Of a stretch of DNA of 64,000 bases, positions 1 to 64,000 are shown in pieces; the stretch's first letter is position 1; each line of letters starts with the position of its first letter. The translations under genes were made by a program, and so were the position numbers. The stretch comes from an uncultured Dehalococcoidia bacterium (GTDB lineage Bacteria > Chloroflexota > Dehalococcoidia > Lucifugimonadales > UBA1123), in the NCBI GenBank assembly GCA_958296105.1, contig OY282441.1, positions 1,727,585 through 1,791,584 on the forward strand, written 5' to 3'. The notes below the pieces were generated by a model that searched no databases, was not told the origin of the DNA, and worked only from the letters and a program-made list of their open reading frames with translations.

Positions 1-736
1 AGAAGTCTCAGTGCAGGGACACCGCTTCGAGGTGACTCTGATAGGAGAGATGGACTACTTCCCGACGCTGGACACGTTCAGAAAGTCCTATCTGCTGGCG
101 GATCTGGCGTCCGTATCCGCCTACGCCAACCTAGAGGCGAGCGGCGGCGAGCTTCGCCCCAACGAGGTCTGGCTGACCACGAACGGCTCCGCCAGCGACC
201 ACGCGCGCCTCATCTCCATGCTGGAAAACGAGATGCCGTTCCGCTCGCGCCACGTCCACGACCGAGTACAGGAGATGGCCGATTCGAGGGTCGATCCGCT
301 GGTGGAAGCGGGCTGGCGCGCGCTCCTGTTCGTGGCGTTCGCCTCCGTGCTGGTGCTGAGCGGACTCGGATTCATGGTTCACGCCTACGTATCGTTCAAG
401 AGCCGCGAGATGCAGTTCGCGCTGATGCGCACGGTCGGATTCTCTATGAGACAGCTGACAACGCTGGTGCTTCTCGAACAGGTTCTGGTCATAGGCGCGG
501 GCTTGGCGCTCGGTACCTGGATGGGGGGCAGGCTCGGAGCTACGATGATGCCGTTCCTAGGCCATGACGACCAAGGCGCTCAGGTGCTGCCGCCCTTTAT
601 CGTGGATGTCAACTGGGGAACGCTCGCGCTCACCTACGCCGCAATGGGGCTGCTGTTCTCCATCATAATCGCCGGGGTGATCGTACTCGTGCGCCGAATA
701 TCCCTCCAGCGCATACTCAGGCTTGGGGAGATGTGA
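1..736 (+). CDS. FtsX-like ABC transporter permease, C-terminal part (5' end outside window)
   Basis: The reading frame is open from base 2, so the gene begins before the window; the GTG at 11 is only the first in-window start-like codon. The visible ~240 residues hold a periplasmic-type segment followed by three hydrophobic spans (around residues 105-130, 150-175 and 205-230). The layout of a span, a short cytoplasmic stretch with MRTVGFSMRQL, and two more spans is typical of the FtsX domain of MacB/LolC-type exporters, which couple to cytoplasmic ATPases to move lipids, lipoproteins or peptides. Two such ATPase genes follow at 2014 and 2983 on the same strand, so they probably form one exporter, with the Fic gene between them. 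The substrate cannot be told. Confidence 0.8.
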   Translation, partial: EVSVQGHRFEVTLIGEMDYFPTLDTFRKSYLLADLASVSAYANLEASGGELRPNEVWLTTNGSASDHARLISMLENEMPFRSRHVHDRVQEMADSRVDPLVEAGWRALLFVAFASVLVLSGLGFMVHAYVSFKSREMQFALMRTVGFSMRQLTTLVLLEQVLVIGAGLALGTWMGGRLGATMMPFLGHDDQGAQVLPPFIVDVNWGTLALTYAAMGLLFSIIIAGVIVLVRRISLQRILRLGEM

Positions 737-841
737 CGCGCCGGACATCGCGCCGGACATCGGCATGGACAGAATATCGCTCGCAATCTGCTACACTGTG
801 GTACGGCACATCGTAGCTAGGAAGTCGACGCGAGCGGAACA

Positions 842-2017
842 GTGGAATACCTGAAGACCCACCCTTGGATAACTTTCCAGCTGGATCTGCGAAATGCCTC
901 GGTGGATTTCTGGATGCAGCTGGGCGAAGCATGCGCCAAGTGTGAGCAGATAGCCCACATCCCCCTGGCGCGGGAGACGGCGGAGCGTCTGCACAGCGTC
1001 TATTTGGCAAAGGGCGCGCGCGCAACCACCGCTATAGAGGGCAACACTCTGTCGGAAGAGGAAGTGTCCATGCTGGCGCGCGGGGAGCTGAAGCTGCCGC
1101 CATCCAAAGAGTATCTGGGCATAGAGGTGGAAAATATCTTAGACGCCTGCAACGATATGCTGTCCGAGCTGAGAGAAGGGCGCGCTCCGCCGCTGGACGT
1201 GGAGCGCGTAAAGTATCTGAACGCGCAGGTTCTGCGCAGGCTGAGACTGGATGACGGAGCTGCGCCGGGCGAGATACGCGCCCATGAGGTCGGGGTTTCC
1301 AGATACAGGGGCGCGCCCGCTGAAGACTGCGAATACCTGCTGGGCTGCCTGTGCGACTGGCTGAACGGCATGAATTTCGATCTGGGACGATCGAGGCTTG
1401 CGCCCGCCATACTCGAAGCCGTCATCGCCCACCTGTACATAGCGTGGATACACCCGTTCGGAGATGGAAACGGGCGAACCGCCCGGCTCGTCGAGCATCG
1501 AATCCTACTCGACTCGGGGGTTCCCAGCCCTGCGGCGCATCTCCTGAGCAATCACTACAACGAGACCAGAACGGACTATTACCGCCAGCTGGACAGGTCG
1601 AGCCGCGCAGCCGACGGGCCGATGGGCTTCATCGCATATGCGATCAGGGGCTTCGTGGATGGATTGGAAGCGCAGCTAGCCGAGATAAGAGGGCAGATAT
1701 GGCGAGACGTGTGGACGAACCATATCCATAAGCTGTTCCGCGACAAGAACGGCGACGCCAATTCACGGCGCAGGCGTCTGGCGCTCGACCTGTCTGAGCG
1801 CGACCGTCCCGTTCCGCGCAGGGAGATCCGCAGGCTGACGCCGGAGCTTGCCGAAGCGTACTATGGCAAGACGGACAAGACGATCACGCGAGACCTGAAC
1901 GTTCTGAGAGAGATGCAGCTCGTGAAACGAACTAAAGAGGGCATCGAGGCGAATACGGCTCTGCTGCTGGCATTCCTGCCGCTGGCCGACGCGTCGGAAT
2001 CGGAGGGATTGGAATGA
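842..2017 (+). CDS. Fic/DOC family protein (probable AMP-transferase, class II)
   Basis: A 391-residue Fic protein starting at GTG. The catalytic motif HPFGDGNGRTAR begins at His204. An inhibitory-helix motif TTAIEGN (Glu66 as the gating glutamate) lies N-terminal to the Fic core, which defines class II Fic enzymes that are autoinhibited until the glutamate is displaced. The last ~90 residues look like a winged helix (a PRREIRRLTPELAEAYYG region then TITRDLNVLREMQLV), as in many Fic proteins with a C-terminal DNA-binding-like domain. Fic enzymes transfer AMP or another phosphate-containing group from a nucleotide to Ser/Thr/Tyr of a target protein; the target here is unknown. The stop overlaps the ATG of the next ATPase gene by 4 bases (ATGA), so the two are translationally coupled, unusual company for Fic. 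Confidence 0.92.
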   Translation: MEYLKTHPWITFQLDLRNASVDFWMQLGEACAKCEQIAHIPLARETAERLHSVYLAKGARATTAIEGNTLSEEEVSMLARGELKLPPSKEYLGIEVENILDACNDMLSELREGRAPPLDVERVKYLNAQVLRRLRLDDGAAPGEIRAHEVGVSRYRGAPAEDCEYLLGCLCDWLNGMNFDLGRSRLAPAILEAVIAHLYIAWIHPFGDGNGRTARLVEHRILLDSGVPSPAAHLLSNHYNETRTDYYRQLDRSSRAADGPMGFIAYAIRGFVDGLEAQLAEIRGQIWRDVWTNHIHKLFRDKNGDANSRRRRLALDLSERDRPVPRREIRRLTPELAEAYYGKTDKTITRDLNVLREMQLVKRTKEGIEANTALLLAFLPLADASESEGLE

Positions 2018-2919
2018 CAGTGACCGCTAACGCGGACGGCGGCGCAGGCTCCCCCTACGTCCTCTGCCAGGACCTGTTCAAGATATACAAGATAGCCGAT
2101 CTCGAAGTCGTAGCCCTGCGAGGGCTGGACCTCGCAGTGGATCGGGGCGAGGTGGTCGCCATCGTGGGCGCCAGCGGAAGCGGCAAGAGTACGCTGCTGA
2201 ACATACTCGCCGGGTACGACGCGCCATCCGCCGGGGCGGTGACGGTGGGAGGCAGGGATCTGCTCAGAATGGGATCGCGCGAGATCGAGGAGTACAGACG
2301 AAGCGACGTGGGCTTCATCTGGCAGCAGACCAGCCGAAACCTGTTCCCGTATCTTTCGACCCTCGAAAACGTCTCGCTGCCGATGATGCTCACGAACACG
2401 CCCGGCGGAGAGCGCCGCGAGCGCGCAGAGGAGCTTCTGCGGCTGATGGGGCTGAGCCACCGGCTGGGACACACACCCGAGAGGCTGTCGGGCGGAGAGC
2501 AGCAGCGCGTGGCGATTGCCGTGGCGCTTGCCAACCGTCCGCCGCTGCTTCTGGCGGACGAGCCTACCGGCGAGCTGGACGACGCCACCGCCGCCGAGAT
2601 ACTCGACCTGTTCGGCGCAGTGAACCGCGAGATGGGAACGACCATCCTGATCGTCACCCACGACCCGGATATCGCCTACAAAGTCGGCCGCGTGGTGATG
2701 ATACGAGACGGCAAGATGTCCACCGAGATACGGCGGCGGGTGACCTATCAGCGCATACGGGGCGACGTGGAGACCGACCAGCCGCTAGAAGAGTTCGTTC
2801 TGGTGGACGGCAGCGGGCGCGTACAGATTCCGAGAGACATACTCGAACAGCTGAACATCGGCGAGAAGGCGCGAGTCCAGATCGAAGACGGACGAATCAC
2901 GCTGAGGCCGGGAGAGTGA
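2014..2919 (+). CDS. ABC transporter ATP-binding protein with C-terminal AbrB/SpoVT-like domain
   Basis: A 301-residue MacB/LolD-type ATPase. Walker A GASGSGKST, Q-loop, signature LSGGEQQR, Walker B LLLADEPTGE and H-loop THD are all present in the first ~235 residues. The remaining ~40 residues (FVLVDGSGRVQIPRDILEQL and on to RITLRPGE) match the swapped-hairpin AbrB/SpoVT fold seen in antitoxins and transition-state regulators; this is not part of a normal exporter ATPase. It may mediate dimerisation or DNA/partner binding. It powers, with the second ATPase at 2983, the FtsX-type permease at the window start. Start chosen at ATG 2014 because it overlaps the Fic stop. Confidence 0.9.
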   Translation: MTVTANADGGAGSPYVLCQDLFKIYKIADLEVVALRGLDLAVDRGEVVAIVGASGSGKSTLLNILAGYDAPSAGAVTVGGRDLLRMGSREIEEYRRSDVGFIWQQTSRNLFPYLSTLENVSLPMMLTNTPGGERRERAEELLRLMGLSHRLGHTPERLSGGEQQRVAIAVALANRPPLLLADEPTGELDDATAAEILDLFGAVNREMGTTILIVTHDPDIAYKVGRVVMIRDGKMSTEIRRRVTYQRIRGDVETDQPLEEFVLVDGSGRVQIPRDILEQLNIGEKARVQIEDGRITLRPGE

Positions 2920-2982
2920 GCGCCGCCCCCCGGATCGAGCGTCTCCGCGCAAGAATCATGCAAATGCAGGAGAGATAGACAA

Positions 2983-3696
2983 GTGAGCCGAGTTCCACCG
3001 CTCATAACGACCGTCGATCTGTGGAGAACGTACCTGCTGGGTTCGGAGGAGATAAACGCGCTCAGAGGAGTCAACTTCAGCGTGATGCCGGGGCAGTTCA
3101 TCGCTGTGGTGGGGCGCTCGGGTTCGGGCAAGACCACGCTGCTGAACATCCTGGCCGGGCTGGACAGGCCCACGTCCGGACAGGTGCTGTTCGAGAACCG
3201 CGACGTGGCGGAGATGGGAGAACACGACCTTACGGAGCTGCGCCGACACAAGATAGGCTTCGTCTTTCAGTCGTTCGGGCTTCTGCCGCTGCTGTCGGCG
3301 TTCGAGAACGTGGAGCTGCCGCTGAGGATCGCGGGCGCGCGAACGCGAGAGCGCGAGGCGCGCACCCGCGAGGCGCTGGAGATAGTCGGGCTGTGGGACA
3401 GAGCCAAGCACCGCCCCTACGAGCTGTCCGGCGGAGAGCAGCAGCGCGTGGCAATCGCCAGAGCCATCGTCAACGAGCCGCCGCTCATACTCGCCGACGA
3501 GCCCACGGGCGAGCTGGATTCCAACAACGCGCGCTCGATATTCGGGCTGTTCAAGGAGATGGTGCAGAATCGAGGCATCAGCGTAGTTTCCGCAACCCAC
3601 GACTCGACTTTGCTGGAAATGGCGGACGAGGTCAAGGAGATACGAGACGGCCAGCTGTCTGACGCCGCCGACCTCGGACGCCGCTACCGCGACTAG
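2983..3696 (+). CDS. ABC transporter ATP-binding protein (MacB/LolD family)
   Basis: A 237-residue ATPase with Walker A GRSGSGKTT, signature LSGGEQQR, Walker B LILADEPTGE and H-loop THD, close to the usual length of the family. The GTG start is preceded by CAGGAGAG about 8 bases upstream. It lacks the AbrB-like tail of the ATPase at 2014, so the exporter probably has two non-identical ATPases. Its last codons (YRD then TAG) are part of the repeat unit that follows, because the TAG and flanking bases are copied twice more downstream. Confidence 0.92.
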   Translation: MSRVPPLITTVDLWRTYLLGSEEINALRGVNFSVMPGQFIAVVGRSGSGKTTLLNILAGLDRPTSGQVLFENRDVAEMGEHDLTELRRHKIGFVFQSFGLLPLLSAFENVELPLRIAGARTREREARTREALEIVGLWDRAKHRPYELSGGEQQRVAIARAIVNEPPLILADEPTGELDSNNARSIFGLFKEMVQNRGISVVSATHDSTLLEMADEVKEIRDGQLSDAADLGRRYRD

Positions 3697-3870
3697 AGGG
3701 GCTTGCCCGTACCCCGCTACTCCTCGTCCCACTCCGTCCGAACGGCGGGCGCGACTAGGGGGCTTGCCCGTACCCCGCTACTCCTCGTCCCACTCCGTCT
3801 GAACGGCGGGCGCGACTAGGGGGCTTGCCCGTACACCGCTACTCCTCGTCCCACTCCGTCTGAACGGCGG
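3691..3870. repeat. 61-62 bp tandem repeat, about 3 copies, at a convergent gene junction
   Basis: Copies begin with GACTAG at 3691, 3753 and 3814. Each contains the stop region of the plus-strand ATPase (CGACTAG) and the last codons and stop of the minus-strand cupin (TEWDEE then TAG, read from CTACTCCTCGTC). Only the outermost copies are used as real gene ends; the middle one is spare. Copies differ at only a few bases, so the duplication is young. Confidence 0.95.
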
Positions 3871-4192
3871 GCGTGGGGTGTATGCCGTAGATCAGCGCGG
3901 GGGCGTCCGTCTTGTTGGAAAAGCCGTGCTTGACGCCCGGCGGCGCCAGCACGAACTGACCGGCGCTCACCTGATGGGTCTCGTCGCCCACGTATGCTTC
4001 CAGCTCCCCTTCCGCAATCAGAATCGTCTCCTCCGTCGGGTGGGCGTGCAGCGGCGGCGAAGAGCCGGGTTCCATGCGGACCTCGCTGACCGACAGCTGA
4101 GTGGAGCCGCGCCCGCCATCGACGACCGACCAGCGCTTGAAGCCCGGGTACATCTCTGCCATCTCCACTTCCGACTTGTCCAGTATCGACAT
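3839..4192 (-). CDS. small cupin-domain protein
   Basis: A 117-residue single-domain cupin. The beta-barrel motifs are visible: GSSPPLHAHPTEETILIAEGELEAYVG (motif 1, with metal-ligand histidines and glutamate) and FVLAPPGVKHGFSNKT (motif 2 with the second histidine site). The start at 4192 is preferred over a longer frame reaching 4387 because AGAGGAGG stands 6-7 bases before this ATG. Function could be a sugar isomerase, dioxygenase or a binding protein; the sequence does not decide. The extreme C-terminus is duplicated in the repeat downstream. A second cupin of similar size is at 17669. Confidence 0.85.
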   Translation of the reverse strand: MSILDKSEVEMAEMYPGFKRWSVVDGGRGSTQLSVSEVRMEPGSSPPLHAHPTEETILIAEGELEAYVGDETHQVSAGQFVLAPPGVKHGFSNKTDAPALIYGIHPTPAVQTEWDEE

Positions 4193-4356
4193 TCGATCCT
4201 CCTCTTTCGCAAAACTGCCCAATACCATACCACCAGCCGCTTGCGAACACCACGCCCGCCTGACGAAATTCGCGCTGAATTCACTTCTCAGCGCATTGTA
4301 CATTTTCGGTAAAGATCTTAGACTTCGCCCAAACAAGTTTCGGCGAGGATTTTCAC
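4193..4356. promoter_or_regulatory. divergent intergenic region with perfect 7-bp inverted repeat
   Basis: This region separates the minus-strand cupin from the plus-strand small gene. GCGCTGA at 4272-4278 and TCAGCGC at 4288-4294 form a perfect 7-bp inverted repeat with a 9-base spacer, which could be an operator for both genes. No convincing -35/-10 pair could be fixed. Confidence 0.4.
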
Positions 4357-4716
4357 ATGCGACGCTCCAGACAGCGGACGCCGCCATTCGACAAGGCTCT
4401 TGACGACTTTCTTACGACGCGCCTGCCGCCCTCGGCGAGCGGCGTCCAGCCACTCTACCGCGAGACGACTCGCTGCATCGCCTACATGTGCGTGTACGCC
4501 TACGGCTGCGCCGAGCGCGCGGACCGCGCCGCGCAGGTGATGACGCGGCGGTGCATGAGGTACATGCCCGACAGTCTCAGGGTGAAGCCCAAGCTGTCGG
4601 ACTTCGCGCTCGACCTGCTCGCCAAGCAGCGGCAGGCAGGCGTGGAGCTTGGCGCAGAGACCACCGCGATTCTCGACGAGCATCGCCCGAACGGGCCGCT
4701 GCGGAAAGTGGCATGA
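4357..4716 (+). CDS. hypothetical protein, 119 residues
   Basis: Not recognised. The product is basic and helical, with no signal peptide, membrane span or metal motif; it has three cysteines in a short stretch (TRCIAYMCVYAYGCAE) and an amphipathic C-terminal half. It ends 14 bases before the SDR gene, and the SDR ribosome-binding site (AGGAGG) lies in that gap, so the two could be cotranscribed. Overlapping frames on both strands are also open here, so its reality rests mainly on position and codon pattern. Confidence 0.45.
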   Translation: MRRSRQRTPPFDKALDDFLTTRLPPSASGVQPLYRETTRCIAYMCVYAYGCAERADRAAQVMTRRCMRYMPDSLRVKPKLSDFALDLLAKQRQAGVELGAETTAILDEHRPNGPLRKVA

Positions 4717-4730
4717 GCTAGGAGGCTGAG

Positions 4731-5495
4731 ATGTCCGACATGTTCGACCTGAGCGGAAAGACCGCCATAGTCACCGGAGGCAACGGCGGCATCGGACTCG
4801 GCATCGCCAAGGGGCTTGCGAAGGCGGGCGCGAACATCGTGGTGGCGTCTCGCAACGAAGCCAAGACCGAAGCCGCGCTGGGCGATCTGCGCGCGCTCGG
4901 AGCAAGCGCCATCGGCGTGACTGCCGACGTGACCGACGAGGCTTCGGTGGCCGGCGCGGTGGGCGCGGCAACGTCCGAGTTCGGCGCGGTGGATATACTG
5001 GTCAACAACGCGGGCATCGGCATCCGCAAGCCGCCGCAGGAGTACACACTGGACGAGTGGCGTCAGGTCGTTGGCGTCAACTTGGACGGGGCTTTTCTAT
5101 GCTCGCGCGAGGTCTATCCCCACATGAAGCGCGCGGGCGGGGGCAAGATAATCAACATCGGATCCATGACCTCGGTGTTCGGCTCCGACTGGGTGGCGTC
5201 TTACTCCGCGAGCAAGGGCGGGGTCGTCCAGCTGACCAAGAGCCTCGCCGTGGCGTGGGCAGCCGACGACATTCAGGTGAACGCGATACTGCCCGGCTGG
5301 ATCCACACCGACCTCACCGCGCCCATCCGAGCGCAGCACGGGGAGCGGTACGAGTATATCCGCTCGCGCATCCCGCGCGGACGCTGGGGCGAGCCTGACG
5401 AGATGGGCGGGGCAGCGGTGTTCCTCGCCAGCGCGGCGTCGGACTACGTAACGGGCGTGTCTCTGCCCGTGGACGGGGGATATACGTCCTTCTAG
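4731..5495 (+). CDS. SDR-family NAD(P)-dependent oxidoreductase
   Basis: A 254-residue classical short-chain dehydrogenase/reductase. The cofactor motif TGGNGGIGLG is near residue 15, NNAG near residue 90, the catalytic Ser in NIGSM, and YSASKGG gives the Tyr-Lys pair. The C-terminal LPVDGGYTSF is the usual end of gluconate/glucose dehydrogenase-like SDRs. Best guess is a sugar or 3-oxoacyl-type reductase close to 2-deoxy-D-gluconate 3-dehydrogenase, but substrate assignment within this family is unsafe. AGGAGG precedes the ATG by about 5 bases. It ends only 10 bases from the convergent MoaD-like gene. Confidence 0.9.
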   Translation: MSDMFDLSGKTAIVTGGNGGIGLGIAKGLAKAGANIVVASRNEAKTEAALGDLRALGASAIGVTADVTDEASVAGAVGAATSEFGAVDILVNNAGIGIRKPPQEYTLDEWRQVVGVNLDGAFLCSREVYPHMKRAGGGKIINIGSMTSVFGSDWVASYSASKGGVVQLTKSLAVAWAADDIQVNAILPGWIHTDLTAPIRAQHGERYEYIRSRIPRGRWGEPDEMGGAAVFLASAASDYVTGVSLPVDGGYTSF

Positions 5496-5505
5496 GGCTG
5501 TCGCC

Positions 5506-5784
5506 CTATCGCCCTCCGGCGACCGCGGGGACTATGCTGACCTCGTCGCCGTCGGCGGTGGCGGAGTCGACGCCGTCCAGAAACCGCACATCCTCGCCGT
5601 TCACGAACACGTTGACGAAGTTGCGCAGGTTGCCGTCCTCGTCGCAGATGCGCTCCTTGATGCCGGGGAACTGGCTCTCCATGGAGTCGATGATCTCCCT
5701 GAGCGTCGCGCCCTCCGTGTTCACCTTGTCTTGGCCGTCGGTCACGCGGCGCAGAGGCGTGGGTATCCTTACAGTTGTGGCCAT
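5506..5784 (-). CDS. MoaD/ThiS-family small sulfur carrier with C-terminal GGR
   Basis: A 92-residue beta-grasp protein with the MoaD/ThiS signature: an FVNGEDVRFLDG segment followed by DGDEVSIVPAVAGG. Carriers of this fold are adenylated at the terminal glycine and then thiocarboxylated to donate sulfide. Here one residue, Arg, follows the Gly-Gly, so a protease (for example a JAMM/Mec-type enzyme as used for CysO or QbsE) would have to trim it before activation; none is in the window. It is third in the run thrC, NIL protein, carrier, all minus strand, which points to sulfur transfer in amino-acid synthesis rather than molybdopterin synthesis. Confidence 0.85.
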   Translation of the reverse strand: MATTVRIPTPLRRVTDGQDKVNTEGATLREIIDSMESQFPGIKERICDEDGNLRNFVNVFVNGEDVRFLDGVDSATADGDEVSIVPAVAGGR

Positions 5785-5874
5785 ATTGGTTCTGTCCTCC
5801 AGATGGTCGATGGCAGATGGTGGTTGGGTGGAGCTGGGGCGCGGGCGGCGGATGGATCCGTCCCAGCGGGGGGA

Positions 5875-6117
5875 TTATCCTTCGATCACGTCGCCGCTGA
5901 CCGGGTCGACGCGGACGCCGGTGCCAGTCACCCACTCCAGACCGTTCGCCACCTCGTCCTCGGATCCTTCCAGCTCCAGCACCACCCAGCCCATGTCCTC
6001 ACGGACATCGGCGCGTCTGATGTTGGTGACGATCTTGAATCTGTGCCCGAGCTCGTAGATGATCGGCTCCGTGATCAGCTTCGTTGGGAATGTGAATTTG
6101 ACTCGTCTTCTAGCCAT
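5875..6117 (-). CDS. NIL-domain protein
   Basis: An 80-residue stand-alone NIL domain: KFTFPTKLITEPIIYELGHRF, then an ADVREDMGWVVLELEGSEDEV segment with the usual hydrophobic strand pattern. NIL domains occur at the end of methionine ABC ATPases and in proteins for homocysteine formation, where they may bind sulfur amino acids. The start overlaps the 3' end of thrC by 8 bases, so translation is coupled. With the thrC-like enzyme and the MoaD-like carrier it forms a compact putative sulfur-amino-acid module. Confidence 0.88.
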   Translation of the reverse strand: MARRRVKFTFPTKLITEPIIYELGHRFKIVTNIRRADVREDMGWVVLELEGSEDEVANGLEWVTGTGVRVDPVSGDVIEG

Positions 6118-7336
6118 TAGCCGCCATTGCCTCTTCGAACGAGCTGTAAGTCGGCGCGATCTGCACGGTATCCACTATGGGTTCGACGACTTCGAGCGTC
6201 TTGAGTCCGTTGCCCGTGACGTAGGCGACGGTGACGTCTTCGGGTTCGATCATGCCCCTCTCCACGAGGCGCTTGAGCGCGGAGATCACCACGCCGCCCG
6301 CGGTCTCCGTGAAGATGCCCTCGGTCTCGGCGAGCAGCCTGATGCCCTCGACCACCTCGCCCTCCATGGCGATCACGCCCGAGCCGTCCGACTCCCTTAT
6401 CGTCCTGAGCGCGAACGGACCGGCGGCGGGGTTGCCGATGGCAAGCGACTTGGCGATGGTGTCCGGGCGCACGGGCAGGACCTGCGTTTCGCCCCTCTCG
6501 AACGCTTGGACGATCGGCGCGCAGCCCTCGGCCTGCGCGATGTGCATGTGCGTATCGACGCTGCCGATAAGCCCCACGTCCGACATCTCCGTGATGCCCT
6601 TGTGTATCTTGGTAAACAGCTCGCCGGACGCGCCCGGAACCACGCAGTGATCTGGCGCCTGCCAGCCGAGCTGCTCGGCGACTTCGTAGCCGAGCGTCTT
6701 GCTCCCCTCGGCGTAGTACGGTCGCATGTTGACGTTGACGAACGCCCATCGGTGGTTGTCCGCCAGCTCGCTGCACAGGCGGTTCACCTGATCGTAGGTG
6801 CCGTCCACGGCGATCAGCTTCGCTCCGTAGATTCCCGCTCCCAGCACCTTGCCCTTCTCCAAGTTGCTGGGGAAGAAGACCATAGCAGGCACGCCCGCCT
6901 TGGCCCCATGCGCGGCTACCGATCCCATCAGATTGCCGGTGGACGCGCAAGCCAGCGTATCGAACTCGAACTCGAGCGCCTTCGCAGCCGCGACGGACAC
7001 CACCCTGTCCTTGAACGAAAAGGTCGGGTTGACGCTGTCGTTCTTGATGTAGAGGTTTTCGAGGCCGAGCCGCCGTCCCAGGTTCTTGGCGTGGATGAGC
7101 GGCGTGAAGCCGGTTCCCATGTCCAGAGCGCGGTCGGCTTCTACGGGTAGGAAGTCGTGGTACCTCCACATGGTGAGCGGGCCCGCCTCGATACTCTCGC
7201 GGCTGACCGCTCTGGAGATGCTGGCGTAGTCGTACTCCACTTCCAGCGGGCCAAAGCAGAAGTCGCACACATTCAGGGCTTCGACAGGGTACTCCCTGTC
7301 GCACCCACGACAGCGCAGACACCTTACGTGGGACAA
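6110..7336 (-). CDS. thrC: threonine synthase (PLP fold type II)
   Basis: A 408-residue enzyme that converts O-phosphohomoserine to threonine and phosphate. The N-terminus carries two Cys pairs (CRGC and CDFC) as in the zinc-ribbon-bearing thrC branch. The PLP lysine lies in NPTFSFKDR, and the phosphate-binding loop is ACASTGNLMGSVAAHGAKAG. The TTG start is chosen because GAGGAG lies 7 bases upstream and the frame shows no better start. The next two genes are a NIL protein and a MoaD-like sulfur carrier, which raises the possibility that this member makes a sulfur-containing product such as homocysteine instead of, or besides, threonine; that is inference. Confidence 0.9.
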   Translation of the reverse strand: MSHVRCLRCRGCDREYPVEALNVCDFCFGPLEVEYDYASISRAVSRESIEAGPLTMWRYHDFLPVEADRALDMGTGFTPLIHAKNLGRRLGLENLYIKNDSVNPTFSFKDRVVSVAAAKALEFEFDTLACASTGNLMGSVAAHGAKAGVPAMVFFPSNLEKGKVLGAGIYGAKLIAVDGTYDQVNRLCSELADNHRWAFVNVNMRPYYAEGSKTLGYEVAEQLGWQAPDHCVVPGASGELFTKIHKGITEMSDVGLIGSVDTHMHIAQAEGCAPIVQAFERGETQVLPVRPDTIAKSLAIGNPAAGPFALRTIRESDGSGVIAMEGEVVEGIRLLAETEGIFTETAGGVVISALKRLVERGMIEPEDVTVAYVTGNGLKTLEVVEPIVDTVQIAPTYSSFEEAMAANG

Positions 7337-7685
7337 CTCCTCGCTCCTCTACTAAACACGCTCCGTCGCGCTCGATGTCGAATATCCCCGCCAGCGGCGT
7401 CCACCGAGCGGGTCGCTGCCACGCGATAGCGCGGTCTGTCGAAGCCGTGGGAAATTCGGAAAGCAGGCGCTGGAACAGGAAGGGTTTTGGCAGGGAGATC
7501 GTAGCAACGCCAATTCCGCGTTGTCAAGAAAGGGTATCACCGGCGCGCGCCGGGGCGGACTTCGTAAAAGAATCGCGCGTAGAGAAAGAATACGCAAGAA
7601 GGCGGCGGCAGACGCGGAGACCTGCAAGGCAGCCTTCGAGCGTCGGCGCTGCCCTCGCGCGCATTCAGCCCCCCAGCGGCGGCGC
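7337..7685 (-). promoter_or_regulatory. leader and candidate promoter of the thrC operon; otherwise non-coding
   Basis: On the minus strand TTGACA (7522-7527) and TACGAT (7498-7503) are separated by 18 bases, a plausible sigma70-type promoter that would give a 5' leader of about 150 bases before thrC. The leader has several short GC-rich hairpins, but I recognise no known riboswitch. The remaining bases up to 7685 hold no gene I can support. Confidence 0.5.
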
Positions 7686-8171
7686 TCAGTGATTCTCCGA
7701 CAGCCGCTCGAAGCGTCCCTCGTAGTACAGCAGCGGCCTGCCCTCGCCAATGGCTATCTCCTCCACCTCCCCGATGAAGATGGTGTGGTCTCCGGCCACG
7801 TATTCGGTGACTACGCGGCAGTCCATGTGAACGAGGCTGCCCTCGATTGCGGCAGAGCCGCGTTCGGTGAGGGTGAACGAGGCGTCCAGATCGCCGGTCT
7901 TCTGGTCGGTGGGACGCGCGAAGTACTCCGCAATCGGCGTCTGTTCTTCGTTCAGGATGTTGATGGCGAAGCGACCGGTCTCCTGAATCAGCGGATAAGA
8001 CGTGGTGGTGTGACCCGCGCAGACTAGCGCCAGCAGAGGGTCCAGAGACACGGAGGTTATCCCGTTCGCGGTCATGCCGTGAACCTCCCCGCCCGGCTGG
8101 ACGGTCGTGATCACGGATACGCCAGTGGCGAACTTCCCCCATGCCTGTCGGAAGGTCTGTGCGTCGGGCAT
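7686..8171 (-). CDS. flavin reductase domain, possible independent product by internal start
   Basis: A 161-residue FMN-binding split-barrel flavin reductase of the HpaC/DIM6 type, which reduces free flavin with NAD(P)H, often for a partner monooxygenase. GVSVITT, GMTANGITSVSLDPLL and the C-terminal FIGEVEEIAIGEGRPLLYYEGRF are characteristic. The ATG at 8171 is preceded by AGAGGAGA at ideal spacing, yet the upstream channel frame has no stop before it. So the cell may make both a fusion and a free reductase, or the channel gene may have lost its stop recently. Confidence 0.75.
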   Translation of the reverse strand: MPDAQTFRQAWGKFATGVSVITTVQPGGEVHGMTANGITSVSLDPLLALVCAGHTTTSYPLIQETGRFAINILNEEQTPIAEYFARPTDQKTGDLDASFTLTERGSAAIEGSLVHMDCRVVTEYVAGDHTIFIGEVEEIAIGEGRPLLYYEGRFERLSENH

Positions 8172-9053
8172 GTCTTCTCCTCTGGGTTCAGGCTGAGCGT
8201 CGCGTTCCTGTCTGTCTGGCTTCAGTCGGCTCAGCGCGCCCTTCAGCCGCCCCCGAATTATATTAGCGGCGTCCGCCAATGAAAAGCCCTGACGCAGTGG
8301 GGGGGTCTCCAGCCGATCGACTGCCGCCACGGTGGTCTCCTCCAGCCCGCCCACCTGTCGCCTGAGACTCCGCACCTCCGCCAGAAGCTCCTTGACGTTC
8401 GCCTCCACCCCGTCTTCGGACCTGACCATCACCGAAGCGAGGTTGGCGGTCAGCCCGCCAAACAGGCCGATACCCGTCAGCATCAGGAACACGGCCATCG
8501 CCCTGCCCACCGGAGTTTCGGGCGTCATGTCTCCGTAGCCTACCGTGGTGACGGTGACGATGGACCACCAGATGGCATCCGGGAAAGATTCTATGGTATC
8601 GCGCCCCTGCTCTACCGAGGTGACGACCGTAGCCGCGACAACCACCATGCCGATGGCATAGACCAGCAGAAAGTCCACGTTCAACATGCGGCGGGTGCCC
8701 ATCAGGGCATGGGTGCCGAAGACGATCAGGCGGACGATCCGCAGAGGGCGAATGAAAGGCACCGCCACGATGATCACTTCGAGCCAGTGGCTTTTGACGT
8801 ATGCCAGTCGGTTGGGGGCGACCAGCAGCTTTATGGCGAGATCGGCTGCGAACACTGCCCATATGAAGAGGTCCAGCGTGTAGAAGATCGTATCCTCCGT
8901 CTCCGACAGATCCCACAGCAGCGGGCCAAGCAGCAGCGGAATCATGATGAACGCCAACAGCAGCAGCGGAAGCTCGGTCAGCCGCTCGATTCGGGCGAGC
9001 ATGGCTTCTCTCTCCTCCGGGTCCGCTGAATACAATGGCACGTATCTGTTCAT
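7686..9053 (-). CDS. voltage-gated-type K+ channel fused in frame to a flavin reductase
   Basis: One uninterrupted frame of 455 residues from ATG 9053. Residues 1-230 are a channel: hydrophobic spans for a voltage-sensor-like region (one helix has LRIVRLIV, arginine-spaced) and a pore with the selectivity filter TVGYGD, then the last helix. A short coiled-coil (about residues 235-265) and a charged linker lead without a stop into MPDAQTFRQAWGKFATGVSVITT, the start of an HpaC-like flavin reductase that fills the last 161 residues. ATG 9053 is chosen over an upstream start because the extra residues are not membrane-like. A strong internal ribosome-binding site makes separate translation of the reductase possible (see 7686-8171). 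If made as a fusion, it would be a redox-linked potassium channel. Confidence 0.8.
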   Translation of the reverse strand: MNRYVPLYSADPEEREAMLARIERLTELPLLLLAFIMIPLLLGPLLWDLSETEDTIFYTLDLFIWAVFAADLAIKLLVAPNRLAYVKSHWLEVIIVAVPFIRPLRIVRLIVFGTHALMGTRRMLNVDFLLVYAIGMVVVAATVVTSVEQGRDTIESFPDAIWWSIVTVTTVGYGDMTPETPVGRAMAVFLMLTGIGLFGGLTANLASVMVRSEDGVEANVKELLAEVRSLRRQVGGLEETTVAAVDRLETPPLRQGFSLADAANIIRGRLKGALSRLKPDRQERDAQPEPRGEDMPDAQTFRQAWGKFATGVSVITTVQPGGEVHGMTANGITSVSLDPLLALVCAGHTTTSYPLIQETGRFAINILNEEQTPIAEYFARPTDQKTGDLDASFTLTERGSAAIEGSLVHMDCRVVTEYVAGDHTIFIGEVEEIAIGEGRPLLYYEGRFERLSENH

Positions 9054-9269
9054 CGAACCGTCTCCGTCATATGGGCTGCGAAAGACCGCGCTGGCGCGTT
9101 TGGCGCTCAGGTTATCAGATGCGCGTTTCGCTCGCCCGTCGGCTGCCGCTCTTCGATCATCCATCCCCGCCTTCCAAGACGATTTGACAGCCGCGACAAC
9201 TGAGATTACCTTTAGAGTCATCAGAGTCATCGAATCCATGTACAACGCTCACGCTGAAGGAGGCGACCG

Positions 9270-9695
<426 letters not shown>

Positions 9696-9777
9696 GCACG
9701 GCGCGCCGGAGGCCGCCGCCTTTCGGCCCGCAGACCATCGGCCTATCACCAACGAAATGTCAGCGTCAGGAGGGACA

Positions 9778-10014
9778 ATGAGCGCAGCAAGCAAGACCGT
9801 CGTAGTCTATTCGACACTGGGGTGTGGATACACAGACATGCTCAAGGAGGAGCTAGACCGCGACGGCGTCGAGTACGAAGAGGTGAACCTGTCGCTGTAT
9901 CCCGACAGGTGGCCCGAAGTGCTGCCGCACACCGGCGGCGAGCGCATCAGCCCGGTGATGATAGACGGCGACGAGGTCACTGTCGGCTTCAACGGCATCG
10001 GCTGCTACGGATAG
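9778..10014 (+). CDS. glutaredoxin-like protein (CGYT active site)
   Basis: A 78-residue thioredoxin-fold protein. The active-site stretch is STLGCGYTDMLK, so it has a single N-terminal cysteine (CGYT), and the cis-proline loop is ISPVMIDG. A second conserved cysteine lies in GFNGIGC at the C-terminus. ATG 9778 is preferred over an upstream start at 9757 because AGGAGG stands 6 bases before it. It follows the FTR gene by 82 bases and precedes a paralogue by 11, suggesting an FTR-driven reduction module. Confidence 0.85.
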   Translation: MSAASKTVVVYSTLGCGYTDMLKEELDRDGVEYEEVNLSLYPDRWPEVLPHTGGERISPVMIDGDEVTVGFNGIGCYG

Positions 10015-10025
10015 GGGGCGGAATC

Positions 10026-10259
10026 GTGCCTGAAGGCGGCGTCCTGATATACACGCACCCCGAATGCACCATATGCGTCTCGGTCAAGATGGAGCTGGAC
10101 GAGAAGGGCAAGGTCTATGAGGAGATAGACCTCGGAGACCACCCCGAGCGCTGGCCCGAAGTGGAGGAGCTGACCGGGGGAGACAAGATAACCCCCGTCG
10201 TGGTCGAAGGCGGCGAAGTCACCATCGGATACCGCGGGATCGGCTGCACCTTCTACTAG
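10026..10259 (+). CDS. glutaredoxin-like protein (CTIC active site)
   Basis: A 77-residue paralogue of the preceding gene, sharing the PERWPEV segment, the TGGDKITP cis-proline loop and the C-terminal GYRGIGC. It has a dithiol centre CTIC where the neighbour has CGYT. The GTG start follows GGGGGCGG and is 11 bases after the previous stop, so the two are cotranscribed. The pair probably splits the work: one dithiol disulfide reductase, one monothiol form. The frame is hidden inside a longer overlapping frame but is the one with recognisable protein. Confidence 0.85.
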   Translation: MPEGGVLIYTHPECTICVSVKMELDEKGKVYEEIDLGDHPERWPEVEELTGGDKITPVVVEGGEVTIGYRGIGCTFY

Positions 10260-10278
10260 GCGGACAGAACCCAGAAAG

Positions 10279-10743
10279 ATGCCCATGAGTCCCGAGCTGA
10301 TCGCCATTCTAGCTGTGGGCGTCGCGCTGGCGACGCTCATTCTAGCTGGCCAAAACCGCACCAACAAACGAATAGATCGCCAAGATCAGCGTTTCGACAG
10401 CCTCGATGAGCGCATGGACGCGCTGGAGCAGGGCCAAGCTCGCATCGAACAGCGCATGGACGCGCTGGAGCAGCGCCAAACTCGCCTAGAACAGCGTTTC
10501 GACGATCTCGAAGTACGCATAGGCGCGCTGGAGCAGCGCATGAGCGTACTGGAACAGCGTTTCAACGCGCTAGAGCAGCGCCAAGAACAGCGTTTCGACG
10601 CGCTGGAGCAGCGCATAGGCGCGCTCGAAGTGCGCATGGGCGGGCTGGAAGTGCGCATGGGCGGGCTGGAACAGCGTCAAGCTCGCCAAGAAGGTATGCT
10701 CGACGGACTTCGAGAAGCGATGTTCGACAGAGTGCAGCGCTGA
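10279..10743 (+). CDS. membrane-anchored heptad-repeat coiled-coil protein
   Basis: A 154-residue protein with one N-terminal membrane span (LIAILAVGVALATLILAG) followed by about 120 residues built from 7-residue units of the type RMDALEQ and RFDALEQ, repeated some 15 times with few substitutions. This is a near-perfect heptad coiled coil with Leu and Met/Phe/Ile at the core positions, and the DNA repeats every 21 bases, so length change by slippage is expected. It starts 20 bases after the second glutaredoxin. Function unknown; such proteins can be tethers or oligomerisation stalks. Confidence 0.75.
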   Translation: MPMSPELIAILAVGVALATLILAGQNRTNKRIDRQDQRFDSLDERMDALEQGQARIEQRMDALEQRQTRLEQRFDDLEVRIGALEQRMSVLEQRFNALEQRQEQRFDALEQRIGALEVRMGGLEVRMGGLEQRQARQEGMLDGLREAMFDRVQR

Positions 10744-10750
10744 CGTCTTC

Positions 10751-11440
10751 TCATACCAGTCGGCTAACGGGCAAGATGCACTCAGGCCCATCGTAGGCTG
10801 CCGAGTTGACGACCTTCGACACCTCGTATGCCGTCATTCGATCAGACGGGTACGGCGTCAGCAGGGCGCTCAGCGCGCCTGCGTCCTCCACGTCTGGGTC
10901 GAGCCATACGGACTCCGCATCGGCGTCGATGATGACGGGCATACGCTCGTGAAACGGAGCGATCAGCTCGTTAGCCGAAGTCGTGACTATGGCGCACGAG
11001 AGCAGCCGGGTTCCGTCCGGACGCCGCCACGTCTCCCACAGTCCAGCGAATGCGAACAGCTCCCCAGAGGCTAGGCAGAAGCGCATCGGCGTTCGGCTCC
11101 TGCCTTCTCGCGCCCATTCGTAGAAGCCGTCTGCCACGATCAGGCACCTGCGCCTGCGAAACGCCGCGCGAAAGCTCGGACGCTCCGCGAGCGTCTCGGC
11201 GCGCGCGTTTATCATGCGGCCGCCAATCCTGGTGTCGTCCGCCCAAGGCGGCACGAGGCCCCATCTCATCATCCGCGCGCGTCTGCGGCCGCCCTCGTTC
11301 CTGACGGTCAGAACGTCCTGCGTTGGCGCGATGTTGTAGCGACCCGCGCCAGCCTCGACAGCCTCGCCCGCGTTCGGCTCGGCTGTCGAAAAGCGCGCTC
11401 CGATGCCGTCTGCGCTCGTAAGAGTAAATCGCCCGCACAC
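10751..11440 (-). CDS. SOS response-associated peptidase / abasic-site processing protein (SRAP, YedK/HMCES family)
   Basis: A 229-residue SRAP protein. It starts MCGRFTLT; after Met removal Cys2 becomes the catalytic N-terminus that forms a thiazolidine crosslink with abasic sites in single-stranded DNA. The other family motifs are present: INARAET, DGFYEW and FHERMPVII with the catalytic histidine. It shields abasic sites during replication. The start lies only 1 base after the tgt stop on the same strand, so the two are likely cotranscribed. Confidence 0.93.
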   Translation of the reverse strand: MCGRFTLTSADGIGARFSTAEPNAGEAVEAGAGRYNIAPTQDVLTVRNEGGRRRARMMRWGLVPPWADDTRIGGRMINARAETLAERPSFRAAFRRRRCLIVADGFYEWAREGRSRTPMRFCLASGELFAFAGLWETWRRPDGTRLLSCAIVTTSANELIAPFHERMPVIIDADAESVWLDPDVEDAGALSALLTPYPSDRMTAYEVSKVVNSAAYDGPECILPVSRLV

Positions 11441-11441
11441 T

Positions 11442-12650
11442 TCACAGCCTCCGATCCTTCCTCGCGCCGGCCTGCGCCTGCGCGCTCAGCCACTTCTCGC
11501 GCTGTTCCCGCCGCGCCCTCTGGTCGGTCGGAGCGAACCGCTCGTGGAAGCGCTCCCTGTACTGCTGGAAACGCCCTTCCAAAATCGCTTGGCGCATCTC
11601 GGACATCATCCTAAGCACGAAGCGCAGATTGTGGATGGTGGCGAGACGATACGCCAAAAGCTCCCTGGCCCTGAACAGGTGGTGCAGGTACGCTGCCGAG
11701 AAGCGCTCGCACGTGTAGCAGTCGCAGCCCGGCGCCGCCGCCTCGTCACGGGCGCGGTGGGGCGCGGCGTAGATGTTGATACGCCCATACGGGGAGAACA
11801 GCGCCCCGCTGCGCGCGATGCGCGTGGGCAGAACGCAGTCGAACATGTCCACTCCGCGCGCCACGCTCTCCACCAGATCTTCGGGCGAGCCGACCCCCAT
11901 CAGGTATCTCGGAGACTCTCTCGGCAGAAGCGATGCGCCGAGCGCGGTCACCTCGTACATCTCCTCTTTGGTCTCTCCGACGCTCAGCCCGCCGAGCGCG
12001 TAGCCATCGAACCCGAGCGACACGATCTGTTCGGCGGATCGTCGGCGCAGATCCTCGTACAGCCCACCTTGGACGATGCCGAAGAGCATCTGATCGTCTC
12101 GGCTGCGCGCTTCCCTGCATCGCGCGCCCCATCGAGTCGTGCGCTCCATGGCGTCTTCGACGATATCCCTGCTCGAATCGGAGGCAACGCACATGTCCAG
12201 CGGCATGATGATGTCCGCTCCGATGCGCTCCTCCGCCTCGATGGTCGATTCAGGGGTGAACTTGTGCATCGACCCGTCTATGTGCGACTTGAACAGGATG
12301 CCGTCCTCGTCTATCTTGCGCAGATGCCGAAGGCTGAAGCCCTGAAACCCTCCGCTGTCGGTCAGGATGGGGCCGCTCCATCCCATGAACGAGTGCAGCC
12401 CCCCCAGGCGCTCCATCAGCGCCGTTCCGGGGCGCAGGTACAGATGGTAGGTGTTGCTCAGCACGATGTCCGCGCCCACCGCGCGAAGGTCGAACGGATC
12501 CAGAGCCTTCACCGCCCCCTGCGTGGCTACGGGCATGAAGAAGGGTGTGGGAACATCCCCGCGCGCAGTGCGAAGCAGCCCGGCGCGCGCGCCGCCGTCC
12601 GCGGCGTGAAGGGTGAATGCGGCTGTGCCAGCTGTCCGAGACATGATCAT
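11442..12650 (-). CDS. tgt: queuine tRNA-ribosyltransferase (tRNA-guanine transglycosylase)
   Basis: About 402 residues. Tgt swaps guanine 34 of GUN-anticodon tRNAs for preQ1 in bacteria. The motifs LSNTYHLYLRPG, TDSGGFQGFS (substrate-binding Asp), MPLDMC and the zinc site CDCYTCERFSAAYLHHL are all visible. The start near 12650 (or ATG 12644) is chosen because the domain begins just there and AGGAG is about 11 bases upstream; the longer frame to 12770 would run past the promoter. It diverges from the 4Fe-4S gene at 12764, which resembles QueG, the last enzyme of queuosine synthesis. Confidence 0.95.
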   Translation of the reverse strand: MIMSRTAGTAAFTLHAADGGARAGLLRTARGDVPTPFFMPVATQGAVKALDPFDLRAVGADIVLSNTYHLYLRPGTALMERLGGLHSFMGWSGPILTDSGGFQGFSLRHLRKIDEDGILFKSHIDGSMHKFTPESTIEAEERIGADIIMPLDMCVASDSSRDIVEDAMERTTRWGARCREARSRDDQMLFGIVQGGLYEDLRRRSAEQIVSLGFDGYALGGLSVGETKEEMYEVTALGASLLPRESPRYLMGVGSPEDLVESVARGVDMFDCVLPTRIARSGALFSPYGRINIYAAPHRARDEAAAPGCDCYTCERFSAAYLHHLFRARELLAYRLATIHNLRFVLRMMSEMRQAILEGRFQQYRERFHERFAPTDQRARREQREKWLSAQAQAGARKDRRL

Positions 12651-12672
12651 GCGCGTCTGCACTCCTGCCCGC

Positions 12673-12678
12673 AGTATA
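12673..12678 (-). promoter_or_regulatory. candidate -10 element of tgt
   Basis: Read on the minus strand this is TATACT, giving a start of transcription a few bases before the tgt start codon. The -35 region (TCAACG at 12696-12701) is weak and overlaps the -35 of the divergent promoter, so the two promoters may exclude each other. Confidence 0.4.
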
Positions 12679-12697
12679 GCGCATCGCGGTTTGCGCG

Positions 12698-12726
12698 TTG
12701 ACATAAATGGGGTTAGTAAATACACT
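12698..12726 (+). promoter_or_regulatory. sigma70-type promoter for the 4Fe-4S protein gene
   Basis: TTGACA at 12698-12703 and TACACT at 12721-12726 are spaced by 17 bases. Transcription would begin near 12733, which supports ATG 12764 as the start of the downstream gene rather than 12707 or 12731. Confidence 0.65.
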
Positions 12727-12763
12727 CCCCATGAACGCATCCGGAAGCTCCGAAGGGGAAAGA

Positions 12764-14053
12764 ATGGCAAGAAGAAGAGTCGGATATCAGGTCACGCGCC
12801 CAGGCAGACGAGTGGAAGACCCGCCGGTGGAGATCCCCGTGGCGGCGGATCTCAAGTCCGTCCCCGGCACTCCAACGCGGGACAACGAGATCACATACTA
12901 CGCTAGGGAGTACCCCCTGGAGAGCGTGGCAGTCGAGCATAGCGCTTCATCGCTGTGGGCGCTCGATATCCGCGAGGAGGCAGCGCCCGAGACCGCCGAG
13001 CTGTACCGCCAGCATCAAGAGGAGATCGAGCCTGTCGTGGAGTGGCTGAAATCCACGGGCGACATGGAGCCGACCGCCGAGCCATCGGGCAAAGACGTGA
13101 CCGAGCTGATACGCGCTCGCGCCCGCGAGCTTGGCTATGGCGAAGCCGGCTTCACCAACTTCGACCGCCGCTACGTCTACAAGAGCAAGCGCCAGTATGC
13201 GCGCGGCGACCTGCGAAACGCCGTCTGCCTAGCCGTAGAGCAAGACTACGTCGCCACCCAGACGCTGCCGAGCATCGAGGCGGAGTCTGCGCACGGCGCG
13301 GCTCACCTCGAACAGGCGAAGATGGCAAAGGAGCTAGTCGCCTACATACATTCGCTCGGATACCGCGCGCAGGTGTGGGGGCCGACGTGGCACTTCGGGG
13401 CGATGATCCCGCTGTTCGTGAAGGCGGGGCTGGGACAGCTGGGCATCAACGGACAGCTGCTGTCGCCGCACTTCGGATCTCGCGCGCGCCTACAGGTCAT
13501 CACCACCAACGCCACGCTCACCCACGACCGCCCGGTCGATTACGGCGTCACCAAGTTCTGCGAGCTGTGCCAAGTCTGCTTCATGCGCTGCCCGGGCCGC
13601 GCGATCAACCAGAACAAGATATGGTATCGAGGGGTCGAAAAGAGCAAGCTCGACTTCCGCCGCTGCCGCCCCGTGATGACCCGCTACTCCGGCTGCGGCG
13701 TGTGCATGAAGGTCTGCCCCATCCAGCGCTACGGAATGCCGCAGGTGATGAAGCACTACATCGAGACTGGCGGCATACTCGGCAAGGGAACGGAGAACCT
13801 GGAGGGCTATACCCTGCCGGACAAAGGCTACTTCAGGGTTGGACGCCTTCCCAAGTTCGACTCCGAGTTCTTCGACATGCCGCTGGGCAAGTCCGAAGAT
13901 CTGGTGATGGACGAGTACCGCGAGCGCATCCAAGACATGAACGGCGACTCCGAAGCCCGTGAAATGGTGTGGGCAGAGTTCCGCGAAAAGCTGGACAAGG
14001 CGCTGGAGAAGCGAAGCCTGCCCGTGGACATGGGCATGGATCTGGGCGGCTGA
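12764..14053 (+). CDS. 4Fe-4S double-cluster protein of the reductive dehalogenase/QueG superfamily
   Basis: A 429-residue cytoplasmic protein. Two ferredoxin-type motifs are seen: CELCQVCFMRCPG and CGVCMKVCP, near the C-terminal third. Upstream lie VTELIRARARELGYGEAGF and GPTWHFGAMIPLFVKAGLGQLGINGQLLSPHFGSR-like segments typical of the cobalamin-binding nitroreductase-like fold of RdhA and QueG. There is no Tat signal, so it is not a classical exported respiratory dehalogenase. It could be a B12-dependent dehalogenase of the cytoplasmic kind common in Dehalococcoidia, or an epoxyqueuosine reductase analogue, given that tgt is divergent next to it. GAAGGGG precedes the ATG by about 5 bases. 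Confidence 0.8.
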   Translation: MARRRVGYQVTRPGRRVEDPPVEIPVAADLKSVPGTPTRDNEITYYAREYPLESVAVEHSASSLWALDIREEAAPETAELYRQHQEEIEPVVEWLKSTGDMEPTAEPSGKDVTELIRARARELGYGEAGFTNFDRRYVYKSKRQYARGDLRNAVCLAVEQDYVATQTLPSIEAESAHGAAHLEQAKMAKELVAYIHSLGYRAQVWGPTWHFGAMIPLFVKAGLGQLGINGQLLSPHFGSRARLQVITTNATLTHDRPVDYGVTKFCELCQVCFMRCPGRAINQNKIWYRGVEKSKLDFRRCRPVMTRYSGCGVCMKVCPIQRYGMPQVMKHYIETGGILGKGTENLEGYTLPDKGYFRVGRLPKFDSEFFDMPLGKSEDLVMDEYRERIQDMNGDSEAREMVWAEFREKLDKALEKRSLPVDMGMDLGG

Positions 14054-14061
14054 GCTGACGG

Positions 14062-15474
14062 GTGAGCAGCCATGAACCGCAGCCGACGCGCGCCATTGCG
14101 CGCCTCGCCGCCGCCGTCCGTCCCAAGCTCGATCCTCGAAGGGTCTTCTATGGCTGGTGGCTCGTGTTCATCACGGGCTCCGTCATGGTCATATCCACCA
14201 CGCCGATGTTCCACGCCATGGGGCTGTGGTTCGTGGCGCTGGAAAACACCTTCGGGTGGACGCGGACGCAGCTTTCGCTCGCCTTCGCCTTCACCCGAAT
14301 CGAGGGCGGCATCCTCGGCCCAATAGAGGGCTACCTGACCGACAGGTTCGGCACGCGTCGGCTCGTGATGATCGGCATGTCCATCATGGGCATCGGCTGG
14401 ATCCTGTTCAGCCAGGTGCAAGACTCCAAAGACGTCCCAATTCTGCGCGACATTCCGATAGACGCGCTGCCCGGCTTTCTTCAGCCGATCGTCCCGCCGC
14501 TGACGTTCTACGCCATCTACGTACTCATCGCGCTGGGTCAGGGAGTGGGCAGCTGGCTGCCGCTGATGACCATGCTGAACAACTGGTTCGACCGCCGCAG
14601 AGCCATGGCCATGGGGCTGTCCAACTCCACCAGCAGGCTCGGAACGCTGCTGATGATCCCAGCCATAGCGTGGGCGATAGACCCGAACTTCGACAGACTG
14701 GGCTGGAGGGCTACGGTCGTCATCATCGGCGTCGCCATTCTCGTCGTCAACCTGCCGCTCGCCAGCCTGATTCGCAACAGGCCGGAGGACCACGGACTGC
14801 TGCCAGACGGCGACAGGGCGAGGCAGGAGCGCCCCGGCGCTCGGGCCGCCGCGCCGCAGACGGACTTCACGTGGCAGCAGGCGCTGAAGACGCCCGCGTT
14901 CTGGCTGATCAGCGTGGGACACGGCTTCACGTCCATGGTGCTTATAGCCATGATGGCGCACCTCGCGCCGATGATGACCGATCAGGGGTACGACCTACAG
15001 ACAGCCGCGTTCGTCATAACCGGCTACACAGTCGTTTCGATGGTGTTCCAGATAGTAGGCGGCTACATAGGAGACCGTATTCCCAAGCGATTCGCGCTGT
15101 TCGTGTTCACGTGGATACAGGCGTCCGGCGTCTTTCTGCTGACGTTCGGGCCAGCCACGCTTCCGGTCGCCTACGGATTCGCGCTGCTGTTCGGCATCGG
15201 GTTCGGCGGACGCAACCCTCTCACGGTGTCCATCCGCGGCGAGTACTTCGGGCGGTCGTCTTTCGGCAAGATAATGGGGCTGTCCCAGGTGCCCATGAAC
15301 ATTCTGCTGCTTGCCGCGCCCGTATTCGCCGGAGTGGTGAGAGACGCGACAGGCGAGTACACCACCGCCTTCGCGGTGTTGGCATCGCTGAACATGCTGG
15401 GCGGCGCGATGTTCCTGCTGGCGAGCCGCCCGAGGCTGGAGAGGCCGCAAGCGCAGACCGCCGCAAGTCGGTGA
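14062..15474 (+). CDS. MFS transporter (monocarboxylate/oxalate-formate antiporter-like)
   Basis: A 470-residue permease with 12 predicted spans. The first span contains YGWWLVFITGSVMV and the loop after helix 2 is GYLTDRFGTRRLV, the MFS loop-2-3 motif; a matching motif GGYIGDRIPKRF lies in the second half. A central hydrophilic loop (around residues 245-275) divides two six-helix halves. The overall pattern resembles OFA/MCT carboxylate carriers. GTG 14062 lies 8 bases after the preceding stop, so it is likely cotranscribed with the 4Fe-4S gene and may import its substrate. Confidence 0.88.
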   Translation: MSSHEPQPTRAIARLAAAVRPKLDPRRVFYGWWLVFITGSVMVISTTPMFHAMGLWFVALENTFGWTRTQLSLAFAFTRIEGGILGPIEGYLTDRFGTRRLVMIGMSIMGIGWILFSQVQDSKDVPILRDIPIDALPGFLQPIVPPLTFYAIYVLIALGQGVGSWLPLMTMLNNWFDRRRAMAMGLSNSTSRLGTLLMIPAIAWAIDPNFDRLGWRATVVIIGVAILVVNLPLASLIRNRPEDHGLLPDGDRARQERPGARAAAPQTDFTWQQALKTPAFWLISVGHGFTSMVLIAMMAHLAPMMTDQGYDLQTAAFVITGYTVVSMVFQIVGGYIGDRIPKRFALFVFTWIQASGVFLLTFGPATLPVAYGFALLFGIGFGGRNPLTVSIRGEYFGRSSFGKIMGLSQVPMNILLLAAPVFAGVVRDATGEYTTAFAVLASLNMLGGAMFLLASRPRLERPQAQTAASR

Positions 15475-15489
15475 GCCGCCGGGGATTGG

Positions 15490-15600
15490 GGCGTACATGC
15501 TGCTAGTATTATGAAGATATGCTCTATATTATAATGATAATGCGTAACGTTATATAGTATGTAACAATATTTAAATAAAGTGGCTGACATTACGGTTGCG
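15490..15600. other. AT-rich island at the start of a probable acquired two-gene unit
   Basis: About 100 bases dominated by A and T, unlike the GC-rich surroundings. It contains an imperfect inverted repeat (CTATATTATAA at 15523-15533 with TTATATAG at 15550-15557). It may hold the promoter of the following genes, an old insertion boundary, or both. No integrase or att repeat is visible. Confidence 0.6.
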
Positions 15601-15661
15601 AATATCCAACGCAGAAACTCGTTTCGGCAAACGAAGCGTTTCACTATTATCGAAGAAAGGA

Positions 15662-16171
15662 ATGACTGACCGGATGCCGCAAGAGTCGCCCACGCCAGAC
15701 TTGCAGGCGTTTTGGGGTAGATACCAGATACAAGCGCCGCAAAGGGCTTGCCTGCCCCATGAACTGCTTGCACTGGTCGGCATACGCATGTTGCGACGTG
15801 CGCCAGCGAAGGATGTCCTTTGGGGAAAGCCGCCAAGGGCGGCGAAGTGGCAAGGCGAGAACACATATCTCTGGGTCATAGATTCCCGAGGCATACCGTA
15901 CATAATCGAACGGAGCTTGCCATCGCTGGGAAACAGTTTGCCAAAACACTCGAACCTGACAGGTGGAAGACCGGACTATATCGGGGGCGAGATATGGTTC
16001 TCGAACGGAGACAGCCTGTTTCTATCCGGTGGGTCGGGCAGATACCCACCACTAAGCGAGAGCCATCTGAACGATGCGGTGAGGGTGTTCGAGTCTTACG
16101 ATTACCGAGTTACTTCGCTGGGCTGGGACCCAGGCACTGGAAAAGCCAGGAGACGATACCATGTCGTCTAA
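15662..16171 (+). CDS. unknown protein, partner of XRE/ImmA metallopeptidase
   Basis: About 169 residues from ATG 15662 (ATG 15674 is also possible; AAAGGA is 12 bases before the latter). I do not recognise the family. It is soluble, with no signal or span; a conserved-looking core reads GGEIWFSNGDSLFLSGGSGRY and a later AVRVFESYDYRVTSLGWDPGTGKARR. The glycine/Ser/Arg-rich loop and beta-strand pattern suggest an alpha-beta enzyme or toxin-like fold, but no catalytic set can be named. Its end overlaps the start of the XRE/ImmA gene by 11 bases, so the two are made together. With the regulator-protease downstream this looks like a toxin-antitoxin or defence pair. Confidence 0.65.
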   Translation: MTDRMPQESPTPDLQAFWGRYQIQAPQRACLPHELLALVGIRMLRRAPAKDVLWGKPPRAAKWQGENTYLWVIDSRGIPYIIERSLPSLGNSLPKHSNLTGGRPDYIGGEIWFSNGDSLFLSGGSGRYPPLSESHLNDAVRVFESYDYRVTSLGWDPGTGKARRRYHVV

Positions 16172-17600
16172 ACCAGTAACAATCGAGGATATAATCTTTG
16201 GTGAGCATGAACCCGGTCTGCCCATAGAGGAAATAGCCAGACGCTCGGCGCAGAAGTTCGTCAGGGGCGATACCCAGATGGCATTTTACGAACCCAAACG
16301 CAGCCCGACGGGACACGTCTTGACGGCTTGGGAAGCCTACAAGACTTACGGGATGGATATTCTCGTAGAGGCGCTGGACTATGGCAGCGCGATAGTCCTG
16401 TATGACGTCGGGGGTATCGAATCTTCTCTGCGAAATCGCCGCGAGCGGTTGGGGCTGTCCGTCAGGCAGGTGGCGCGGGCAGTTGACTTGCAGAAGTCCG
16501 AGGTGGAGCTGGCGGAGTCCAAGTCGAGGGACGTCTCCATCCAGTCTCTGGAGCGGATCGCGTTCGCGCTGGGGCTGGATGAGAGCTTGCTGGCATGGCG
16601 TCCGGCAGCGGGGGCGGACGACCAGCTGGCAATCAGGCTAAAGACGCTCGGAACGGAACGGTATGGTGGCGTCCGACTATCCGAGAGAGCCGTTCTCACA
16701 CTGGCCGAAGCCGCTTCGATCATTCGCGTCCAGTCCCAGATTCAAGAGAGCCTGGGACCAGAACCGCTAGCGTCTGAATTCGAGCCGCACCATTGCTATG
16801 GATCCCCCGACACCCCCGCGTGGATACTGGGTTACAACCTCGCAGACGAGGCCAGAGCGCGGCTTGGCTTGGGAAATAGTCCGATACAGTCCATGCGCTC
16901 GCTCGTGGAGGAGACGCTGGGCATTCCCGTAATACAGGCGCAGCTGCCTAGTCGGATAGCTGGCGCGACCGTGGCAGTCTTGGATGGCGATGGACGCGAG
17001 CGGCGCGGCATCGTGCTGAACACGGCTGGGCAGAACGAGAACGTCTGGGTACGACGCGCGACGCTGGCGCATGAGCTTGGACACTTGCTGTACGACCCTG
17101 ATGACAAACTGGAAAAGACGCGGGTGGACTCATACGAAGCGAACGCCGCGAATCCCGAGATCGGTCATTCTACGGATTGCGTAGAGCAGAGAGCCAACGC
17201 CTTCGCGATCGCGTTCCTGGCGCCGAACGACGAAGCGCGCCGGTTGGCGCCGCCCATATCCGGGGAATCCGTATCGAGCGTGATGCGCCACTTCGGGATA
17301 AGTCTCACCTCTGCCAGATTCCACTTGAAGAACGTCAATTACGGGGAGTTTCCCGCGCCCGATGAGATTCCGGAAACATGGCCATCGGATGAGCAGAGGT
17401 CTGCGGAAGACTTCGCGCTGGGCTACTACTTCCCCATATCCGATACGCCGATCCAGCGTCGGGGGCGGTTCGCCGGGCTTGTCGCCGCCGGGTATGACAA
17501 CAACCTGATTAGCGACCATACGGCGGCGGCGTATCTGGGCTGCGGGGTTGACGAGTTTGCGGGCGCAGCGGAATCTTTGATGGGGCTGTATCCTCTGTAG
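16161..17600 (+). CDS. XRE-family HTH protein with ImmA/IrrE (DUF955) metallopeptidase domain
   Basis: 479 residues. An XRE helix-turn-helix lies around residues 85-145 (LRNRRERLGLSVRQVARAV and the following helices). The ImmA/IrrE zinc peptidase core is further on: TLAHELGHLLY gives HExxH, and a downstream EQRANAFAIAFLAPN supplies the third ligand region, as in IrrE and ImmA, which cleave repressors. A third C-terminal segment (from about residue 405) carries helical repeats of unknown role. AGGAGA is 7 bases before the ATG. The pairing with the preceding gene fits a self-regulating stress or phage-response switch in which the peptidase releases repression. Confidence 0.88.
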   Translation: MSSKPVTIEDIIFGEHEPGLPIEEIARRSAQKFVRGDTQMAFYEPKRSPTGHVLTAWEAYKTYGMDILVEALDYGSAIVLYDVGGIESSLRNRRERLGLSVRQVARAVDLQKSEVELAESKSRDVSIQSLERIAFALGLDESLLAWRPAAGADDQLAIRLKTLGTERYGGVRLSERAVLTLAEAASIIRVQSQIQESLGPEPLASEFEPHHCYGSPDTPAWILGYNLADEARARLGLGNSPIQSMRSLVEETLGIPVIQAQLPSRIAGATVAVLDGDGRERRGIVLNTAGQNENVWVRRATLAHELGHLLYDPDDKLEKTRVDSYEANAANPEIGHSTDCVEQRANAFAIAFLAPNDEARRLAPPISGESVSSVMRHFGISLTSARFHLKNVNYGEFPAPDEIPETWPSDEQRSAEDFALGYYFPISDTPIQRRGRFAGLVAAGYDNNLISDHTAAAYLGCGVDEFAGAAESLMGLYPL

Positions 17601-17668
17601 AGCGTCCCTCGCTGCCGCGCGCGTCTTTTGCGCCGCTATCCGCGATTAGCCTTGTACAGGATTTCACC

Positions 17669-18052
17669 ATGCCCATCATAGACCACGACGACGCTGTCGA
17701 AGTCCCATGGAGGCCCAACTATCGCAAGTGGCTCATCACCCAGCCCGGAGACGGCACCACCTCTACGGACGCATCCCTGAGCGAGGTGGGCGTGGGAACG
17801 GGAGCGCCTCTGCACACGCACGAGGACGACGAGCTGATAGTGATACTGCGCGGCTCGCTGCGCGTGCGCATCGGCGACGAGTCGCACGATGTGGCGGCCG
17901 ACCACACGGTCGTGGTTCCTCCCGGCGTTCCGCACGGGTTCGAGGCGATAGGCGACGCGCCCGCGCGCATACTCGGATTCTTCCCCGCTCAGGATCCATT
18001 TCTCAGAACGCGCTTCATCGAGGGCGGGCCGCCTGCGATTCACTCCCACTGA
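17669..18052 (+). CDS. small cupin-domain protein
   Basis: 127 residues. Cupin motif 1 is APLHTHEDDELIVILRGSLRVRIG and motif 2 is HTVVVPPGVPHGFEAIG, with the two metal-binding His/Glu sets intact. It could be a small isomerase, dioxygenase or metabolite sensor. Its final codons are duplicated 86 bases downstream. It converges on the GT39 gene, whose own C-terminal codons are in the same repeat. Confidence 0.85.
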   Translation: MPIIDHDDAVEVPWRPNYRKWLITQPGDGTTSTDASLSEVGVGTGAPLHTHEDDELIVILRGSLRVRIGDESHDVAADHTVVVPPGVPHGFEAIGDAPARILGFFPAQDPFLRTRFIEGGPPAIHSH

Positions 18053-18172
18053 CCAGCTGTTCGACCACACTCGGCATATACCCAAGTCTCAGAACGCGCT
18101 TCATCGAGGGCGGACCGCCTGCGATTCACTCCGACTGACCAGCTACTCGACCACAGTCAGCATATACTCAGG
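18001..18172. repeat. 86-bp direct tandem duplication at a convergent gene junction
   Basis: Copies start with TCTCAGAACG at 18001 and 18087. Each contains the last ~17 codons of the cupin and the last ~8 codons of the convergent GT39 gene. In copy 1 the GT39 stop is CAG instead of TAG (minus strand), so only copy 2 provides that gene's stop at 18143, while copy 1 provides the cupin stop. Same architecture as the repeat at 3691. Confidence 0.93.
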
Positions 18173-21061
18173 CGCGGGCGACATCGCCTCGATTGGAATT
18201 GGCTCTAGTGAAATGCCCGGCGGCGCCCACAAGATTCGGAACTGTGAAGACCGCGATTCCGAACGGTACTCCACCCTGATTTCGTGCCGCCCAGGAGCCA
18301 GGTTGATTTCGCCTTCGACCGTAGTCTCGTCCAGCGGCGGATCGCGGGCGACCAGACTGCCATCCACGTACAGCGCCACGCTGCCCGTCCCGATCCTCTC
18401 CACCCTGAACGTCTGGTTTCCCGGCAGAGCTACGGTCAGCGCGCCGTCCCATATCGCGCTGTACGGCGCGGGTACGACCGATTCGTAGTGGAACACGTCC
18501 ATAGAGGGCGTCACCTGCATCGAATCGGGCGCGCCTGTAGTATCGTCGCCGGCGTAGAAGCGGCCGGCCAGTCCCAGCGGACGGACGCTTCCCCGATACA
18601 GGCGGCCAAACGGAATCGGCTCGATCTCTCCGTCGGGCGCGCGCCACAGTACACGGATGAAGTCGTCCGGCCCTTCGATCTCGGCGCTGATGGCGATGCT
18701 GTGCAGACCGGCGGCGAGAGCCACGCGCGCCGACGGCTTTTCGGACCAGAGTACGGTCTGACCGTCCAGATCGACCTGCGCGCGAGGACTGTCCAGAACG
18801 AGCTCGTACTCTCCGAATTCGGGTACGTGCAGCGCGCCCTTCAGATCGACCTCGTATGGGTACTGGTCAGGGCCGTCTCTGGCGAGCCACACGGACTCGG
18901 TCGCTGCGCTCCCGCCGCTCGCCTCCTCTCTCCCATTCTCGATATAAGCTGCGTCCAGCCCCTGCCGAGAGGCGAGCAGCTCGCGGCTGGCGAAGCCCGT
19001 GTAGTACAGCGGCTCGCCGCCGGTGGGCGGGGTCACCGTCTCGAACTGCGCGTCGGGATAGTAGGCGCGCATAGTCTCCCAGAATCCCGCCTCGCGCGGC
19101 TCGAAGTACGCCGCCGCTCCCATCCATACCCGCGTGGAGTCCAGGGGCAGCGTCTCCGGCGCCCCTATGACCTCGTATCTCGGCCGATCGGCGAGCAGGT
19201 CGCTGACCAGCCCGAACAGGAACTGACGCGACACCCACAGCGAATAGCCGAGCCGCTGCCGCTCGATCTGGCTGCGCGCCATGAGGGTCTCGTCCGTAGA
19301 GAACGCCGCATAGACGCGCGCGTCGCTGGCCTGCGCGCCGAAGTAGAAACTCACGTTCGCGTAGGCGATGATCCCCAACAGCGCGAGTACGACCGGCAGC
19401 GCGAAGCGCCGAACGCGAACCCAAGGAACATCGCGCCACGCCCGCCACAGCCTTTCTATGACGAGCGCGGCCAGCGCCGCCACCGCAGGAATGACCAGAA
19501 TGGACCGAAGCGACTGCGGCGCTTCCCACGGCACCGTCAGAATGCCGGGAAGAAGCATCAGCAGCGCCCAGAAGGGCAGCCAGAAGATCGAAGGGTTGCG
19601 CCACTGGGTCAGCGCGTAGAAGAATCCGAGAACGAACAGCGCGCCAGTCAGCAGATCGAGCATGGGCGCGTCCGGCAGGTTGTGGCGCGGATTCGGGTCT
19701 CCTTTGCGGTTGAACATCATCACGTGCCGCGCCACGCTGTCTGCGACGCTCCCGCCCCACTGCTCGCGCGGCTCGATGAAGAACAGCGAAGTATCCCGCG
19801 TTCGGGCGAAGAACCGATCCGGGCTGTCAGCCGCGAGCTGAGCCACCGGCGCAGCCGCGAACGCAGCCATAAGCCCCATCAGCGCGACGCGCGCGGCGAA
19901 CGCCCGAATGTCGGGACGGTCCACCAGCAAGTGGTGGACTAGCAGCAGCCCCAGAACCAGCGGGAACATTCGGAGCGATGCGTAGAACCACATCCCCAGA
20001 CCGAGCGAGACGCCTGCGAAGGCAAAGTCCGAGTACCTCCCAGAGCGGACGGCGCGCAGAGTCAGCCACCCTGCCAGCGCCGCGAACAGGACGCCCGATA
20101 TGCCGTGCATCCCGATACGGCTCCAGATGATGTCCCAGCGCATGACCGCCACCAAGAAAGCGGCGATCACGCCCGCGGACGCGCCCATCGCGCATCGCGC
20201 CAACAGAAACACGGCGACCACGCCGAGCAAGCCGAAGGCCACTGCCACGAGTCTGCCCGCCGCAATCGAAACATCCGCCAGCTTCACTATGGCAGCAATC
20301 GGCAGCAGGAACATCGAGGGCAGGTTGGTCGAGGGAGCGTACATCGGCGTCTGTCCGGGATCGCGCGCGTACTGCTGGGCTTGGGATAGATTGTCCGCCT
20401 CGTCGTACCACAGCCCTGCGGGCAGTACGTCCAAGTTGTAGAGCCGAAGTCCCGCGCCCAGAGCCAGAATCGCCGCGAGCGCGGCCCATGTAAGCAGCGA
20501 GCGCAGGCCAATTCTGATCTCCCCCGCCGTCCTCAGCCGCGCGGTGAGATTCGTCCACCGCCCATCCAAGGACGGTATGGCGGCGAGTACGAGCGCGAGC
20601 GCCAATCCGAAGCACCACCATGCGAGGGTCTGGCTTTCGCGCTGCTCGTGTCCGAAGTTTCGGAGCGAAACGTACATCAGCAGCCCGCCGAGCGCGAACG
20701 CCGCCGCGCCCAGCTGCCTTTCGCCGAGCTTTGGGATCCAGGGAGCGGCTGTTTTCGCGCCGGAGTCCGCGAGTGAACTGGGTTCAGGCTCGGGTTCGTC
20801 CGACTCGAACGCTCGCCTCGCTCTAGGCGGAATCTGGACTCCCCCGACTGACGCCAGCGCGAAGCACCCCACCGCGACAGCCAGCGGCGCGACGGCCCAT
20901 ATCAGGTCTCCGTAACGAATGAACCACGCCGCGAGCAGGGCGAGAAGCGCAGCCAAAACCGCCAGCGTGAACCTGATCTCCGGGGCGCGAGTGCGCCTCA
21001 CGCGCTCGACCACAGAGTCCGCGCCCTCTTGCACGTCGGATTCGCAGCGGATGCCACTCAT
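18143..21061 (-). CDS. GT39/ArnT-type membrane glycosyltransferase with C-terminal PA14-like domains
   Basis: 972 residues from ATG 21061, which overlaps the CoA-transferase stop (ATGA). Two leading spans are followed by a GT-C core of about ten spans; the loop after its first helix reads LPAGLWYDEADNLSQAQ, the acidic motif that binds the polyprenyl-phosphate-sugar in protein mannosyltransferases and ArnT. The soluble last ~250 residues form two beta-rich units (FGEYELVLDSPRAQVDLDGQ and GNQTFRVERIGTGSVALYVDG) that look like PA14 sugar-binding modules, each with a WRAP or WAPP segment. It probably transfers a lipid-linked sugar onto an exported acceptor. The longer frame toward 21394 is a shadow of the neighbouring gene. 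Confidence 0.82.
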   Translation of the reverse strand: MSGIRCESDVQEGADSVVERVRRTRAPEIRFTLAVLAALLALLAAWFIRYGDLIWAVAPLAVAVGCFALASVGGVQIPPRARRAFESDEPEPEPSSLADSGAKTAAPWIPKLGERQLGAAAFALGGLLMYVSLRNFGHEQRESQTLAWWCFGLALALVLAAIPSLDGRWTNLTARLRTAGEIRIGLRSLLTWAALAAILALGAGLRLYNLDVLPAGLWYDEADNLSQAQQYARDPGQTPMYAPSTNLPSMFLLPIAAIVKLADVSIAAGRLVAVAFGLLGVVAVFLLARCAMGASAGVIAAFLVAVMRWDIIWSRIGMHGISGVLFAALAGWLTLRAVRSGRYSDFAFAGVSLGLGMWFYASLRMFPLVLGLLLVHHLLVDRPDIRAFAARVALMGLMAAFAAAPVAQLAADSPDRFFARTRDTSLFFIEPREQWGGSVADSVARHVMMFNRKGDPNPRHNLPDAPMLDLLTGALFVLGFFYALTQWRNPSIFWLPFWALLMLLPGILTVPWEAPQSLRSILVIPAVAALAALVIERLWRAWRDVPWVRVRRFALPVVLALLGIIAYANVSFYFGAQASDARVYAAFSTDETLMARSQIERQRLGYSLWVSRQFLFGLVSDLLADRPRYEVIGAPETLPLDSTRVWMGAAAYFEPREAGFWETMRAYYPDAQFETVTPPTGGEPLYYTGFASRELLASRQGLDAAYIENGREEASGGSAATESVWLARDGPDQYPYEVDLKGALHVPEFGEYELVLDSPRAQVDLDGQTVLWSEKPSARVALAAGLHSIAISAEIEGPDDFIRVLWRAPDGEIEPIPFGRLYRGSVRPLGLAGRFYAGDDTTGAPDSMQVTPSMDVFHYESVVPAPYSAIWDGALTVALPGNQTFRVERIGTGSVALYVDGSLVARDPPLDETTVEGEINLAPGRHEIRVEYRSESRSSQFRILWAPPGISLEPIPIEAMSPAPEYMLTVVE

Positions 21062-23343
21062 GCAGGATCTTCGGTTTTCACCACGCCTTCTGCGTAGAGA
21101 CCGTCTATCTCGGACGGGGCATACCCAAGCTCCGCGAGTACTTCGGCGGTATGCTCGCCCAGAAGCGGCGTGGGACGTCGCGGCAGCGTGTCCGCGCCGT
21201 CGAAAGACACCAGATTGCCGCTCAGCCAGAGCGCGCCCAGTGAGGGATGCCGAAGCTCCGCCACCATTCCGTTGGCTCGCGCCTGCGGGTCTTCGAAGAA
21301 CGCCTGCCCGTAGCCTTCCACCACAGGGGCGCATGGCAGGCCGTGGGACGTCAGCTCGCGGATCGCCTCCAACGCGGAGGCGTCGCTCAGCCACGCGTCG
21401 AGACGTCCATCACGGAAGGCGTTCGCTTTCGACTTCAGGGAAGGCGCGTCCGCAGCTAGGTAGACCCAGCCGTCCGAAGTCCGATACAGACGCCGATAGC
21501 GCCCGACGCCTATCTGATCCCTGTCCGGCAGCGCCCTCGGACGCTTGCCCTCGTAGCCGATGAATCCGTCCGCGCTCATAAGCGTTCCGGCTGCCAGCAG
21601 GTTGGTGTCCACCTTCTGCCCCGTGCCGAAGCGCGCGCGCGCCAGCAGCGCGATAGCTGCGCCGAGCGCGCCGAGCGCGCCTCCAGTGTAGTCGCAGGGA
21701 GCGAGGGCTGACAGATACACGGGAGGGCCGTCGTACCCGCCCTGCGCGCGCTGAAGCCCGGTGATCGCCTGCGCGATGGGATCCACGCCGGGACGCTGCG
21801 CGTAGGGGCCGTCCCATCCGTATGCGGTAATATGCGCGTGGATGAGATTCGGGTTGGACTTCTCCAGCGTCGCGGCATCGAGTCCCATGCGCTCGGTTGC
21901 GCCGGGGCGCATGTTGGCAAGGATGACGTCCGAGGACGCAGCCAGCCGCCGAGCGATCCCCCGCCCCTCGCGCGTCTTGGTATCCGCCGAGAGCGAGCGC
22001 TTGCCCGCGTTGTACGAGACGAACCCCGCGCCGCCGCCCGGCCTGGAGATGTCGCCGTACAGAGACTCGAACTTGATCATGTCAGCGCCGAGGTCCGCCA
22101 GCAGCCGACCTGCCACCGGCCCCGCTATCACGTTGGTCATCTCCATCACGCGGACACCGGACAAGGGCAGACCGCCGCCTTCCGCCACCTCGTCCGATCT
22201 GTCCTCGGAGCGCTGGCGCGGAGCCAAGCCGTCCGAGCGCGCCTCCTCGACTCTGGGAGCGCAGACGATGGCGGGAGTGGCGGACAGCGCGATGGGAGGG
22301 CCGGCCATCTGGGTCTTTCCAAAGATCGGATCGTCCAGCTCGCGCACTAGGCCGTTGTGCAGTATCTGCGGATTGGACATGGCTTCCGTGGCGGCGCGGC
22401 TGACGTCGCACGGTACGTCCGCCGCTTGGAGCAGCTCGATCCACTCGCTCGCCGGGCGCGTCCGTACAGCCTGCGCGACCTTGTCGAATAGACGCTGGCG
22501 CGCCTCCTCGTCACGCGGCCATCGCCCGTCCCCGAACTGCGGATCGGAGGCGATGAAGTCCGCCACGCCCAGAACCGACGCCGCGAGATCGACGAATCCC
22601 GAGTGAATGCAGCCAAGCTGTATCCACTCCCCATCGGCGCACTCGAAGACGCTGTAGAACGGCCCCCCGCCCTGGATCGTCATGTTCATCGAGCGCACCG
22701 GAATTCGATCTCCCGCCGCCTTCGGGGTGTACAGCAGCGCGCCTGCCATCAGCGAAGTCTCGACGCGCCTGCCGCGCCCCGTCCTTTCACGCTGATACAG
22801 CGCGGCGGCTATGCCCATCGTCGCCAGCAGTCCCGCTCCGACGTATGCCACGGGGTGAACGACGTGGATGGGGCCGCCCCTGCGCGAGGGCTGGCTGGCG
22901 AGTATGCCGGTTCTAGCCGCCACGAGATCGTGGTCGGCAGGCTCTCCGCTCAGCGGGCCGCTCGCGCCGTAGGCGGTTATCGAGCAGTGGACGATGCGCG
23001 GATGACGCTCTGCCAGCGTGTCCAGTTCGAGGCGTGTTCGCGCGCGAGAGACGGGCGATACGTCTTCCAAGAGGACGTCCGCGCCGGCGCATGTCTCGCC
23101 AAGCTCATCTGCGCTGAGGTCTGGGGCTATGCGGACGACCTCCTTGCCCCGATCGTAGAGCGCGAAGACGTCAGGCTTGCGAACGATATCCTCGTCATCC
23201 GTCACCAGCCTGACGACCCTAGCCCCGTTGTCCGCCAAGAACATCGAGGAGAGAGCCGCCGCGAGTCCATCGGACAGGTCGATTACCGTCAGACCGCTCA
23301 GCGCGGACGACGGCCCCATCCGAGTCTCGTTGTCAATAGTCAT
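21058..23343 (-). CDS. CaiB/BaiF (family III) CoA transferase, tandem double domain
   Basis: About 761 residues with two complete family III CoA-transferase units, roughly residues 8-355 and 375-761. Each starts with the nucleotide-fold strand and GADMIKFES/GARVVRLVT-type segment. Each has an ITAYG[AW]xGPxxxxP stretch followed by the position of the catalytic aspartate (DHDLVAA in the first, GVDPIAQA in the second). Usual members are single-unit homodimers of ~400 residues, so this is a covalent pseudo-dimer. They move CoA between carboxylic acids by a mixed anhydride. The start is uncertain because no clear ribosome-binding site is seen; ATG 23343 and 23319 are the best choices. Confidence 0.88.
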   Translation of the reverse strand: MTIDNETRMGPSSALSGLTVIDLSDGLAAALSSMFLADNGARVVRLVTDDEDIVRKPDVFALYDRGKEVVRIAPDLSADELGETCAGADVLLEDVSPVSRARTRLELDTLAERHPRIVHCSITAYGASGPLSGEPADHDLVAARTGILASQPSRRGGPIHVVHPVAYVGAGLLATMGIAAALYQRERTGRGRRVETSLMAGALLYTPKAAGDRIPVRSMNMTIQGGGPFYSVFECADGEWIQLGCIHSGFVDLAASVLGVADFIASDPQFGDGRWPRDEEARQRLFDKVAQAVRTRPASEWIELLQAADVPCDVSRAATEAMSNPQILHNGLVRELDDPIFGKTQMAGPPIALSATPAIVCAPRVEEARSDGLAPRQRSEDRSDEVAEGGGLPLSGVRVMEMTNVIAGPVAGRLLADLGADMIKFESLYGDISRPGGGAGFVSYNAGKRSLSADTKTREGRGIARRLAASSDVILANMRPGATERMGLDAATLEKSNPNLIHAHITAYGWDGPYAQRPGVDPIAQAITGLQRAQGGYDGPPVYLSALAPCDYTGGALGALGAAIALLARARFGTGQKVDTNLLAAGTLMSADGFIGYEGKRPRALPDRDQIGVGRYRRLYRTSDGWVYLAADAPSLKSKANAFRDGRLDAWLSDASALEAIRELTSHGLPCAPVVEGYGQAFFEDPQARANGMVAELRHPSLGALWLSGNLVSFDGADTLPRRPTPLLGEHTAEVLAELGYAPSEIDGLYAEGVVKTEDPA

Positions 23344-23502
23344 GCTCACAGTGAGGGCTATTGTGTTGGCGCTCAGTCCCGATGTCAAGAAGGTCGCAGA
23401 CGCCTTACCCTGTAACGACAGCGCGCGTCCAGTGTGTTTCGGCGGTCGCATATGCTGTAGAATAGTCGTCATCGAGCGTCAACGAAGACAACGGAGTAAG
23501 CC

Positions 23503-24120
23503 ATGCTCAACAAGCTGGGGCGAATCACGAGAATCAACCAGAGACGAATGCGCGCGGACGCGCCTCCCGGGCAGTTCGTCACCGAGAAATTTCCGGTTCT
23601 CACGTTTGGGCCAACGCCGAGAATCAGTACGGCAGCGTGGGAGTTCAAGATTTTTGGACTGGTCGAAAACGAGGTCAGGCTCGACTGGCGGCAGTTCAAC
23701 GATCTGCCGCAGACGACTCTGGATGCCGAGTTCCACTGCGTGACCCAGTGGAGCAAGCTGCAAAACACGTGGCAGGGCATCCTGTTCACCGATCTGATGA
23801 AGCTGACAGCGCCGAAGCCGGATGCCAAGTTCGTCATGGCGCACTGCTACGGCGGCTACACCACCAACGTGGCGCTGGACACGCTCATGGATGACGACGT
23901 GCTGTTCGCGCACTCCCACGACGGAGCGCCGCTTACGCCCGAGCACGGCGGACCCATGCGCTTGGTGGTGCCGAAGCGCTACGGATGGAAGAGCGCCAAG
24001 TGGGTGAACGGAATCGAGTTCATGGCTGAAGACGCCCCCGGCTTCTGGGAGGTGCGCGGATACCACATGGAGGGCGACCCCTGGAAGGAGGAGCGCTTCT
24101 GGAGCTCGCTCAGCTACTAG
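23503..24120 (+). CDS. sulfite oxidase/MsrP-type molybdopterin oxidoreductase (cytoplasmic)
   Basis: A 205-residue single Mo-cofactor domain of the sulfite-oxidase fold. The Mo-ligating cysteine is in AEFHCVTQWSKLQNTWQG, followed by the pterin-binding TAPKPDAKFVMAHCYGGY and GAPLTPEHGGPMRLVVPKRYGWKSAKWVNGI. There is no Tat signal or dimerisation domain, so it is a short cytoplasmic member of unknown substrate. CGGAG lies upstream of ATG 23503. It diverges from the CoA transferase and converges on prmC. Confidence 0.9.
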   Translation: MLNKLGRITRINQRRMRADAPPGQFVTEKFPVLTFGPTPRISTAAWEFKIFGLVENEVRLDWRQFNDLPQTTLDAEFHCVTQWSKLQNTWQGILFTDLMKLTAPKPDAKFVMAHCYGGYTTNVALDTLMDDDVLFAHSHDGAPLTPEHGGPMRLVVPKRYGWKSAKWVNGIEFMAEDAPGFWEVRGYHMEGDPWKEERFWSSLSY

Positions 24121-24141
24121 CTCGACTGCCGGCGAGCGCGG

Positions 24142-25011
24142 TCAGGCGACGGCCGCCGTCTCCATGACGAGGGCGCGGTCGTCCCCCGCCAGATCCTGGC
24201 GGCAGCGCAGCGCGGACAGGTTGGGGACGAACCGCCGAGCTATCGCTTTCGCGGCGTCCATCTGCTCGGGCATCAGCTCGACGATCAGCGCTCCGCCGGG
24301 CTTCAGTCTGCTGGCAGCCTGTTCGACCAGCCGCCTGAACGGCTCCAGTCCGTCGGCTCCCCCGTCGAGAGCGATCTTCGGCTCACGGCGCACCTCCGGC
24401 TGCAAGCTGCCGATCTGCGCGCTTGGAATGTACGGCGGGTTCGATACGATCAGATCGACCTCGCTCCCTACAGGCTCCAGCAGGTCTCCTCGGACGAAGC
24501 TCACCCTGTCCGCTAATCCCAATCGCTCGGCGTTGCGCTTGGCGACGCGGAGGGCGTGGATGCTGATGTCCAGCGCAAGCAGGCTGACGCTCTTCGAATT
24601 CGCCGAGATCGCCAAGCCTGCGGCCCCCGATCCCACGCCGACATCCGCAGCCATGAGGAGGTTGGCGCCCACTCTGCCGATGTACTCGAGCGCGACGTCT
24701 ACCAGAAGCTCGGTCTCCTGTCGGGGAATCATCACGCGCTCATCGACGCATATATCGAGTCCGTAGAACTCTCGCGTCCCGGTGATGTAGGCGAGCGGCT
24801 CACCAGAAAGCCTTCGGGCAGTTAGCGCCTGCAAGAGATCGGATTGGGAAGGGGTGAGGGAGAGGGAGCCGCCGTAAAGCTCGGACAGAAAATCCGATCT
24901 GCCGCAGCCCAAGACGAACCTGAGCAAAACTTCGGCTTCGATGCGGAATTCGGCTATCCCGCCAGCGCGCAGAGCCTCGCAGATAGGGTTCAGGCTGTGG
25001 CGCAGAGACAC
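24142..25011 (-). CDS. prmC: peptide chain release factor N5-glutamine methyltransferase
   Basis: 289 residues. PrmC methylates the glutamine of the GGQ motif in release factors. The SAM-binding region VGVGSGAAGLAIS and the catalytic NPPY (IVSNPPYIPS) are clear. Release factor 1 is encoded two genes upstream in the same operon, the classical prfA-prmC arrangement, with a membrane protein and a duplicated junction inserted between. The first 24 codons of prmC are also present as a detached copy at 25381-25453. Confidence 0.95.
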   Translation of the reverse strand: MSLRHSLNPICEALRAGGIAEFRIEAEVLLRFVLGCGRSDFLSELYGGSLSLTPSQSDLLQALTARRLSGEPLAYITGTREFYGLDICVDERVMIPRQETELLVDVALEYIGRVGANLLMAADVGVGSGAAGLAISANSKSVSLLALDISIHALRVAKRNAERLGLADRVSFVRGDLLEPVGSEVDLIVSNPPYIPSAQIGSLQPEVRREPKIALDGGADGLEPFRRLVEQAASRLKPGGALIVELMPEQMDAAKAIARRFVPNLSALRCRQDLAGDDRALVMETAAVA

Positions 25012-25065
25012 GAGCTAATTTTGCGCCCGGCGTTTCAGCGCGGGAACGCGGATCGAGCGCGGCGC

Positions 25066-25359
25066 TCAGGACGCAGGAGGCGGCTCGTCGAATGGCGCGC
25101 CGCTGGCTTCGGCATCCATACGCCGCCGGTTCCACTCCGTCCAGAGGCGGCGCTCTTGCGCAAGACCTTCTGCAAGTCCCTCGGCAAGTCCTGCTGTAAG
25201 GGCTTGCGCAATTCCCTCGGCGCGGCCCTCTGCAAAGGCTTCCGCACGCATTTCAGCCTCCCGCCTCTCGGCTTCCGCCTTCTGCCTCTCGGCTTCCGCC
25301 TTCTGCTTTTCCAGCATGGGCTTGAGGAACTTGTTCGTGAGGTATCGCGCAGTAACCAT
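25066..25359 (-). pseudogene. duplicated 3' fragment of the membrane coiled-coil protein (possibly translated)
   Basis: A 97-residue frame equal to the C-terminal cytoplasmic part of the protein at 25509, without its membrane spans. GGGAGG stands 7 bases before ATG 25359, so a soluble coiled-coil peptide could be made. It has gained extra KAEAERQ units and an AEGRAEGIAQ...AGLAEGLAEGLAQ stretch absent from the parent, showing rapid slippage-type growth after the duplication. Confidence 0.75.
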
Positions 25360-25380
25360 TATGAATCCTCCCAGTATATC

Positions 25381-25453
25381 CGATGCGGAATTCGGCTATC
25401 CCGCCAGCGCGCAGAGCCTCGCAGGTGGGATTCAGGCTGTGACGCAGGGACAC
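25381..25453 (-). pseudogene. orphan 5' fragment of prmC
   Basis: The first 24 codons of prmC (MSLRHSLNPTCEALRAGG and on to AEFRI, one residue different from the intact gene) followed by a switch into the duplicated membrane-protein gene in another frame. It is the middle product of the tandem duplication and cannot encode a methyltransferase. Confidence 0.85.
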
Positions 25454-25508
25454 GAGCTAATCTTGCGGCCGACGTTTTCAGCGCGGGAACGCGGATCGAG
25501 TGCGGCGC

Positions 25509-26027
25509 TCAGGACGCAGGAGGCGGCTCGTCGAATGGCGCGCCGCTGGCTTCGGCATCCATACGCCGCCGGTTCCACTCCGTCCAGAGGCGGCGCTCTT
25601 GCGCAAGGGCTTCGGCACGCACTTCAGCCTCCCGCCTCTCGGCTTCCGCCTTCTGCTTTTCCAGCATGGGCTTGAGGAACTTGTTCGTGAGGTATCGCGC
25701 TGTAACCATTATAAATCCTCCCAGTAGATCCAAGGTCGATACTATCATTATCGCATAGATTACGATAAGCGGCGTGGCTGGAGCCGCCCCGGACCCAATC
25801 GCAATCGCGGTTTGCCGAATTCCCTCGTGCCTTCCGCTCGCAATCTCTTCCCACGCTATCAGCGCCGTCCAGCCAATCGTCATCGCAAATATGAGAGCCG
25901 CGCACCAAGGCACCCACTTCCTCGCCACGTTCAGGGGCGATTCGAGATCGTCCGAAGGGCGCTTGTCCTTCTCCCCGCGACGGGGTTCGGAGTCCGGGCC
26001 GCCCTCTGGTCGCTCGTCATCACTCAT
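25509..26027 (-). CDS. two-span membrane protein with cytoplasmic coiled coil
   Basis: 172 residues, family not recognised. A charged N-terminus of ~35 residues is followed by two spans (VPWCAALIFAMTIGWTALIAW and PLIVIYAIMIVSTLDLLGGF). The tail is a coiled coil with KAEAERREAE units, ending EPPPAS. ATG 26027 overlaps the prfA stop by 8 bases, so it is the second gene of the prfA operon. An internal ATG with GGGAGG before the coiled coil might give a soluble short form. Confidence 0.75.
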   Translation of the reverse strand: MSDDERPEGGPDSEPRRGEKDKRPSDDLESPLNVARKWVPWCAALIFAMTIGWTALIAWEEIASGRHEGIRQTAIAIGSGAAPATPLIVIYAIMIVSTLDLLGGFIMVTARYLTNKFLKPMLEKQKAEAERREAEVRAEALAQERRLWTEWNRRRMDAEASGAPFDEPPPAS

Positions 26028-27093
26028 ACCCGCTCTCCGCCAGCTTGCGCGTCTGCTCCTCTTCCAGCAGCGCGTCTATGACGGCGTCGATCTCGCCGTC
26101 TAGGGCTTGGGCGAGACTGTGGACGGTGAGGCCTATACGATGGTCGGTAATCCTGCTCTGGGGGAAGTTGTACGTTCTGACGCGCTCGGATCGGTCGCCG
26201 CTTCCCACCTGCGAGCGTCGCGCGTCCGAGCGCTCGCGCTGCTGGCGCTCCACCTCCTGCGCGTACAGCCTCGACCTCAGCACCGCCATCGCCTTCTCCT
26301 TGTTCTTGAGCTGGCTTCGCTCGTCCTGGCAGATGGCTATGATGCCAGTGGGCTTGTGCGTAACGCGAATGGCGGTCGCCACCTTCTGGACGTTCTGGCC
26401 GCCGTGTCCGGATGCGTGGAACACGTCGATCTGGAGGTCGTCCTGGCCTATCTCGATGTCGACCTCCTCGGCCTCGGGCAGTACGGCGACGGTCGCGGCG
26501 GACGTGTGAATCCGTCCGCTGGACTCGGTGACCGGCACCCGCTGCACGCGGTGAACGCCGCTCTCGTGCTTGAGGCGCGAGTAGGCGCCCTTCCCTCGAA
26601 CCTCGAATACGATCTCTTTTACCGCGCCGATTCCGGTCTCGTTGAGGTCTATCACCTCGGTCTTCCAGCTCCGGCGCTGGGCGTATCGGCTGTACATGCG
26701 GTAGAGATCGGCAGCGAACAGCCCCGCCTCGTCCCCTCCGGTTCCCGCGCGGATCTCGACGATGACGTTCTTGTCGTCGTTGGGGTCTCTGGGTACGAGC
26801 GCGAGCTTCAGCTCGGACTCGGCGGCATCGCGGCGACGCTCTAGCTCAGTCAGCTCCTCGCGCGCCAGCTCGACCAATTCCTCGTCAGACTCGTCCCGCA
26901 GCATGGCGCGAAGGTCGTCCATCTCGGAATCCGCGGCGCGGATATCCCGAGACAGGCGCACGACGTCGCGAAGCTGCGCCTGCTCTCTGGCAAGCGCCTC
27001 GATTCGAGTGTAATCGACGGCTACCTCCGGATCGGACATCATCCGGTCCAGCTCCTCGAACCGATCTTCGACTTTCTGCATTCTCTCTAGCAT
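26020..27093 (-). CDS. prfA: peptide chain release factor 1
   Basis: 357 residues. RF1 reads UAA and UAG stops and triggers peptide release. The catalytic loop HASGHGGQNVQKVATAIR holds GGQ, and VTESSGRIHTSAATVAVLPE is the RF1-type segment. ATG 27093 is chosen because GGGAGAG is about 8 bases upstream; the frame to 27111 adds only a few residues. It heads the operon prfA, membrane protein, prmC, so factor and modifying enzyme are coexpressed. Confidence 0.95.
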   Translation of the reverse strand: MLERMQKVEDRFEELDRMMSDPEVAVDYTRIEALAREQAQLRDVVRLSRDIRAADSEMDDLRAMLRDESDEELVELAREELTELERRRDAAESELKLALVPRDPNDDKNVIVEIRAGTGGDEAGLFAADLYRMYSRYAQRRSWKTEVIDLNETGIGAVKEIVFEVRGKGAYSRLKHESGVHRVQRVPVTESSGRIHTSAATVAVLPEAEEVDIEIGQDDLQIDVFHASGHGGQNVQKVATAIRVTHKPTGIIAICQDERSQLKNKEKAMAVLRSRLYAQEVERQQRERSDARRSQVGSGDRSERVRTYNFPQSRITDHRIGLTVHSLAQALDGEIDAVIDALLEEEQTRKLAESGYE

Positions 27094-27181
27094 GGCAACT
27101 CTCCCGCCCACAGTTTACATTTTGGGGCTGCCGATTGTCAGGCGATGCGGTTTCAAGGTATTCTCTACGTTCGGGGGAAGT

Positions 27182-30100
27182 ATGAGATACGGACAGGAAC
27201 AGTTGGCGCGCGATTCGTCGATGAAGAGGCCGCGCGCACCGAAGGTCGCAGCGCAGATGTCGCTTACCGTCCTCGCCTTCATCGCGCTGGCGATGGTCGC
27301 GCTGGCGGACTCGCCCCGCTCCCACGCGGACAGTGGCGAGGGCGACGCTCCGCCCATCGACATGGAGGAGATCACACCAGACGGTGACCTCCCCATCCCC
27401 ATAGACATAGACGACCCGAACGACCTCTTGCCGGTCTTCTTGGACGATGAGCGCGGCGGCGACCTTTCCACATTGCTCACCAGCAAGAAGACGGGTGAAG
27501 ACGAACCTTCGCTCGATGGCAAGAAGGCCGATGAAGACGACCTTCCCTTCCCGCTGGCTTGGGAGAAGCGCGGCGATACGGTCAGCGACGGCGAGGTCGA
27601 CCTCTCCCCCGATATACTCGGTGAGAAGCCCAAACCCAAGTATCCGACACTGATGTCCTCGCTCGACCGTCTCGTCGTGGACGTGGAGACGGGGGTTCTC
27701 TCCGCCGCGGACGCCGTCAAGCAGACGCCCATGCGCGACGAGTCGGATTCGGGCGTGGCGGTCACGGTCTACGCATCGGAAGACATATCCGCCGCAAAGA
27801 GATTTCTGGCGGACAGGGGCGTGGAGATCAGGAACGTCGGCAAGACGTATCTCGAAGCCTACGTTCCGATGAACCTTCTCGGCGAGGTGTCCGAGCAGCC
27901 CGGCGTCATCCGAGTCCAGACGATCGTCGGGCCGCAGATCGACCAAACTACGCCCGACCCCTGCATAACCGATCTCGGCAGCCTGTCCGCGCCGGTGTCG
28001 CGCGCAGGCTCGTGGTCGAGCGAGTGCGAATCCGAAAGACGCGCAGGCAGATACTCGCGCTACTACACCTTCACGCTGGCGCAGAATTCATTCGTGAACA
28101 TAGACCTCGCCTCCCCGACGGTGGACACCTATCTGAGGCTGATGATCGGCGCGGGCAAATCCGGCGGCTTGATCGCATTCAACGACGACGGCGGCGAGGG
28201 CACCAACTCGCGCATACGGAGACGGCTCCCCCCAGGCGCTTACACGATAGAAGCCACGACCTTCAGCGCCATGACAGAGGGCAGCTTCACCATCGAGATC
28301 GAGACCTCGATTCCGCAGATATGCCCGCCGACGTCTCTGAACTTGGCATCAGGCAATGCGACCAGTTCGAGCGCATGGGTGGACACGTGCGAATCCGCGA
28401 ATCTCATCGGACATCGGGCGCGGCACTACAGCTTCACTCTGGCGCGAGACTCGTTCGTGACCATCCAGCTGGAATCCCCAGACGTGGATACCCGCATGTA
28501 CCTGATTTTTGGCGCGTCCTCGACCGGAAGCGTGATCGCCGGCACGGACATAGTTGGGGGGAGCATCCCAACTTCCACCTCGTATCTGGAGCAGACGCTT
28601 CCGTCTGGCGCGTACACAATCGAGGCAACTACGTTCCAAGCGGGCTACGCAGGCAATTTCACGCTCACCGTCAGCGCCACTCCAGCCACCTCCGTGCCCT
28701 CGATCCAGTGCGGGACCAATGTGACCAATCGACTATCGCGTTCAAGGACTTGGACTCTGGCGAGCAGTTGGAGCTACGGCTGTGATGCCTTCCGTATCTT
28801 GGACAGGCACGCGCGCTACTACTACTTCACGCTCACCGAAGAGCAACACGTCACAGTAGACCTGACGTCTCTCGACGCGGACACCTACATGCTCCTACTT
28901 CAGCTTTTCTCGGATGGAAGCCAAAGGCAGATAGCCGGAAACGACGACGGCGGGGCGGGAACCAACTCGCGCATACGAAGCGTGCTGCCCCCCGGAAGAT
29001 ATGTGATCATAGCGACTACTGTCTTTCCCAACGTCACCGGCAGGTTCGCGCTCAGAATAGTCGCAGCTGGCAGCGTGTGCCAAGACACGCTGGGAGCGGT
29101 CTCGGGAACGGAGACCGTCACGGGCAGCTTTGCCGCAGGGTGCGATGACCTGCATCGTCCGGGGGCTTATGGGCGCTACTACACCTTCACGCTGGCGCAG
29201 GACTCGACCATCGCCATCGACCTCACTTCCTCGAACGCAGACACGTTCATGTACCTGCTTAGCGGCGCGTCCTCGACTGGGGCCATACTCGCACGGAGCG
29301 ACGACGGCGGCGCAGGCACGAACTCGCGCATAAGCGGCACTGTCGTTGCCGGAAGCTACACGGTGGCTGCCACGACCGACGAACCCGGCGACGAGGGCAA
29401 CTTCACCTTGACGATAAGCGCCGAGCCAATCGCTCCGCCTCGAAACATCTGCGAGGCGTCCATAGGGCGGATTCACGTCAGGGCGACCCGCTCCGCCAGC
29501 TTTGGCGCGGAGTGCGACTCCACGAGCCGCCGAGGCAGATACGCTCGCTACTACAGCTTCTCGCTGGAGCGGTTCTCGCACGTGACGATAAACCTGACGT
29601 CTTTCAACGCGGACACGTACCTGTACCTGCTGCAAGGCTTCGGGGCGTCCGGCGCGTCGCTCGCCTTCGACGACGACGGCGGGCCGGGATCCAACTCGCG
29701 CATAAGCGCCGCGCTGACGGCAGGCGACTACACGGTCGAAGCCACGACCTTCCGCGCCGCGGACGAGGGCGACTTCACGCTCGCCATAGCCGTCTCGGAG
29801 TTCGAGCTCTCGCCCCAGTGCATAAACCAGCTCGGGACGATCCGCGGAAAGGTGGTGCGCTCCGGCGTGTGGAGCGATGGCTGCCACGCGCCGCACCTTC
29901 CCAGTTTGGTGCGCCACTACGGATTCACGCTCACAGAAGACTCGCACGTCACGATAGACCTGATTTCCTCAGTCGATAAATTGTTGATACTGCTGAGAGG
30001 GTCGGAAACGTCCTCCCCTTTCATCACGTCCTCCCCTTTCACCACCACCGCGGGCGACGACGCGCGCATACGCGCCGCGCTGACGGCAGGCGACTACTTG

Positions 30101-33100
30101 GTGAGAGCCACGTCCCTCGTCGGCGCCGGCGCTTTCTCGCTCGTAATCGACGCGTCCCCGGGCAAGATCACCAGCCAAGGGGCGGCGGCACACGGAGCGC
30201 CGGGCTGGAACGCTCTCGGATTCACTGGCGAAGGTGTCAGGGTGGGCATCATAGACGGCGGATTCCGAGGTTACAGCGCCCTCGTCGGAACGGAGCTGCC
30301 CGAGCCGCTGGGCGAAAGGTGCTACAACCGTTCAGGCATCATCGACTGCGATGCCACCACCTCGACTCACGGCACGGAGGTCGCCGAGGCTGTGGTGGAC
30401 ATTGCGCCGGACGTGTCCCTGTATCTGGCGGACCCGCATACGCGGGGAGACCTGTTCCGCACGGTGGACTGGATGATTTCGGAGCGCGTATCCGTCATCA
30501 ACCAGTCGCTGAGCTACGCTTGGGACGGACCCGGAGACGGAACATCCCCATTTGAAGACAGCCCGCTCGCCGCGGTGGATCGCGCCGTGCGCGGCGGCAT
30601 CGTGTGGGTCAACTCGGCGGGAAACACCGGCGGAGATGTTTGGCTCGGGAGCTACTCGGACGCCGACGGGGACGGGCTGATCGAGTTCAGCGCAGGAGAC
30701 GAAACCAACTCCGTCCAGACTTCTGGCATCTCGATTCCGTACCTCTTCGAGCTGCGCTGGGAAGACAGCTGGACAGGGGCGAGGCGCGACCTCGACCTAT
30801 ATCTCATAGATTCCCAGAACCGAGTCGTGGCGTACAGCGCGGATCCGCAATACGGAGAGATGGGCCAAATCCCCTACGAGAGCATCTTTTTACCGCTCCG
30901 CCTACAGAGAGGTCTGTACCGAGTGGTCGTCAGGCACGCCGCCGGGGACGCTCCCGCATGGGTGCAGATGAGAAATTTCCGGCCCGGCCTCGCTCTGGAG
31001 CATGGATCGAGGGGCAGCATCGGCAACCCGGCAGAGAGCGCGAACCCCGGAATGCTGGCGGCCGGCGCCGCGCCGTGGTTCGACACGGACAGGGTCGAGT
31101 CGTTCAGCGCGCGCGGGCCAACTACGGACGGCAGGGTGAAGCCCGACGTGGTCGGCGCGGACGGCGGCATCTCCGCAGCTGGAAACGGAGATTACTTCTA
31201 CGGCACCAGCCAAGCGGCTCCGCACGTCGCGGGCATTGCCGCGCTCGCGCGCCAGCGCTTCCCGTATCTCGACGCGCAGGATACAGCGCGGTACATCGAA
31301 GATCATGCCGCGCCGCGCCCCGCGCAGCCGGGCGGGACGATCGAAGTCCCCAACAACGTCTGGGGCTACGGACTGGCTCAGCTGCCGCCAGTTCTGCCGG
31401 AAGTCTTGCGCGGACACAGCCTCGACGCTGCGAACCCCGATGATGGAGACTTGGCAGGATACTCGGTCTCCGTAAGCGCGGATGGAGGAACCATCGTCGC
31501 CGGCGCGTTCGGAGACGACGAAAACGGCAGCCTCAGCGGAGCGGCATACGTCTTCACCGAGCCAGTCGGCGGCTGGGGATCCGGCACCACGACCAGCGCG
31601 GTGAAGCTCACGGCGGAGAGCGGCTCGGCGGGAGACAGATTCGGCTATTCGGTGGCGGTGAGCGCGGACGGCGAAACCATCGCAGTCGGAGCGTGGGGAG
31701 ACAGCTCGGAGAAAGGCGCGGCATACGTCTTCACCAAGCCAGCCGACGGATGGACTGCCACGACCAGCGCGGCGAAGCTCACCGCAGCGGACAGAAATGT
31801 TCGAGGCTTCTTCGGATTATCGGTCTCCGTGAGCGAGGACGGCAGCGCAATCATCGCAGGCGCACCCGGAAACCTCGAAGACGGCAGCGCCACAGGCGCG
31901 GCATACGTCTTCACCAAGCCAGCCGACGGATGGACTGCCACCACCAGCGCGGCTAAGCTCACCGCGGCGGACAGGGAGGCGGGGGACAGGTTCGGAGCAT
32001 CGGTGGCGATGAGCGCGGACGGCGGCACGGCGGCAGTGGGCGCGTGGAGGGAAAGTTCGACGAAAGGCGCGGCATACGTCTTCACCAAGCCAGCCGGCGG
32101 ATGGACTGCCGCCACCAGCGCGGCTAAGCTCACGGCGGCGGACGGGGAGGCGTGGTCTCGGTTCGGCACGGAGGCGGCGGTGAGCGCGGACGGCGAAACC
32201 ATCGCGGTCGGAGCGTGGGGAGACAGCTCGTCGAAAGGCGCGGCATACGTCTTCACCAAGCCAGCCGACGGATGGACTGCCACCACCAGCGCGGCTAAGC
32301 TCACGGCGGCGGACGGGGAGGCGGGGGACACATTCGGCGCGCGGGTGGCGATGAGCGCGGACGGCGAAACCATCGCGGTCGGAGCGTGGGAGAGAAATTT
32401 GTCGAAAGGCGCGGCATACGTGTTCGAGATGCCAGCCGGCGGATGGACTGCCACTACCAACGCGGCAAAGCTCACGGACGGCGTTTCGGCAGCCCTGAGC
32501 GCGGACGGCGGCGCGCTGGTCGTCGGCAGCTGGGTTGGGAGTATGGCGCGCGGCGGGGGTGAAGTGGGCGTGTTCCGCCGCCCAGCCGACGGATGGGTGG
32601 AAGGTCGGTCATCTATCGAAAGTCTGCGGCTTCTCGCGCTGTCCGTCGACCCCGGCAGTCGAATAGGCAGCTCTCTGGATGTGAGCGAAGACGGGAGCGC
32701 GGCAGCGGTGGGCGCGCCGGGGGACGACGCCAACGGGGACGAATCAGGCGCGGCATACGTGTTCAGCCGACCGCTCAGCGGGTGGAGCGGCTCCTCCACT
32801 AGCGCCAAGCTCACGGCGAGCGACGGAAGCGAGGGGGACGAGTTCGGAAGCTCCGTCGGCATCAGCTCGGACGGCGGCGCGGTGGCGGTCGCCGCGCCCA
32901 ATCATGGGAGCGGCGCGGCATACGTGTTCACCAAGCCGGTCGGTGGCTGGACTGCCCCCACGTCCACGTCCGCCAAGCTCAGCGCCCGCGCTGAAGACTC
33001 GGGCAGCGGTTTCGGATATTCAGTGGCAGTCAGTGGAGACGGGAGTACGATCGTCGTAGGCGCGCCATACTACAACGGAAACAGTGGCGCGGCATACGTG

Positions 33101-35539
33101 TTCACCAAGCCAGCCGGCGGCTGGACTGCCACGACCAGTGCGGCATTCACGGTGGCAAGTCTCACGGCGGGAGACGAATTCGGCATCTCTGTATCCGTGA
33201 GCGCGGACGGCGGCGCGGTGGCGGTCGGCGCGCCCAATCATGGGAGCGGCGCGGCATACGTCTTCACCAAGCCGAACGGCGGATGGACTGCCACGACCAG
33301 CGCGGCAAGGCTCACGGCGGCAAGCGGCGCGGCGGGAGACGAATTCGGCATATCGGTATCCGTGAGCGGAGACGGCGGCGCGGTCGCAGTCGGCGCGCCC
33401 AATCACGGCGGGGCGGGCGCGGCATACATGTTCACCAAGCCGAACGGCGGCTGGACTGCCACGACCAGCGCGGCGAAGCTCGCGCATGACGGCTCGAACG
33501 GAGACCTCTTCGGCATCTCTGTATCCACCAATGGGGATGGCAGCCTGATAGTGGCTGGCGCGTCGAATGACGATTTTTACGGGGCAAGCGCCGGCTCCGC
33601 ATACGTGTTCGCCAAGCCGAACGGCGGCTGGGCGAGCGACGCCGCGCGCGCCAAGCTGACCGAGCCGAAGCGCACTTTCGCAAACAGCAAGTTTGGGTCA
33701 GCCGTGTCCGTGGGCGGAGACACCATAGCGGTGGGCGGCCCAAGCCTGACGGGAAGCGCATACGTGTTCGAGATGGCGGACGCGCCCCAGCCAACGCCGG
33801 TTGTGAATGCCGCCCCCGCCAGCGTGACGGAGGGACTCAGCGGCACGTCAGTCGCCGAGTTCGCCATCACCCTGTCCGCCGCCAGCGCGAAGACGGTCTC
33901 GGTGGAGTATTTCACGTCCGAGACGTCCGGGACGAACGCGGCTGCGCCCGGAGAAGACTATATCCACGCCAGCGGAACGCTGACGTTCCAGCCGGGCGAT
34001 ACTCTAGAGACGGCGCGGATAACAGTCGTGGGCAACACGGTCGCAGAGCCGAGCGAAACCTTCACCCTCACGCTCAAAGACGCCGTGAACGCCGAGATAT
34101 CCGAAAACGCCTCCAGCTCCAGCGCCACGATCATAGACGCCGGCACTGGCGGCGGTGGTGGAGGAGGCGGTGGCGGTGGCGGCGGTGGCGGCGGTGGTGG
34201 AGGCGGCGGCGGTAGCTCGCGCCGAGTTCCGGACCCGGTGATAGCCTTCTCGCCGTCCATCATCTCGTTCATAGCCGAGAAGGGCGGCGGCGCGCCCGCG
34301 CCGCGTCGGTTCGAGGTGTGGAACGCCGAACGGGGAAGAATGGGATTCAGCGTCTCCTCGAATGCGCGCTGGCTTTCGCTCTCGCCTGCTCGTGAGCTTT
34401 CCGAAGGCCCGAACGACCAGAAGAACATAACTGCGAGCGCGAACCCGTCCGGCTTAGAGATCGGCTCGCACAGAGCCACGATAACGATAACGCAGATCGG
34501 GGGCGATGAGTCGTCCGACAGCCTAGCTGTGACGCTGACGATAACGGGCGACGATTCGACCAGAAGCACAGTGTCGCCGCAGTCCGCCGCGAGCGTCGAG
34601 CTTCCGGATTCGAGTGTGAGCCTGTCGGTGCCGCCGGGCGCGGTGACGGAGAGATCGGAGATCCGAGTAACGAAGGTGGACGCGGCGACGCTCGGCGCGC
34701 CGCCGAGCGTGAACGAGCGCGTCGTGCTGACAGTGGAGCTGAACACGTACCGAGTGGGCGGGACGAACCCCATCGAAACCACCTACTCCGCCCCGATGGA
34801 TCTGAGGTTCGCGCTGCCGCAGAGCGCGGAAGGGGCGTGCGCCGCCGGCCGCGTCAGCGTGTACCGCGTCGACGGCGGGCTGTGGGAACGTCTCGAACAC
34901 CGATGCGAGACTGACGCCGCCGGCCGCGTATGGGCGGTTACGGAGCTTATCCGCTTCAGCAAGTTCGCCATGTCCATATCCGAGGATCTGCCCACTCCCA
35001 GCCCGACGCCGTCACCAACGCCGACCGCCACACCCGCGCCGAAGGTAGTCTCCGCGCCGAAGCCAACCCCTGCGCCGTCCGCTACGCCGTCACCAACGCC
35101 TACTGCCACGCCCGCGCCGTCCGCCACGCCAACGCCGTCCGCCACGCCCGCGCCTACTGCCACGCCATCACCAACGTCGACCGCCACACCCGCGCCTACT
35201 GCCACGCCGTCGCCAACGTCGACCGCCACGCCCGCGCCTACTGCCACGCCGTCACCAACGCCTACTGCCTCTCCGACGTCTGTTCCCCCCACGCCGAGCG
35301 CCACCCCCTCCCCGAGCGCGACGGCATCGGCGACGGCGGCTCCCACTCCGCCCGCGCCCGTATCCTTCGCGCTTCAGCCCACGCCGTCCGCCGTCCCCGC
35401 GCCTGAGTCAATGGCAGGCGGCGCAGAGACGGGAGCATCGAGCGCCGCCCCGATCATCGCCCTCGTCGTCATGCTGACGCTTGCGGCGGCGAGCATCGCG
35501 TTCTTCCTGTGGCGAAGCGCCAGAGCGCGGGGCGCGTAG
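27182..35539 (+). CDS. giant surface-anchored subtilisin-like protease with PPC, FG-GAP and Calx-beta domains
   Basis: 2785 residues from ATG 27182 (GGGGGAAG just upstream). Order: signal peptide (SLTVLAFIALAMVALA), acidic propeptide-like part, six PPC-type beta domains (about 262-995) each with an RYYxFTL strand and DDGGxGTNSRI loop, and an S8 catalytic domain (998-1403) with Asp1025 in VGIIDGG, His1063 in STHGTEV and Ser1343 in GTSQAAPHVAG. Then come 14 FG-GAP-like units (1413-2200), a Calx-beta domain, 22 consecutive glycines (~2323-2345), a BACON-like and a ZU5-like domain, a Pro/Thr-rich stalk of TP repeats and a C-terminal membrane span with basic end. It is probably a cell-surface protease or adhesin standing off the membrane. 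PPC domains are usually C-terminal; here they precede the protease. Confidence 0.88.
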   Translation: MRYGQEQLARDSSMKRPRAPKVAAQMSLTVLAFIALAMVALADSPRSHADSGEGDAPPIDMEEITPDGDLPIPIDIDDPNDLLPVFLDDERGGDLSTLLTSKKTGEDEPSLDGKKADEDDLPFPLAWEKRGDTVSDGEVDLSPDILGEKPKPKYPTLMSSLDRLVVDVETGVLSAADAVKQTPMRDESDSGVAVTVYASEDISAAKRFLADRGVEIRNVGKTYLEAYVPMNLLGEVSEQPGVIRVQTIVGPQIDQTTPDPCITDLGSLSAPVSRAGSWSSECESERRAGRYSRYYTFTLAQNSFVNIDLASPTVDTYLRLMIGAGKSGGLIAFNDDGGEGTNSRIRRRLPPGAYTIEATTFSAMTEGSFTIEIETSIPQICPPTSLNLASGNATSSSAWVDTCESANLIGHRARHYSFTLARDSFVTIQLESPDVDTRMYLIFGASSTGSVIAGTDIVGGSIPTSTSYLEQTLPSGAYTIEATTFQAGYAGNFTLTVSATPATSVPSIQCGTNVTNRLSRSRTWTLASSWSYGCDAFRILDRHARYYYFTLTEEQHVTVDLTSLDADTYMLLLQLFSDGSQRQIAGNDDGGAGTNSRIRSVLPPGRYVIIATTVFPNVTGRFALRIVAAGSVCQDTLGAVSGTETVTGSFAAGCDDLHRPGAYGRYYTFTLAQDSTIAIDLTSSNADTFMYLLSGASSTGAILARSDDGGAGTNSRISGTVVAGSYTVAATTDEPGDEGNFTLTISAEPIAPPRNICEASIGRIHVRATRSASFGAECDSTSRRGRYARYYSFSLERFSHVTINLTSFNADTYLYLLQGFGASGASLAFDDDGGPGSNSRISAALTAGDYTVEATTFRAADEGDFTLAIAVSEFELSPQCINQLGTIRGKVVRSGVWSDGCHAPHLPSLVRHYGFTLTEDSHVTIDLISSVDKLLILLRGSETSSPFITSSPFTTTAGDDARIRAALTAGDYLVRATSLVGAGAFSLVIDASPGKITSQGAAAHGAPGWNALGFTGEGVRVGIIDGGFRGYSALVGTELPEPLGERCYNRSGIIDCDATTSTHGTEVAEAVVDIAPDVSLYLADPHTRGDLFRTVDWMISERVSVINQSLSYAWDGPGDGTSPFEDSPLAAVDRAVRGGIVWVNSAGNTGGDVWLGSYSDADGDGLIEFSAGDETNSVQTSGISIPYLFELRWEDSWTGARRDLDLYLIDSQNRVVAYSADPQYGEMGQIPYESIFLPLRLQRGLYRVVVRHAAGDAPAWVQMRNFRPGLALEHGSRGSIGNPAESANPGMLAAGAAPWFDTDRVESFSARGPTTDGRVKPDVVGADGGISAAGNGDYFYGTSQAAPHVAGIAALARQRFPYLDAQDTARYIEDHAAPRPAQPGGTIEVPNNVWGYGLAQLPPVLPEVLRGHSLDAANPDDGDLAGYSVSVSADGGTIVAGAFGDDENGSLSGAAYVFTEPVGGWGSGTTTSAVKLTAESGSAGDRFGYSVAVSADGETIAVGAWGDSSEKGAAYVFTKPADGWTATTSAAKLTAADRNVRGFFGLSVSVSEDGSAIIAGAPGNLEDGSATGAAYVFTKPADGWTATTSAAKLTAADREAGDRFGASVAMSADGGTAAVGAWRESSTKGAAYVFTKPAGGWTAATSAAKLTAADGEAWSRFGTEAAVSADGETIAVGAWGDSSSKGAAYVFTKPADGWTATTSAAKLTAADGEAGDTFGARVAMSADGETIAVGAWERNLSKGAAYVFEMPAGGWTATTNAAKLTDGVSAALSADGGALVVGSWVGSMARGGGEVGVFRRPADGWVEGRSSIESLRLLALSVDPGSRIGSSLDVSEDGSAAAVGAPGDDANGDESGAAYVFSRPLSGWSGSSTSAKLTASDGSEGDEFGSSVGISSDGGAVAVAAPNHGSGAAYVFTKPVGGWTAPTSTSAKLSARAEDSGSGFGYSVAVSGDGSTIVVGAPYYNGNSGAAYVFTKPAGGWTATTSAAFTVASLTAGDEFGISVSVSADGGAVAVGAPNHGSGAAYVFTKPNGGWTATTSAARLTAASGAAGDEFGISVSVSGDGGAVAVGAPNHGGAGAAYMFTKPNGGWTATTSAAKLAHDGSNGDLFGISVSTNGDGSLIVAGASNDDFYGASAGSAYVFAKPNGGWASDAARAKLTEPKRTFANSKFGSAVSVGGDTIAVGGPSLTGSAYVFEMADAPQPTPVVNAAPASVTEGLSGTSVAEFAITLSAASAKTVSVEYFTSETSGTNAAAPGEDYIHASGTLTFQPGDTLETARITVVGNTVAEPSETFTLTLKDAVNAEISENASSSSATIIDAGTGGGGGGGGGGGGGGGGGGGGGGSSRRVPDPVIAFSPSIISFIAEKGGGAPAPRRFEVWNAERGRMGFSVSSNARWLSLSPARELSEGPNDQKNITASANPSGLEIGSHRATITITQIGGDESSDSLAVTLTITGDDSTRSTVSPQSAASVELPDSSVSLSVPPGAVTERSEIRVTKVDAATLGAPPSVNERVVLTVELNTYRVGGTNPIETTYSAPMDLRFALPQSAEGACAAGRVSVYRVDGGLWERLEHRCETDAAGRVWAVTELIRFSKFAMSISEDLPTPSPTPSPTPTATPAPKVVSAPKPTPAPSATPSPTPTATPAPSATPTPSATPAPTATPSPTSTATPAPTATPSPTSTATPAPTATPSPTPTASPTSVPPTPSATPSPSATASATAAPTPPAPVSFALQPTPSAVPAPESMAGGAETGASSAAPIIALVVMLTLAAASIAFFLWRSARARGA
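34148..34215 (+). repeat. glycine-codon run (22 consecutive Gly)
   Basis: A GGN microsatellite inside the giant protease gene coding for 22 consecutive glycines between the Calx-beta and the next beta domain. The codons are mixed (GGC, GGT, GGA), so it is a selected flexible linker as much as a slippage product. Confidence 0.9.
34985..35410 (+). repeat. Pro/Thr/Ser/Ala stalk-coding repeats
   Basis: Degenerate direct repeats coding for TPSPT, TATPAP and SATP units that precede the C-terminal membrane span. Such stalks span the cell wall or glycan layer and are often O-glycosylated. Confidence 0.85.
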
Positions 35540-35599
35540 GACAGAATCGGGGATCGAACACGCCCCGCATCTGCCCAGCGAGGGATCGAACATCCCCCG
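35540..35599. other. intergenic with small hairpin and direct repeat
   Basis: GGGATCGAACA occurs twice (near 35550 and 35582) and GGGAT-N5-ATCCC at 35582-35596 can form a short hairpin. It may end transcription of the protease gene, but there is no T-run. Confidence 0.3.
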
Positions 35600-35629
35600 T
35601 TGACAAACTCCAACGCCATCTTCTATATT
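35600..35629 (+). promoter_or_regulatory. sigma70-type promoter of the metal-uptake operon
   Basis: TTGACA (35600-35605) and TATATT (35624-35629) with an 18-base spacer. Transcription would start near 35636, just ahead of the first operator-like palindrome, about 140 bases before the substrate-binding protein gene. Confidence 0.7.
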
Positions 35630-35646
35630 CTGTAGCCAACTAGCTT

Positions 35647-35665
35647 ATTGATTCTGTGTATCAAT
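35647..35665. promoter_or_regulatory. operator-like palindrome, site 1 (Fur/Zur-family style)
   Basis: ATTGATTCTGTGTATCAAT is a 19-bp inverted repeat (ATTGAT, 7 bases, ATCAAT), the size and symmetry of Fur/Zur operators, placed just downstream of the promoter. Its half CTGTGTATCAAT (35654-35665) recurs as a perfect inverted copy ATTGATACACAG at 35704-35715. Confidence 0.55.
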
Positions 35666-35703
35666 GAATCCCCGCTGTTTGTTCGGCATTCTTGGCGGCG
35701 CGA

Positions 35704-35722
35704 ATTGATACACAGTATCTCA
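35704..35722. promoter_or_regulatory. operator-like palindrome, site 2
   Basis: ATTGATACACAGTATCTCA keeps ATTGAT, 7 bases, ATC of site 1 with a degenerate right half. The two sites are about 57 bases apart, so two regulator dimers could bind, or the 12-base arms could form an RNA hairpin in the leader. Confidence 0.5.
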
Positions 35723-35778
35723 AACGGTTTCCCCACGTGGAGGGGATGCCGATTCCGAGCAGGTAGGAGAGCGACAGA

Positions 35779-37071
35779 ATGAGATCGTCAATGCCCAAAC
35801 TGATACTGCCCTTCGTCATTGCGCTTGCGCTGTTCATGGCGTGCGCCGATGACCCACCACCCGCGCCCGCGCCACCCACGCCCGCGCCCACGACGTCCCA
35901 GAGCCAGCAGACCGCTGCGCCTACTCCCGCATCCACTCCGGCGCCGATGCCCACGCCAGCCCAGAGCCAGCAGACCGCTGCGCCTACTCCCGCATCCACT
36001 CCGGCGCCGATGGATTCGGAGACTGTCGAGGTCGTGACCACCAGCAACATCGTGGCGGACTGGGTCAGCAACATCGGAGGCGACAGGGTGAATGCGACGG
36101 CGCTCCTGCCGATGAACGCCGATCCGCACACATTCCAGCCCGGCGCCCGCGACATCACGCGCGTGGCGGATGCCGACCTCGTTCTGACCGTCGGGCTCGG
36201 TCTGGAAGCGGGCTGGCTCACCGATCTCGTGGAAAACGCCGCGCGCGACCCCGAGAGCGTAGTCTCCCTCGGAGATGCAGTCGATCCCATCGAGTTCGTG
36301 GAGACGCTCCACGAGGACGAACACGAAGATGACGAGCATGACGAGGGCCACGACGAGGACGAAGGTCACGACGAAGACGAGCATGAGGACGAACACGACG
36401 AGGAAGAAGGCCACGACGAGGACGAGCAGGACGAAGACCACGACGAGGAAGAAGGCCACGACGAGGACGAGCAGGACGAAGACCACGACGAGGAAGAAGG
36501 CCACGACGAAGACGAGCATGAGGACGAGCATGAGCATGGGGCGCTCGACCCGCACTTCTGGTTCGACCCGATTCGCGTGAAGCTCGCAGTCAGCTACATC
36601 GCGGCTCAGCTGTCCGCGCTCGATCCGGAGGGCAGCGACTCCTACAGCGCCAACGCCGCCGCGTACAGCTCGGAGCTGGACGATCTTCACGCTTGGATCG
36701 AAGAGAAGGTCTCCGCACTCCCCGCCAACGGGAGAAAGCTGGCAACGTCTCACGACAGCTTCCAGTACTTCGCCCAGAGGTACGGATTCGAGATCGTGGG
36801 CGCGGTTCTGCCCGGCGGAGGCACCGAGCGCGAGCCTTCGGCGCAGGAGATAGCGGAGCTGATAGACACGCTGCGCAGCGAGGGCGTGAAGGCGGTGTTC
36901 ACCGAGACGACGGTCTCCAACACGCTCGCGGCTCGCGTGGCAGAGGAGGCGGGCGCGCGAATCGTCAAAGGCCTGTACACCGGTTCACTGGGCGAACCCG
37001 GAGGCGAAGGCGGGACATACTTGGGCATTATGCGATACAATGTCGCAACTATCGTAGGGGCTTCGGAGTAG
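35779..37071 (+). CDS. znuA: zinc/manganese ABC transporter substrate-binding lipoprotein (ZnuA-like)
   Basis: 430 residues. The lipobox LFMAC puts the lipidated cysteine at residue 22, followed by a Pro/Thr-rich linker in which a ~20-residue unit (SQQTAAPTPASTPAP) occurs twice. The cluster A-I fold follows with metal-ligand histidines in MNADPHTFQPG, LDPHFWFDP and ATSHDSFQYFAQRYG. Between them residues ~178-254 are almost only His, Asp and Glu with repeated HDEEEGHDEDEQDED units, the acidic/His zinc-scavenging loop of ZnuA in an exaggerated form. AGGTAGGAGAG precedes the ATG. It is the first gene of znuACB. Confidence 0.92.
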   Translation: MRSSMPKLILPFVIALALFMACADDPPPAPAPPTPAPTTSQSQQTAAPTPASTPAPMPTPAQSQQTAAPTPASTPAPMDSETVEVVTTSNIVADWVSNIGGDRVNATALLPMNADPHTFQPGARDITRVADADLVLTVGLGLEAGWLTDLVENAARDPESVVSLGDAVDPIEFVETLHEDEHEDDEHDEGHDEDEGHDEDEHEDEHDEEEGHDEDEQDEDHDEEEGHDEDEQDEDHDEEEGHDEDEHEDEHEHGALDPHFWFDPIRVKLAVSYIAAQLSALDPEGSDSYSANAAAYSSELDDLHAWIEEKVSALPANGRKLATSHDSFQYFAQRYGFEIVGAVLPGGGTEREPSAQEIAELIDTLRSEGVKAVFTETTVSNTLAARVAEEAGARIVKGLYTGSLGEPGGEGGTYLGIMRYNVATIVGASE

Positions 37072-37080
37072 AACTCAGAG

Positions 37081-37878
37081 TTGAGCGCACTCACAGATAC
37101 AGACCAGATCCTCGCCACGTCCTCGCCTCCTCCACTGGCTGCCGAGGGTATCACGGTGGACCTCGGCGGCGTCCGCGTCCTCGACCGAGTCTCGTTCGAG
37201 GCAGGGCCGGGCTGCCTGATGGGAGTCGTAGGCCCGAACGGGGCGGGAAAGAGTACGCTGTTCAACGTCATCGTCGGGCTTCTGCCCGCGAGCGAGGGGC
37301 GGATACTGATTCACGGCAGGCGGATCGAAGACTCGCGCGGCATCGTGGCATACGTGCCGCAGCATGAGAAGGTCAACTGGCGGCTGCGGATGAAGGCGTG
37401 GGACGTGGTCATGCTCGGCAGGACGCGGCGGATCGGCTGGCTCAGACGTCCGCGCAGGGCGGACCGCGAGGCGGTGGAGTCCGCCCTGCGCCAAGCGGAC
37501 ATGTGGGAGCGGCGCTCGTCTCTGGTCGGCGAGTTGTCCGGGGGGCAGCGGCAGCGGGTGTTCGTCGCGCGCGCGCTCGCGCAGGGCGCGGACATCCTGC
37601 TTCTGGACGAGGCGTTCAGCGGCGTGGACATAGCCTCTCAAGAGGCGCTCGTCTCGGTGCTTCACGACCTGCGAGACCAGGGGCGGACGATCATGCTGTC
37701 GTCTCACGACGTCAGCCACGTCGCCCACTACTGTGACGAGTGCCTGTGTCTGAACTCGCACATCTGCGCGTGCGGCGCGCCGCAGGACGTTCTAACGCCC
37801 GAGGTGATGCGCGAGATGTACGGGCCTTACGGCGCGGCGCCGGTACACGGAAGCGGATTCGATGGACACCATCGCTGA
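37081..37878 (+). CDS. znuC: metal ABC transporter ATP-binding protein (ZnuC-like)
   Basis: 265 residues with Walker A GPNGAGKST, Q-loop YVPQHEKV, signature LSGGQRQR, Walker B ILLLDEAFSG and H-loop SSHD. These ATPases drive Zn2+/Mn2+ import by the ZnuA/B pair. The TTG start lies 10 bases after znuA; alternatives inside the poorly conserved N-terminus (before EGITVDLGG) cannot be excluded. The 3' end overlaps the permease gene by 17 bases. Confidence 0.92.
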   Translation: MSALTDTDQILATSSPPPLAAEGITVDLGGVRVLDRVSFEAGPGCLMGVVGPNGAGKSTLFNVIVGLLPASEGRILIHGRRIEDSRGIVAYVPQHEKVNWRLRMKAWDVVMLGRTRRIGWLRRPRRADREAVESALRQADMWERRSSLVGELSGGQRQRVFVARALAQGADILLLDEAFSGVDIASQEALVSVLHDLRDQGRTIMLSSHDVSHVAHYCDECLCLNSHICACGAPQDVLTPEVMREMYGPYGAAPVHGSGFDGHHR

Positions 37879-38713
37879 CACGATACTGGCTCCGTTCCAG
37901 TACGAATTCATGGCGCGCGCCCTGCTGGTCTCTGCGCTCGTGGGCGTCATGTGTCCCATACTGGGCGCATACGTGGTCACCAGAGGGCTGGGCTTCATGG
38001 GCGACGCGCTCGCCCACTCGGTGCTGCCCGGCATGGTGATCGCGTTCCTCGTGGGCGTGAGTCCGTTCTTCGGCGTAATCCCCACTGCCATCGGCGCGGC
38101 GCTGCTCATCGGCTATCTGACCAAGCGCACGGGGCTGAGCGAGGACACCACCATAGGAATACTGTTCGCAGGAATGTTCGCGCTGGGATTGACGATGCTG
38201 ACGGCGGCAAGGGGTCTGCCCGTCAATCTGGAGGACATCCTGCTAGGCCAGGTACTCGGCGTGTCGAGCGCGGACGTGGCGATCACGCTGGGGCTGACGG
38301 TGGGCGTCGCCGCGCTGATGATCGCGCTGCACAAGGAGCTCGTGTTCGCAAATTTCGATCCGATGGGGGCCGCCGTCGTCGGACTGCCTACGCAGCTGCT
38401 GGACTACGCGCTGCTGGCGCTGCTGGCGATCGTCACGGTCATCGCGCTTCAGGCGGTGGGCATAGTGCTGGTGATCTCGATGCTGATTACGCCCGCGGCG
38501 GCGGCGCAGGTGCTGGTTCGCAGCTTCACTTGGGCAATGGCGGCAGGGTCTCTCATCGGCGCGGCTTCGGCGGTGATCGGGCTGTACCTGTCGTTCCACT
38601 ACAACCTCGCATCCGGCCCGGCTATGGCGCTGGTGGCGACGGGCTTCTTCATACTGGCAGCCGGCTGGCGCAGGCTGGCGGGCTGGCGCAGGCTGGCGAG
38701 AACGGCAGCCTGA
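37862..38713 (+). CDS. znuB: metal ABC transporter permease (ZnuB-like)
   Basis: 283 residues with eight or nine predicted spans. The family core FMGDALAHSVLPGMVIAFL and GLTMLTAARGLPVNLEDILLGQVLGVSSADV is clear. The end carries a short duplicated unit (GWRRLAGWRRLARTAA) from an 18-bp DNA repeat. It is translationally coupled to znuC by a 17-base overlap. No Fur-family regulator gene is in the window. Confidence 0.93.
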   Translation: MDTIADTILAPFQYEFMARALLVSALVGVMCPILGAYVVTRGLGFMGDALAHSVLPGMVIAFLVGVSPFFGVIPTAIGAALLIGYLTKRTGLSEDTTIGILFAGMFALGLTMLTAARGLPVNLEDILLGQVLGVSSADVAITLGLTVGVAALMIALHKELVFANFDPMGAAVVGLPTQLLDYALLALLAIVTVIALQAVGIVLVISMLITPAAAAQVLVRSFTWAMAAGSLIGAASAVIGLYLSFHYNLASGPAMALVATGFFILAAGWRRLAGWRRLARTAA

Positions 38714-38823
38714 GAGCGCGGCGGCGGTACGACCCGCCCTTTCGACAAGCTCCCGATTGGGAAGCAGACGCTCTATCCCTTTGACCATCGGTTTGATTCC
38801 TTTCCCGCGCGGCGATACACTTG

Positions 38824-38876
38824 AACAGTAGATGGAACGCGCCCCCACCCTAACCCTCCCCCAGAGGGGGAGGCGA
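38824..38876. repeat. REP-like hairpin element
   Basis: The first member of the family seen in this window: CAGTAGATGGAACG, then CCCACCCTAACCCTCCCCC and a GGGGGAGG arm. The palindrome CCTCCCCC-AGA-GGGGGAGG (38855-38873) can form a strong hairpin. The remaining 160 bases between znuB and the next gene hold nothing else I recognise. Confidence 0.85.
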
Positions 38877-40120
38877 TGGACTTTCTAAACGCCCGGATTC
38901 AGGTTGACGCGGCAAGGGCCGAACCGTTAGCTTGCAGTCTAGGATCAGTTCAAGACATGGGGGCAGGCGCGTCCCTCTGCGCCAACCTTGTGTCCGCGCC
39001 CAACCGCCTGTGGCGAAGGCGTGAGCGGAAAGGAAGTGGGGATACGTACACAGCAGCCATCATAGGCGCAGGGTTCATATCAGCCAAGAGGCATCTGCCC
39101 GCCTGGCTCCGTCTGCGCCGAGACGTGAGAGTCGCCGCCGTCTGCGACCTCGACCTCGATCGGGCCGAAGCGGTTAGCCGCGAATTCGGCGTTCCGTCGG
39201 CGTATGACGATGTCCGCCAGATGCTGGACATGGAGCGTCTGGACTTCGTCGACGTGTGTACGCCGCCGAGCGCGCACGCCGACATAGCGGCGGCGGCGCT
39301 GAAGGCGGGCGCGCACGTCTTGGTCGAGAAGCCGCTGGCTGCGACGGTGGAAGAGTGCGAAAGGATCATCGAAGCCGAGCGGGAGTCCAGAGGCAGAGTC
39401 TGGGCAGCTCATACCGAGCTGTTCCATCCGTGCGTCGTAGAGGCTCGCAAGCGGGTGGAGCGTGGCGAAGTCGGAGACCTAACCGGAATGCGCATCTTCT
39501 ACTCCACGCCGGTAACCCTGATGACGGCAGACCCCAGCCACTTCGCCAACCGGCTGCCCGGCGGCGTCATAGGCGAAACATCGCCCCACGTGGCATACCT
39601 CGCAGGGGCATTCATCGGAACTATCCGCGACGTCTGGGCTCGGGGGCGAAAATTCCTGTCGGAGTACACTTGGTCGCCCTTCGAGGACTATAGGCTGGAG
39701 CTCACGGGCAGCCGCGCCACGTGCAGCGCCGCGCTGACGTACACATCCAAACACTCGGCGTTTCTATTGGAGCTGTGGGGAACCGAAGGTCTGATCAAGA
39801 TAGACATGCAGAGCAAGATACTCGCAGCCTACGACAGGGTAAGCCAATCCCCTTGGGGAATCGGCGTCTCCTCCCTCAGAGAGGCCGCCCAGATCGCATC
39901 GGGCGCGCTCGCCAACGGCTTCGGCTATCTGGCGGGCAGATTCAGGAACATCCACGACAGGCTCATCAGAGAGTTCGTAGAGCGAAGCGTCAACGGTCTG
40001 CCCCCATCCGTCACCGCCGGCGACGGATTGGAAACGGTGCGGGTAATGAGCGTCATCAGCGAACAGCTGCAATCCCAAGCCTCCCCCGCGCAGTCAGGGG
40101 TACGAATGGGGGCGGCGTAA
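38876..40120 (+). CDS. Gfo/Idh/MocA-family oxidoreductase
   Basis: Up to 414 residues; the conserved part starts near residue 57. The NAD(P)-binding motif AAIIGAGFISAKRHLPAW is followed by VEKPLA, the EKP motif that carries the catalytic lysine, and a C-terminal alpha-beta sugar-binding domain (FANRLPGGVIGETSPH includes the substrate His region). These enzymes oxidise or reduce sugar and nucleotide-sugar hydroxyls, here probably to make a modified sugar for the glycan. The first ~50 residues overlap a REP-like repeat and look non-conserved; ATG 38957 or an even later start is possible. Confidence 0.88.
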   Translation: MDFLNARIQVDAARAEPLACSLGSVQDMGAGASLCANLVSAPNRLWRRRERKGSGDTYTAAIIGAGFISAKRHLPAWLRLRRDVRVAAVCDLDLDRAEAVSREFGVPSAYDDVRQMLDMERLDFVDVCTPPSAHADIAAAALKAGAHVLVEKPLAATVEECERIIEAERESRGRVWAAHTELFHPCVVEARKRVERGEVGDLTGMRIFYSTPVTLMTADPSHFANRLPGGVIGETSPHVAYLAGAFIGTIRDVWARGRKFLSEYTWSPFEDYRLELTGSRATCSAALTYTSKHSAFLLELWGTEGLIKIDMQSKILAAYDRVSQSPWGIGVSSLREAAQIASGALANGFGYLAGRFRNIHDRLIREFVERSVNGLPPSVTAGDGLETVRVMSVISEQLQSQASPAQSGVRMGAA

Positions 40121-40129
40121 CGCGGGGCT

Positions 40130-41167
40130 GTGGGAACGTATCCAGAGGCCTCTTCACCCATGAACACCCAGAACCAGAAAAAGCTCGAATCCCGAGCCTC
40201 GCTCCATCCCCTCCCGACCGTATCGGTAATAATTCCGGCGCGCAATGCCGAAGCGACTATCGAATCCACTCTGTGTTCGCTGTCCGATCAGGACTACGAG
40301 GGCGGGATAGAGGTCATCATCGCGGACGGCTCCGATACTCCTGCCATGTCCGAGCTTATCCGGAAGCGGTCTTACCCAAAGATAGAGTTGATACTGATAG
40401 CCAATCCGGAAAAAGATCTCATACCCGGAGCCAACGCATCGTTTCGCGTGGCAGGCGGCGACATCATAATGCGGTGCGATGCCCATACGGTCTTACCGCC
40501 CTCTTACGTGAGAAGAGCCGTGAAAACGCTGGATGATACCGGAGCGGCAAACGTCGGCGGACTACAGAAGGCGGTGGGAGCCACCTTCTTCGAGAAGGCC
40601 GTGGCGCTGGCTATGACCACCCCGCTGGGGGTGGGCGACTCCCGCCATCGTCTCGGCGGAAAGGAAGGACCGGCCGACACCGCATTCCTAGGCACGTTCC
40701 GGCGCGAGACGCTGGAAGAGATGGGGGGGTACGACAGCTCTCTGATCTGGAACGAGGACTACGAGATCAACTACCGGCTGCGCAAGCGGGGAGAGACCGT
40801 GTGGTTCGATCCCGAGCTGGTGGTGGAATACAAACCCCGCGGCTCGCTCTGGACGCTGGTACGACAGTATTTCAACTACGGGCGGGGGAAGTCTTCGGTG
40901 ATCATCAAACACCCTGCCTCGACTCGCCTTCGGCACTTGGCGGCCCCCGGCCTGGTGTTGGCTTTGGCGGGCGCGGCTGGGCTGACCTTCGCCGGATTAT
41001 GGGAAGCGCTGGCGATTCCGCTTGCCTACGCGCTGACCATCTTGGGCGGAGCGGCGGTCGTGGGCTTTCGCAGGCGGGACGCGGCGGCAGTCCTCCTGCC
41101 GCTCGTACTGCCAGCCATGCACCTGAGCTGGGGATTCGGCTTCTTCTTTCCGGCGCGACGCCGCTGA
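40130..41167 (+). CDS. GT2-family glycosyltransferase with C-terminal membrane spans
   Basis: 345 residues. VSVIIPARNAEATIESTL is the GT-A nucleotide-binding start, IIMRCDAHT carries the metal-binding acidic site (DxH in place of DxD) and WNEDYEINYRLRKRG is the base/acceptor motif. Two or three C-terminal spans (PGLVLALAGAAGLTFAGL and following) anchor it in the membrane. This is an ExoA/succinoglycan-type transferase that adds a sugar to a lipid-linked oligosaccharide. Start at GTG 40130 or ATG 40160 cannot be separated. Confidence 0.88.
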   Translation: MGTYPEASSPMNTQNQKKLESRASLHPLPTVSVIIPARNAEATIESTLCSLSDQDYEGGIEVIIADGSDTPAMSELIRKRSYPKIELILIANPEKDLIPGANASFRVAGGDIIMRCDAHTVLPPSYVRRAVKTLDDTGAANVGGLQKAVGATFFEKAVALAMTTPLGVGDSRHRLGGKEGPADTAFLGTFRRETLEEMGGYDSSLIWNEDYEINYRLRKRGETVWFDPELVVEYKPRGSLWTLVRQYFNYGRGKSSVIIKHPASTRLRHLAAPGLVLALAGAAGLTFAGLWEALAIPLAYALTILGGAAVVGFRRRDAAAVLLPLVLPAMHLSWGFGFFFPARRR

Positions 41168-41186
41168 GCTTCGAGCCGCTCCCGCC

Positions 41187-42581
41187 ATGCGCCCAGCCAA
41201 GCCCGATACAGCAAACGCGCCAAACATTGGGGATGCGACCGGCGCTCAGGACGTGTCCGTGATGTTTGCGACCCTGGCCGGCATGGCGGGGCTGACTCTG
41301 CTGATACAGGGGCTGCTCGCCTACATGCTGCTTGCCGAAGGAAGGGGCGCGTATGCCGTGTGCATCGTGTTCGGGACGCTGCTCGGTCTGCTCCTCACGC
41401 CCGGCGCGCAGCAGGGCGCGCAGTACTTCGTAGCGGCGCGGCGGATGAGCGTATCGCAAGGCGTATCCTCCGCGCTGATCATCTGCTTCATCGGCGGAGG
41501 GCTGGCAGCCGCGCTCGCGCTCCCACTGATATACAGCGACCTCGCCTTCTTCGAAAAGGCGGATACACATGCGTTCCTGCTGTCGCTTGCGCTGATTCCG
41601 CTCACTGCCATCTCCATCGCGCTCGATCACCAGCTCGTCGCCCTGCGGCGATTCAGGCGTCTGGCGGTCTTCTCGATACTCCGCATCGCGGCGAACGTGG
41701 TCACGCTCTTGGCTCTCGTCCGCATCCTGGGGCTTGGCGTGGACGGCGCCGTCGTCGCCTTCGCCGTCGGGCATGGCGTCATGGCAGCCGCCTGCCTGCT
41801 GTATCTGTGGCGGCATTGCGGGCTGGCGTTCGAGATGCCGAGCCGTTCCAGTCTCAGCCGCGTTCTCGGCTACGGGCTGAAGTATCACGCCGCCAGGATT
41901 GGAAGCGCCATCGAGCCGCACATCGGAGTCGTCATACTTGGGCTGATAGCGAGCCAAGCCGAGATCGGGCTGTTCTCAGCCGCGAGCGCGCTCATGCTGG
42001 GGTTCATGCTGGTCTCCAACGCGGTGGGCAACGCGCTGTTCCCCCGCGTAGCGGGCGCGGAGCGCGTCGAGATGGTCGCGCTCTGCGCGCGCCTCGTCTG
42101 CGCTGCCACCGCGATTCCCATGCTCGCCCTGCTCGCGCTCTGCGCTCCTCTGGTGCGCCTGCTTCTTTCGGAAGCCTTCATGCCGGTGGTTCCGCTCTTG
42201 TGGATCATCGCGCCGGGGATGCTCGCCTACGCCGTCTCCGGAATCTTCATGACCCACTTCAAGGGCGCCAACCGCCCGCACGTCTGCTCTTGGGCGGTCT
42301 TCCTGGGGCTGTGCGCCAATATCGGCGCGCTTCTTCTGCTCTACCCGAGATTTGGCGTCTCGGCGGCGGCGTGGGGCATGACCATCGGCATGGCGTGCGG
42401 ATGTCTGTTCCTCTCCACAGTCTTCCACAGAACGACTGGAATGGGTGCGCTCGCGGTCTGGCTGCCGCGCCGCAGCGACGCGAGCTTCCTGTGGGCGGCG
42501 GGCAGGTCCGCGCTGTCCGTTCGAGCTGGAGGAGGTCTGTTCGATCCAAAGAAGAGACGAGAGGAAGCTCGCCGACCGTGA
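41187..42581 (+). CDS. Wzx-like polysaccharide flippase (MOP superfamily)
   Basis: 464 residues with about 12 predicted spans evenly distributed, the pattern of RfbX/Wzx lipid-linked oligosaccharide flippases, for example LGYGLKYHAARIGSAIEPHIGVVILG in the middle. It turns the undecaprenyl-linked repeat unit to the outer face. The last ~30 residues are basic and probably cytoplasmic. A second flippase of this family is at 58527. The next gene starts a few bases away (GTGA overlap possible), so they are coupled. Confidence 0.9.
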   Translation: MRPAKPDTANAPNIGDATGAQDVSVMFATLAGMAGLTLLIQGLLAYMLLAEGRGAYAVCIVFGTLLGLLLTPGAQQGAQYFVAARRMSVSQGVSSALIICFIGGGLAAALALPLIYSDLAFFEKADTHAFLLSLALIPLTAISIALDHQLVALRRFRRLAVFSILRIAANVVTLLALVRILGLGVDGAVVAFAVGHGVMAAACLLYLWRHCGLAFEMPSRSSLSRVLGYGLKYHAARIGSAIEPHIGVVILGLIASQAEIGLFSAASALMLGFMLVSNAVGNALFPRVAGAERVEMVALCARLVCAATAIPMLALLALCAPLVRLLLSEAFMPVVPLLWIIAPGMLAYAVSGIFMTHFKGANRPHVCSWAVFLGLCANIGALLLLYPRFGVSAAAWGMTIGMACGCLFLSTVFHRTTGMGALAVWLPRRSDASFLWAAGRSALSVRAGGGLFDPKKRREEARRP

Positions 42582-42592
42582 AAGAAGCTAAA

Positions 42593-43663
42593 ATGCCCAG
42601 CATCCTGCTCATCGCTCCGATACAGAAGAGCGGGGCATCCGTCAGCAACGTGGTAGGCGGAAACAAGGTGATGGCAGACGAGCAGGCGCGCGAATTCAGC
42701 GCGCGCGGCTTCGCCGTGGACGCCATCGACACGTCCGGGGGCGTGACCAACCTGCCGCGCTGGAAGATCAGAGCCAACCGCATGGCGAGGTTCCTGAGAG
42801 TGGCTTGGGAAGTCGCAAGGAAGATATGGCGCTCGGACGTCGTGTTCCTCATCATCGCGCCCTACTCGGCGCTGAGCCTGGCATCGTTCCTGTGGGCGGT
42901 GTGCAAGATGGCGCGCAAGCCCTTCGTGACGCGCATCACCGGGGGCGACATGATGATGGACTACTTGGGATATGGCGCGTTCGCGCGCTGGCTTGCGGAC
43001 CGAACCTACATGCGCTCTTCGCTGGTGTACGTGGAGACGCAGTATCTATGCCGCAGCTTCGACGATCGGGGCAACTTCGAGTGGCTCCCGAATACGAGGG
43101 ACATAGAGCCGCCCGCGCGGAAGGGGCGCGACGGGGTGAAGAAGCTGATCTTCGTCGCTCGTCTGGATATGGACAAGGGGCTGGCGGAGGCGCTCGAAGC
43201 GTGCCGCAGCCTGCCGGAAGGCTGTCATCTCGACGTCTTCGGCCCCGGCATGTCCGACACGGATTTCTCCCTTTTCGACGACCACCCCAGGGCGACCTAC
43301 TGCGGCGTTCTGTCCCCGGCGGAGATACTCCGCGTTATGAGAGAATACGATCTGCTGGTGTATCCCAGCTACTACCGGAGCGAGGGCTACCCCGGCGCTG
43401 TCCTCGAAGCCTTCCAGTGCGGCTTGCCCGTGGTGGCGGCCAAGTGGGGCGGCGTCTCCGAGCTCGTCGAGCATGAAGAGAGCGGGCTGCTGGTGGAACC
43501 CCGTTCCGCCACGGAGGTCAGGGCGGCAATCGAGCGGCTGCTGGACGACCCAAGACTGTACGGGCGGCTGTGCGAGGGGGCAAGACGGCGAGGGGACTGC
43601 TTCCGGAGCGCCAGCTGGTTCGACCGCGTGGCAGACGAGCTGCGCGACCTGTGCCGCAAATAG
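42593..43663 (+). CDS. GT4-family glycosyltransferase
   Basis: 356 residues with a GT-B fold. N-terminal PSILLIAPIQKSGASVSNVVGGN binds the acceptor. The C-terminal half has LIFVARLDMDKGLAEALEACRSL, the EGYPGAVLEAFQCGLPVVAAKWGGVSELV nucleotide-sugar site with the E-x7-E motif, and SGLLVEPRS. ATG 42593 is used; GTG 42578 overlapping the flippase stop is an alternative. It is a close paralogue of the protein at 59891: both contain KGLAEALEACRSLP[ED]GCHL and TDFSLFD. Confidence 0.9.
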   Translation: MPSILLIAPIQKSGASVSNVVGGNKVMADEQAREFSARGFAVDAIDTSGGVTNLPRWKIRANRMARFLRVAWEVARKIWRSDVVFLIIAPYSALSLASFLWAVCKMARKPFVTRITGGDMMMDYLGYGAFARWLADRTYMRSSLVYVETQYLCRSFDDRGNFEWLPNTRDIEPPARKGRDGVKKLIFVARLDMDKGLAEALEACRSLPEGCHLDVFGPGMSDTDFSLFDDHPRATYCGVLSPAEILRVMREYDLLVYPSYYRSEGYPGAVLEAFQCGLPVVAAKWGGVSELVEHEESGLLVEPRSATEVRAAIERLLDDPRLYGRLCEGARRRGDCFRSASWFDRVADELRDLCRK

Positions 43664-43828
43664 CCCCCACCCTAACCCTCCCCCGCAGGGGGAGGGGAGG
43701 CACTCCGAAACTGTCGATTCTTCATTCACAACAGCGCTCTACCATCGAGGGAGGGGGGATGATCTGGAAACTGCCGATTAGACCCCTACTGGGGATGACT
43801 CGGAAACTGCCGATCCGTCATAATTCAA
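43664..43828. repeat. REP-like element followed by GGAAACTGCCGAT repeats
   Basis: A CCCACCCTAACCCTCCCCC hairpin begins directly after the GT4 stop. Next come three degenerate copies of GAAACTG(C/T)CGAT (near 43708, 43767 and 43803), which also accompany the element at 46700-46865. No gene is visible. Confidence 0.8.
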
Positions 43829-43873
43829 GTGGGCGCTGTGCTGGTCGAATGGCCGTGGCGCGAAGGTAAAGGT

Positions 43874-45496
43874 ATGCTGCCGCTTATTCCGTCTCTCTGG
43901 AGGAGACTCGAGTTCACATCGGCCGCCTGCATCGCATTTTCCTTCTGGACGCTTGCCGTACTGGTCCACATAAAGCTGCAAGGCGGTTTGATAGAGCCGC
44001 TCGTTCTTGGGACGATGCTCCTGTGCTGCCTGCTCCTGCTGGGTTTCGTGAGCTTCCGCAGGTGGCGGTCTCTTGGAATGCCCGGGCTGCTGCTCCTCGC
44101 CTCGATAGCGTCCTACCTCCTCATCTCCTCCGCCACTTCGCTCGTCACCGACTCCGAGCTGTTGGCTCAAGACGTGGCGCGTCAGGGCTTCTTCCTCGTC
44201 GTCACGCTGGCAGCCATACTCGGCGGCCACTGGCTGCTGGAGCGAATCGGGGTCGAGACGCTGCTGAAGTGGACGCTGATGATTCTAATGGCAAGCTGCG
44301 TTGTCATCCTCGCATCGCCGCTGCTGCGCGAGATTGGCGCGCTGCCGGAGTACCTGCTCTACTATCGCATGACCGGCACATTCACCGACCCCAACGACGC
44401 GGGCTTCATCGCCTGCATCACGGCTGCGCTGGCGCTGGCGTTTCAATCCAACGGACGGCAGCGCATCCTCGGGTATCTGGCTCTGGTCTTGGGATGCGCC
44501 GCGGGGTTCGCTTCGTTTTCCAATACGGCGGGCTTCGTTCTGTTCGTGATACTGATTTTGTTCCTGCTAATGAACGTCCGCCGCCTGAGACGAGACCTCT
44601 TGCATACCGGCCTGACTGTCTTGTGCCTGGCCGGCACTCTGGCTTGGCTCATTACGGAGACGCCGATAGTGTATAATGGCGAGGCTTGGATTTCCGGCAC
44701 TTACGAAACGAAGCGGGTGGGCGACACTGTCACCGCCTATCTGGTCGAAGACCAGTCCCACTGGGCTGACGACGACCCGCCTCAACCCTGGCGCTGGCAG
44801 CGCGCAGACGCTCTTCCCGACGACGCCAATACGCCCGACGACGCCACTTGGACCGACATCGAAGGCGCGCTCTTATCCGACTACACCCCGCCGGACGAAG
44901 ACAGGGGCAAATTCCTGCGCGCCCACGTCTCCTACGAGAAGAACGGCAGGACGTACCGGGTTCGGACGCCTGCCACAGGCCCAATCATGGCGGCATCCGC
45001 AGCGACCGCCGCAGACAAGACCGATGAGGCTTTCAGAGACGAAGGCGATTCTACCGGCGGCATCGGGAAAAAGATATCCAGACGAATGCTCTTGTGGAAG
45101 ATGGGCTTCGATAAGATACTGGAATCGCCCTTCGCAGGTCACGGCTTGTATCAGCTCCACTACATGGAGGGCGCGCCTATCGGAAACCAAAGGACGCCGA
45201 CAGGTGTCCAGAATGTGTACCTGATGCTGTTTGGCGAAGCGGGCATTGTTCCATTGGTATTCTACTTGCTGTCTCTGTTCTTCCTGATTCAGCTATACTG
45301 GACTGTGTCCAAGTCGCTGGGCAGGGATCTGGTCGTCGGATGGGTCGTCGTGGCGGCGATGTTCGGCGTGGCGTTTCAGCATTTACTCACGATGGGGGCA
45401 TACAATTTCGCCATCGGCTTGTCATGCGCGCTGGCGGCGTTCCTCGTTCAGAGACAAAGGCGGCGTGACCGCAGGCGGGGGCAAGAATCGAGTTAG
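43874..45496 (+). CDS. O-antigen ligase/Wzy-like polymerase with an inserted extracytoplasmic beta domain
   Basis: 540 residues from ATG 43874 (GAAGGTAAAGGT upstream). About ten spans; a conserved-looking YRMTGTFTDPNDAGF loop and SPFAGHGL-N10-IGNQRTPTGVQNVYLMLFGEAGI are typical of WaaL/Wzy proteins, which ligate or polymerise lipid-linked repeat units on the outer face. The large loop after about residue 260 holds an Ig/fibronectin-like module, PPQPWRWQRADALPDDA then WTDIEGALLSDYTPPDEDRGKFLRAHVSY, of the kind otherwise found in repetitive surface proteins. It may contact the acceptor. Confidence 0.82.
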   Translation: MLPLIPSLWRRLEFTSAACIAFSFWTLAVLVHIKLQGGLIEPLVLGTMLLCCLLLLGFVSFRRWRSLGMPGLLLLASIASYLLISSATSLVTDSELLAQDVARQGFFLVVTLAAILGGHWLLERIGVETLLKWTLMILMASCVVILASPLLREIGALPEYLLYYRMTGTFTDPNDAGFIACITAALALAFQSNGRQRILGYLALVLGCAAGFASFSNTAGFVLFVILILFLLMNVRRLRRDLLHTGLTVLCLAGTLAWLITETPIVYNGEAWISGTYETKRVGDTVTAYLVEDQSHWADDDPPQPWRWQRADALPDDANTPDDATWTDIEGALLSDYTPPDEDRGKFLRAHVSYEKNGRTYRVRTPATGPIMAASAATAADKTDEAFRDEGDSTGGIGKKISRRMLLWKMGFDKILESPFAGHGLYQLHYMEGAPIGNQRTPTGVQNVYLMLFGEAGIVPLVFYLLSLFFLIQLYWTVSKSLGRDLVVGWVVVAAMFGVAFQHLLTMGAYNFAIGLSCALAAFLVQRQRRRDRRRGQESS

Positions 45497-45510
45497 GGGG
45501 AAGTGCTCAC

Positions 45511-46602
45511 TTGGGGCTGAGTAATAAATTCCGAAGTCTCTTGCGGCTGTCGCGTCGCGTAGGCGCCGGCAGCCCGCAAAAGGTATATCACACCGTCGGC
45601 GGACGTATTGCAAGGCGTCTCGGATTGGAAAGAACCCCCTTCCTGCCCACCAGCGCCGACGTGGAGCCGATAGATACGTGCAACTTCGCCTGCGACCACT
45701 GCCAGGTGACTCACTGGACGAGGATGACGACCCGGCTGACTGCCGAGCGGTTCACCACGATTCTCCGGCAGATGCCGATGCTTCGTCAGATCAAGCTTCA
45801 GGGAATGGGAGAACCGCTGCTGAACAGACATCTGATCGAGATGCTGGAAGAGGCCGAGTCGGGAGGTGGGAAACGCTCAGTGTCCATTGTCACCAATGGC
45901 TCGATTTACACCAAGAGTATCGCTTCGCGGCTCAACTCCCTGCGGGGAACGACAATCATCATCAGCATGGACGGCGCGACGGCAGAGACGTTCGAGGCGA
46001 TTCGGGTCAACGGCAACTTTCAGAAGGTCGTCGACAACGTTGCCGACATGGTGCGCCGCCGCGGACGCAGCGTCTGGCCCGGTATCGAGCTGCAATCGGT
46101 CGTTACGCTCCGCAATGCCCACGAGCTGCCGGACCTGGTGCGGCTGGCGAAACGGCTCGGCGTGGACAAGCTGACGGCAACGACTCTGCTGACCGACTGG
46201 GGCAAGGAAGAGATGGAGGGGAACATCGGGCCGATAGACATTTCCCGGCAATCTCCCCAAACGGACCGGTTCATCCGGGAGTCGAGAACAGTCGCCGCCG
46301 AAATCGGGATGTCGCTCAGCATCGAGCATGGTCAGAGGTATTCCAAGGCGAACCGCTGCCCCTGGCCTTGGACCGCCTCCTACATTGCGGCAAATGGCGA
46401 CGTCGTCCCCTGCTGTCAAATAGCCGATTCCAGCGTCGTAAAAATGGGCAGCGTGTTCGATGAGCCGTTCGCCAATATCTGGAACAACGACAAATACCGG
46501 CAGCTGCGCCGACGAATTGCCGGCAACGACATTCCTGACTATTGCCGCAGCTGCTACGGGATGAAGCCTGTGGCAGCCTCCACAGATGGGCAGCCACAAT
46601 AA
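45511..46602 (+). CDS. radical SAM/SPASM-domain protein
   Basis: 363 residues. The cluster motif is CNFACDHC (C-x3-C-x2-C), near residue 54, and the C-terminal SPASM region has CPWPW, VVPCCQIAD and DYCRSCYG as ligands for auxiliary clusters. Such enzymes do radical chemistry on peptides, alcohols or sugars; inside this glycan locus a sugar dehydrogenation or methyl-type modification is possible, but nothing specific is shown. TTG 45511 is taken as start. It lies 14 bases after the polymerase. Confidence 0.88.
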   Translation: MGLSNKFRSLLRLSRRVGAGSPQKVYHTVGGRIARRLGLERTPFLPTSADVEPIDTCNFACDHCQVTHWTRMTTRLTAERFTTILRQMPMLRQIKLQGMGEPLLNRHLIEMLEEAESGGGKRSVSIVTNGSIYTKSIASRLNSLRGTTIIISMDGATAETFEAIRVNGNFQKVVDNVADMVRRRGRSVWPGIELQSVVTLRNAHELPDLVRLAKRLGVDKLTATTLLTDWGKEEMEGNIGPIDISRQSPQTDRFIRESRTVAAEIGMSLSIEHGQRYSKANRCPWPWTASYIAANGDVVPCCQIADSSVVKMGSVFDEPFANIWNNDKYRQLRRRIAGNDIPDYCRSCYGMKPVAASTDGQPQ

Positions 46603-46605
46603 ACC

Positions 46606-46930
46606 CCCACCCTAGCCCTCCCCCAGAGGGGGAGGGGATTTCGCAATCTTCTGATGTCAGCCCGACGGATCGCCCACACCCTAGCGCTCTCCCGTCAAGG
46701 CAGAGGGGAGACACTCCGAAACTGTTGGAACACCCCCACCCTAGCCCTCCCCCAGAGGGGGAGGGGATTTCGCAATCTTCTGTTGTCAGCCCGACGGATC
46801 GCCCACACCCTAGCACTCTCCCGCCAAGGCAGAGGGGAGGCACTCCGAAACTGTTGGAACACCCCCGCCCTAGCACTCTCCCGCAGGGGGAGGGGATTTC
46901 GCAATCTTCCGCTGCCAATCCGCCGGCGCT
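46606..46930. repeat. 129-bp tandem repeat (about 2.4 copies) built of REP-like hairpins
   Basis: GATTTCGCAATCTTC occurs at 46637, 46766 and 46895, exactly 129 bases apart. Each unit has two hairpins, CCCTCCCCC-AGA-GGGGGAGGG and a weaker CTCTCCCGCCAAGGCAGAGGGGAG-type copy, plus ACTCCGAAACTGTTGGAACA. As 129 is a multiple of 3, one frame stays open through all copies and runs into the sulfotransferase, but I treat it as non-coding. Confidence 0.92.
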
Positions 46931-46949
46931 TTGGGAAGGCAGTCTAAAC

Positions 46950-47825
46950 GTGTACGACTATCTGCTAGTGGTGGGGCCTGGGCGGTCGGGGAGCGAATTC
47001 CTGTATCGGCTCTTGAGAAGCCATCCCAGCTTCGCCTTCCCCGAAATCAAGGAGAGGTACTACTACCGCTCCCCAAGGGCGTTCAGACGGGAGCGGAAAC
47101 GGCTGGATGAAGCGGGGCAGGGTCGGATACTGTGCGACGTGGCTAACTTGGCATATGCCGACGCCAAGCTGTCCCGCGCCGTCGACGCTCTGAGGGAAGA
47201 GGGCTTCGAGATATTGCTGGTGACGCTTCTCAGAGACCATCGGGAGCGCGCGATCTCGATGATGCAGTTCCGCAAGAGCCGAGCGGAGTTTCCAGCGCTC
47301 CTGGGCGCGCGGCGGCTGGAGGCGGCGGTCGTGCGCGACAGATTGACCCCCGAACGCTTGGCTGACATCTTCCGGACCAATGCCGATGTCCTCACGCTCT
47401 CTTTTTCTACGCTGATCGGGGAGACGGACGCCGTTACGGATGTCTTGTCTTCCCTCTGCGGAACGCCGAAGTTCGACCACACTCCGCGCCAAGCCGTTAA
47501 CCAGTCGATTGGCGCCAGGTCTCTGTGGCTCTCGGCATTTGGCCACTGGTGCGCCTCTACTCTGCGACATCTTGGCTTCAGGCGTCTGCTTCAGCGCATC
47601 AAGGAGAGCGAGACGGTCAACAAGGCGTTCTTCGTTCCCTTGCCCGACGATGCGGAAAAGCCCCGCCTCTCTGAAGAGTCCTCGAAGATGTTGGACGCTT
47701 CGGCAGCCGCGTGCTATACAATCGTCGAGAGTTCATCACGGCAGGTGCGAGAGGGGATATACTTGAGAAGAACAGGGCAGTCGGACGATGCCGTTTCCGA
47801 GCTGCTGCGGAGGCTCACGCTGTGA
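46950..47825 (+). CDS. sulfotransferase
   Basis: 291 residues from GTG 46950, chosen because GGAAGG is about 10 bases upstream and the conserved part begins there. The PAPS 5'-phosphosulfate loop is VVGPGRSGSEFLYRLLRSHP, and the 3'-phosphate region LLRDHRERAISMMQFRKSR follows. It moves sulfate from PAPS to a sugar hydroxyl or lipid. Within this locus it points to a sulfated polysaccharide. It ends 12 bases before the lipoprotein dehydrogenase. Confidence 0.87.
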   Translation: MYDYLLVVGPGRSGSEFLYRLLRSHPSFAFPEIKERYYYRSPRAFRRERKRLDEAGQGRILCDVANLAYADAKLSRAVDALREEGFEILLVTLLRDHRERAISMMQFRKSRAEFPALLGARRLEAAVVRDRLTPERLADIFRTNADVLTLSFSTLIGETDAVTDVLSSLCGTPKFDHTPRQAVNQSIGARSLWLSAFGHWCASTLRHLGFRRLLQRIKESETVNKAFFVPLPDDAEKPRLSEESSKMLDASAAACYTIVESSSRQVREGIYLRRTGQSDDAVSELLRRLTL

Positions 47826-47837
47826 GGAAAGAGGGAC

Positions 47838-49928
47838 ATGAACAAGATGACCGCGCCGGACGTCGTCGCGCCGATTGGTCGCTGGCGCGCTCCGACAGCG
47901 CGCCCCAGCAGAACATATGTACGGGGGGGGGGGGTACGACCCGTATTCTGGCTCATCGCGCTCGTTCTGCTTGGAGTTCTCGCAGCCGCCTGCTCCGACG
48001 ACTCGGCGGAGACGACCCCGCCCGCAGAGGCAGCCGCCGAGGTCGAAGCGACAGCCGTTCCCAAAGAAAGTCCAGTTCTCACCACTCATCTGTATGAGTT
48101 CGAGAGCGAGTCCGTCAGACTCGAAAGTTTCGACGGGAGCGGCGGGGCCATCGAAAGCGTGGGGGATGACCTGCTCGTCGTTACGCCGAAGGGAAGGTTT
48201 GCCCTCATCTCCCCGGGCGGGACTGTGGAATATCTGGACGGCAGCGTTCCTATGAACTATACGGGGCTGGAATCGAGCCTAATCAGCCTGAAGCCCGATT
48301 TCGACCCGCACCCATTTCGAGCCGCCGATATTCTGCTGAAAGAGATCGAGGCAGGATACACACTGTTTGTTACCCATCACTATTTCACCGGAGAATGTGT
48401 CCGGTTCAGGTTGTCGTCCACGACACTGGTTAGAGAAGGACAGAGGCTGACACTCCTGCCGGATTGGAGAACGATATTCGATGCGGAGCCATGTTTGGAA
48501 CAGCCCAGTGGATGGCAGAATTCGGGCGGGAAGATGCTGACGGATGGAAGAGAACACTTACTCGTAACAGTCGGCAACCATACGTATGGACAGCGCCCCA
48601 TTCCTTCCAACCTGCACATAGGCAAACTCGTTCGCATTGAAATCGAAACGGGAGAATCGGAGATACTGGCCACCGGCATTCGCAACTCACAAGGGCTGGC
48701 GCGGGATGCGCAAGGCAATCTGTGGGCAACGGATCACGGGCCGCAAGGCGGGGACGAGCTCAACCTGCTGCGGGAGGGAGCCGATTATGGCTGGCCGCAA
48801 GCCTCCTACGGCGTTGGCTACGGCGGCGTATCTCTCCGGCTGGTCGAGGACGAGGATACAGGCAGGCACGACGGCTTCGAGCGGCCTGCGTTCTCTTGGA
48901 TCTCGTCGACAGCCGTTTCCGCCGTCGCAGTCAACGACGAGCGGCGGCTGCCTCTGTGGAAAGACGACCTGCTGGTTGCTTCGCTGGTCGCCGGCTCGCT
49001 ATTGCGAGTCCGCCGTCACGGGACGGACGTGCAGTACGTCGAGAAGATCGAAGTCGGCTACCGCATCCGAGACATAGCGCTCATGCCGGACGGACGCATA
49101 GCCCTGCTGCGCGATGGAGGGTGGGTCTATTTTCTGAGCCGTTCCACGAGGCACTGCCATGAGGAGGCTCGGAATCGCCGCGACGTCTACTCGATCAACT
49201 GCGAGTCTATCGCCGCATCGCCGCCGCCGGACTCGGGAACGGCGGCTCCATCTGCTAATGACTTGGGTAGAGACACGGCGGCAGGCGCTCGTCTATTCGG
49301 TCTGCAATGCAGCGTCTGCCACAACCAGAACGCCGAGCGGCACGGCGACGGTCCGCACTTGGTCGGCGTCATCGGGCGGCAGGCGGGCGAGGTCAGCGGC
49401 TTTGACTTCTCGGAGGGGCTGCGTTCGCTGGACGTCGTCTGGACGCGGTACAGCATCACGCGGTTTCTCACCGCCCCGCAGCAGTTCGCCCCAGGCACGT
49501 CCATGTCGTCACCCGGCATTGGCGAAGAGGAAGCCCGCGCCATCGCCAACTATCTCGACAGTCTCGATCGTCTGTCCCGGCTGATCGAAGACAGCACGCC
49601 GTCAATCCGCTCCGACTTCGACGTGTATCTCAGTGACAACAAGCTGACCTACGTCAGAGAGCAGTGCGCCCGCGCCGACACGGAGGCGATGTTCTTTCTG
49701 CACCTGTACCCAGTGGACGTGAACGACCTGCCCATCTTTCGCAAGCAGCACGGCTTCGACAATCGCGACTTCAGGTTCGACACGCGCGGCGTGATAGTCG
49801 ACGGGAGATGTATGGCGACGGTGGATCTCCCCGAGTACGCTGTCTCTGAAATCAGAACCGGCCAGTACGTGCCAGTGGACGACGGTTTCGATAGCCTCTG
49901 GGAGGGGGAGATTCGGCTTGCTGAGTAG
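47838..49928 (+). CDS. PQQ-type sugar dehydrogenase lipoprotein with cytochrome c and shared C-terminal domain
   Basis: 696 residues. After the start comes a run of 12 G within codons for ArgGlyGlyGlyVal, then a hydrophobic segment with lipobox LLGVLAAACS. Residues ~90-430 are a soluble glucose/sorbosone dehydrogenase propeller (GIRNSQGLARDAQGNLWATDHGPQGGDELNLL and DYGWPQ are family hallmarks). Residues ~470-580 are a monohaem cytochrome c with CSVCH and a distal Met in GTSMSSP. The last ~107 residues are the module also found at the ends of the proteins at 50166 and 52904. The product would oxidise sugars outside the membrane and pass electrons to a c-type cytochrome. Changes in the G run would shut off synthesis of the lipoprotein. 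Confidence 0.85.
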   Translation: MNKMTAPDVVAPIGRWRAPTARPSRTYVRGGGVRPVFWLIALVLLGVLAAACSDDSAETTPPAEAAAEVEATAVPKESPVLTTHLYEFESESVRLESFDGSGGAIESVGDDLLVVTPKGRFALISPGGTVEYLDGSVPMNYTGLESSLISLKPDFDPHPFRAADILLKEIEAGYTLFVTHHYFTGECVRFRLSSTTLVREGQRLTLLPDWRTIFDAEPCLEQPSGWQNSGGKMLTDGREHLLVTVGNHTYGQRPIPSNLHIGKLVRIEIETGESEILATGIRNSQGLARDAQGNLWATDHGPQGGDELNLLREGADYGWPQASYGVGYGGVSLRLVEDEDTGRHDGFERPAFSWISSTAVSAVAVNDERRLPLWKDDLLVASLVAGSLLRVRRHGTDVQYVEKIEVGYRIRDIALMPDGRIALLRDGGWVYFLSRSTRHCHEEARNRRDVYSINCESIAASPPPDSGTAAPSANDLGRDTAAGARLFGLQCSVCHNQNAERHGDGPHLVGVIGRQAGEVSGFDFSEGLRSLDVVWTRYSITRFLTAPQQFAPGTSMSSPGIGEEEARAIANYLDSLDRLSRLIEDSTPSIRSDFDVYLSDNKLTYVREQCARADTEAMFFLHLYPVDVNDLPIFRKQHGFDNRDFRFDTRGVIVDGRCMATVDLPEYAVSEIRTGQYVPVDDGFDSLWEGEIRLAE
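47923..47934 (+). repeat. poly-G tract (12 nt) in the dehydrogenase coding region
   Basis: Twelve G in frame between codons 28 and 33, upstream of the lipobox. A one-base change shifts translation out of the main frame before the signal sequence. Confidence 0.9.
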
Positions 49929-50165
49929 ATGGAACGCCCCCCCACCCTAGCCCTCCCCCGGAGGGGGAGGGGATGGACTCGGAAAATGCACAGAACGCCC
50001 TCTCCCTTCAAGGGGAAGGGGATTTCCGTTCGCGCTTCGTCAGGGGATTGCATCCCTTCCCCCTTCGGGGGAAGGTTAGGATGGGGGCGAACGGAGACTT
50101 CTGTTCGCGCTTCGTTGGGGCTTGCATCCCTTCCCCCTTCGGGGGAAGGTCAGGATGGGGGCGAT
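49929..50165. repeat. REP hairpin followed by two ~75-bp repeat units that end in a ribosome-binding site
   Basis: A CCCTCCCCC-GGA-GGGGGAGGG hairpin directly follows the stop codon. Next come two units of the type GATTTCCGTTCGCGCTTCGT, with the palindrome CTTCCCCC-TTC-GGGGGAAG, ending GGATGGGGGCG. The last bases of the second unit serve as the GGGGGCG ribosome-binding site of the following gene. Confidence 0.9.
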
Positions 50166-52616
50166 ATGAGGAAGCCCAAGCCCGCCATGCCCGCGCCACC
50201 AGAACATAAGTGGGGAGGGGTAACTCCTTCCTCACGGTTGCGCAACGCGCTGTTCGCGCTGTTTCTCGTCGGCATACTGGCATACGGCGCAGGGTTCGCT
50301 TGGTACATGCTCGCCCGCTTCGACCTCGTCAACCTGATCCGAGACGTAAGCGAAGACGACGCCTTCTACTACCTCCAGATAGCATATAACCTCGCCTCTG
50401 GGAAGTTCTCCACCTTCGACGGCGGCATCACGCAGACCAACGGCTATCATCCCCTCTGGATGCTGCTGATCACGCCTTTCTACTGGGTATTCGACAAGGA
50501 AGCGGCGCTGTTCGGAATCAAGGCGTTCGAGATCATGCTCATCGCCGGCGGGGTGGCTCTGGTCGTCGTGGCGGCGTGGCTGGCTCGCCTGCCCTGGATT
50601 CTGCTGTTCGCCACGCTGCCGCTGCTCTACCAGCAGCATGCTCTGTTCTTGGGGCTGGAAGCGGCGGCGGCGCTGTTCATGCTGGGGCTGTTCTTCTTTG
50701 CCGCGATGCTCTACGCGCGCAACCCGGAGCGCTGGAAGTGGCCGCTTGCCGCCGCTGCCTTCAGCCTGCCCTGGGTACGGCTGGAGTACGTGGCGATATC
50801 GCTGGCGGCAACGGCGGCGCTCGGTCTCATATGGTGGTCGAGGCGGGGGGAATCACCCTCACCCCAACCCTCTCCCGTCGAGGGAGAGGGGGAGGCACAC
50901 TCTCGCGTCGAGGGGGTGGGGCTTGACGCTCCGGGGATGGCTCGCGCGCCCTCCGCGCTGAATGCTGTGGTTCCGATGCTGGGCGCGGTGGGCGGCATTC
51001 TGGCGTACTTCGCATACAACGGCATCGTCTTCGGGGGCGTGACGCCGGTGAGCGGCGCGACTAAGCGGATGTGGTCGCAGGCTCGGTGGGAGTGGGAAGG
51101 CGGCGTTCAGAACTTCCGCGACGTCTTGCAGATTCCAGTCTTCGACTACGAGCTGCTGGTCGCGCTGGAGGTCTGCGCCTACGTCGTTCTGGTCTGGTGG
51201 CTCGCGCGCCGTTCCAAGAAGCGGAAGGACTGGCTGATGCTTGCCTTCTTCGTGTGCGTGTTCGGCTTGGCGGCTGGCCATCTCGCCAAGTTCGCGCAGA
51301 CTGTCCTCACTGTGCATCCCCACTATGGGAGCGATGACTGGTACTTCGTCCCGGCGTACCTGATGATGGCGCTCGTCATTCCCGCAAGGTGCTACGTGGC
51401 AATTCATTTCACCCGCCGTTTCATCGGGCAGAGGTCACCACGGGCGGCTAATGTTCTGATCGTGGGCATCGTGGTTGTCGGAGCGGCATTCCTGCTTGCG
51501 AAGGCGGACTTCACAGGACCATTCCGGTATGCTGACCGGGAAAGCGAGTCAACCAGCCGCGAATGGGAGGTTACTTCTCATATGGGTGTGCAGGTTATGG
51601 ACCATGCGCTGCCCGATGGCAGCGTGGTCGGGTCGTGGGACGCCGGCGTCAGCGGGTACTTCTCGCGCTTTCCGGTGGTGAACCTAGATGGGCTGGTCAA
51701 CTCCTACGACTACCAGCGCGCCCAAGAGGAAGGAAGCGATGCCGCGTTCCACCAGCGTTACGGGATTACCCACTTCGCCAACGTCTGGCGCATCCAAACC
51801 GATGCCAGATCCTACTATCGTTACGGAATTACTCAGCGCGCCAACGTCTGGCGCGTCGTTCGGGGCGTGGACGCGATGCTGTTCGAAGGCTCGCAATATC
51901 TCCATTACGTTAAAGACCGAGCGCACAGACGCCAATTCAAGCTCTGGCTCGCCGAGCCGCCGGAGACGTCATCCGGCGGGATAGATCGTTCCGACTGGTT
52001 CTGGCAGCGGATGGAGGCGCGCTTCGATAATCTCGGTCGGGACGGCATAGGGCTGATAGTGGACGGACGGATGGCGCAGGCGTTCGCCAGAGACTGCGCG
52101 CCGGACGAGCTGGCGGTGTGGTCATGGACTGACGCAGCGGATGAAACAGCCGTCAATCTCTGGACGAAAACGCAAACGGGGCTGTGCGTGGACGCGCGCG
52201 TGCTGCCCCGTGACGCGCTCCCTCCGGTGCGGGTGGAGACGACGGCGGCCGACGATTACTTGGCAAGACTGATCAAAGACAGCCAGCAGGCAATCCGCTC
52301 AGACTTCGACGTGTATCTGATCGGAAACCGTCTCGTCTACGTGAAGGAGGCGTGCGCCCGCGCCGACACGGAGGCGATGTTCTTTCTGCACGTCATCCCC
52401 ATCGACCGGGACGACCTTACATACCATCGCAAGCGGCTCGGCTTCGACAATCTCGACTTCAGCTTTGACGGGTATGGCGTGATATTAGACGGGAGATGTA
52501 TGGCGACGGTGGCTCTCCCCGAGTATGATATCATCCGCATCCACACGGGCCAGTACGTGCCAGTGGACGACGGTTACGATCACCTCTGGGAGGGGGAGAT
52601 ACGCCTTGAGCAGTAG
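50166..52616 (+). CDS. GT39-like membrane glycosyltransferase with shared C-terminal domain
   Basis: 816 residues from ATG 50166. About ten to eleven spans; the first luminal loop has DVSEDDAFYYLQIAYNLASG, the acidic GT-C motif, followed by GGITQTNGYHPLWMLL. A REP-type hairpin is inserted in frame within the coding region (codes SPSPQPSPVEGEGEA). A 63-bp coding duplication gives RYGITxxANVWR twice near residues 530-570. After a soluble region the last ~107 residues are the shared module (IRSDFDVYLIGNRLVYVKEACA... to WEGEIRLEQ). Likely transfers a lipid-linked sugar on the outer face. Confidence 0.82.
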   Translation: MRKPKPAMPAPPEHKWGGVTPSSRLRNALFALFLVGILAYGAGFAWYMLARFDLVNLIRDVSEDDAFYYLQIAYNLASGKFSTFDGGITQTNGYHPLWMLLITPFYWVFDKEAALFGIKAFEIMLIAGGVALVVVAAWLARLPWILLFATLPLLYQQHALFLGLEAAAALFMLGLFFFAAMLYARNPERWKWPLAAAAFSLPWVRLEYVAISLAATAALGLIWWSRRGESPSPQPSPVEGEGEAHSRVEGVGLDAPGMARAPSALNAVVPMLGAVGGILAYFAYNGIVFGGVTPVSGATKRMWSQARWEWEGGVQNFRDVLQIPVFDYELLVALEVCAYVVLVWWLARRSKKRKDWLMLAFFVCVFGLAAGHLAKFAQTVLTVHPHYGSDDWYFVPAYLMMALVIPARCYVAIHFTRRFIGQRSPRAANVLIVGIVVVGAAFLLAKADFTGPFRYADRESESTSREWEVTSHMGVQVMDHALPDGSVVGSWDAGVSGYFSRFPVVNLDGLVNSYDYQRAQEEGSDAAFHQRYGITHFANVWRIQTDARSYYRYGITQRANVWRVVRGVDAMLFEGSQYLHYVKDRAHRRQFKLWLAEPPETSSGGIDRSDWFWQRMEARFDNLGRDGIGLIVDGRMAQAFARDCAPDELAVWSWTDAADETAVNLWTKTQTGLCVDARVLPRDALPPVRVETTAADDYLARLIKDSQQAIRSDFDVYLIGNRLVYVKEACARADTEAMFFLHVIPIDRDDLTYHRKRLGFDNLDFSFDGYGVILDGRCMATVALPEYDIIRIHTGQYVPVDDGYDHLWEGEIRLEQ
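50854..50895 (+). repeat. REP-like hairpin inserted in frame inside a coding region
   Basis: CCCTCTCCC (50868-50876), GTCGA, GGGAGAGGG (50882-50890): a perfect 9-bp stem. It lies in the loop between spans of the GT39-like protein and is translated as SPSPQPSPVEGEGEA, so the reading frame has tolerated an insertion. Confidence 0.85.
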
Positions 52617-52853
52617 ATGGATGGAACTCCCCCGCCCTAGCCCTCCCCCGGAGGGGGAGGGGATTTCTGTTCACGCTTGAGGGGGTTGTATCCCTTCCCC
52701 CTTTGGGGGAAGGTTAGGATGGGGGCAAGACGGGATTTCCGTTCACGCTTGAGGGGGTTGTATCCTTATCAGCACGGGCCAGTACGTGCCAGTGGACGAC
52801 GGTTACGATCACCTCTGGGAGGGGGAGATACGCCTTGAGCAGTAGATGGAACG
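52617..52853. repeat. REP hairpin, 72-bp units and a duplicated gene end
   Basis: A REP hairpin (52630-52661) is followed by one full and one truncated copy of the 72-bp unit, then a second copy of the last 77 bases of the preceding gene (52773-52849 equals 52544-52620, including TGQYVPVDDGYDHLWEGEIR codons and the TAG). A further REP-like hairpin (CTCTCCC...GGGGGAGGGG) follows up to 52890. The whole is a 229-bp tandem duplication product. Confidence 0.9.
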
Positions 52854-52903
52854 CACTCTCCCTAGCACTCTCCCGCAGGGGGAGGGGATTGACTTGGCAG
52901 CGG

Positions 52904-54847
52904 ATGAGACGGTTCGCATTTCCGGCGCTCATCGCCCTCGTCGCGGCTCTGGGCGCGGCGCACATCTTGGTGCGCACGTCCACCTACGGGGCGGCGCTCG
53001 ACCACGACTTCAACAACTACCTAGCGGCAGCCGAGAGCCTTGCCGCCGGGCAAGGGCTGCTGAGCCCCGGCGGCGGGCAGATGACGGTGTTCGCGCCTTT
53101 CTTCTCCATCGCAATGGCGTTCCTGAGTCTGTTCGGCATCGAGCCGGTGGATGGGGGCCGCTTCCTGAACGCAGCCGCCTTCGGCTTGCTCATACTGGCG
53201 TCGGGTCTTTGGCTGAGTCGGCGTCTCGAGTCGCAGCCAATCGCGCTCGGCGCAGCGGTGGCGGTGACGGCAGCCCTACCCCTCGCCCATTCTGCTTCGA
53301 CCATCGAGAGCGAACCCCTCTTCATCCTGTTGACCGTCCTCGCCCTGATGCCGCTGGAGTCGTTCCTGCATCGGAGCGGCGGCAAGCCGGCGCTTGCGCT
53401 TTCCGCCGTATTCGCCGCCCTCGCCGCGCTGACGCGGTACATAGGGGTTGCATTGATATTCTCCGCAGTCCTCATGCTCCTCTTGCGACGGGACGCACCG
53501 ATACGCGAGCGGCTGAAGGATGCCCTGACCTTCGGCGCAATCTCGTCGCTCCCGCTGGCGGTGGCGATGGCGCGCAACCAGCTGGTCGCCGGGACACCCG
53601 CCGGGGACATATCCGCAGCGTCGGGACAGTCGCTGTTCGATTCGCTGTACCAGATCGTCGTGGTATTCGAGGTGTGGGCAGACCCGCTGTCTCCTGTCCA
53701 CTGGTATCTGCAGAGCTCGCCGTGGCTGATTGCCGGCGTGTTCTTGCTGCTGGCGACGCTTCTCTTCATAACCCGCCCCCGCTCCGGGAGGGCGTCTTCC
53801 GTCTTCTGGATCTTCTCGCTGTCGTACCTTGCCATCATCGCCGTGGTGGTGCCGTTCACGGTCCATCAGGGCATAGACAGCAGATACCTGTCGCCGATCT
53901 ATGTTCCGCTGCTGTTCGTCGCGGCGTTCTGGCTGGACGGACTGCTGCGCGGCAAGGCGTCGGGCAAGGTGTCCGTGTTCCGGTGGGCGCTGGTCGCTCT
54001 CGCGCTCATCGGCTGCTGCTGGCATATCGGCCTCTCGACGTGGCAGAATCTGCGACTGACCGCCGAAGCGCTGGAATCGGGGTACATCGGCAAGAGCCTC
54101 AACACGGCGTACTGGGAGGATTCCGAGCTGGTGGAATATGTCCGCGCGAACCCCGTCTCCGGCCGGTACTACAGCAACGCTCCCAACGTACTCCGGTGGA
54201 ACGCGGGTGTTGTTCCGGGAACGCGGGTGAGCTGGGTTGCCGTGCCGCGACGGAACTTGCAGGACGTCTACGATTGCCAGCTCTGGTTCGAGCGGGCAAT
54301 CCTGAAATCCCGACAGTACGGGGAACCCGAAAAGTACGTCGTATGGGTCGGCCAGGGCGAAGGCCGCCAAATAAATTGCACCCTCTGGAAGATGGAGTCT
54401 CCGCTGCCACTGGAGCCGGTGGCGGAGCTGGCGGATGGCGCCATATTCAGAGTGAACGAAGCCTTCGACAGCGCCGGCGCGCGTCAGTCGGCATACGAGG
54501 CGCTCGTATCCGGCGAACCGGTGATCCGCTCAGACTTCGACGTGTATCTGATCGGAAACCGTCTCGTCTACGTGAAGGAGGCGTGCGCCCCGGCCGACAC
54601 GGAGGCGAAGTTCTTTCTGCACCTGTACCCAGTGGACGTGAACGACCTGCCCGACGGTCGCAAGCAGCACGGCTTCGACAACCTCGGCTTCAGGTTCGAC
54701 AGGCTCGGCGTGATATTAGACGGGAGATGTATGGTGACGGTGGCTCTCCCCGAGTATGATATAGTCCGCATCCACACGGGCCAGTTCGTGCCGGTGGACG
54801 GCGGTTACGATCACCCTTGGGAGGGGGAGATCCGATTTGAGCAGTAG
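52904..54847 (+). CDS. GT39-like membrane glycosyltransferase with shared C-terminal domain
   Basis: 647 residues from ATG 52904 (no strong ribosome-binding site; TTG 52889 right after the REP purine run is an alternative). The first luminal loop has TYGAALDHDFNNYLAAAESLAAG with the acidic motif of GT-C enzymes, then ten or more spans. The soluble part with REP-independent sequence ends in the ~107-residue module IRSDFDVYLIGNRLVYVKEACAPADTEAKFFLHL and so on to WEGEIRFEQ. Compared with the two preceding genes this copy of the module is a mosaic (see findings). Probably an outer-face transferase acting with the gene at 50166. Confidence 0.82.
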   Translation: MRRFAFPALIALVAALGAAHILVRTSTYGAALDHDFNNYLAAAESLAAGQGLLSPGGGQMTVFAPFFSIAMAFLSLFGIEPVDGGRFLNAAAFGLLILASGLWLSRRLESQPIALGAAVAVTAALPLAHSASTIESEPLFILLTVLALMPLESFLHRSGGKPALALSAVFAALAALTRYIGVALIFSAVLMLLLRRDAPIRERLKDALTFGAISSLPLAVAMARNQLVAGTPAGDISAASGQSLFDSLYQIVVVFEVWADPLSPVHWYLQSSPWLIAGVFLLLATLLFITRPRSGRASSVFWIFSLSYLAIIAVVVPFTVHQGIDSRYLSPIYVPLLFVAAFWLDGLLRGKASGKVSVFRWALVALALIGCCWHIGLSTWQNLRLTAEALESGYIGKSLNTAYWEDSELVEYVRANPVSGRYYSNAPNVLRWNAGVVPGTRVSWVAVPRRNLQDVYDCQLWFERAILKSRQYGEPEKYVVWVGQGEGRQINCTLWKMESPLPLEPVAELADGAIFRVNEAFDSAGARQSAYEALVSGEPVIRSDFDVYLIGNRLVYVKEACAPADTEAKFFLHLYPVDVNDLPDGRKQHGFDNLGFRFDRLGVILDGRCMVTVALPEYDIVRIHTGQFVPVDGGYDHPWEGEIRFEQ

Positions 54848-54849
54848 AT

Positions 54850-55176
54850 GGAACGCCCCCACCCTAGCCCTCCCCCGGAGGGGGAGGGGATTTCTGTTCG
54901 CGCTTGAGGGGGTTGTATCCCTTCCCCCTTTAGGGGAAGGTTAGGATGGGGGCGAGAGGCGATTTCTGTTCACGCTTGAGGGGGTTGTATCCCTTCCCCC
55001 TTCGGTGGAAGGTTAGGATGGGGGCGAGAGGCGATTTCTGTTCGCGCTTGAGGGGGTTGTATCCCTTCCTCCTTTGGGGGAAGGTTAGGATGGGGGCGAG
55101 AGGCGATTTCTGTTCGCGCTTGAGGGGGTTGTATCCCTTCCCCCTTTGGGGGAAGGTTAAGATGGGGGCGATATGA
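54850..55176. repeat. REP hairpin plus four perfect-period 72-bp tandem repeats
   Basis: A REP hairpin (54858-54888) is followed by units starting GATTTCTGTT at 54889, 54961, 55033 and 55105. The period is exactly 72 bases and each unit has a CTTCCCCC-N-GGGGAAG palindrome. The last unit supplies GGGGGCGAT and runs into the start codon of the next gene at 55173. A 24-codon frame stays open through the units but I do not call a gene. Confidence 0.95.
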
Positions 55177-56312
55177 GGAAGCCTAAGCTCACCATGCCCA
55201 CGCTACCAGCTGCAATGACTACGGCGCTGCTTCTCGGCGTTTTGGTCTTGGCGGCGGGATGCCTAGCTCCAAGCAGCCGCCCCCTGAACGCATCGGTCGC
55301 AAAGTGGTTCGACAACCACACCGCCGCAATCTCGATTACCAACGACGACTGGCCCATACGCGGAAGGGAGCCGGACATAGACAGCTACGTGCTGGAGCAG
55401 GGCCTCGTAATGGGCTATGAAATAGTGACTGGAGATTCCTTTGGGGGTGATCGCATATTCAGCGGGCGTGACGATTATCGGATAGCCTATCTGATGTCGG
55501 AGCTGGTCCCCCAGGGGTTCAGCTATTTTGGGCATGGACACGATCACATAGACCACGACGAGCTGTCTTACGAAGAGGCTCTCGAATCGTTCCGAACCAA
55601 CTACGACACCATGAAAGACTGGGGAATGAAGCCCGTCGCCTACGCCTACCCAAGAAGCGCCGGGAATGAAGAAGAGACTCAGCGCGCCCTGCGAGACTCG
55701 GGCTTCCTGAGCGGCAGGCTTCAGAACTTCGACGCGGAGAGGTACTACAATATCCCAGACTCCCAGACGGCGCCGGACAACTGGTTCGGACTGCAATCGC
55801 TGGAGATGCAAGCAATCGAGTTTCAAGGCTGCGAAGCCTGCATCAACGGCAACGACGATCTGACGCCCATCCTCGATGAGGCGTTGGAGCGCACCGCGTG
55901 GGTCATACTGACCTACCACAGCATCGGACGGACCGAGCATTATGGATGGTACCACTGGGACGAGTTCCGAAAAGACGTCCGATCAATCGCGGAGCGTGAT
56001 TTCTGGACGGCTTCGATGAACGACATAACCCTCTATGCGCGGGAAAGAGAGAGCGCCGTGTTGACGGTCGAAGTGGTCGAGGGCAGCGCCGGGACCGAAA
56101 GAATCGAGATTACGCTGTCCGACGGTCTGGACAACGTCAGGTTCGACCATCCGCTGACGGTGCTGTTCGACCAGCCAGCGGACTGGGTTGGCAGACCATT
56201 CACCGTTCTTCAGAACGGCGAGCCGCTGGATGAGCTCGTCTTCGACACGGAATCCGCTATGATTTCGCTGAAGCCAAACGAGCTGCCCTACACGCTTCGG
56301 CCGGGCCGTTGA
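55173..56312 (+). CDS. polysaccharide deacetylase-like (CE4/NodB) lipoprotein
   Basis: 379 residues. The signal peptide ends in a lipobox LVLAAGC. The NodB-type motifs are recognisable: AISITNDDWP (catalytic and metal Asp, like TFDD), FGHGHDHIDHDE (metal histidines) and AYAYPRSAGN; LTYHSIG near residue 245 completes the barrel. A beta domain of ~90 residues ends the protein. It probably removes N-acetyl groups from the exported glycan outside the membrane. The start MRKPK and its ribosome-binding site come from the 72-bp repeat and are identical to those of the gene at 50166. Confidence 0.82.
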   Translation: MRKPKLTMPTLPAAMTTALLLGVLVLAAGCLAPSSRPLNASVAKWFDNHTAAISITNDDWPIRGREPDIDSYVLEQGLVMGYEIVTGDSFGGDRIFSGRDDYRIAYLMSELVPQGFSYFGHGHDHIDHDELSYEEALESFRTNYDTMKDWGMKPVAYAYPRSAGNEEETQRALRDSGFLSGRLQNFDAERYYNIPDSQTAPDNWFGLQSLEMQAIEFQGCEACINGNDDLTPILDEALERTAWVILTYHSIGRTEHYGWYHWDEFRKDVRSIAERDFWTASMNDITLYARERESAVLTVEVVEGSAGTERIEITLSDGLDNVRFDHPLTVLFDQPADWVGRPFTVLQNGEPLDELVFDTESAMISLKPNELPYTLRPGR

Positions 56313-56529
56313 GTCGGCTGCCCTCTAGACACTCGAACCGGCGCGCCGTCGGACTGCTCCGGCGGCTGTTTCGACAACATCCGGGAGGCGGAAATCCAAT
56401 CTCGAACAGGAACGTGAACGGACTGCAAGGCTTCGCGCTGGACGATCTGCGGCATACCCTGACCGCGCGCCGCCAGAATATATATGCGGAGGGGTATCTC
56501 TTCTTGAACCGCCTCGCGGCTGGGAACCA
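56313..56529. other. short intergenic region, possible promoter
   Basis: A 79-codon frame (56309-56548) crosses it, but nothing in it is recognisable and I do not call it. An AGAATATATATG stretch near 56476 resembles a -10 element for the methyltransferase. The GAATATATATGCGGAGGGGTA stretch in it recurs in related form at 47911 and 50200. Confidence 0.35.
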
Positions 56530-57369
56530 ATGTTTGGCAAGACGATAGATTACAGGCTGCTTCGGCTATGCGCGCATGGCAGACGCCCCGAAGCGGAGGA
56601 GCTTCGGCTGCTCGAACGTAATATAAGCGTCGAATCCGCAAAGGCGCGCTTCGAAAAGTGGAACCGCCGTCTGGACAACGAAATTCCCATCGACCCGGCT
56701 ATGCGCTATTTGGATGTCGGGTGCGGCATGGGGGAGATGTCCCTCGCGCTGGCGCAGCGCGGGTGCGGACACGTGACGGGTATCGACAGAGACCCGGTGT
56801 ACATCGAAATCGCAAAGCGCAGCGCCAAGAAGACGCAGCTGCGGGACAAAGTCACGTTCGAGTGCATGAATGTTCATAATATGCCGAACGGGAAGGAGTA
56901 CGACATCGTACTTTCTCACGAGATGCTCGAACACGTGGAACGCCCCCGCGATTTCCTCCGCCGTATTGATGGTGTTCTCAGCGAGGGCGGCAGGGTAATC
57001 ATAGCGTTTGGCCCACTCTTTCATTCACCGTTCGGGGACCATCTGACCCCGTTCTTCAGATTCCGCATACCGTGGAGGGGAATCCTGTTTTCGGAAGACG
57101 CGCTTATGCGTCTCAGGCGCGAGTTCTTGCGACCTGTAGCGGATGACGCCGAGCAGTTCGAGGATATGCGGGAAGGACTGAACAGGATGAAGTTTTCTGA
57201 GTTTCTTCGTTACGTCGAAGAAATTGGATGGATAACGGAACGGCTGACTGTGAACCCGCAGCTGAAACGCTTGCCTGCGCTCTGGCGACTTTCCAACCTG
57301 CTGCTGCGCGTGCCTCTGCTGCGCGACTACCTCGCGGCTTCCGTATATGCCATCTACCGGCGGCCCTAG
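56530..57369 (+). CDS. class I SAM-dependent methyltransferase
   Basis: 279 residues. Motif I is MRYLDVGCGMGEMSLALAQRG, motif II/post-I is VTGIDRDPVYIEIAKRSA, and IVLSHEMLEHVERPRDFLRRI is the usual post-motif with catalytic-loop region. Sugar O-methylation is the likely job in this locus. It is the last plus-strand gene of the cluster and ends at a terminator-like hairpin facing the minus-strand genes. Confidence 0.88.
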   Translation: MFGKTIDYRLLRLCAHGRRPEAEELRLLERNISVESAKARFEKWNRRLDNEIPIDPAMRYLDVGCGMGEMSLALAQRGCGHVTGIDRDPVYIEIAKRSAKKTQLRDKVTFECMNVHNMPNGKEYDIVLSHEMLEHVERPRDFLRRIDGVLSEGGRVIIAFGPLFHSPFGDHLTPFFRFRIPWRGILFSEDALMRLRREFLRPVADDAEQFEDMREGLNRMKFSEFLRYVEEIGWITERLTVNPQLKRLPALWRLSNLLLRVPLLRDYLAASVYAIYRRP

Positions 57370-57421
57370 GGGGATGACGCGCAAGAGAAGATTGGCTCTG
57401 TGTCCGCTGGAGCGCATAGCC

Positions 57422-57452
57422 CCGTTCTCGATGGGGTAGACATCGAGAACGG
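57422..57452. terminator. bidirectional hairpin between convergent genes
   Basis: CCGTTCTCGATG (57422-57433), a 7-base loop and CATCGAGAACGG (57441-57452) form a perfect 12-bp stem between the convergent ends of the methyltransferase and the membrane protein. No T-run follows on either side, so Rho-independent termination is only probable. Confidence 0.7.
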
Positions 57453-57505
57453 AGCGGGCGATTGGCACGCTGGCCGTATGCCCACTCTATGGCGGCAGTT
57501 TTGAC

Positions 57506-58498
57506 CTAAGCGCTGAAATACTGAAAAAGTATCAGCGCGATACTGCCTGCAACTACCAGAGAGCAGGTCATCAGCCAGAGCGGGACCCGTCCGCCCGGCA
57601 GTTTCACGCCACTGAACGAGGCAGGCAAGATTGCCGCCAGCCGTCCCTGCCGCAGCATGATCTCCAAAGAGTAGAAAAGGCAGGCGATGCCGAGCAGGTA
57701 CTCCCGCGCCTCGAACAAAACTCCACGATCGACGATAGCAAGGCGGTACACGTTATCGTAGTTCACGTAAGAGAGAGCAAAGACGAGGGCTAGGGTTGCA
57801 GCGAAAGCGACGAACAGTTTGGCTTGCCGTGAAATCAGGGCGAAGATGCAAAAGAGCAGCAGCAGCGCCTTCACCTCGATCACGATGAATCCGTAGGATA
57901 TTCTGGTGCGCGCCAGATACTCTCCGAAGTCCATTCCTGCCGCATCTCCGAGCCACGTTCCGGACTCATAGGAGAGCATTATCAGAAAGCCCAGCATCAG
58001 CGGAATTGACGGCAGCGGAATCCCGAAGAGCCTGTCTTTTCGGCAAAAGAAGGCTGCGCTGGCTGCCACGCACAAGACCAGCGCGCTGTTCAAGTAGATA
58101 ATGCTGAATATTACATTGTTGATAGCGTGGACATTGAATTCCTTCTTCTGGTTCAAGGACATCAAGAAATCGGGCGTCGCAAACCCGAAGATGCGCTGCC
58201 CCCAGCTGATCTCTTCGCCAAACGCGAACACCATCACCATACCGCCGAGAATATAGACGCAGCGACGGGAGAAGCTACGCTCCATCCATGCCGCGCCGAA
58301 CAGCGGGAAGCCCGCCAAGAGAAACCATACCGCAGTGAGATTCTCCACCCAGTGGTCTTCCCGGGTCAGCGCGTGCAATGTCTGCGGGGCGGCGACGAGA
58401 AGAAAGCCAAGGAAGAGTACGCTCAGACACAGACAGAGGTAACCAATCACAGCAACCTTGGCGTCTAGCCCGGTTGTTGCGGGGGGGGGGGGGGACAT
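57506..58498 (-). CDS. polytopic membrane protein, unknown function, with 14-C tract behind the start codon
   Basis: 330 residues with eight or nine predicted spans. I know EEISWGQRIFGF as a conserved motif of an uncharacterised membrane protein family; no function is established. The ATG at 58498 is followed by T and 14 C (MSPPPPATTG). Counting 14 C keeps the main frame. An earlier ATG at 58530, overlapping the upstream flippase stop (ATGA), reads into the same C run and would be in frame with the main part if the run had 15 or 12 C. So the C run can decide which start works. Confidence 0.75.
   Translation of the reverse strand: MSPPPPATTGLDAKVAVIGYLCLCLSVLFLGFLLVAAPQTLHALTREDHWVENLTAVWFLLAGFPLFGAAWMERSFSRRCVYILGGMVMVFAFGEEISWGQRIFGFATPDFLMSLNQKKEFNVHAINNVIFSIIYLNSALVLCVAASAAFFCRKDRLFGIPLPSIPLMLGFLIMLSYESGTWLGDAAGMDFGEYLARTRISYGFIVIEVKALLLLFCIFALISRQAKLFVAFAATLALVFALSYVNYDNVYRLAIVDRGVLFEAREYLLGIACLFYSLEIMLRQGRLAAILPASFSGVKLPGGRVPLWLMTCSLVVAGSIALILFQYFSA
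58481..58494 (-). repeat. poly-C (poly-G on +) tract, 14 nt, at the start of a membrane-protein gene
   Basis: Fourteen bases within codons 2-6 of the gene at 57506-58498. Slippage by one base in either direction changes which start codon is in frame. Confidence 0.92.
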
Positions 58499-58526
58499 GC
58501 GCTCGCTGTATTCTCCGTTCGAGTTG

Positions 58527-59885
58527 TCATTGCTTTCTTGACTCCATCCTGCATTTACACGCCGCTCGCTGCGGTTTCCGCCGCAGGCGGCGGCTTTGTC
58601 GCAGTATCGAGATTGCGAACGGTATCGAGACCACTGCAAAGACGATGAAGTACGCCGCATTCGCCCAAGCCGCGCCCTCCGCGCCTCGCACGGGAGCCAG
58701 CCATACGATGACGGCGATGGAAGCCGTCAGACCCGCCATTTCCCCCGCCACCGACGGCCAGACCCACCCAGCGGCAGCCGGCAGCGCGGCAAGCGCGGAA
58801 ATGCTGTTGGCGGCGAAGGCGCCGGAAATCATAATCAGCAGCAGCTGGGAGACGCCCGCGAACTCCTCTCCCAGCAAGAGCCGGGCTATGGGTCGATGGA
58901 AGACGGCAAGCAGCCCGAACAGCGCTGCGGCTGACGCGAATGACACTAGGCTAGACATCAGAGCGGTGCGGCGGAGCGTTCCCCCTTGCCGCGAGTACCA
59001 CTGTTTGCTGTATTCGAGCTGCACCCCGTTCCGCAGCGCCTGAAACGGATAGTGTCCGGTGTCGGTAACTTGCCGCGCCGCCCGGTACAGCCCTACGTCC
59101 GCGGCGGCGGTGAACTGCGCCAACAGGAGAGTGTCCAGACTGTACAGCGCAGAGACGGTGTGCCTCCCGAATATTCCGATCTGGAAGCGCGCCACGTCTG
59201 GCGGAACTCTGAGCGACAGCGAGGCGAGGAAGTCGGTTATCCCCGCGCGCGCCGTCGACACCGTCGCGGCAGCGAGCATCCCGAGCCCACTCACCGCGAC
59301 ACCGGCGATATGCGTCAGGACCACCTCGAACATCCCGCCCCCTTGCAGCCATACCACTCCGAGCAGAGCGACCCGGGTCAGAACGCCCGCCAGAGCGATT
59401 GCCAGACCCAGGGATACCCGGTCGGACAGCCGCAGCGCCGCCAAGGTTTCTGTCCGTGTGGCTAGGAGAATCCCCACGACGCCGTACATGAGCGCTACGC
59501 CCCGATGGTCGTTCTCGATTCCCAACAGGCTGCTTGCCGTCAAGATGAGAGCTGCGATGAACACGTAGGCGATGAGCGACAGCCCCAGGGACATGGCAAT
59601 CGTAAAACGCAGTATGCGAGCCGCCTCTTGCGGTCGTCCCTCCGCTACTGCCCGCGATACGAAAGTCGTAACGGCTTCACCGCCGGGCGCGGACATGAGC
59701 GCGTGGATGAGCGTGGCTGCGGCGATCATGACGGCAAGGACGCCAAAGCCTTCCGGTCCGAGTATCCGCGCGGAGATGATCAGATGCGCCAGTCCGCCCA
59801 AGATCTGGACCGCCGTAATCGCGCCCATCCAGAGGGTCTGCCGAGCCACGCGCCTGTCCGAGGATGGCAGCAGTCGAGTAAGCAT
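58527..59885 (-). CDS. Wzx-like polysaccharide flippase (second copy)
   Basis: 452 residues with about 12 predicted spans; early segments such as LGGLAHLIISARILGPEGFGVLAVMIAAATL are typical of the Wzx/MOP group, moving lipid-linked units across the membrane. It is a distant relative of the flippase at 41187. It is translated just downstream of the GT4 gene at 59891-60958 (5 bases apart) and its end overlaps a start codon for the next gene. The first ~15 residues contain basic RRVARQT. Confidence 0.88.
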   Translation of the reverse strand: MLTRLLPSSDRRVARQTLWMGAITAVQILGGLAHLIISARILGPEGFGVLAVMIAAATLIHALMSAPGGEAVTTFVSRAVAEGRPQEAARILRFTIAMSLGLSLIAYVFIAALILTASSLLGIENDHRGVALMYGVVGILLATRTETLAALRLSDRVSLGLAIALAGVLTRVALLGVVWLQGGGMFEVVLTHIAGVAVSGLGMLAAATVSTARAGITDFLASLSLRVPPDVARFQIGIFGRHTVSALYSLDTLLLAQFTAAADVGLYRAARQVTDTGHYPFQALRNGVQLEYSKQWYSRQGGTLRRTALMSSLVSFASAAALFGLLAVFHRPIARLLLGEEFAGVSQLLLIMISGAFAANSISALAALPAAAGWVWPSVAGEMAGLTASIAVIVWLAPVRGAEGAAWANAAYFIVFAVVSIPFAISILRQSRRLRRKPQRAACKCRMESRKQ

Positions 59886-59890
59886 CTTGC

Positions 59891-60958
59891 CTATCTGCCC
59901 GCCAATGCGCGCAGCTCCTCAGCCAGTCGGTCGAAATGTCGCCCGCTGCGGAACAGCTCGCCGCGCCGCTTGGCTCCAGCGCAAAGCCGCCGATACAGAG
60001 TCGGGTCGTCGATCAGCCGCTCGATCGCCGCCTTCAGCTCGGACGCGCAGCGAGGCTCCACCAGCAGCCCGCTCTTTTCGTGTTCCACCTGCTCGGGCAC
60101 TCCGCCTATCGAGGCTGCTACGACCGGCACGCCGCACTGGAAGGCTTCTATGATGATTCCCGGAGTGCCTTCGCTTCTCATGTAGCTGAGGAACAAGAGC
60201 AGGTCGTGTTCGGCGAAGACGCGGGGCGCGTCCTCCGGCTCCAGCGTCCCGCCGTAGGTCGCCTTGGGGTGGCCGTCGAACAGGGAGAAGTCGGTGTTGG
60301 GCATACGGGGCCCGAACACCTGAAGATGACATCCATCGGGCAGAGAGCGGCAGGCGTCCAGCGCCTCCGCCAGCCCCTTCTCCTTCCTGAGCTGGCCCAT
60401 GAACAGCAGTCTGCGGACTCTGTCCCGACCCCGACGGGGCGGAGGAGGGGCGAAGTCTCTGGTGTTTGCCAGCCAGCGGAAGTTGTCCCGACTGCTGAAC
60501 TCGCGGAGCGTCTGCCTCTCCTCGTACACCAGCGAGGCGCGTAGAAACGTCCGCTCCATCAGCCAGCGGCGCGCGCGCCCGTAACGATGGTAGGTGAAGT
60601 AGAGGCTGTCCCCGAAGAACCGCAGCGCCAGAGGACGGCGCAGCGCAAGGCACAGCCCCCAGATGGCGGACGCCGCCAGCAGCGCAGAGTAGGCGGACAT
60701 GTGAAGGAACACCAAGTCTGAGCGCCGCGCCCTCCACAGGACTTCCCAAACCACCCGCGCGAAGGTGAGAAGCTCGTAGCTCAGGATCTTCCAAAGGGGC
60801 AGATTGGGCCTCGGCCTAGACGTGTTGACGATGTCGAGCTCGAAGCCTCGCATGTCCAGCTCGCGCACCGCTTCCGCAAACGTCACCCTTGCCCCGCCGA
60901 TGGGTTCTCCGAGCGACGCAGGCTTGGCGGGCAGGGGGCCTATGAGTAGAACCTTCAT
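59891..60958 (-). CDS. GT4-family glycosyltransferase (second copy)
   Basis: 355 residues from ATG 60958, which overlaps the stop of the preceding propeller gene as ATGA. N-terminal MKVLLIGPLPAKPASLGEPIGGARVTF, then VRRLLFMGQLRKEKGLAEALDACRSLPDGCHL, and the donor site region EGTPGIIIEAFQCGVPVVAASIGGVPEQVEHEKSGLLVEP. Close paralogue of the transferase at 42593, sharing whole stretches, so one arose by duplication of the other. Its translation depends on the upstream gene being read through to its real stop. Confidence 0.9.
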   Translation of the reverse strand: MKVLLIGPLPAKPASLGEPIGGARVTFAEAVRELDMRGFELDIVNTSRPRPNLPLWKILSYELLTFARVVWEVLWRARRSDLVFLHMSAYSALLAASAIWGLCLALRRPLALRFFGDSLYFTYHRYGRARRWLMERTFLRASLVYEERQTLREFSSRDNFRWLANTRDFAPPPPRRGRDRVRRLLFMGQLRKEKGLAEALDACRSLPDGCHLQVFGPRMPNTDFSLFDGHPKATYGGTLEPEDAPRVFAEHDLLLFLSYMRSEGTPGIIIEAFQCGVPVVAASIGGVPEQVEHEKSGLLVEPRCASELKAAIERLIDDPTLYRRLCAGAKRRGELFRSGRHFDRLAEELRALAGR

Positions 60959-61962
60959 CGCGCGGGGAGACGCTGACAACTGATATCACCTCTCAGCTTC
61001 CCACCCTTCCCATCAGTTTTTCCCTCTCCATTGCGGGGGGGGGGGGGGGGTAATCCAGCAGCCGTTCGTCTGTGCAGAACCCGCCCATCCAAGAATTCGA
61101 GGCCGTCGGCGCGGTTGACCGTGTGCGTGCCTCGGTTGCCGGGCAGCGCGGAGCCGTCGATGCGCCCGATGGGGGTTTCGACATAGGCGCGCTCGTTCAG
61201 CTCGTCCACCCGGTTGAGGACCACCGCGCCTCCATAGCGTCCGCTGCAATCCTGAGAAGGGCGAATCAGGCGGCCGGCTCGGAAGAACAGCCGGCCGGCC
61301 GGCCGCGCCCGGCGGCGGTCGGACACCACCGGATTGGATGGGTGGGGCTGCCACGCCCCCTCCAGAGCATCGGCTGTGTAGATGTGCAGCTCGTCATTGG
61401 CGCGCGCCCTCGCCTCGCTCACCGTGCCGAACAGCCACAGCTTGCCGTCCTGCCGGTGCAGCGTCGGGTCGCTCATGCTCACGCCGTCCAGCAGCGCCCC
61501 TTCTCGGATCCAGTCGTCGGGAAAGCGGCGGCAGCGCCACAGATCGACCCGATTCTCGTCCCAAGTGTCGGGAATCAGATATAGCCGCCCCTGATGCTCG
61601 AAGACAGACGGGTAGGAGAGATGGTACGGGCATTCCAACGCGGTGACGGCTGCGCCCAGATCGCCGTCGGCGGACACCGGAGCGCACGATATGACGGCTC
61701 TCTTCGACGCGAAGGAGTAATCCTCGAAGAACACCCAAACCTTGCCGTCTACGACTATGGGGAAGGGGTCTGCCCAGAAGCGACCGGGCGGGGCGTGATG
61801 CACTTTCATCAGCGGCGAGCGCGCCCGTCCGCTCATTGCGGAATCGGCAAGCGGCAGGCCGGCGTTCACGGCAAGGAACCACTGCTCTTCGCCGAAAAGC
61901 CGTCGATAGGCTTTCTTGGCAGGCTGGGGTGAATGGCGGGACAGAAAACGCAAGATATCCAT
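60955..61962 (-). CDS. glucosamine inositolphosphorylceramide transferase-like propeller protein with 16-C tract near the end
   Basis: 335 residues. The stretches ADPFPIVVDGKVWVFFEDYSFASKRAVI, LSYPSVFEHQGRLYLIPDT and SDPTLHRQDGKLWLFGT are hallmarks of a GH43-like beta-propeller family named after plant glucosamine inositolphosphorylceramide transferase. In bacteria its role is unproven, but it often sits in glycan or formyl/sugar-transfer loci. The body ends near GTHTVNRADGLEFLDGR. Then 16 C code for LPPPPPR and a basic tail leading to a stop that overlaps the GT4 start. A one-base change would end the tail early in another frame and break the coupling. Confidence 0.8.
   Translation of the reverse strand: MDILRFLSRHSPQPAKKAYRRLFGEEQWFLAVNAGLPLADSAMSGRARSPLMKVHHAPPGRFWADPFPIVVDGKVWVFFEDYSFASKRAVISCAPVSADGDLGAAVTALECPYHLSYPSVFEHQGRLYLIPDTWDENRVDLWRCRRFPDDWIREGALLDGVSMSDPTLHRQDGKLWLFGTVSEARARANDELHIYTADALEGAWQPHPSNPVVSDRRRARPAGRLFFRAGRLIRPSQDCSGRYGGAVVLNRVDELNERAYVETPIGRIDGSALPGNRGTHTVNRADGLEFLDGRVLHRRTAAGLPPPPPRNGEGKTDGKGGKLRGDISCQRLPAR
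61035..61050 (-). repeat. poly-C (poly-G on +) tract, 16 nt, in the 3' end of the propeller gene
   Basis: Sixteen bases, the longest homopolymer of the window. The current length keeps the frame that overlaps the downstream GT4 start; the two other frames stop at about 61013 and 60993. Confidence 0.92.
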
Positions 61963-62096
61963 ATGCTGCCGCTCACCGAACGTGTTGGGAGTACAAGGCG
62001 TCGAAGCTAGGCGCGTGGATCGAAACAGTCATCCCAGCGACACAAGAGCGAGGAGTCGCGGGGGGTATACGGTCAAAATTGTCACCCTTACAGCCG
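61963..62096. other. short intergenic region, no feature seen
   Basis: The 134 bases between the propeller gene and the radical SAM gene (both minus strand) show no gene. A GTCACCC-type stretch near 62084 and GGTATACGG near 62067 might belong to a promoter for the propeller gene. Confidence 0.3.
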
Positions 62097-63662
62097 TCAT
62101 GCCGCCGGCTCGGAGCGGCGGCGTCTGAGGAGGCGCGCTGAATACCACGCCGCGCGCGCGCGGAGGAACTGCCGCGCCAGATACTGCACTCGATAGAAGT
62201 CTCGATGCAGCAGCATCAGCCCCACCCTGCGCCAGCGGCCGCGCTGGTTCTTGCGCCCTACCACCGCCGCCGCCTCGCGGACAAGCTCCCTGAAACGCTC
62301 CGGCGGGATGAAGGCGGTGAAGCAGTTTTCCGGGCTCTGATGATTGTAGATCGTGATGTCGAAGTCGTCGTCCACCACCCCAAGCTCCTTGCACACCTGA
62401 AACAGCTCGGAGCCCGGATATGGGGTGAAGATGCTCAGCATGATGTTATCCGCGTTGATCTTCTCGATGGCAGTCAGAGTGTCTCTCAGCGTCTCCTCTG
62501 TCTCTTCGGGGAAGCCGATCATAAAGAAGGCGCCGACTTCGATGCCCGCCTGTCGGCAGAGGTCGACCGCCACATACGCCTTCTCGATGGTGTGTCCCTT
62601 CTTCACGCCGCGAAGTATTCGGTTGTTTCCGGACTCGATGCCGATATTCACCCGCACACAGCCGGAGCGTCTCATGTGTTCGACCGACCGCTCCTTGACC
62701 ACGCCGACCGTTATCTCGCAGCCCCATTTGAGCCCGGGGCACTCGGTTTCGATCAGGCTGCACAGCTCCTCGATGTAACGCGGGTGTATGCCGAACGTGT
62801 CATCGTCGAAGTAGACGTATCTGACGCCCCGCCCCATCAGCATCTTTAGCTCTCTCACCACGTTCTCAGGCGAGCGCCAGCGCGTCTTTTGCGTCCATAT
62901 GGCTTTGGACTCGCAGAACGTGCAGCTGTACGGGCAGCCGCGAGCAGAGAAGACGTACCCGAAGGCTTCGGCGGGATAGCTCTCGTAGTCTCGAAGGATT
63001 TGCGGGGCATACTCCGCGGGGAAGGGCAGCTCGTCCAAGTCGGGGATCTGAGCGCGCGGGGGTGTGAGCGCCACCCGCCCGCGCCGACGGTACGCGATCC
63101 CGGATACCTCGCTCAGCGGCGCGCCGCTCTGCCGAGCCTCGAGCAGACCGACCAGCGTCAGCTCCCCTTCGCCCAGCGCAGCCACGTCGATATCAGGGCA
63201 GTCCAGCGCCTTCTCTGTGGACAAGGAGGCATGGGGGCCGCCCAAGACGACGAGCATGTTGGGGTTGTGCTGCTTGGCGATGCGCGCAACCTTCATAGCG
63301 GACGGGAAGTTCTGGGTCTTGGAGCTTATGCCGATGACGTCCGGATCGAACTCCGTTATGGCAGAGCGCACCTCTTCCCAGATGGGCGCCGCCGGGTCTT
63401 CCAGCGTGCGCAGGTAACGCTCCATCCCCTCCTCGATGCGGGTTACGTTGTCGAGTGAGATAGCCCTCTTCTTCGGATTGAAGTCGGCGTTGTATGCCTG
63501 TACCTCCCAATCCGTCCACTTCAGGATCGCTCCCGATAGATAGCCAAGCGCCAAGGGCAGCTTTACCAGTGAAGCGCTGTCGTGGTAGAGACGCTTGAAA
63601 GGCGGGTCTATTATCATAATCCGCTTTGCGCCGTGAGGAGCTTTGGATTGCTGCATCTCCAT
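62097..63662 (-). CDS. B12-binding-type radical SAM enzyme (BchE-like)
   Basis: 521 residues. An N-terminal cobalamin-type Rossmann domain (RIMIIDPPFKRLYHDSASLVKLPLALGYLSGAIL and VALGEGELTLVGLLEA) is followed by the radical SAM core with ARGCPYSCTFCESK (C-x3-C-x2-C), a YVYFDDDTFGIHPRYIEELCSL motif 3 region and NIGIESGNNRILRGVKKGH. C-terminal ~90 residues are basic. Such enzymes often methylate or cyclise unreactive carbons in lipids, sugars or cofactors. AGGATGG precedes ATG 63662. Its place at the edge of the glycan locus suggests a lipid or sugar modification. Confidence 0.85.
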   Translation of the reverse strand: MEMQQSKAPHGAKRIMIIDPPFKRLYHDSASLVKLPLALGYLSGAILKWTDWEVQAYNADFNPKKRAISLDNVTRIEEGMERYLRTLEDPAAPIWEEVRSAITEFDPDVIGISSKTQNFPSAMKVARIAKQHNPNMLVVLGGPHASLSTEKALDCPDIDVAALGEGELTLVGLLEARQSGAPLSEVSGIAYRRRGRVALTPPRAQIPDLDELPFPAEYAPQILRDYESYPAEAFGYVFSARGCPYSCTFCESKAIWTQKTRWRSPENVVRELKMLMGRGVRYVYFDDDTFGIHPRYIEELCSLIETECPGLKWGCEITVGVVKERSVEHMRRSGCVRVNIGIESGNNRILRGVKKGHTIEKAYVAVDLCRQAGIEVGAFFMIGFPEETEETLRDTLTAIEKINADNIMLSIFTPYPGSELFQVCKELGVVDDDFDITIYNHQSPENCFTAFIPPERFRELVREAAAVVGRKNQRGRWRRVGLMLLHRDFYRVQYLARQFLRARAAWYSARLLRRRRSEPAA

Positions 63663-63779
63663 ATATTACGCCATCCTAACTCTACTATCCCAACTGCGCC
63701 ATCTTACCATCGCCGCCCATAGCGCGCAAAACAGGTTCTGTCATATCTTCAGAGCGATTCGCAGCTGGCCATTCGCTGG
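63663..63779. other. intergenic region, no feature seen
   Basis: About 120 bases, locally less GC-rich, between the radical SAM start and the end of the partial gene. It may hold the promoter of the radical SAM gene; nothing definite is seen. Confidence 0.3.
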
Positions 63780-64000
63780 TCACTCTCTCGACAGGATGGC
63801 GAGGCTGCCACCGGGAGCGGTCAGAGCCAGCAGGCCGGCCCCTTCCCTGCGCAGCCGCCGCACGGCGAGGTAGGGGCCGGGGTTGATCCGCTCACCGCTC
63901 CGCAGCGGTTTTCCACTCGGAAAGTAGGGATGAATCAGCAGCTGTCCGCCTGGGCGCAGCGCCCTGAGCGCCAGCGCCGTGTCTCGGTAGGCGGTGTCCG
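63780..64000 (-). CDS. C-terminal fragment of an unidentified enzyme (gene continues beyond the window)
   Basis: A 72-residue open frame with stop at 63780-63782, without a start in the window. It contains LALRALRPGGQLLIHPYFPSG, the late-strand pattern of class I methyltransferases (RPGG then a beta strand), and ends LTAPGGSLAILSRE. Most likely a methyltransferase end, but only weakly supported. It lies upstream of and on the same strand as the radical SAM gene. Confidence 0.55.
   Translation of the reverse strand, partial: DTAYRDTALALRALRPGGQLLIHPYFPSGKPLRSGERINPGPYLAVRRLRREGAGLLALTAPGGSLAILSRE

Follow-up and report, generated by a model that had tools for sequence, protein, structure and literature searches.

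It is chiefly in animal pathogens that phase variation of bacterial surfaces has been documented. Surface-glycan genes of Neisseria, Campylobacter and Helicobacter provide the classical homopolymeric (SSR) contingency loci, in which a long run of G or C at a gene for a glycosyltransferase gives access to three reading frames; such loci serve surface functions and occur several times per genome. The C tract described here resembles them in each of these respects. It lies in a 64,000-nt stretch of DNA (hereafter, the window) from an uncultured member of the Dehalococcoidia and, in contrast to the classical loci, its length is known from the assembly alone. Classical tracts are usually located early in the frame or in the promoter, whereas this one comes after the domain conserved in the upstream gene and forms part of the leader of the gene that follows. 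By analogy, the nearest functional precedent would be the tlpB-hp0102 leader of Helicobacter pylori, in which a variable G-repeat (RepG) grades a glycosyltransferase (PMC8295292). Both loci carry a variable-type G/C repeat in a leader, within an operon that includes a glycosyltransferase, and we propose graded rather than on/off control here also. However, the tlpB-hp0102 repeat belongs to the 5' UTR of the first gene, where a small RNA recognizes it (PMC8295292), whereas the window tract lies between two genes and inside an open reading frame (ORF). Translational coupling through a 4-nt stop/start overlap, the class used by GeneTack (PMC3711429), offers a further comparison. As in that class, the propeller stop and a start codon share bases at the assembled length of 16 C (n = 16), and eleven relatives show a TTGA overlap with an internal Shine-Dalgarno (SD) sequence. 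Unlike that class, the better start in the window lies 21 nt upstream of the overlap and has an SD of its own.

The tract belongs to a minus-strand glycan cluster encoding a radical SAM/B12 protein, a propeller enzyme, a GT4 glycosyltransferase, a flippase and a membrane protein (Table 1). The propeller ORF is a member of PF24793, scoring 117.8 bits against a curated cut-off of 27. The conserved domain spans residues 57-265, well ahead of the tract, which itself lies 55 nt 5' of the likely GT4 start codon. According to a dinucleotide model, only 0.00005 C/G runs of at least 16 nt are expected in the window; for runs of at least 12 nt, 3 were observed and 0.011 expected. The C16 run is thus far above chance and longer than the approximately 8 nt from which homopolymers are counted as SSR contingency tracts. 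The propeller frame was recomputed in silico for tract lengths from 10 to 22 C. It ended at TGA 60957-60955 for 13, 16, 19 and 22 C, at 60995-60993 for 15 and 18 C, and at 61015-61013 for 14 and 17 C, so that tract length selects among three distinct stop positions, an effect on frame and leader of the kind found at SSR contingency loci. The initial annotation had reported a 16-nt C tract occupying the final codons of the propeller gene, past its domain, with frame ends at ATGA 60958 and near 61013 and 60993, and had expected the enzyme to stay largely intact; all of this was reproduced, the PF24793 domain preceding the tract.

Table 1. Coordinates of the cluster genes, the homopolymer tracts and the junction signals in the window
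Feature	Position	Strand	Remarks
Radical SAM/B12 protein	62097..63662	-	Upstream cluster gene
Propeller-type glycan enzyme ORF	60955..61962	-	Pfam GINT1_N PF24793, E 6.5e-34
C16 homopolymer tract	61035..61050	- (G16 on +)	In 3' tail of propeller ORF
TGA	61013..61015	-	Tract length = 2 mod 3 (14, 17)
TGA	60993..60995	-	Tract length = 0 mod 3 (15, 18); directly 5' of GT4 SD
Shine-Dalgarno GAGGTGAT	60985..60992	-	8-nt anti-SD match, 5 nt before TTG 60979
ATGA stop/start overlap	60955..60958	-	Tract length = 1 mod 3 (16); downstream ATG without SD
GT4 glycosyltransferase	59891..60979	-	PF00534; TTG 60979 (homolog of the ATG in L036/L037) is the likely start
Polysaccharide flippase	58527..59885	-	PF01943; next cluster gene after GT4
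Second window tract, C14	58481..58494	-	Directly follows ATG of the membrane protein gene at 57506-58498; a length of 14 is in frame
Third window tract, G12	47923..47934	+	5' end of GSDH/cytochrome c lipoprotein gene

The same annotation had held the ATGA to be decisive: GT4 would start at ATG 60958 and be translated only when 16 C lead the propeller frame to the overlapping stop, all other lengths leaving it uncoupled. The ATGA does exist at n = 16, the propeller gene of one relative (L058) meets its GT4 gene at an ATGA in the frame that the window uses at that length, 11 relatives have a TTGA overlap, and two further operons (L270 and L190) show overlaps at their assembled lengths. Nevertheless, the start-site features argue against this model. 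A strong SD serves TTG 60979, ATG 60958 lacks one, and TTG 60979 aligns with the ATG from which GT4 starts, after a spacer, in the sister loci L036 and L037; for these reasons we took TTG 60979, rather than ATG 60958, as the likely start, judging from sequence features. In the 11 relatives, GT4 starts at the TTG of the TTGA overlap, with a GGAGG ahead of it in nine and at a distance of 7 nt in eight. The weak or absent SD expected for the second gene of a coupled pair was not observed at TTG 60979, whose 8-nt SD stands at 5-nt spacing. Relative to this codon, the stop reached at n = 16 lies 22 nt past the start, with the SD crossed, that at n = 15 or 18 lies 13 nt upstream, directly beside the SD, and that at n = 14 or 17 lies 33 nt upstream. 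Re-initiation in coupled genes reaches over all three distances, and a graded effect of tract length on GT4 output is therefore more likely than an on/off one. A stop beside the SD, as at n = 15 or 18, would be a favorable place for re-initiation, and uncoupling at lengths other than 16 does not follow. A tract that strictly decides coupling at ATG 60958 is accordingly unlikely, and tuning around an independent GT4 start is probably the better description.

The origin of the junction was traced in 29 related loci found in named bacterial genomes. Propeller relatives of 76-87% identity stop at residue 303-310, where the window tract begins; residues past about 302 show no conservation, and the tail after the tract is 30 residues long. 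In L036, the sister gene of the window propeller (support 98/94), and in L037 the propeller stop is a TGA at the matching place, followed by a spacer of ~80 nt before GT4. By homology, tract and tail therefore correspond to spacer, and the ancestral stop codon has been lost from the window gene. At the propeller-GT4 junction, a tract was absent from all 29 related loci, leaving the window genome as the only carrier among these relatives. These observations are compatible with a neutral history in which slippage enlarges G/C runs in the spacers of GC-rich genomes, where they are tolerated, the ORF continuing as poly-C without meeting a stop. Two genomes of the same genus, G001 and G003, in which no tract of at least 12 nt was found, point in the same direction.

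Metagenome-assembled genomes (MAGs) share the propeller gene, in most cases next to GT4, at 64-87% protein identity (L036-L059, L064), the hosts being Chloroflexota, Gammaproteobacteria, Latescibacteria, Binatia, Nitrospirota, Acidobacteriota and Entotheonella. The spread of the cluster across phyla at this identity points to horizontal transfer, as read from protein comparisons, and the sharing of propeller and GT4 would reflect exchange within one kind of community. From community make-up and accession series, we infer that these MAGs derive from sponges; the window bacterium is probably sponge dwelling as well.

Tracts between cistrons were found in further loci. In L270, a GT2-like gene runs into a C17 tract and at this length its stop forms a TTGA with the GT4 start, whereas 16 or 18 C lead to an early stop; in L190, a C24 tract leads to a GTGA over the start of the next gene; and in L049, a G21 tract between the radical SAM and propeller genes fuses both into one frame. 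Because of these loci, we regard poly-C in the last codons with the stop over the next start as a recurrent layout, L270 and L190 being two independent operons in which the overlap is present at the assembled tract length. Overlaps of 4 nt at the assembled length amounted to 3/6 versus 0/12 (P = 0.025; 0.095 without the window), a preference that is only suggestive. Within the GT4 family, a tract occurs within 80 nt of the start in 3/57 other copies, compared to about 0.08 expected, and a GT4 pseudogene (L052) is joined via G22 to a radical SAM gene. In four genomes, a tract recurs about 1.5 kb upstream of a second GT4 paralog, where it apparently precedes a flippase gene by ~200 nt (L122, L201, L276; G170:C2:306691, G171:C1:324726, G171:C2:3069285).

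The window genome, a single contig of 3.18 Mb, contains 12 tracts of at least 10 nt, C16 included. In this genome (G000), 11 of the 12 have G on the plus strand (P = 0.006), a strand bias that was absent in G016 and G158, and the part of the contig from 1.79 to 3.18 Mb is free of tracts. Tracts of at least 12 nt were present in all 25 scanned MAGs, which carry the propeller gene and belong to several phyla, about 300 in total, and in 63 of 147 genomes of the order. Five pairs of paralogous tracts with flanks of at least 90% identity all differed in length (G17/G21, G18/G15, 14/13, 13/15 and 11/13). The G17 and G21 tracts of L129 and L142 (both in G020) have flanks that are 99% identical over 252 nt, and that of L129 lies inside a long ORF. 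Together with the layout of L270 and L190, the paralog differences bear out the view, put forward at the outset, that a tract of hypermutable type sits at an operon junction. Long G/C homopolymers are difficult for every sequencing platform, and the assembled 16 might be a consensus error that hides another length and frame. With near-identical copies differing by up to 4 and tracts of varied length in 25/25 searched MAGs, there is no question that the tract exists, and we consider such an error highly improbable as an explanation. Loss of mismatch repair was dismissed as the cause of hypermutation because MutS1 and MutL were present in the ten genomes tested.

Placement was analyzed for 90 tracts of at least 12 nt from nine genomes. 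Sixty-five were wholly intergenic, spacers making up 11% of the DNA; 20 lay within 150 nt of a gene end (11 at the 3' end and 9 at the 5' end), and 5 were deeper inside genes. The distance from spacer tracts to the next start did not depart from the spacer null, as the neutral history predicts. However, the genes concerned are not a random sample. Hydrophobic segments were found in 41 of 55 genes downstream of tracts but in 14 of 55 control genes (P = 4e-7, an indicative value, with controls from one genome and related families counted more than once). The recurring downstream domains were LRR, Ig, Fn3, PMT-type and glycosyltransferase, whereas controls were mostly metabolic enzymes; this surface and envelope bias is a feature of SSR contingency loci. 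L095 and L098 (G000 297245 and 869987), large PD40/WD40 repeat protein genes, have each kept a G tract (17 nt and 14 nt) in a matching position some 160-195 nt 5' of the start, even though these paralogs are only about 80% identical, and a tract after the ATG has been kept in many copies of one membrane protein family. Considering both sides, we judge neutral growth of the run to be rather improbable.

A tract 55 nt before the GT4 start could also act on RNA or transcription, either through a small RNA or structure as in the RepG precedent (PMC8295292) or through promoter spacing, and in L037 the matching spacer contains a TATAAT promoter-like site. No such site was found in L036, no convincing promoter or terminator was found at the window junction, and related GT4 leaders differ in having C or G orientation. 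Across the set, neither a fixed tract-to-start distance nor a fixed orientation was detected; both vary by locus, with no single conserved geometry, and a promoter-spacing device was rejected as a general rule. Control at the RNA or promoter level therefore seems quite unlikely at this junction.

The other two window tracts lie in different settings. The membrane protein with the C14 tract (57506-58498, minus strand) is encoded two genes downstream of GT4 and belongs to a multi-span family without a Pfam match. Many copies of this family in Chloroflexota and Acidobacteriota MAGs carry poly-C of 10 to 27 nt directly after or near the start codon (L109, L140, L161, L172, L186, L198, L205, L241 and L261-L264), with interrupted C-rich versions elsewhere, an arrangement that looks like a classical phase-variable N terminus. 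In the region 47838-47934 (plus strand), the G12 tract adjoins a palindrome-like motif, GAAC-N4-GTAC/GTTC, which can be likened to the Gram-positive LexA box; such a motif also abuts the G tract at other loci (L100, L106, L107, L120, L121, L124, L149, L156, L157 and L170-L179), and the tract is usually then followed by TA. A loose form of the motif borders 23/116 tracts; these come from several phyla and stand in different frames, and leaders such as MNKMTAPD..TYVRGGG were found repeatedly ahead of unrelated genes.

It is reasonable to regard the window tract as one of contingency type, located in the leader of GT4. We infer slippage at C16, an effect on GT4 and selection for switching, and envisage the following mechanism. 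Slipped-strand mispairing would alter the length of the tract, and the length would set where ribosomes leaving the propeller gene stop relative to TTG 60979. The stop position would then raise or lower GT4 translation stepwise and leave the propeller enzyme intact, and the flippase behind GT4 might be affected likewise. We give roughly even chances to this full reading, namely, a hypermutable contingency-type tract at the propeller-GT4 junction, one member of a genome-wide set, whose length sets the stop and grades GT4 translation.

The placement of tracts at the edges of surface genes in many phyla suggests that they are kept as switches that vary bacterial surfaces. A broader proposal is offered only tentatively: symbiont-type bacteria of several phyla may share length-variable G/C tracts, located at gene starts and operon junctions, that spread with horizontally exchanged glycan and surface genes, the junction described here acting through stop position as a rheostat of three steps instead of an on/off switch. 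In the literature searched, we found no paper joining phase variation with the eukaryotic-like proteins of sponge symbionts. If tract lengths prove to differ within the population, uncultured symbionts from many phyla would be seen to phase-vary their surface glycans and eukaryote-like repeat proteins, and the junction would offer a testable case in which the position of a stop codon exerts control between two genes of an operon.
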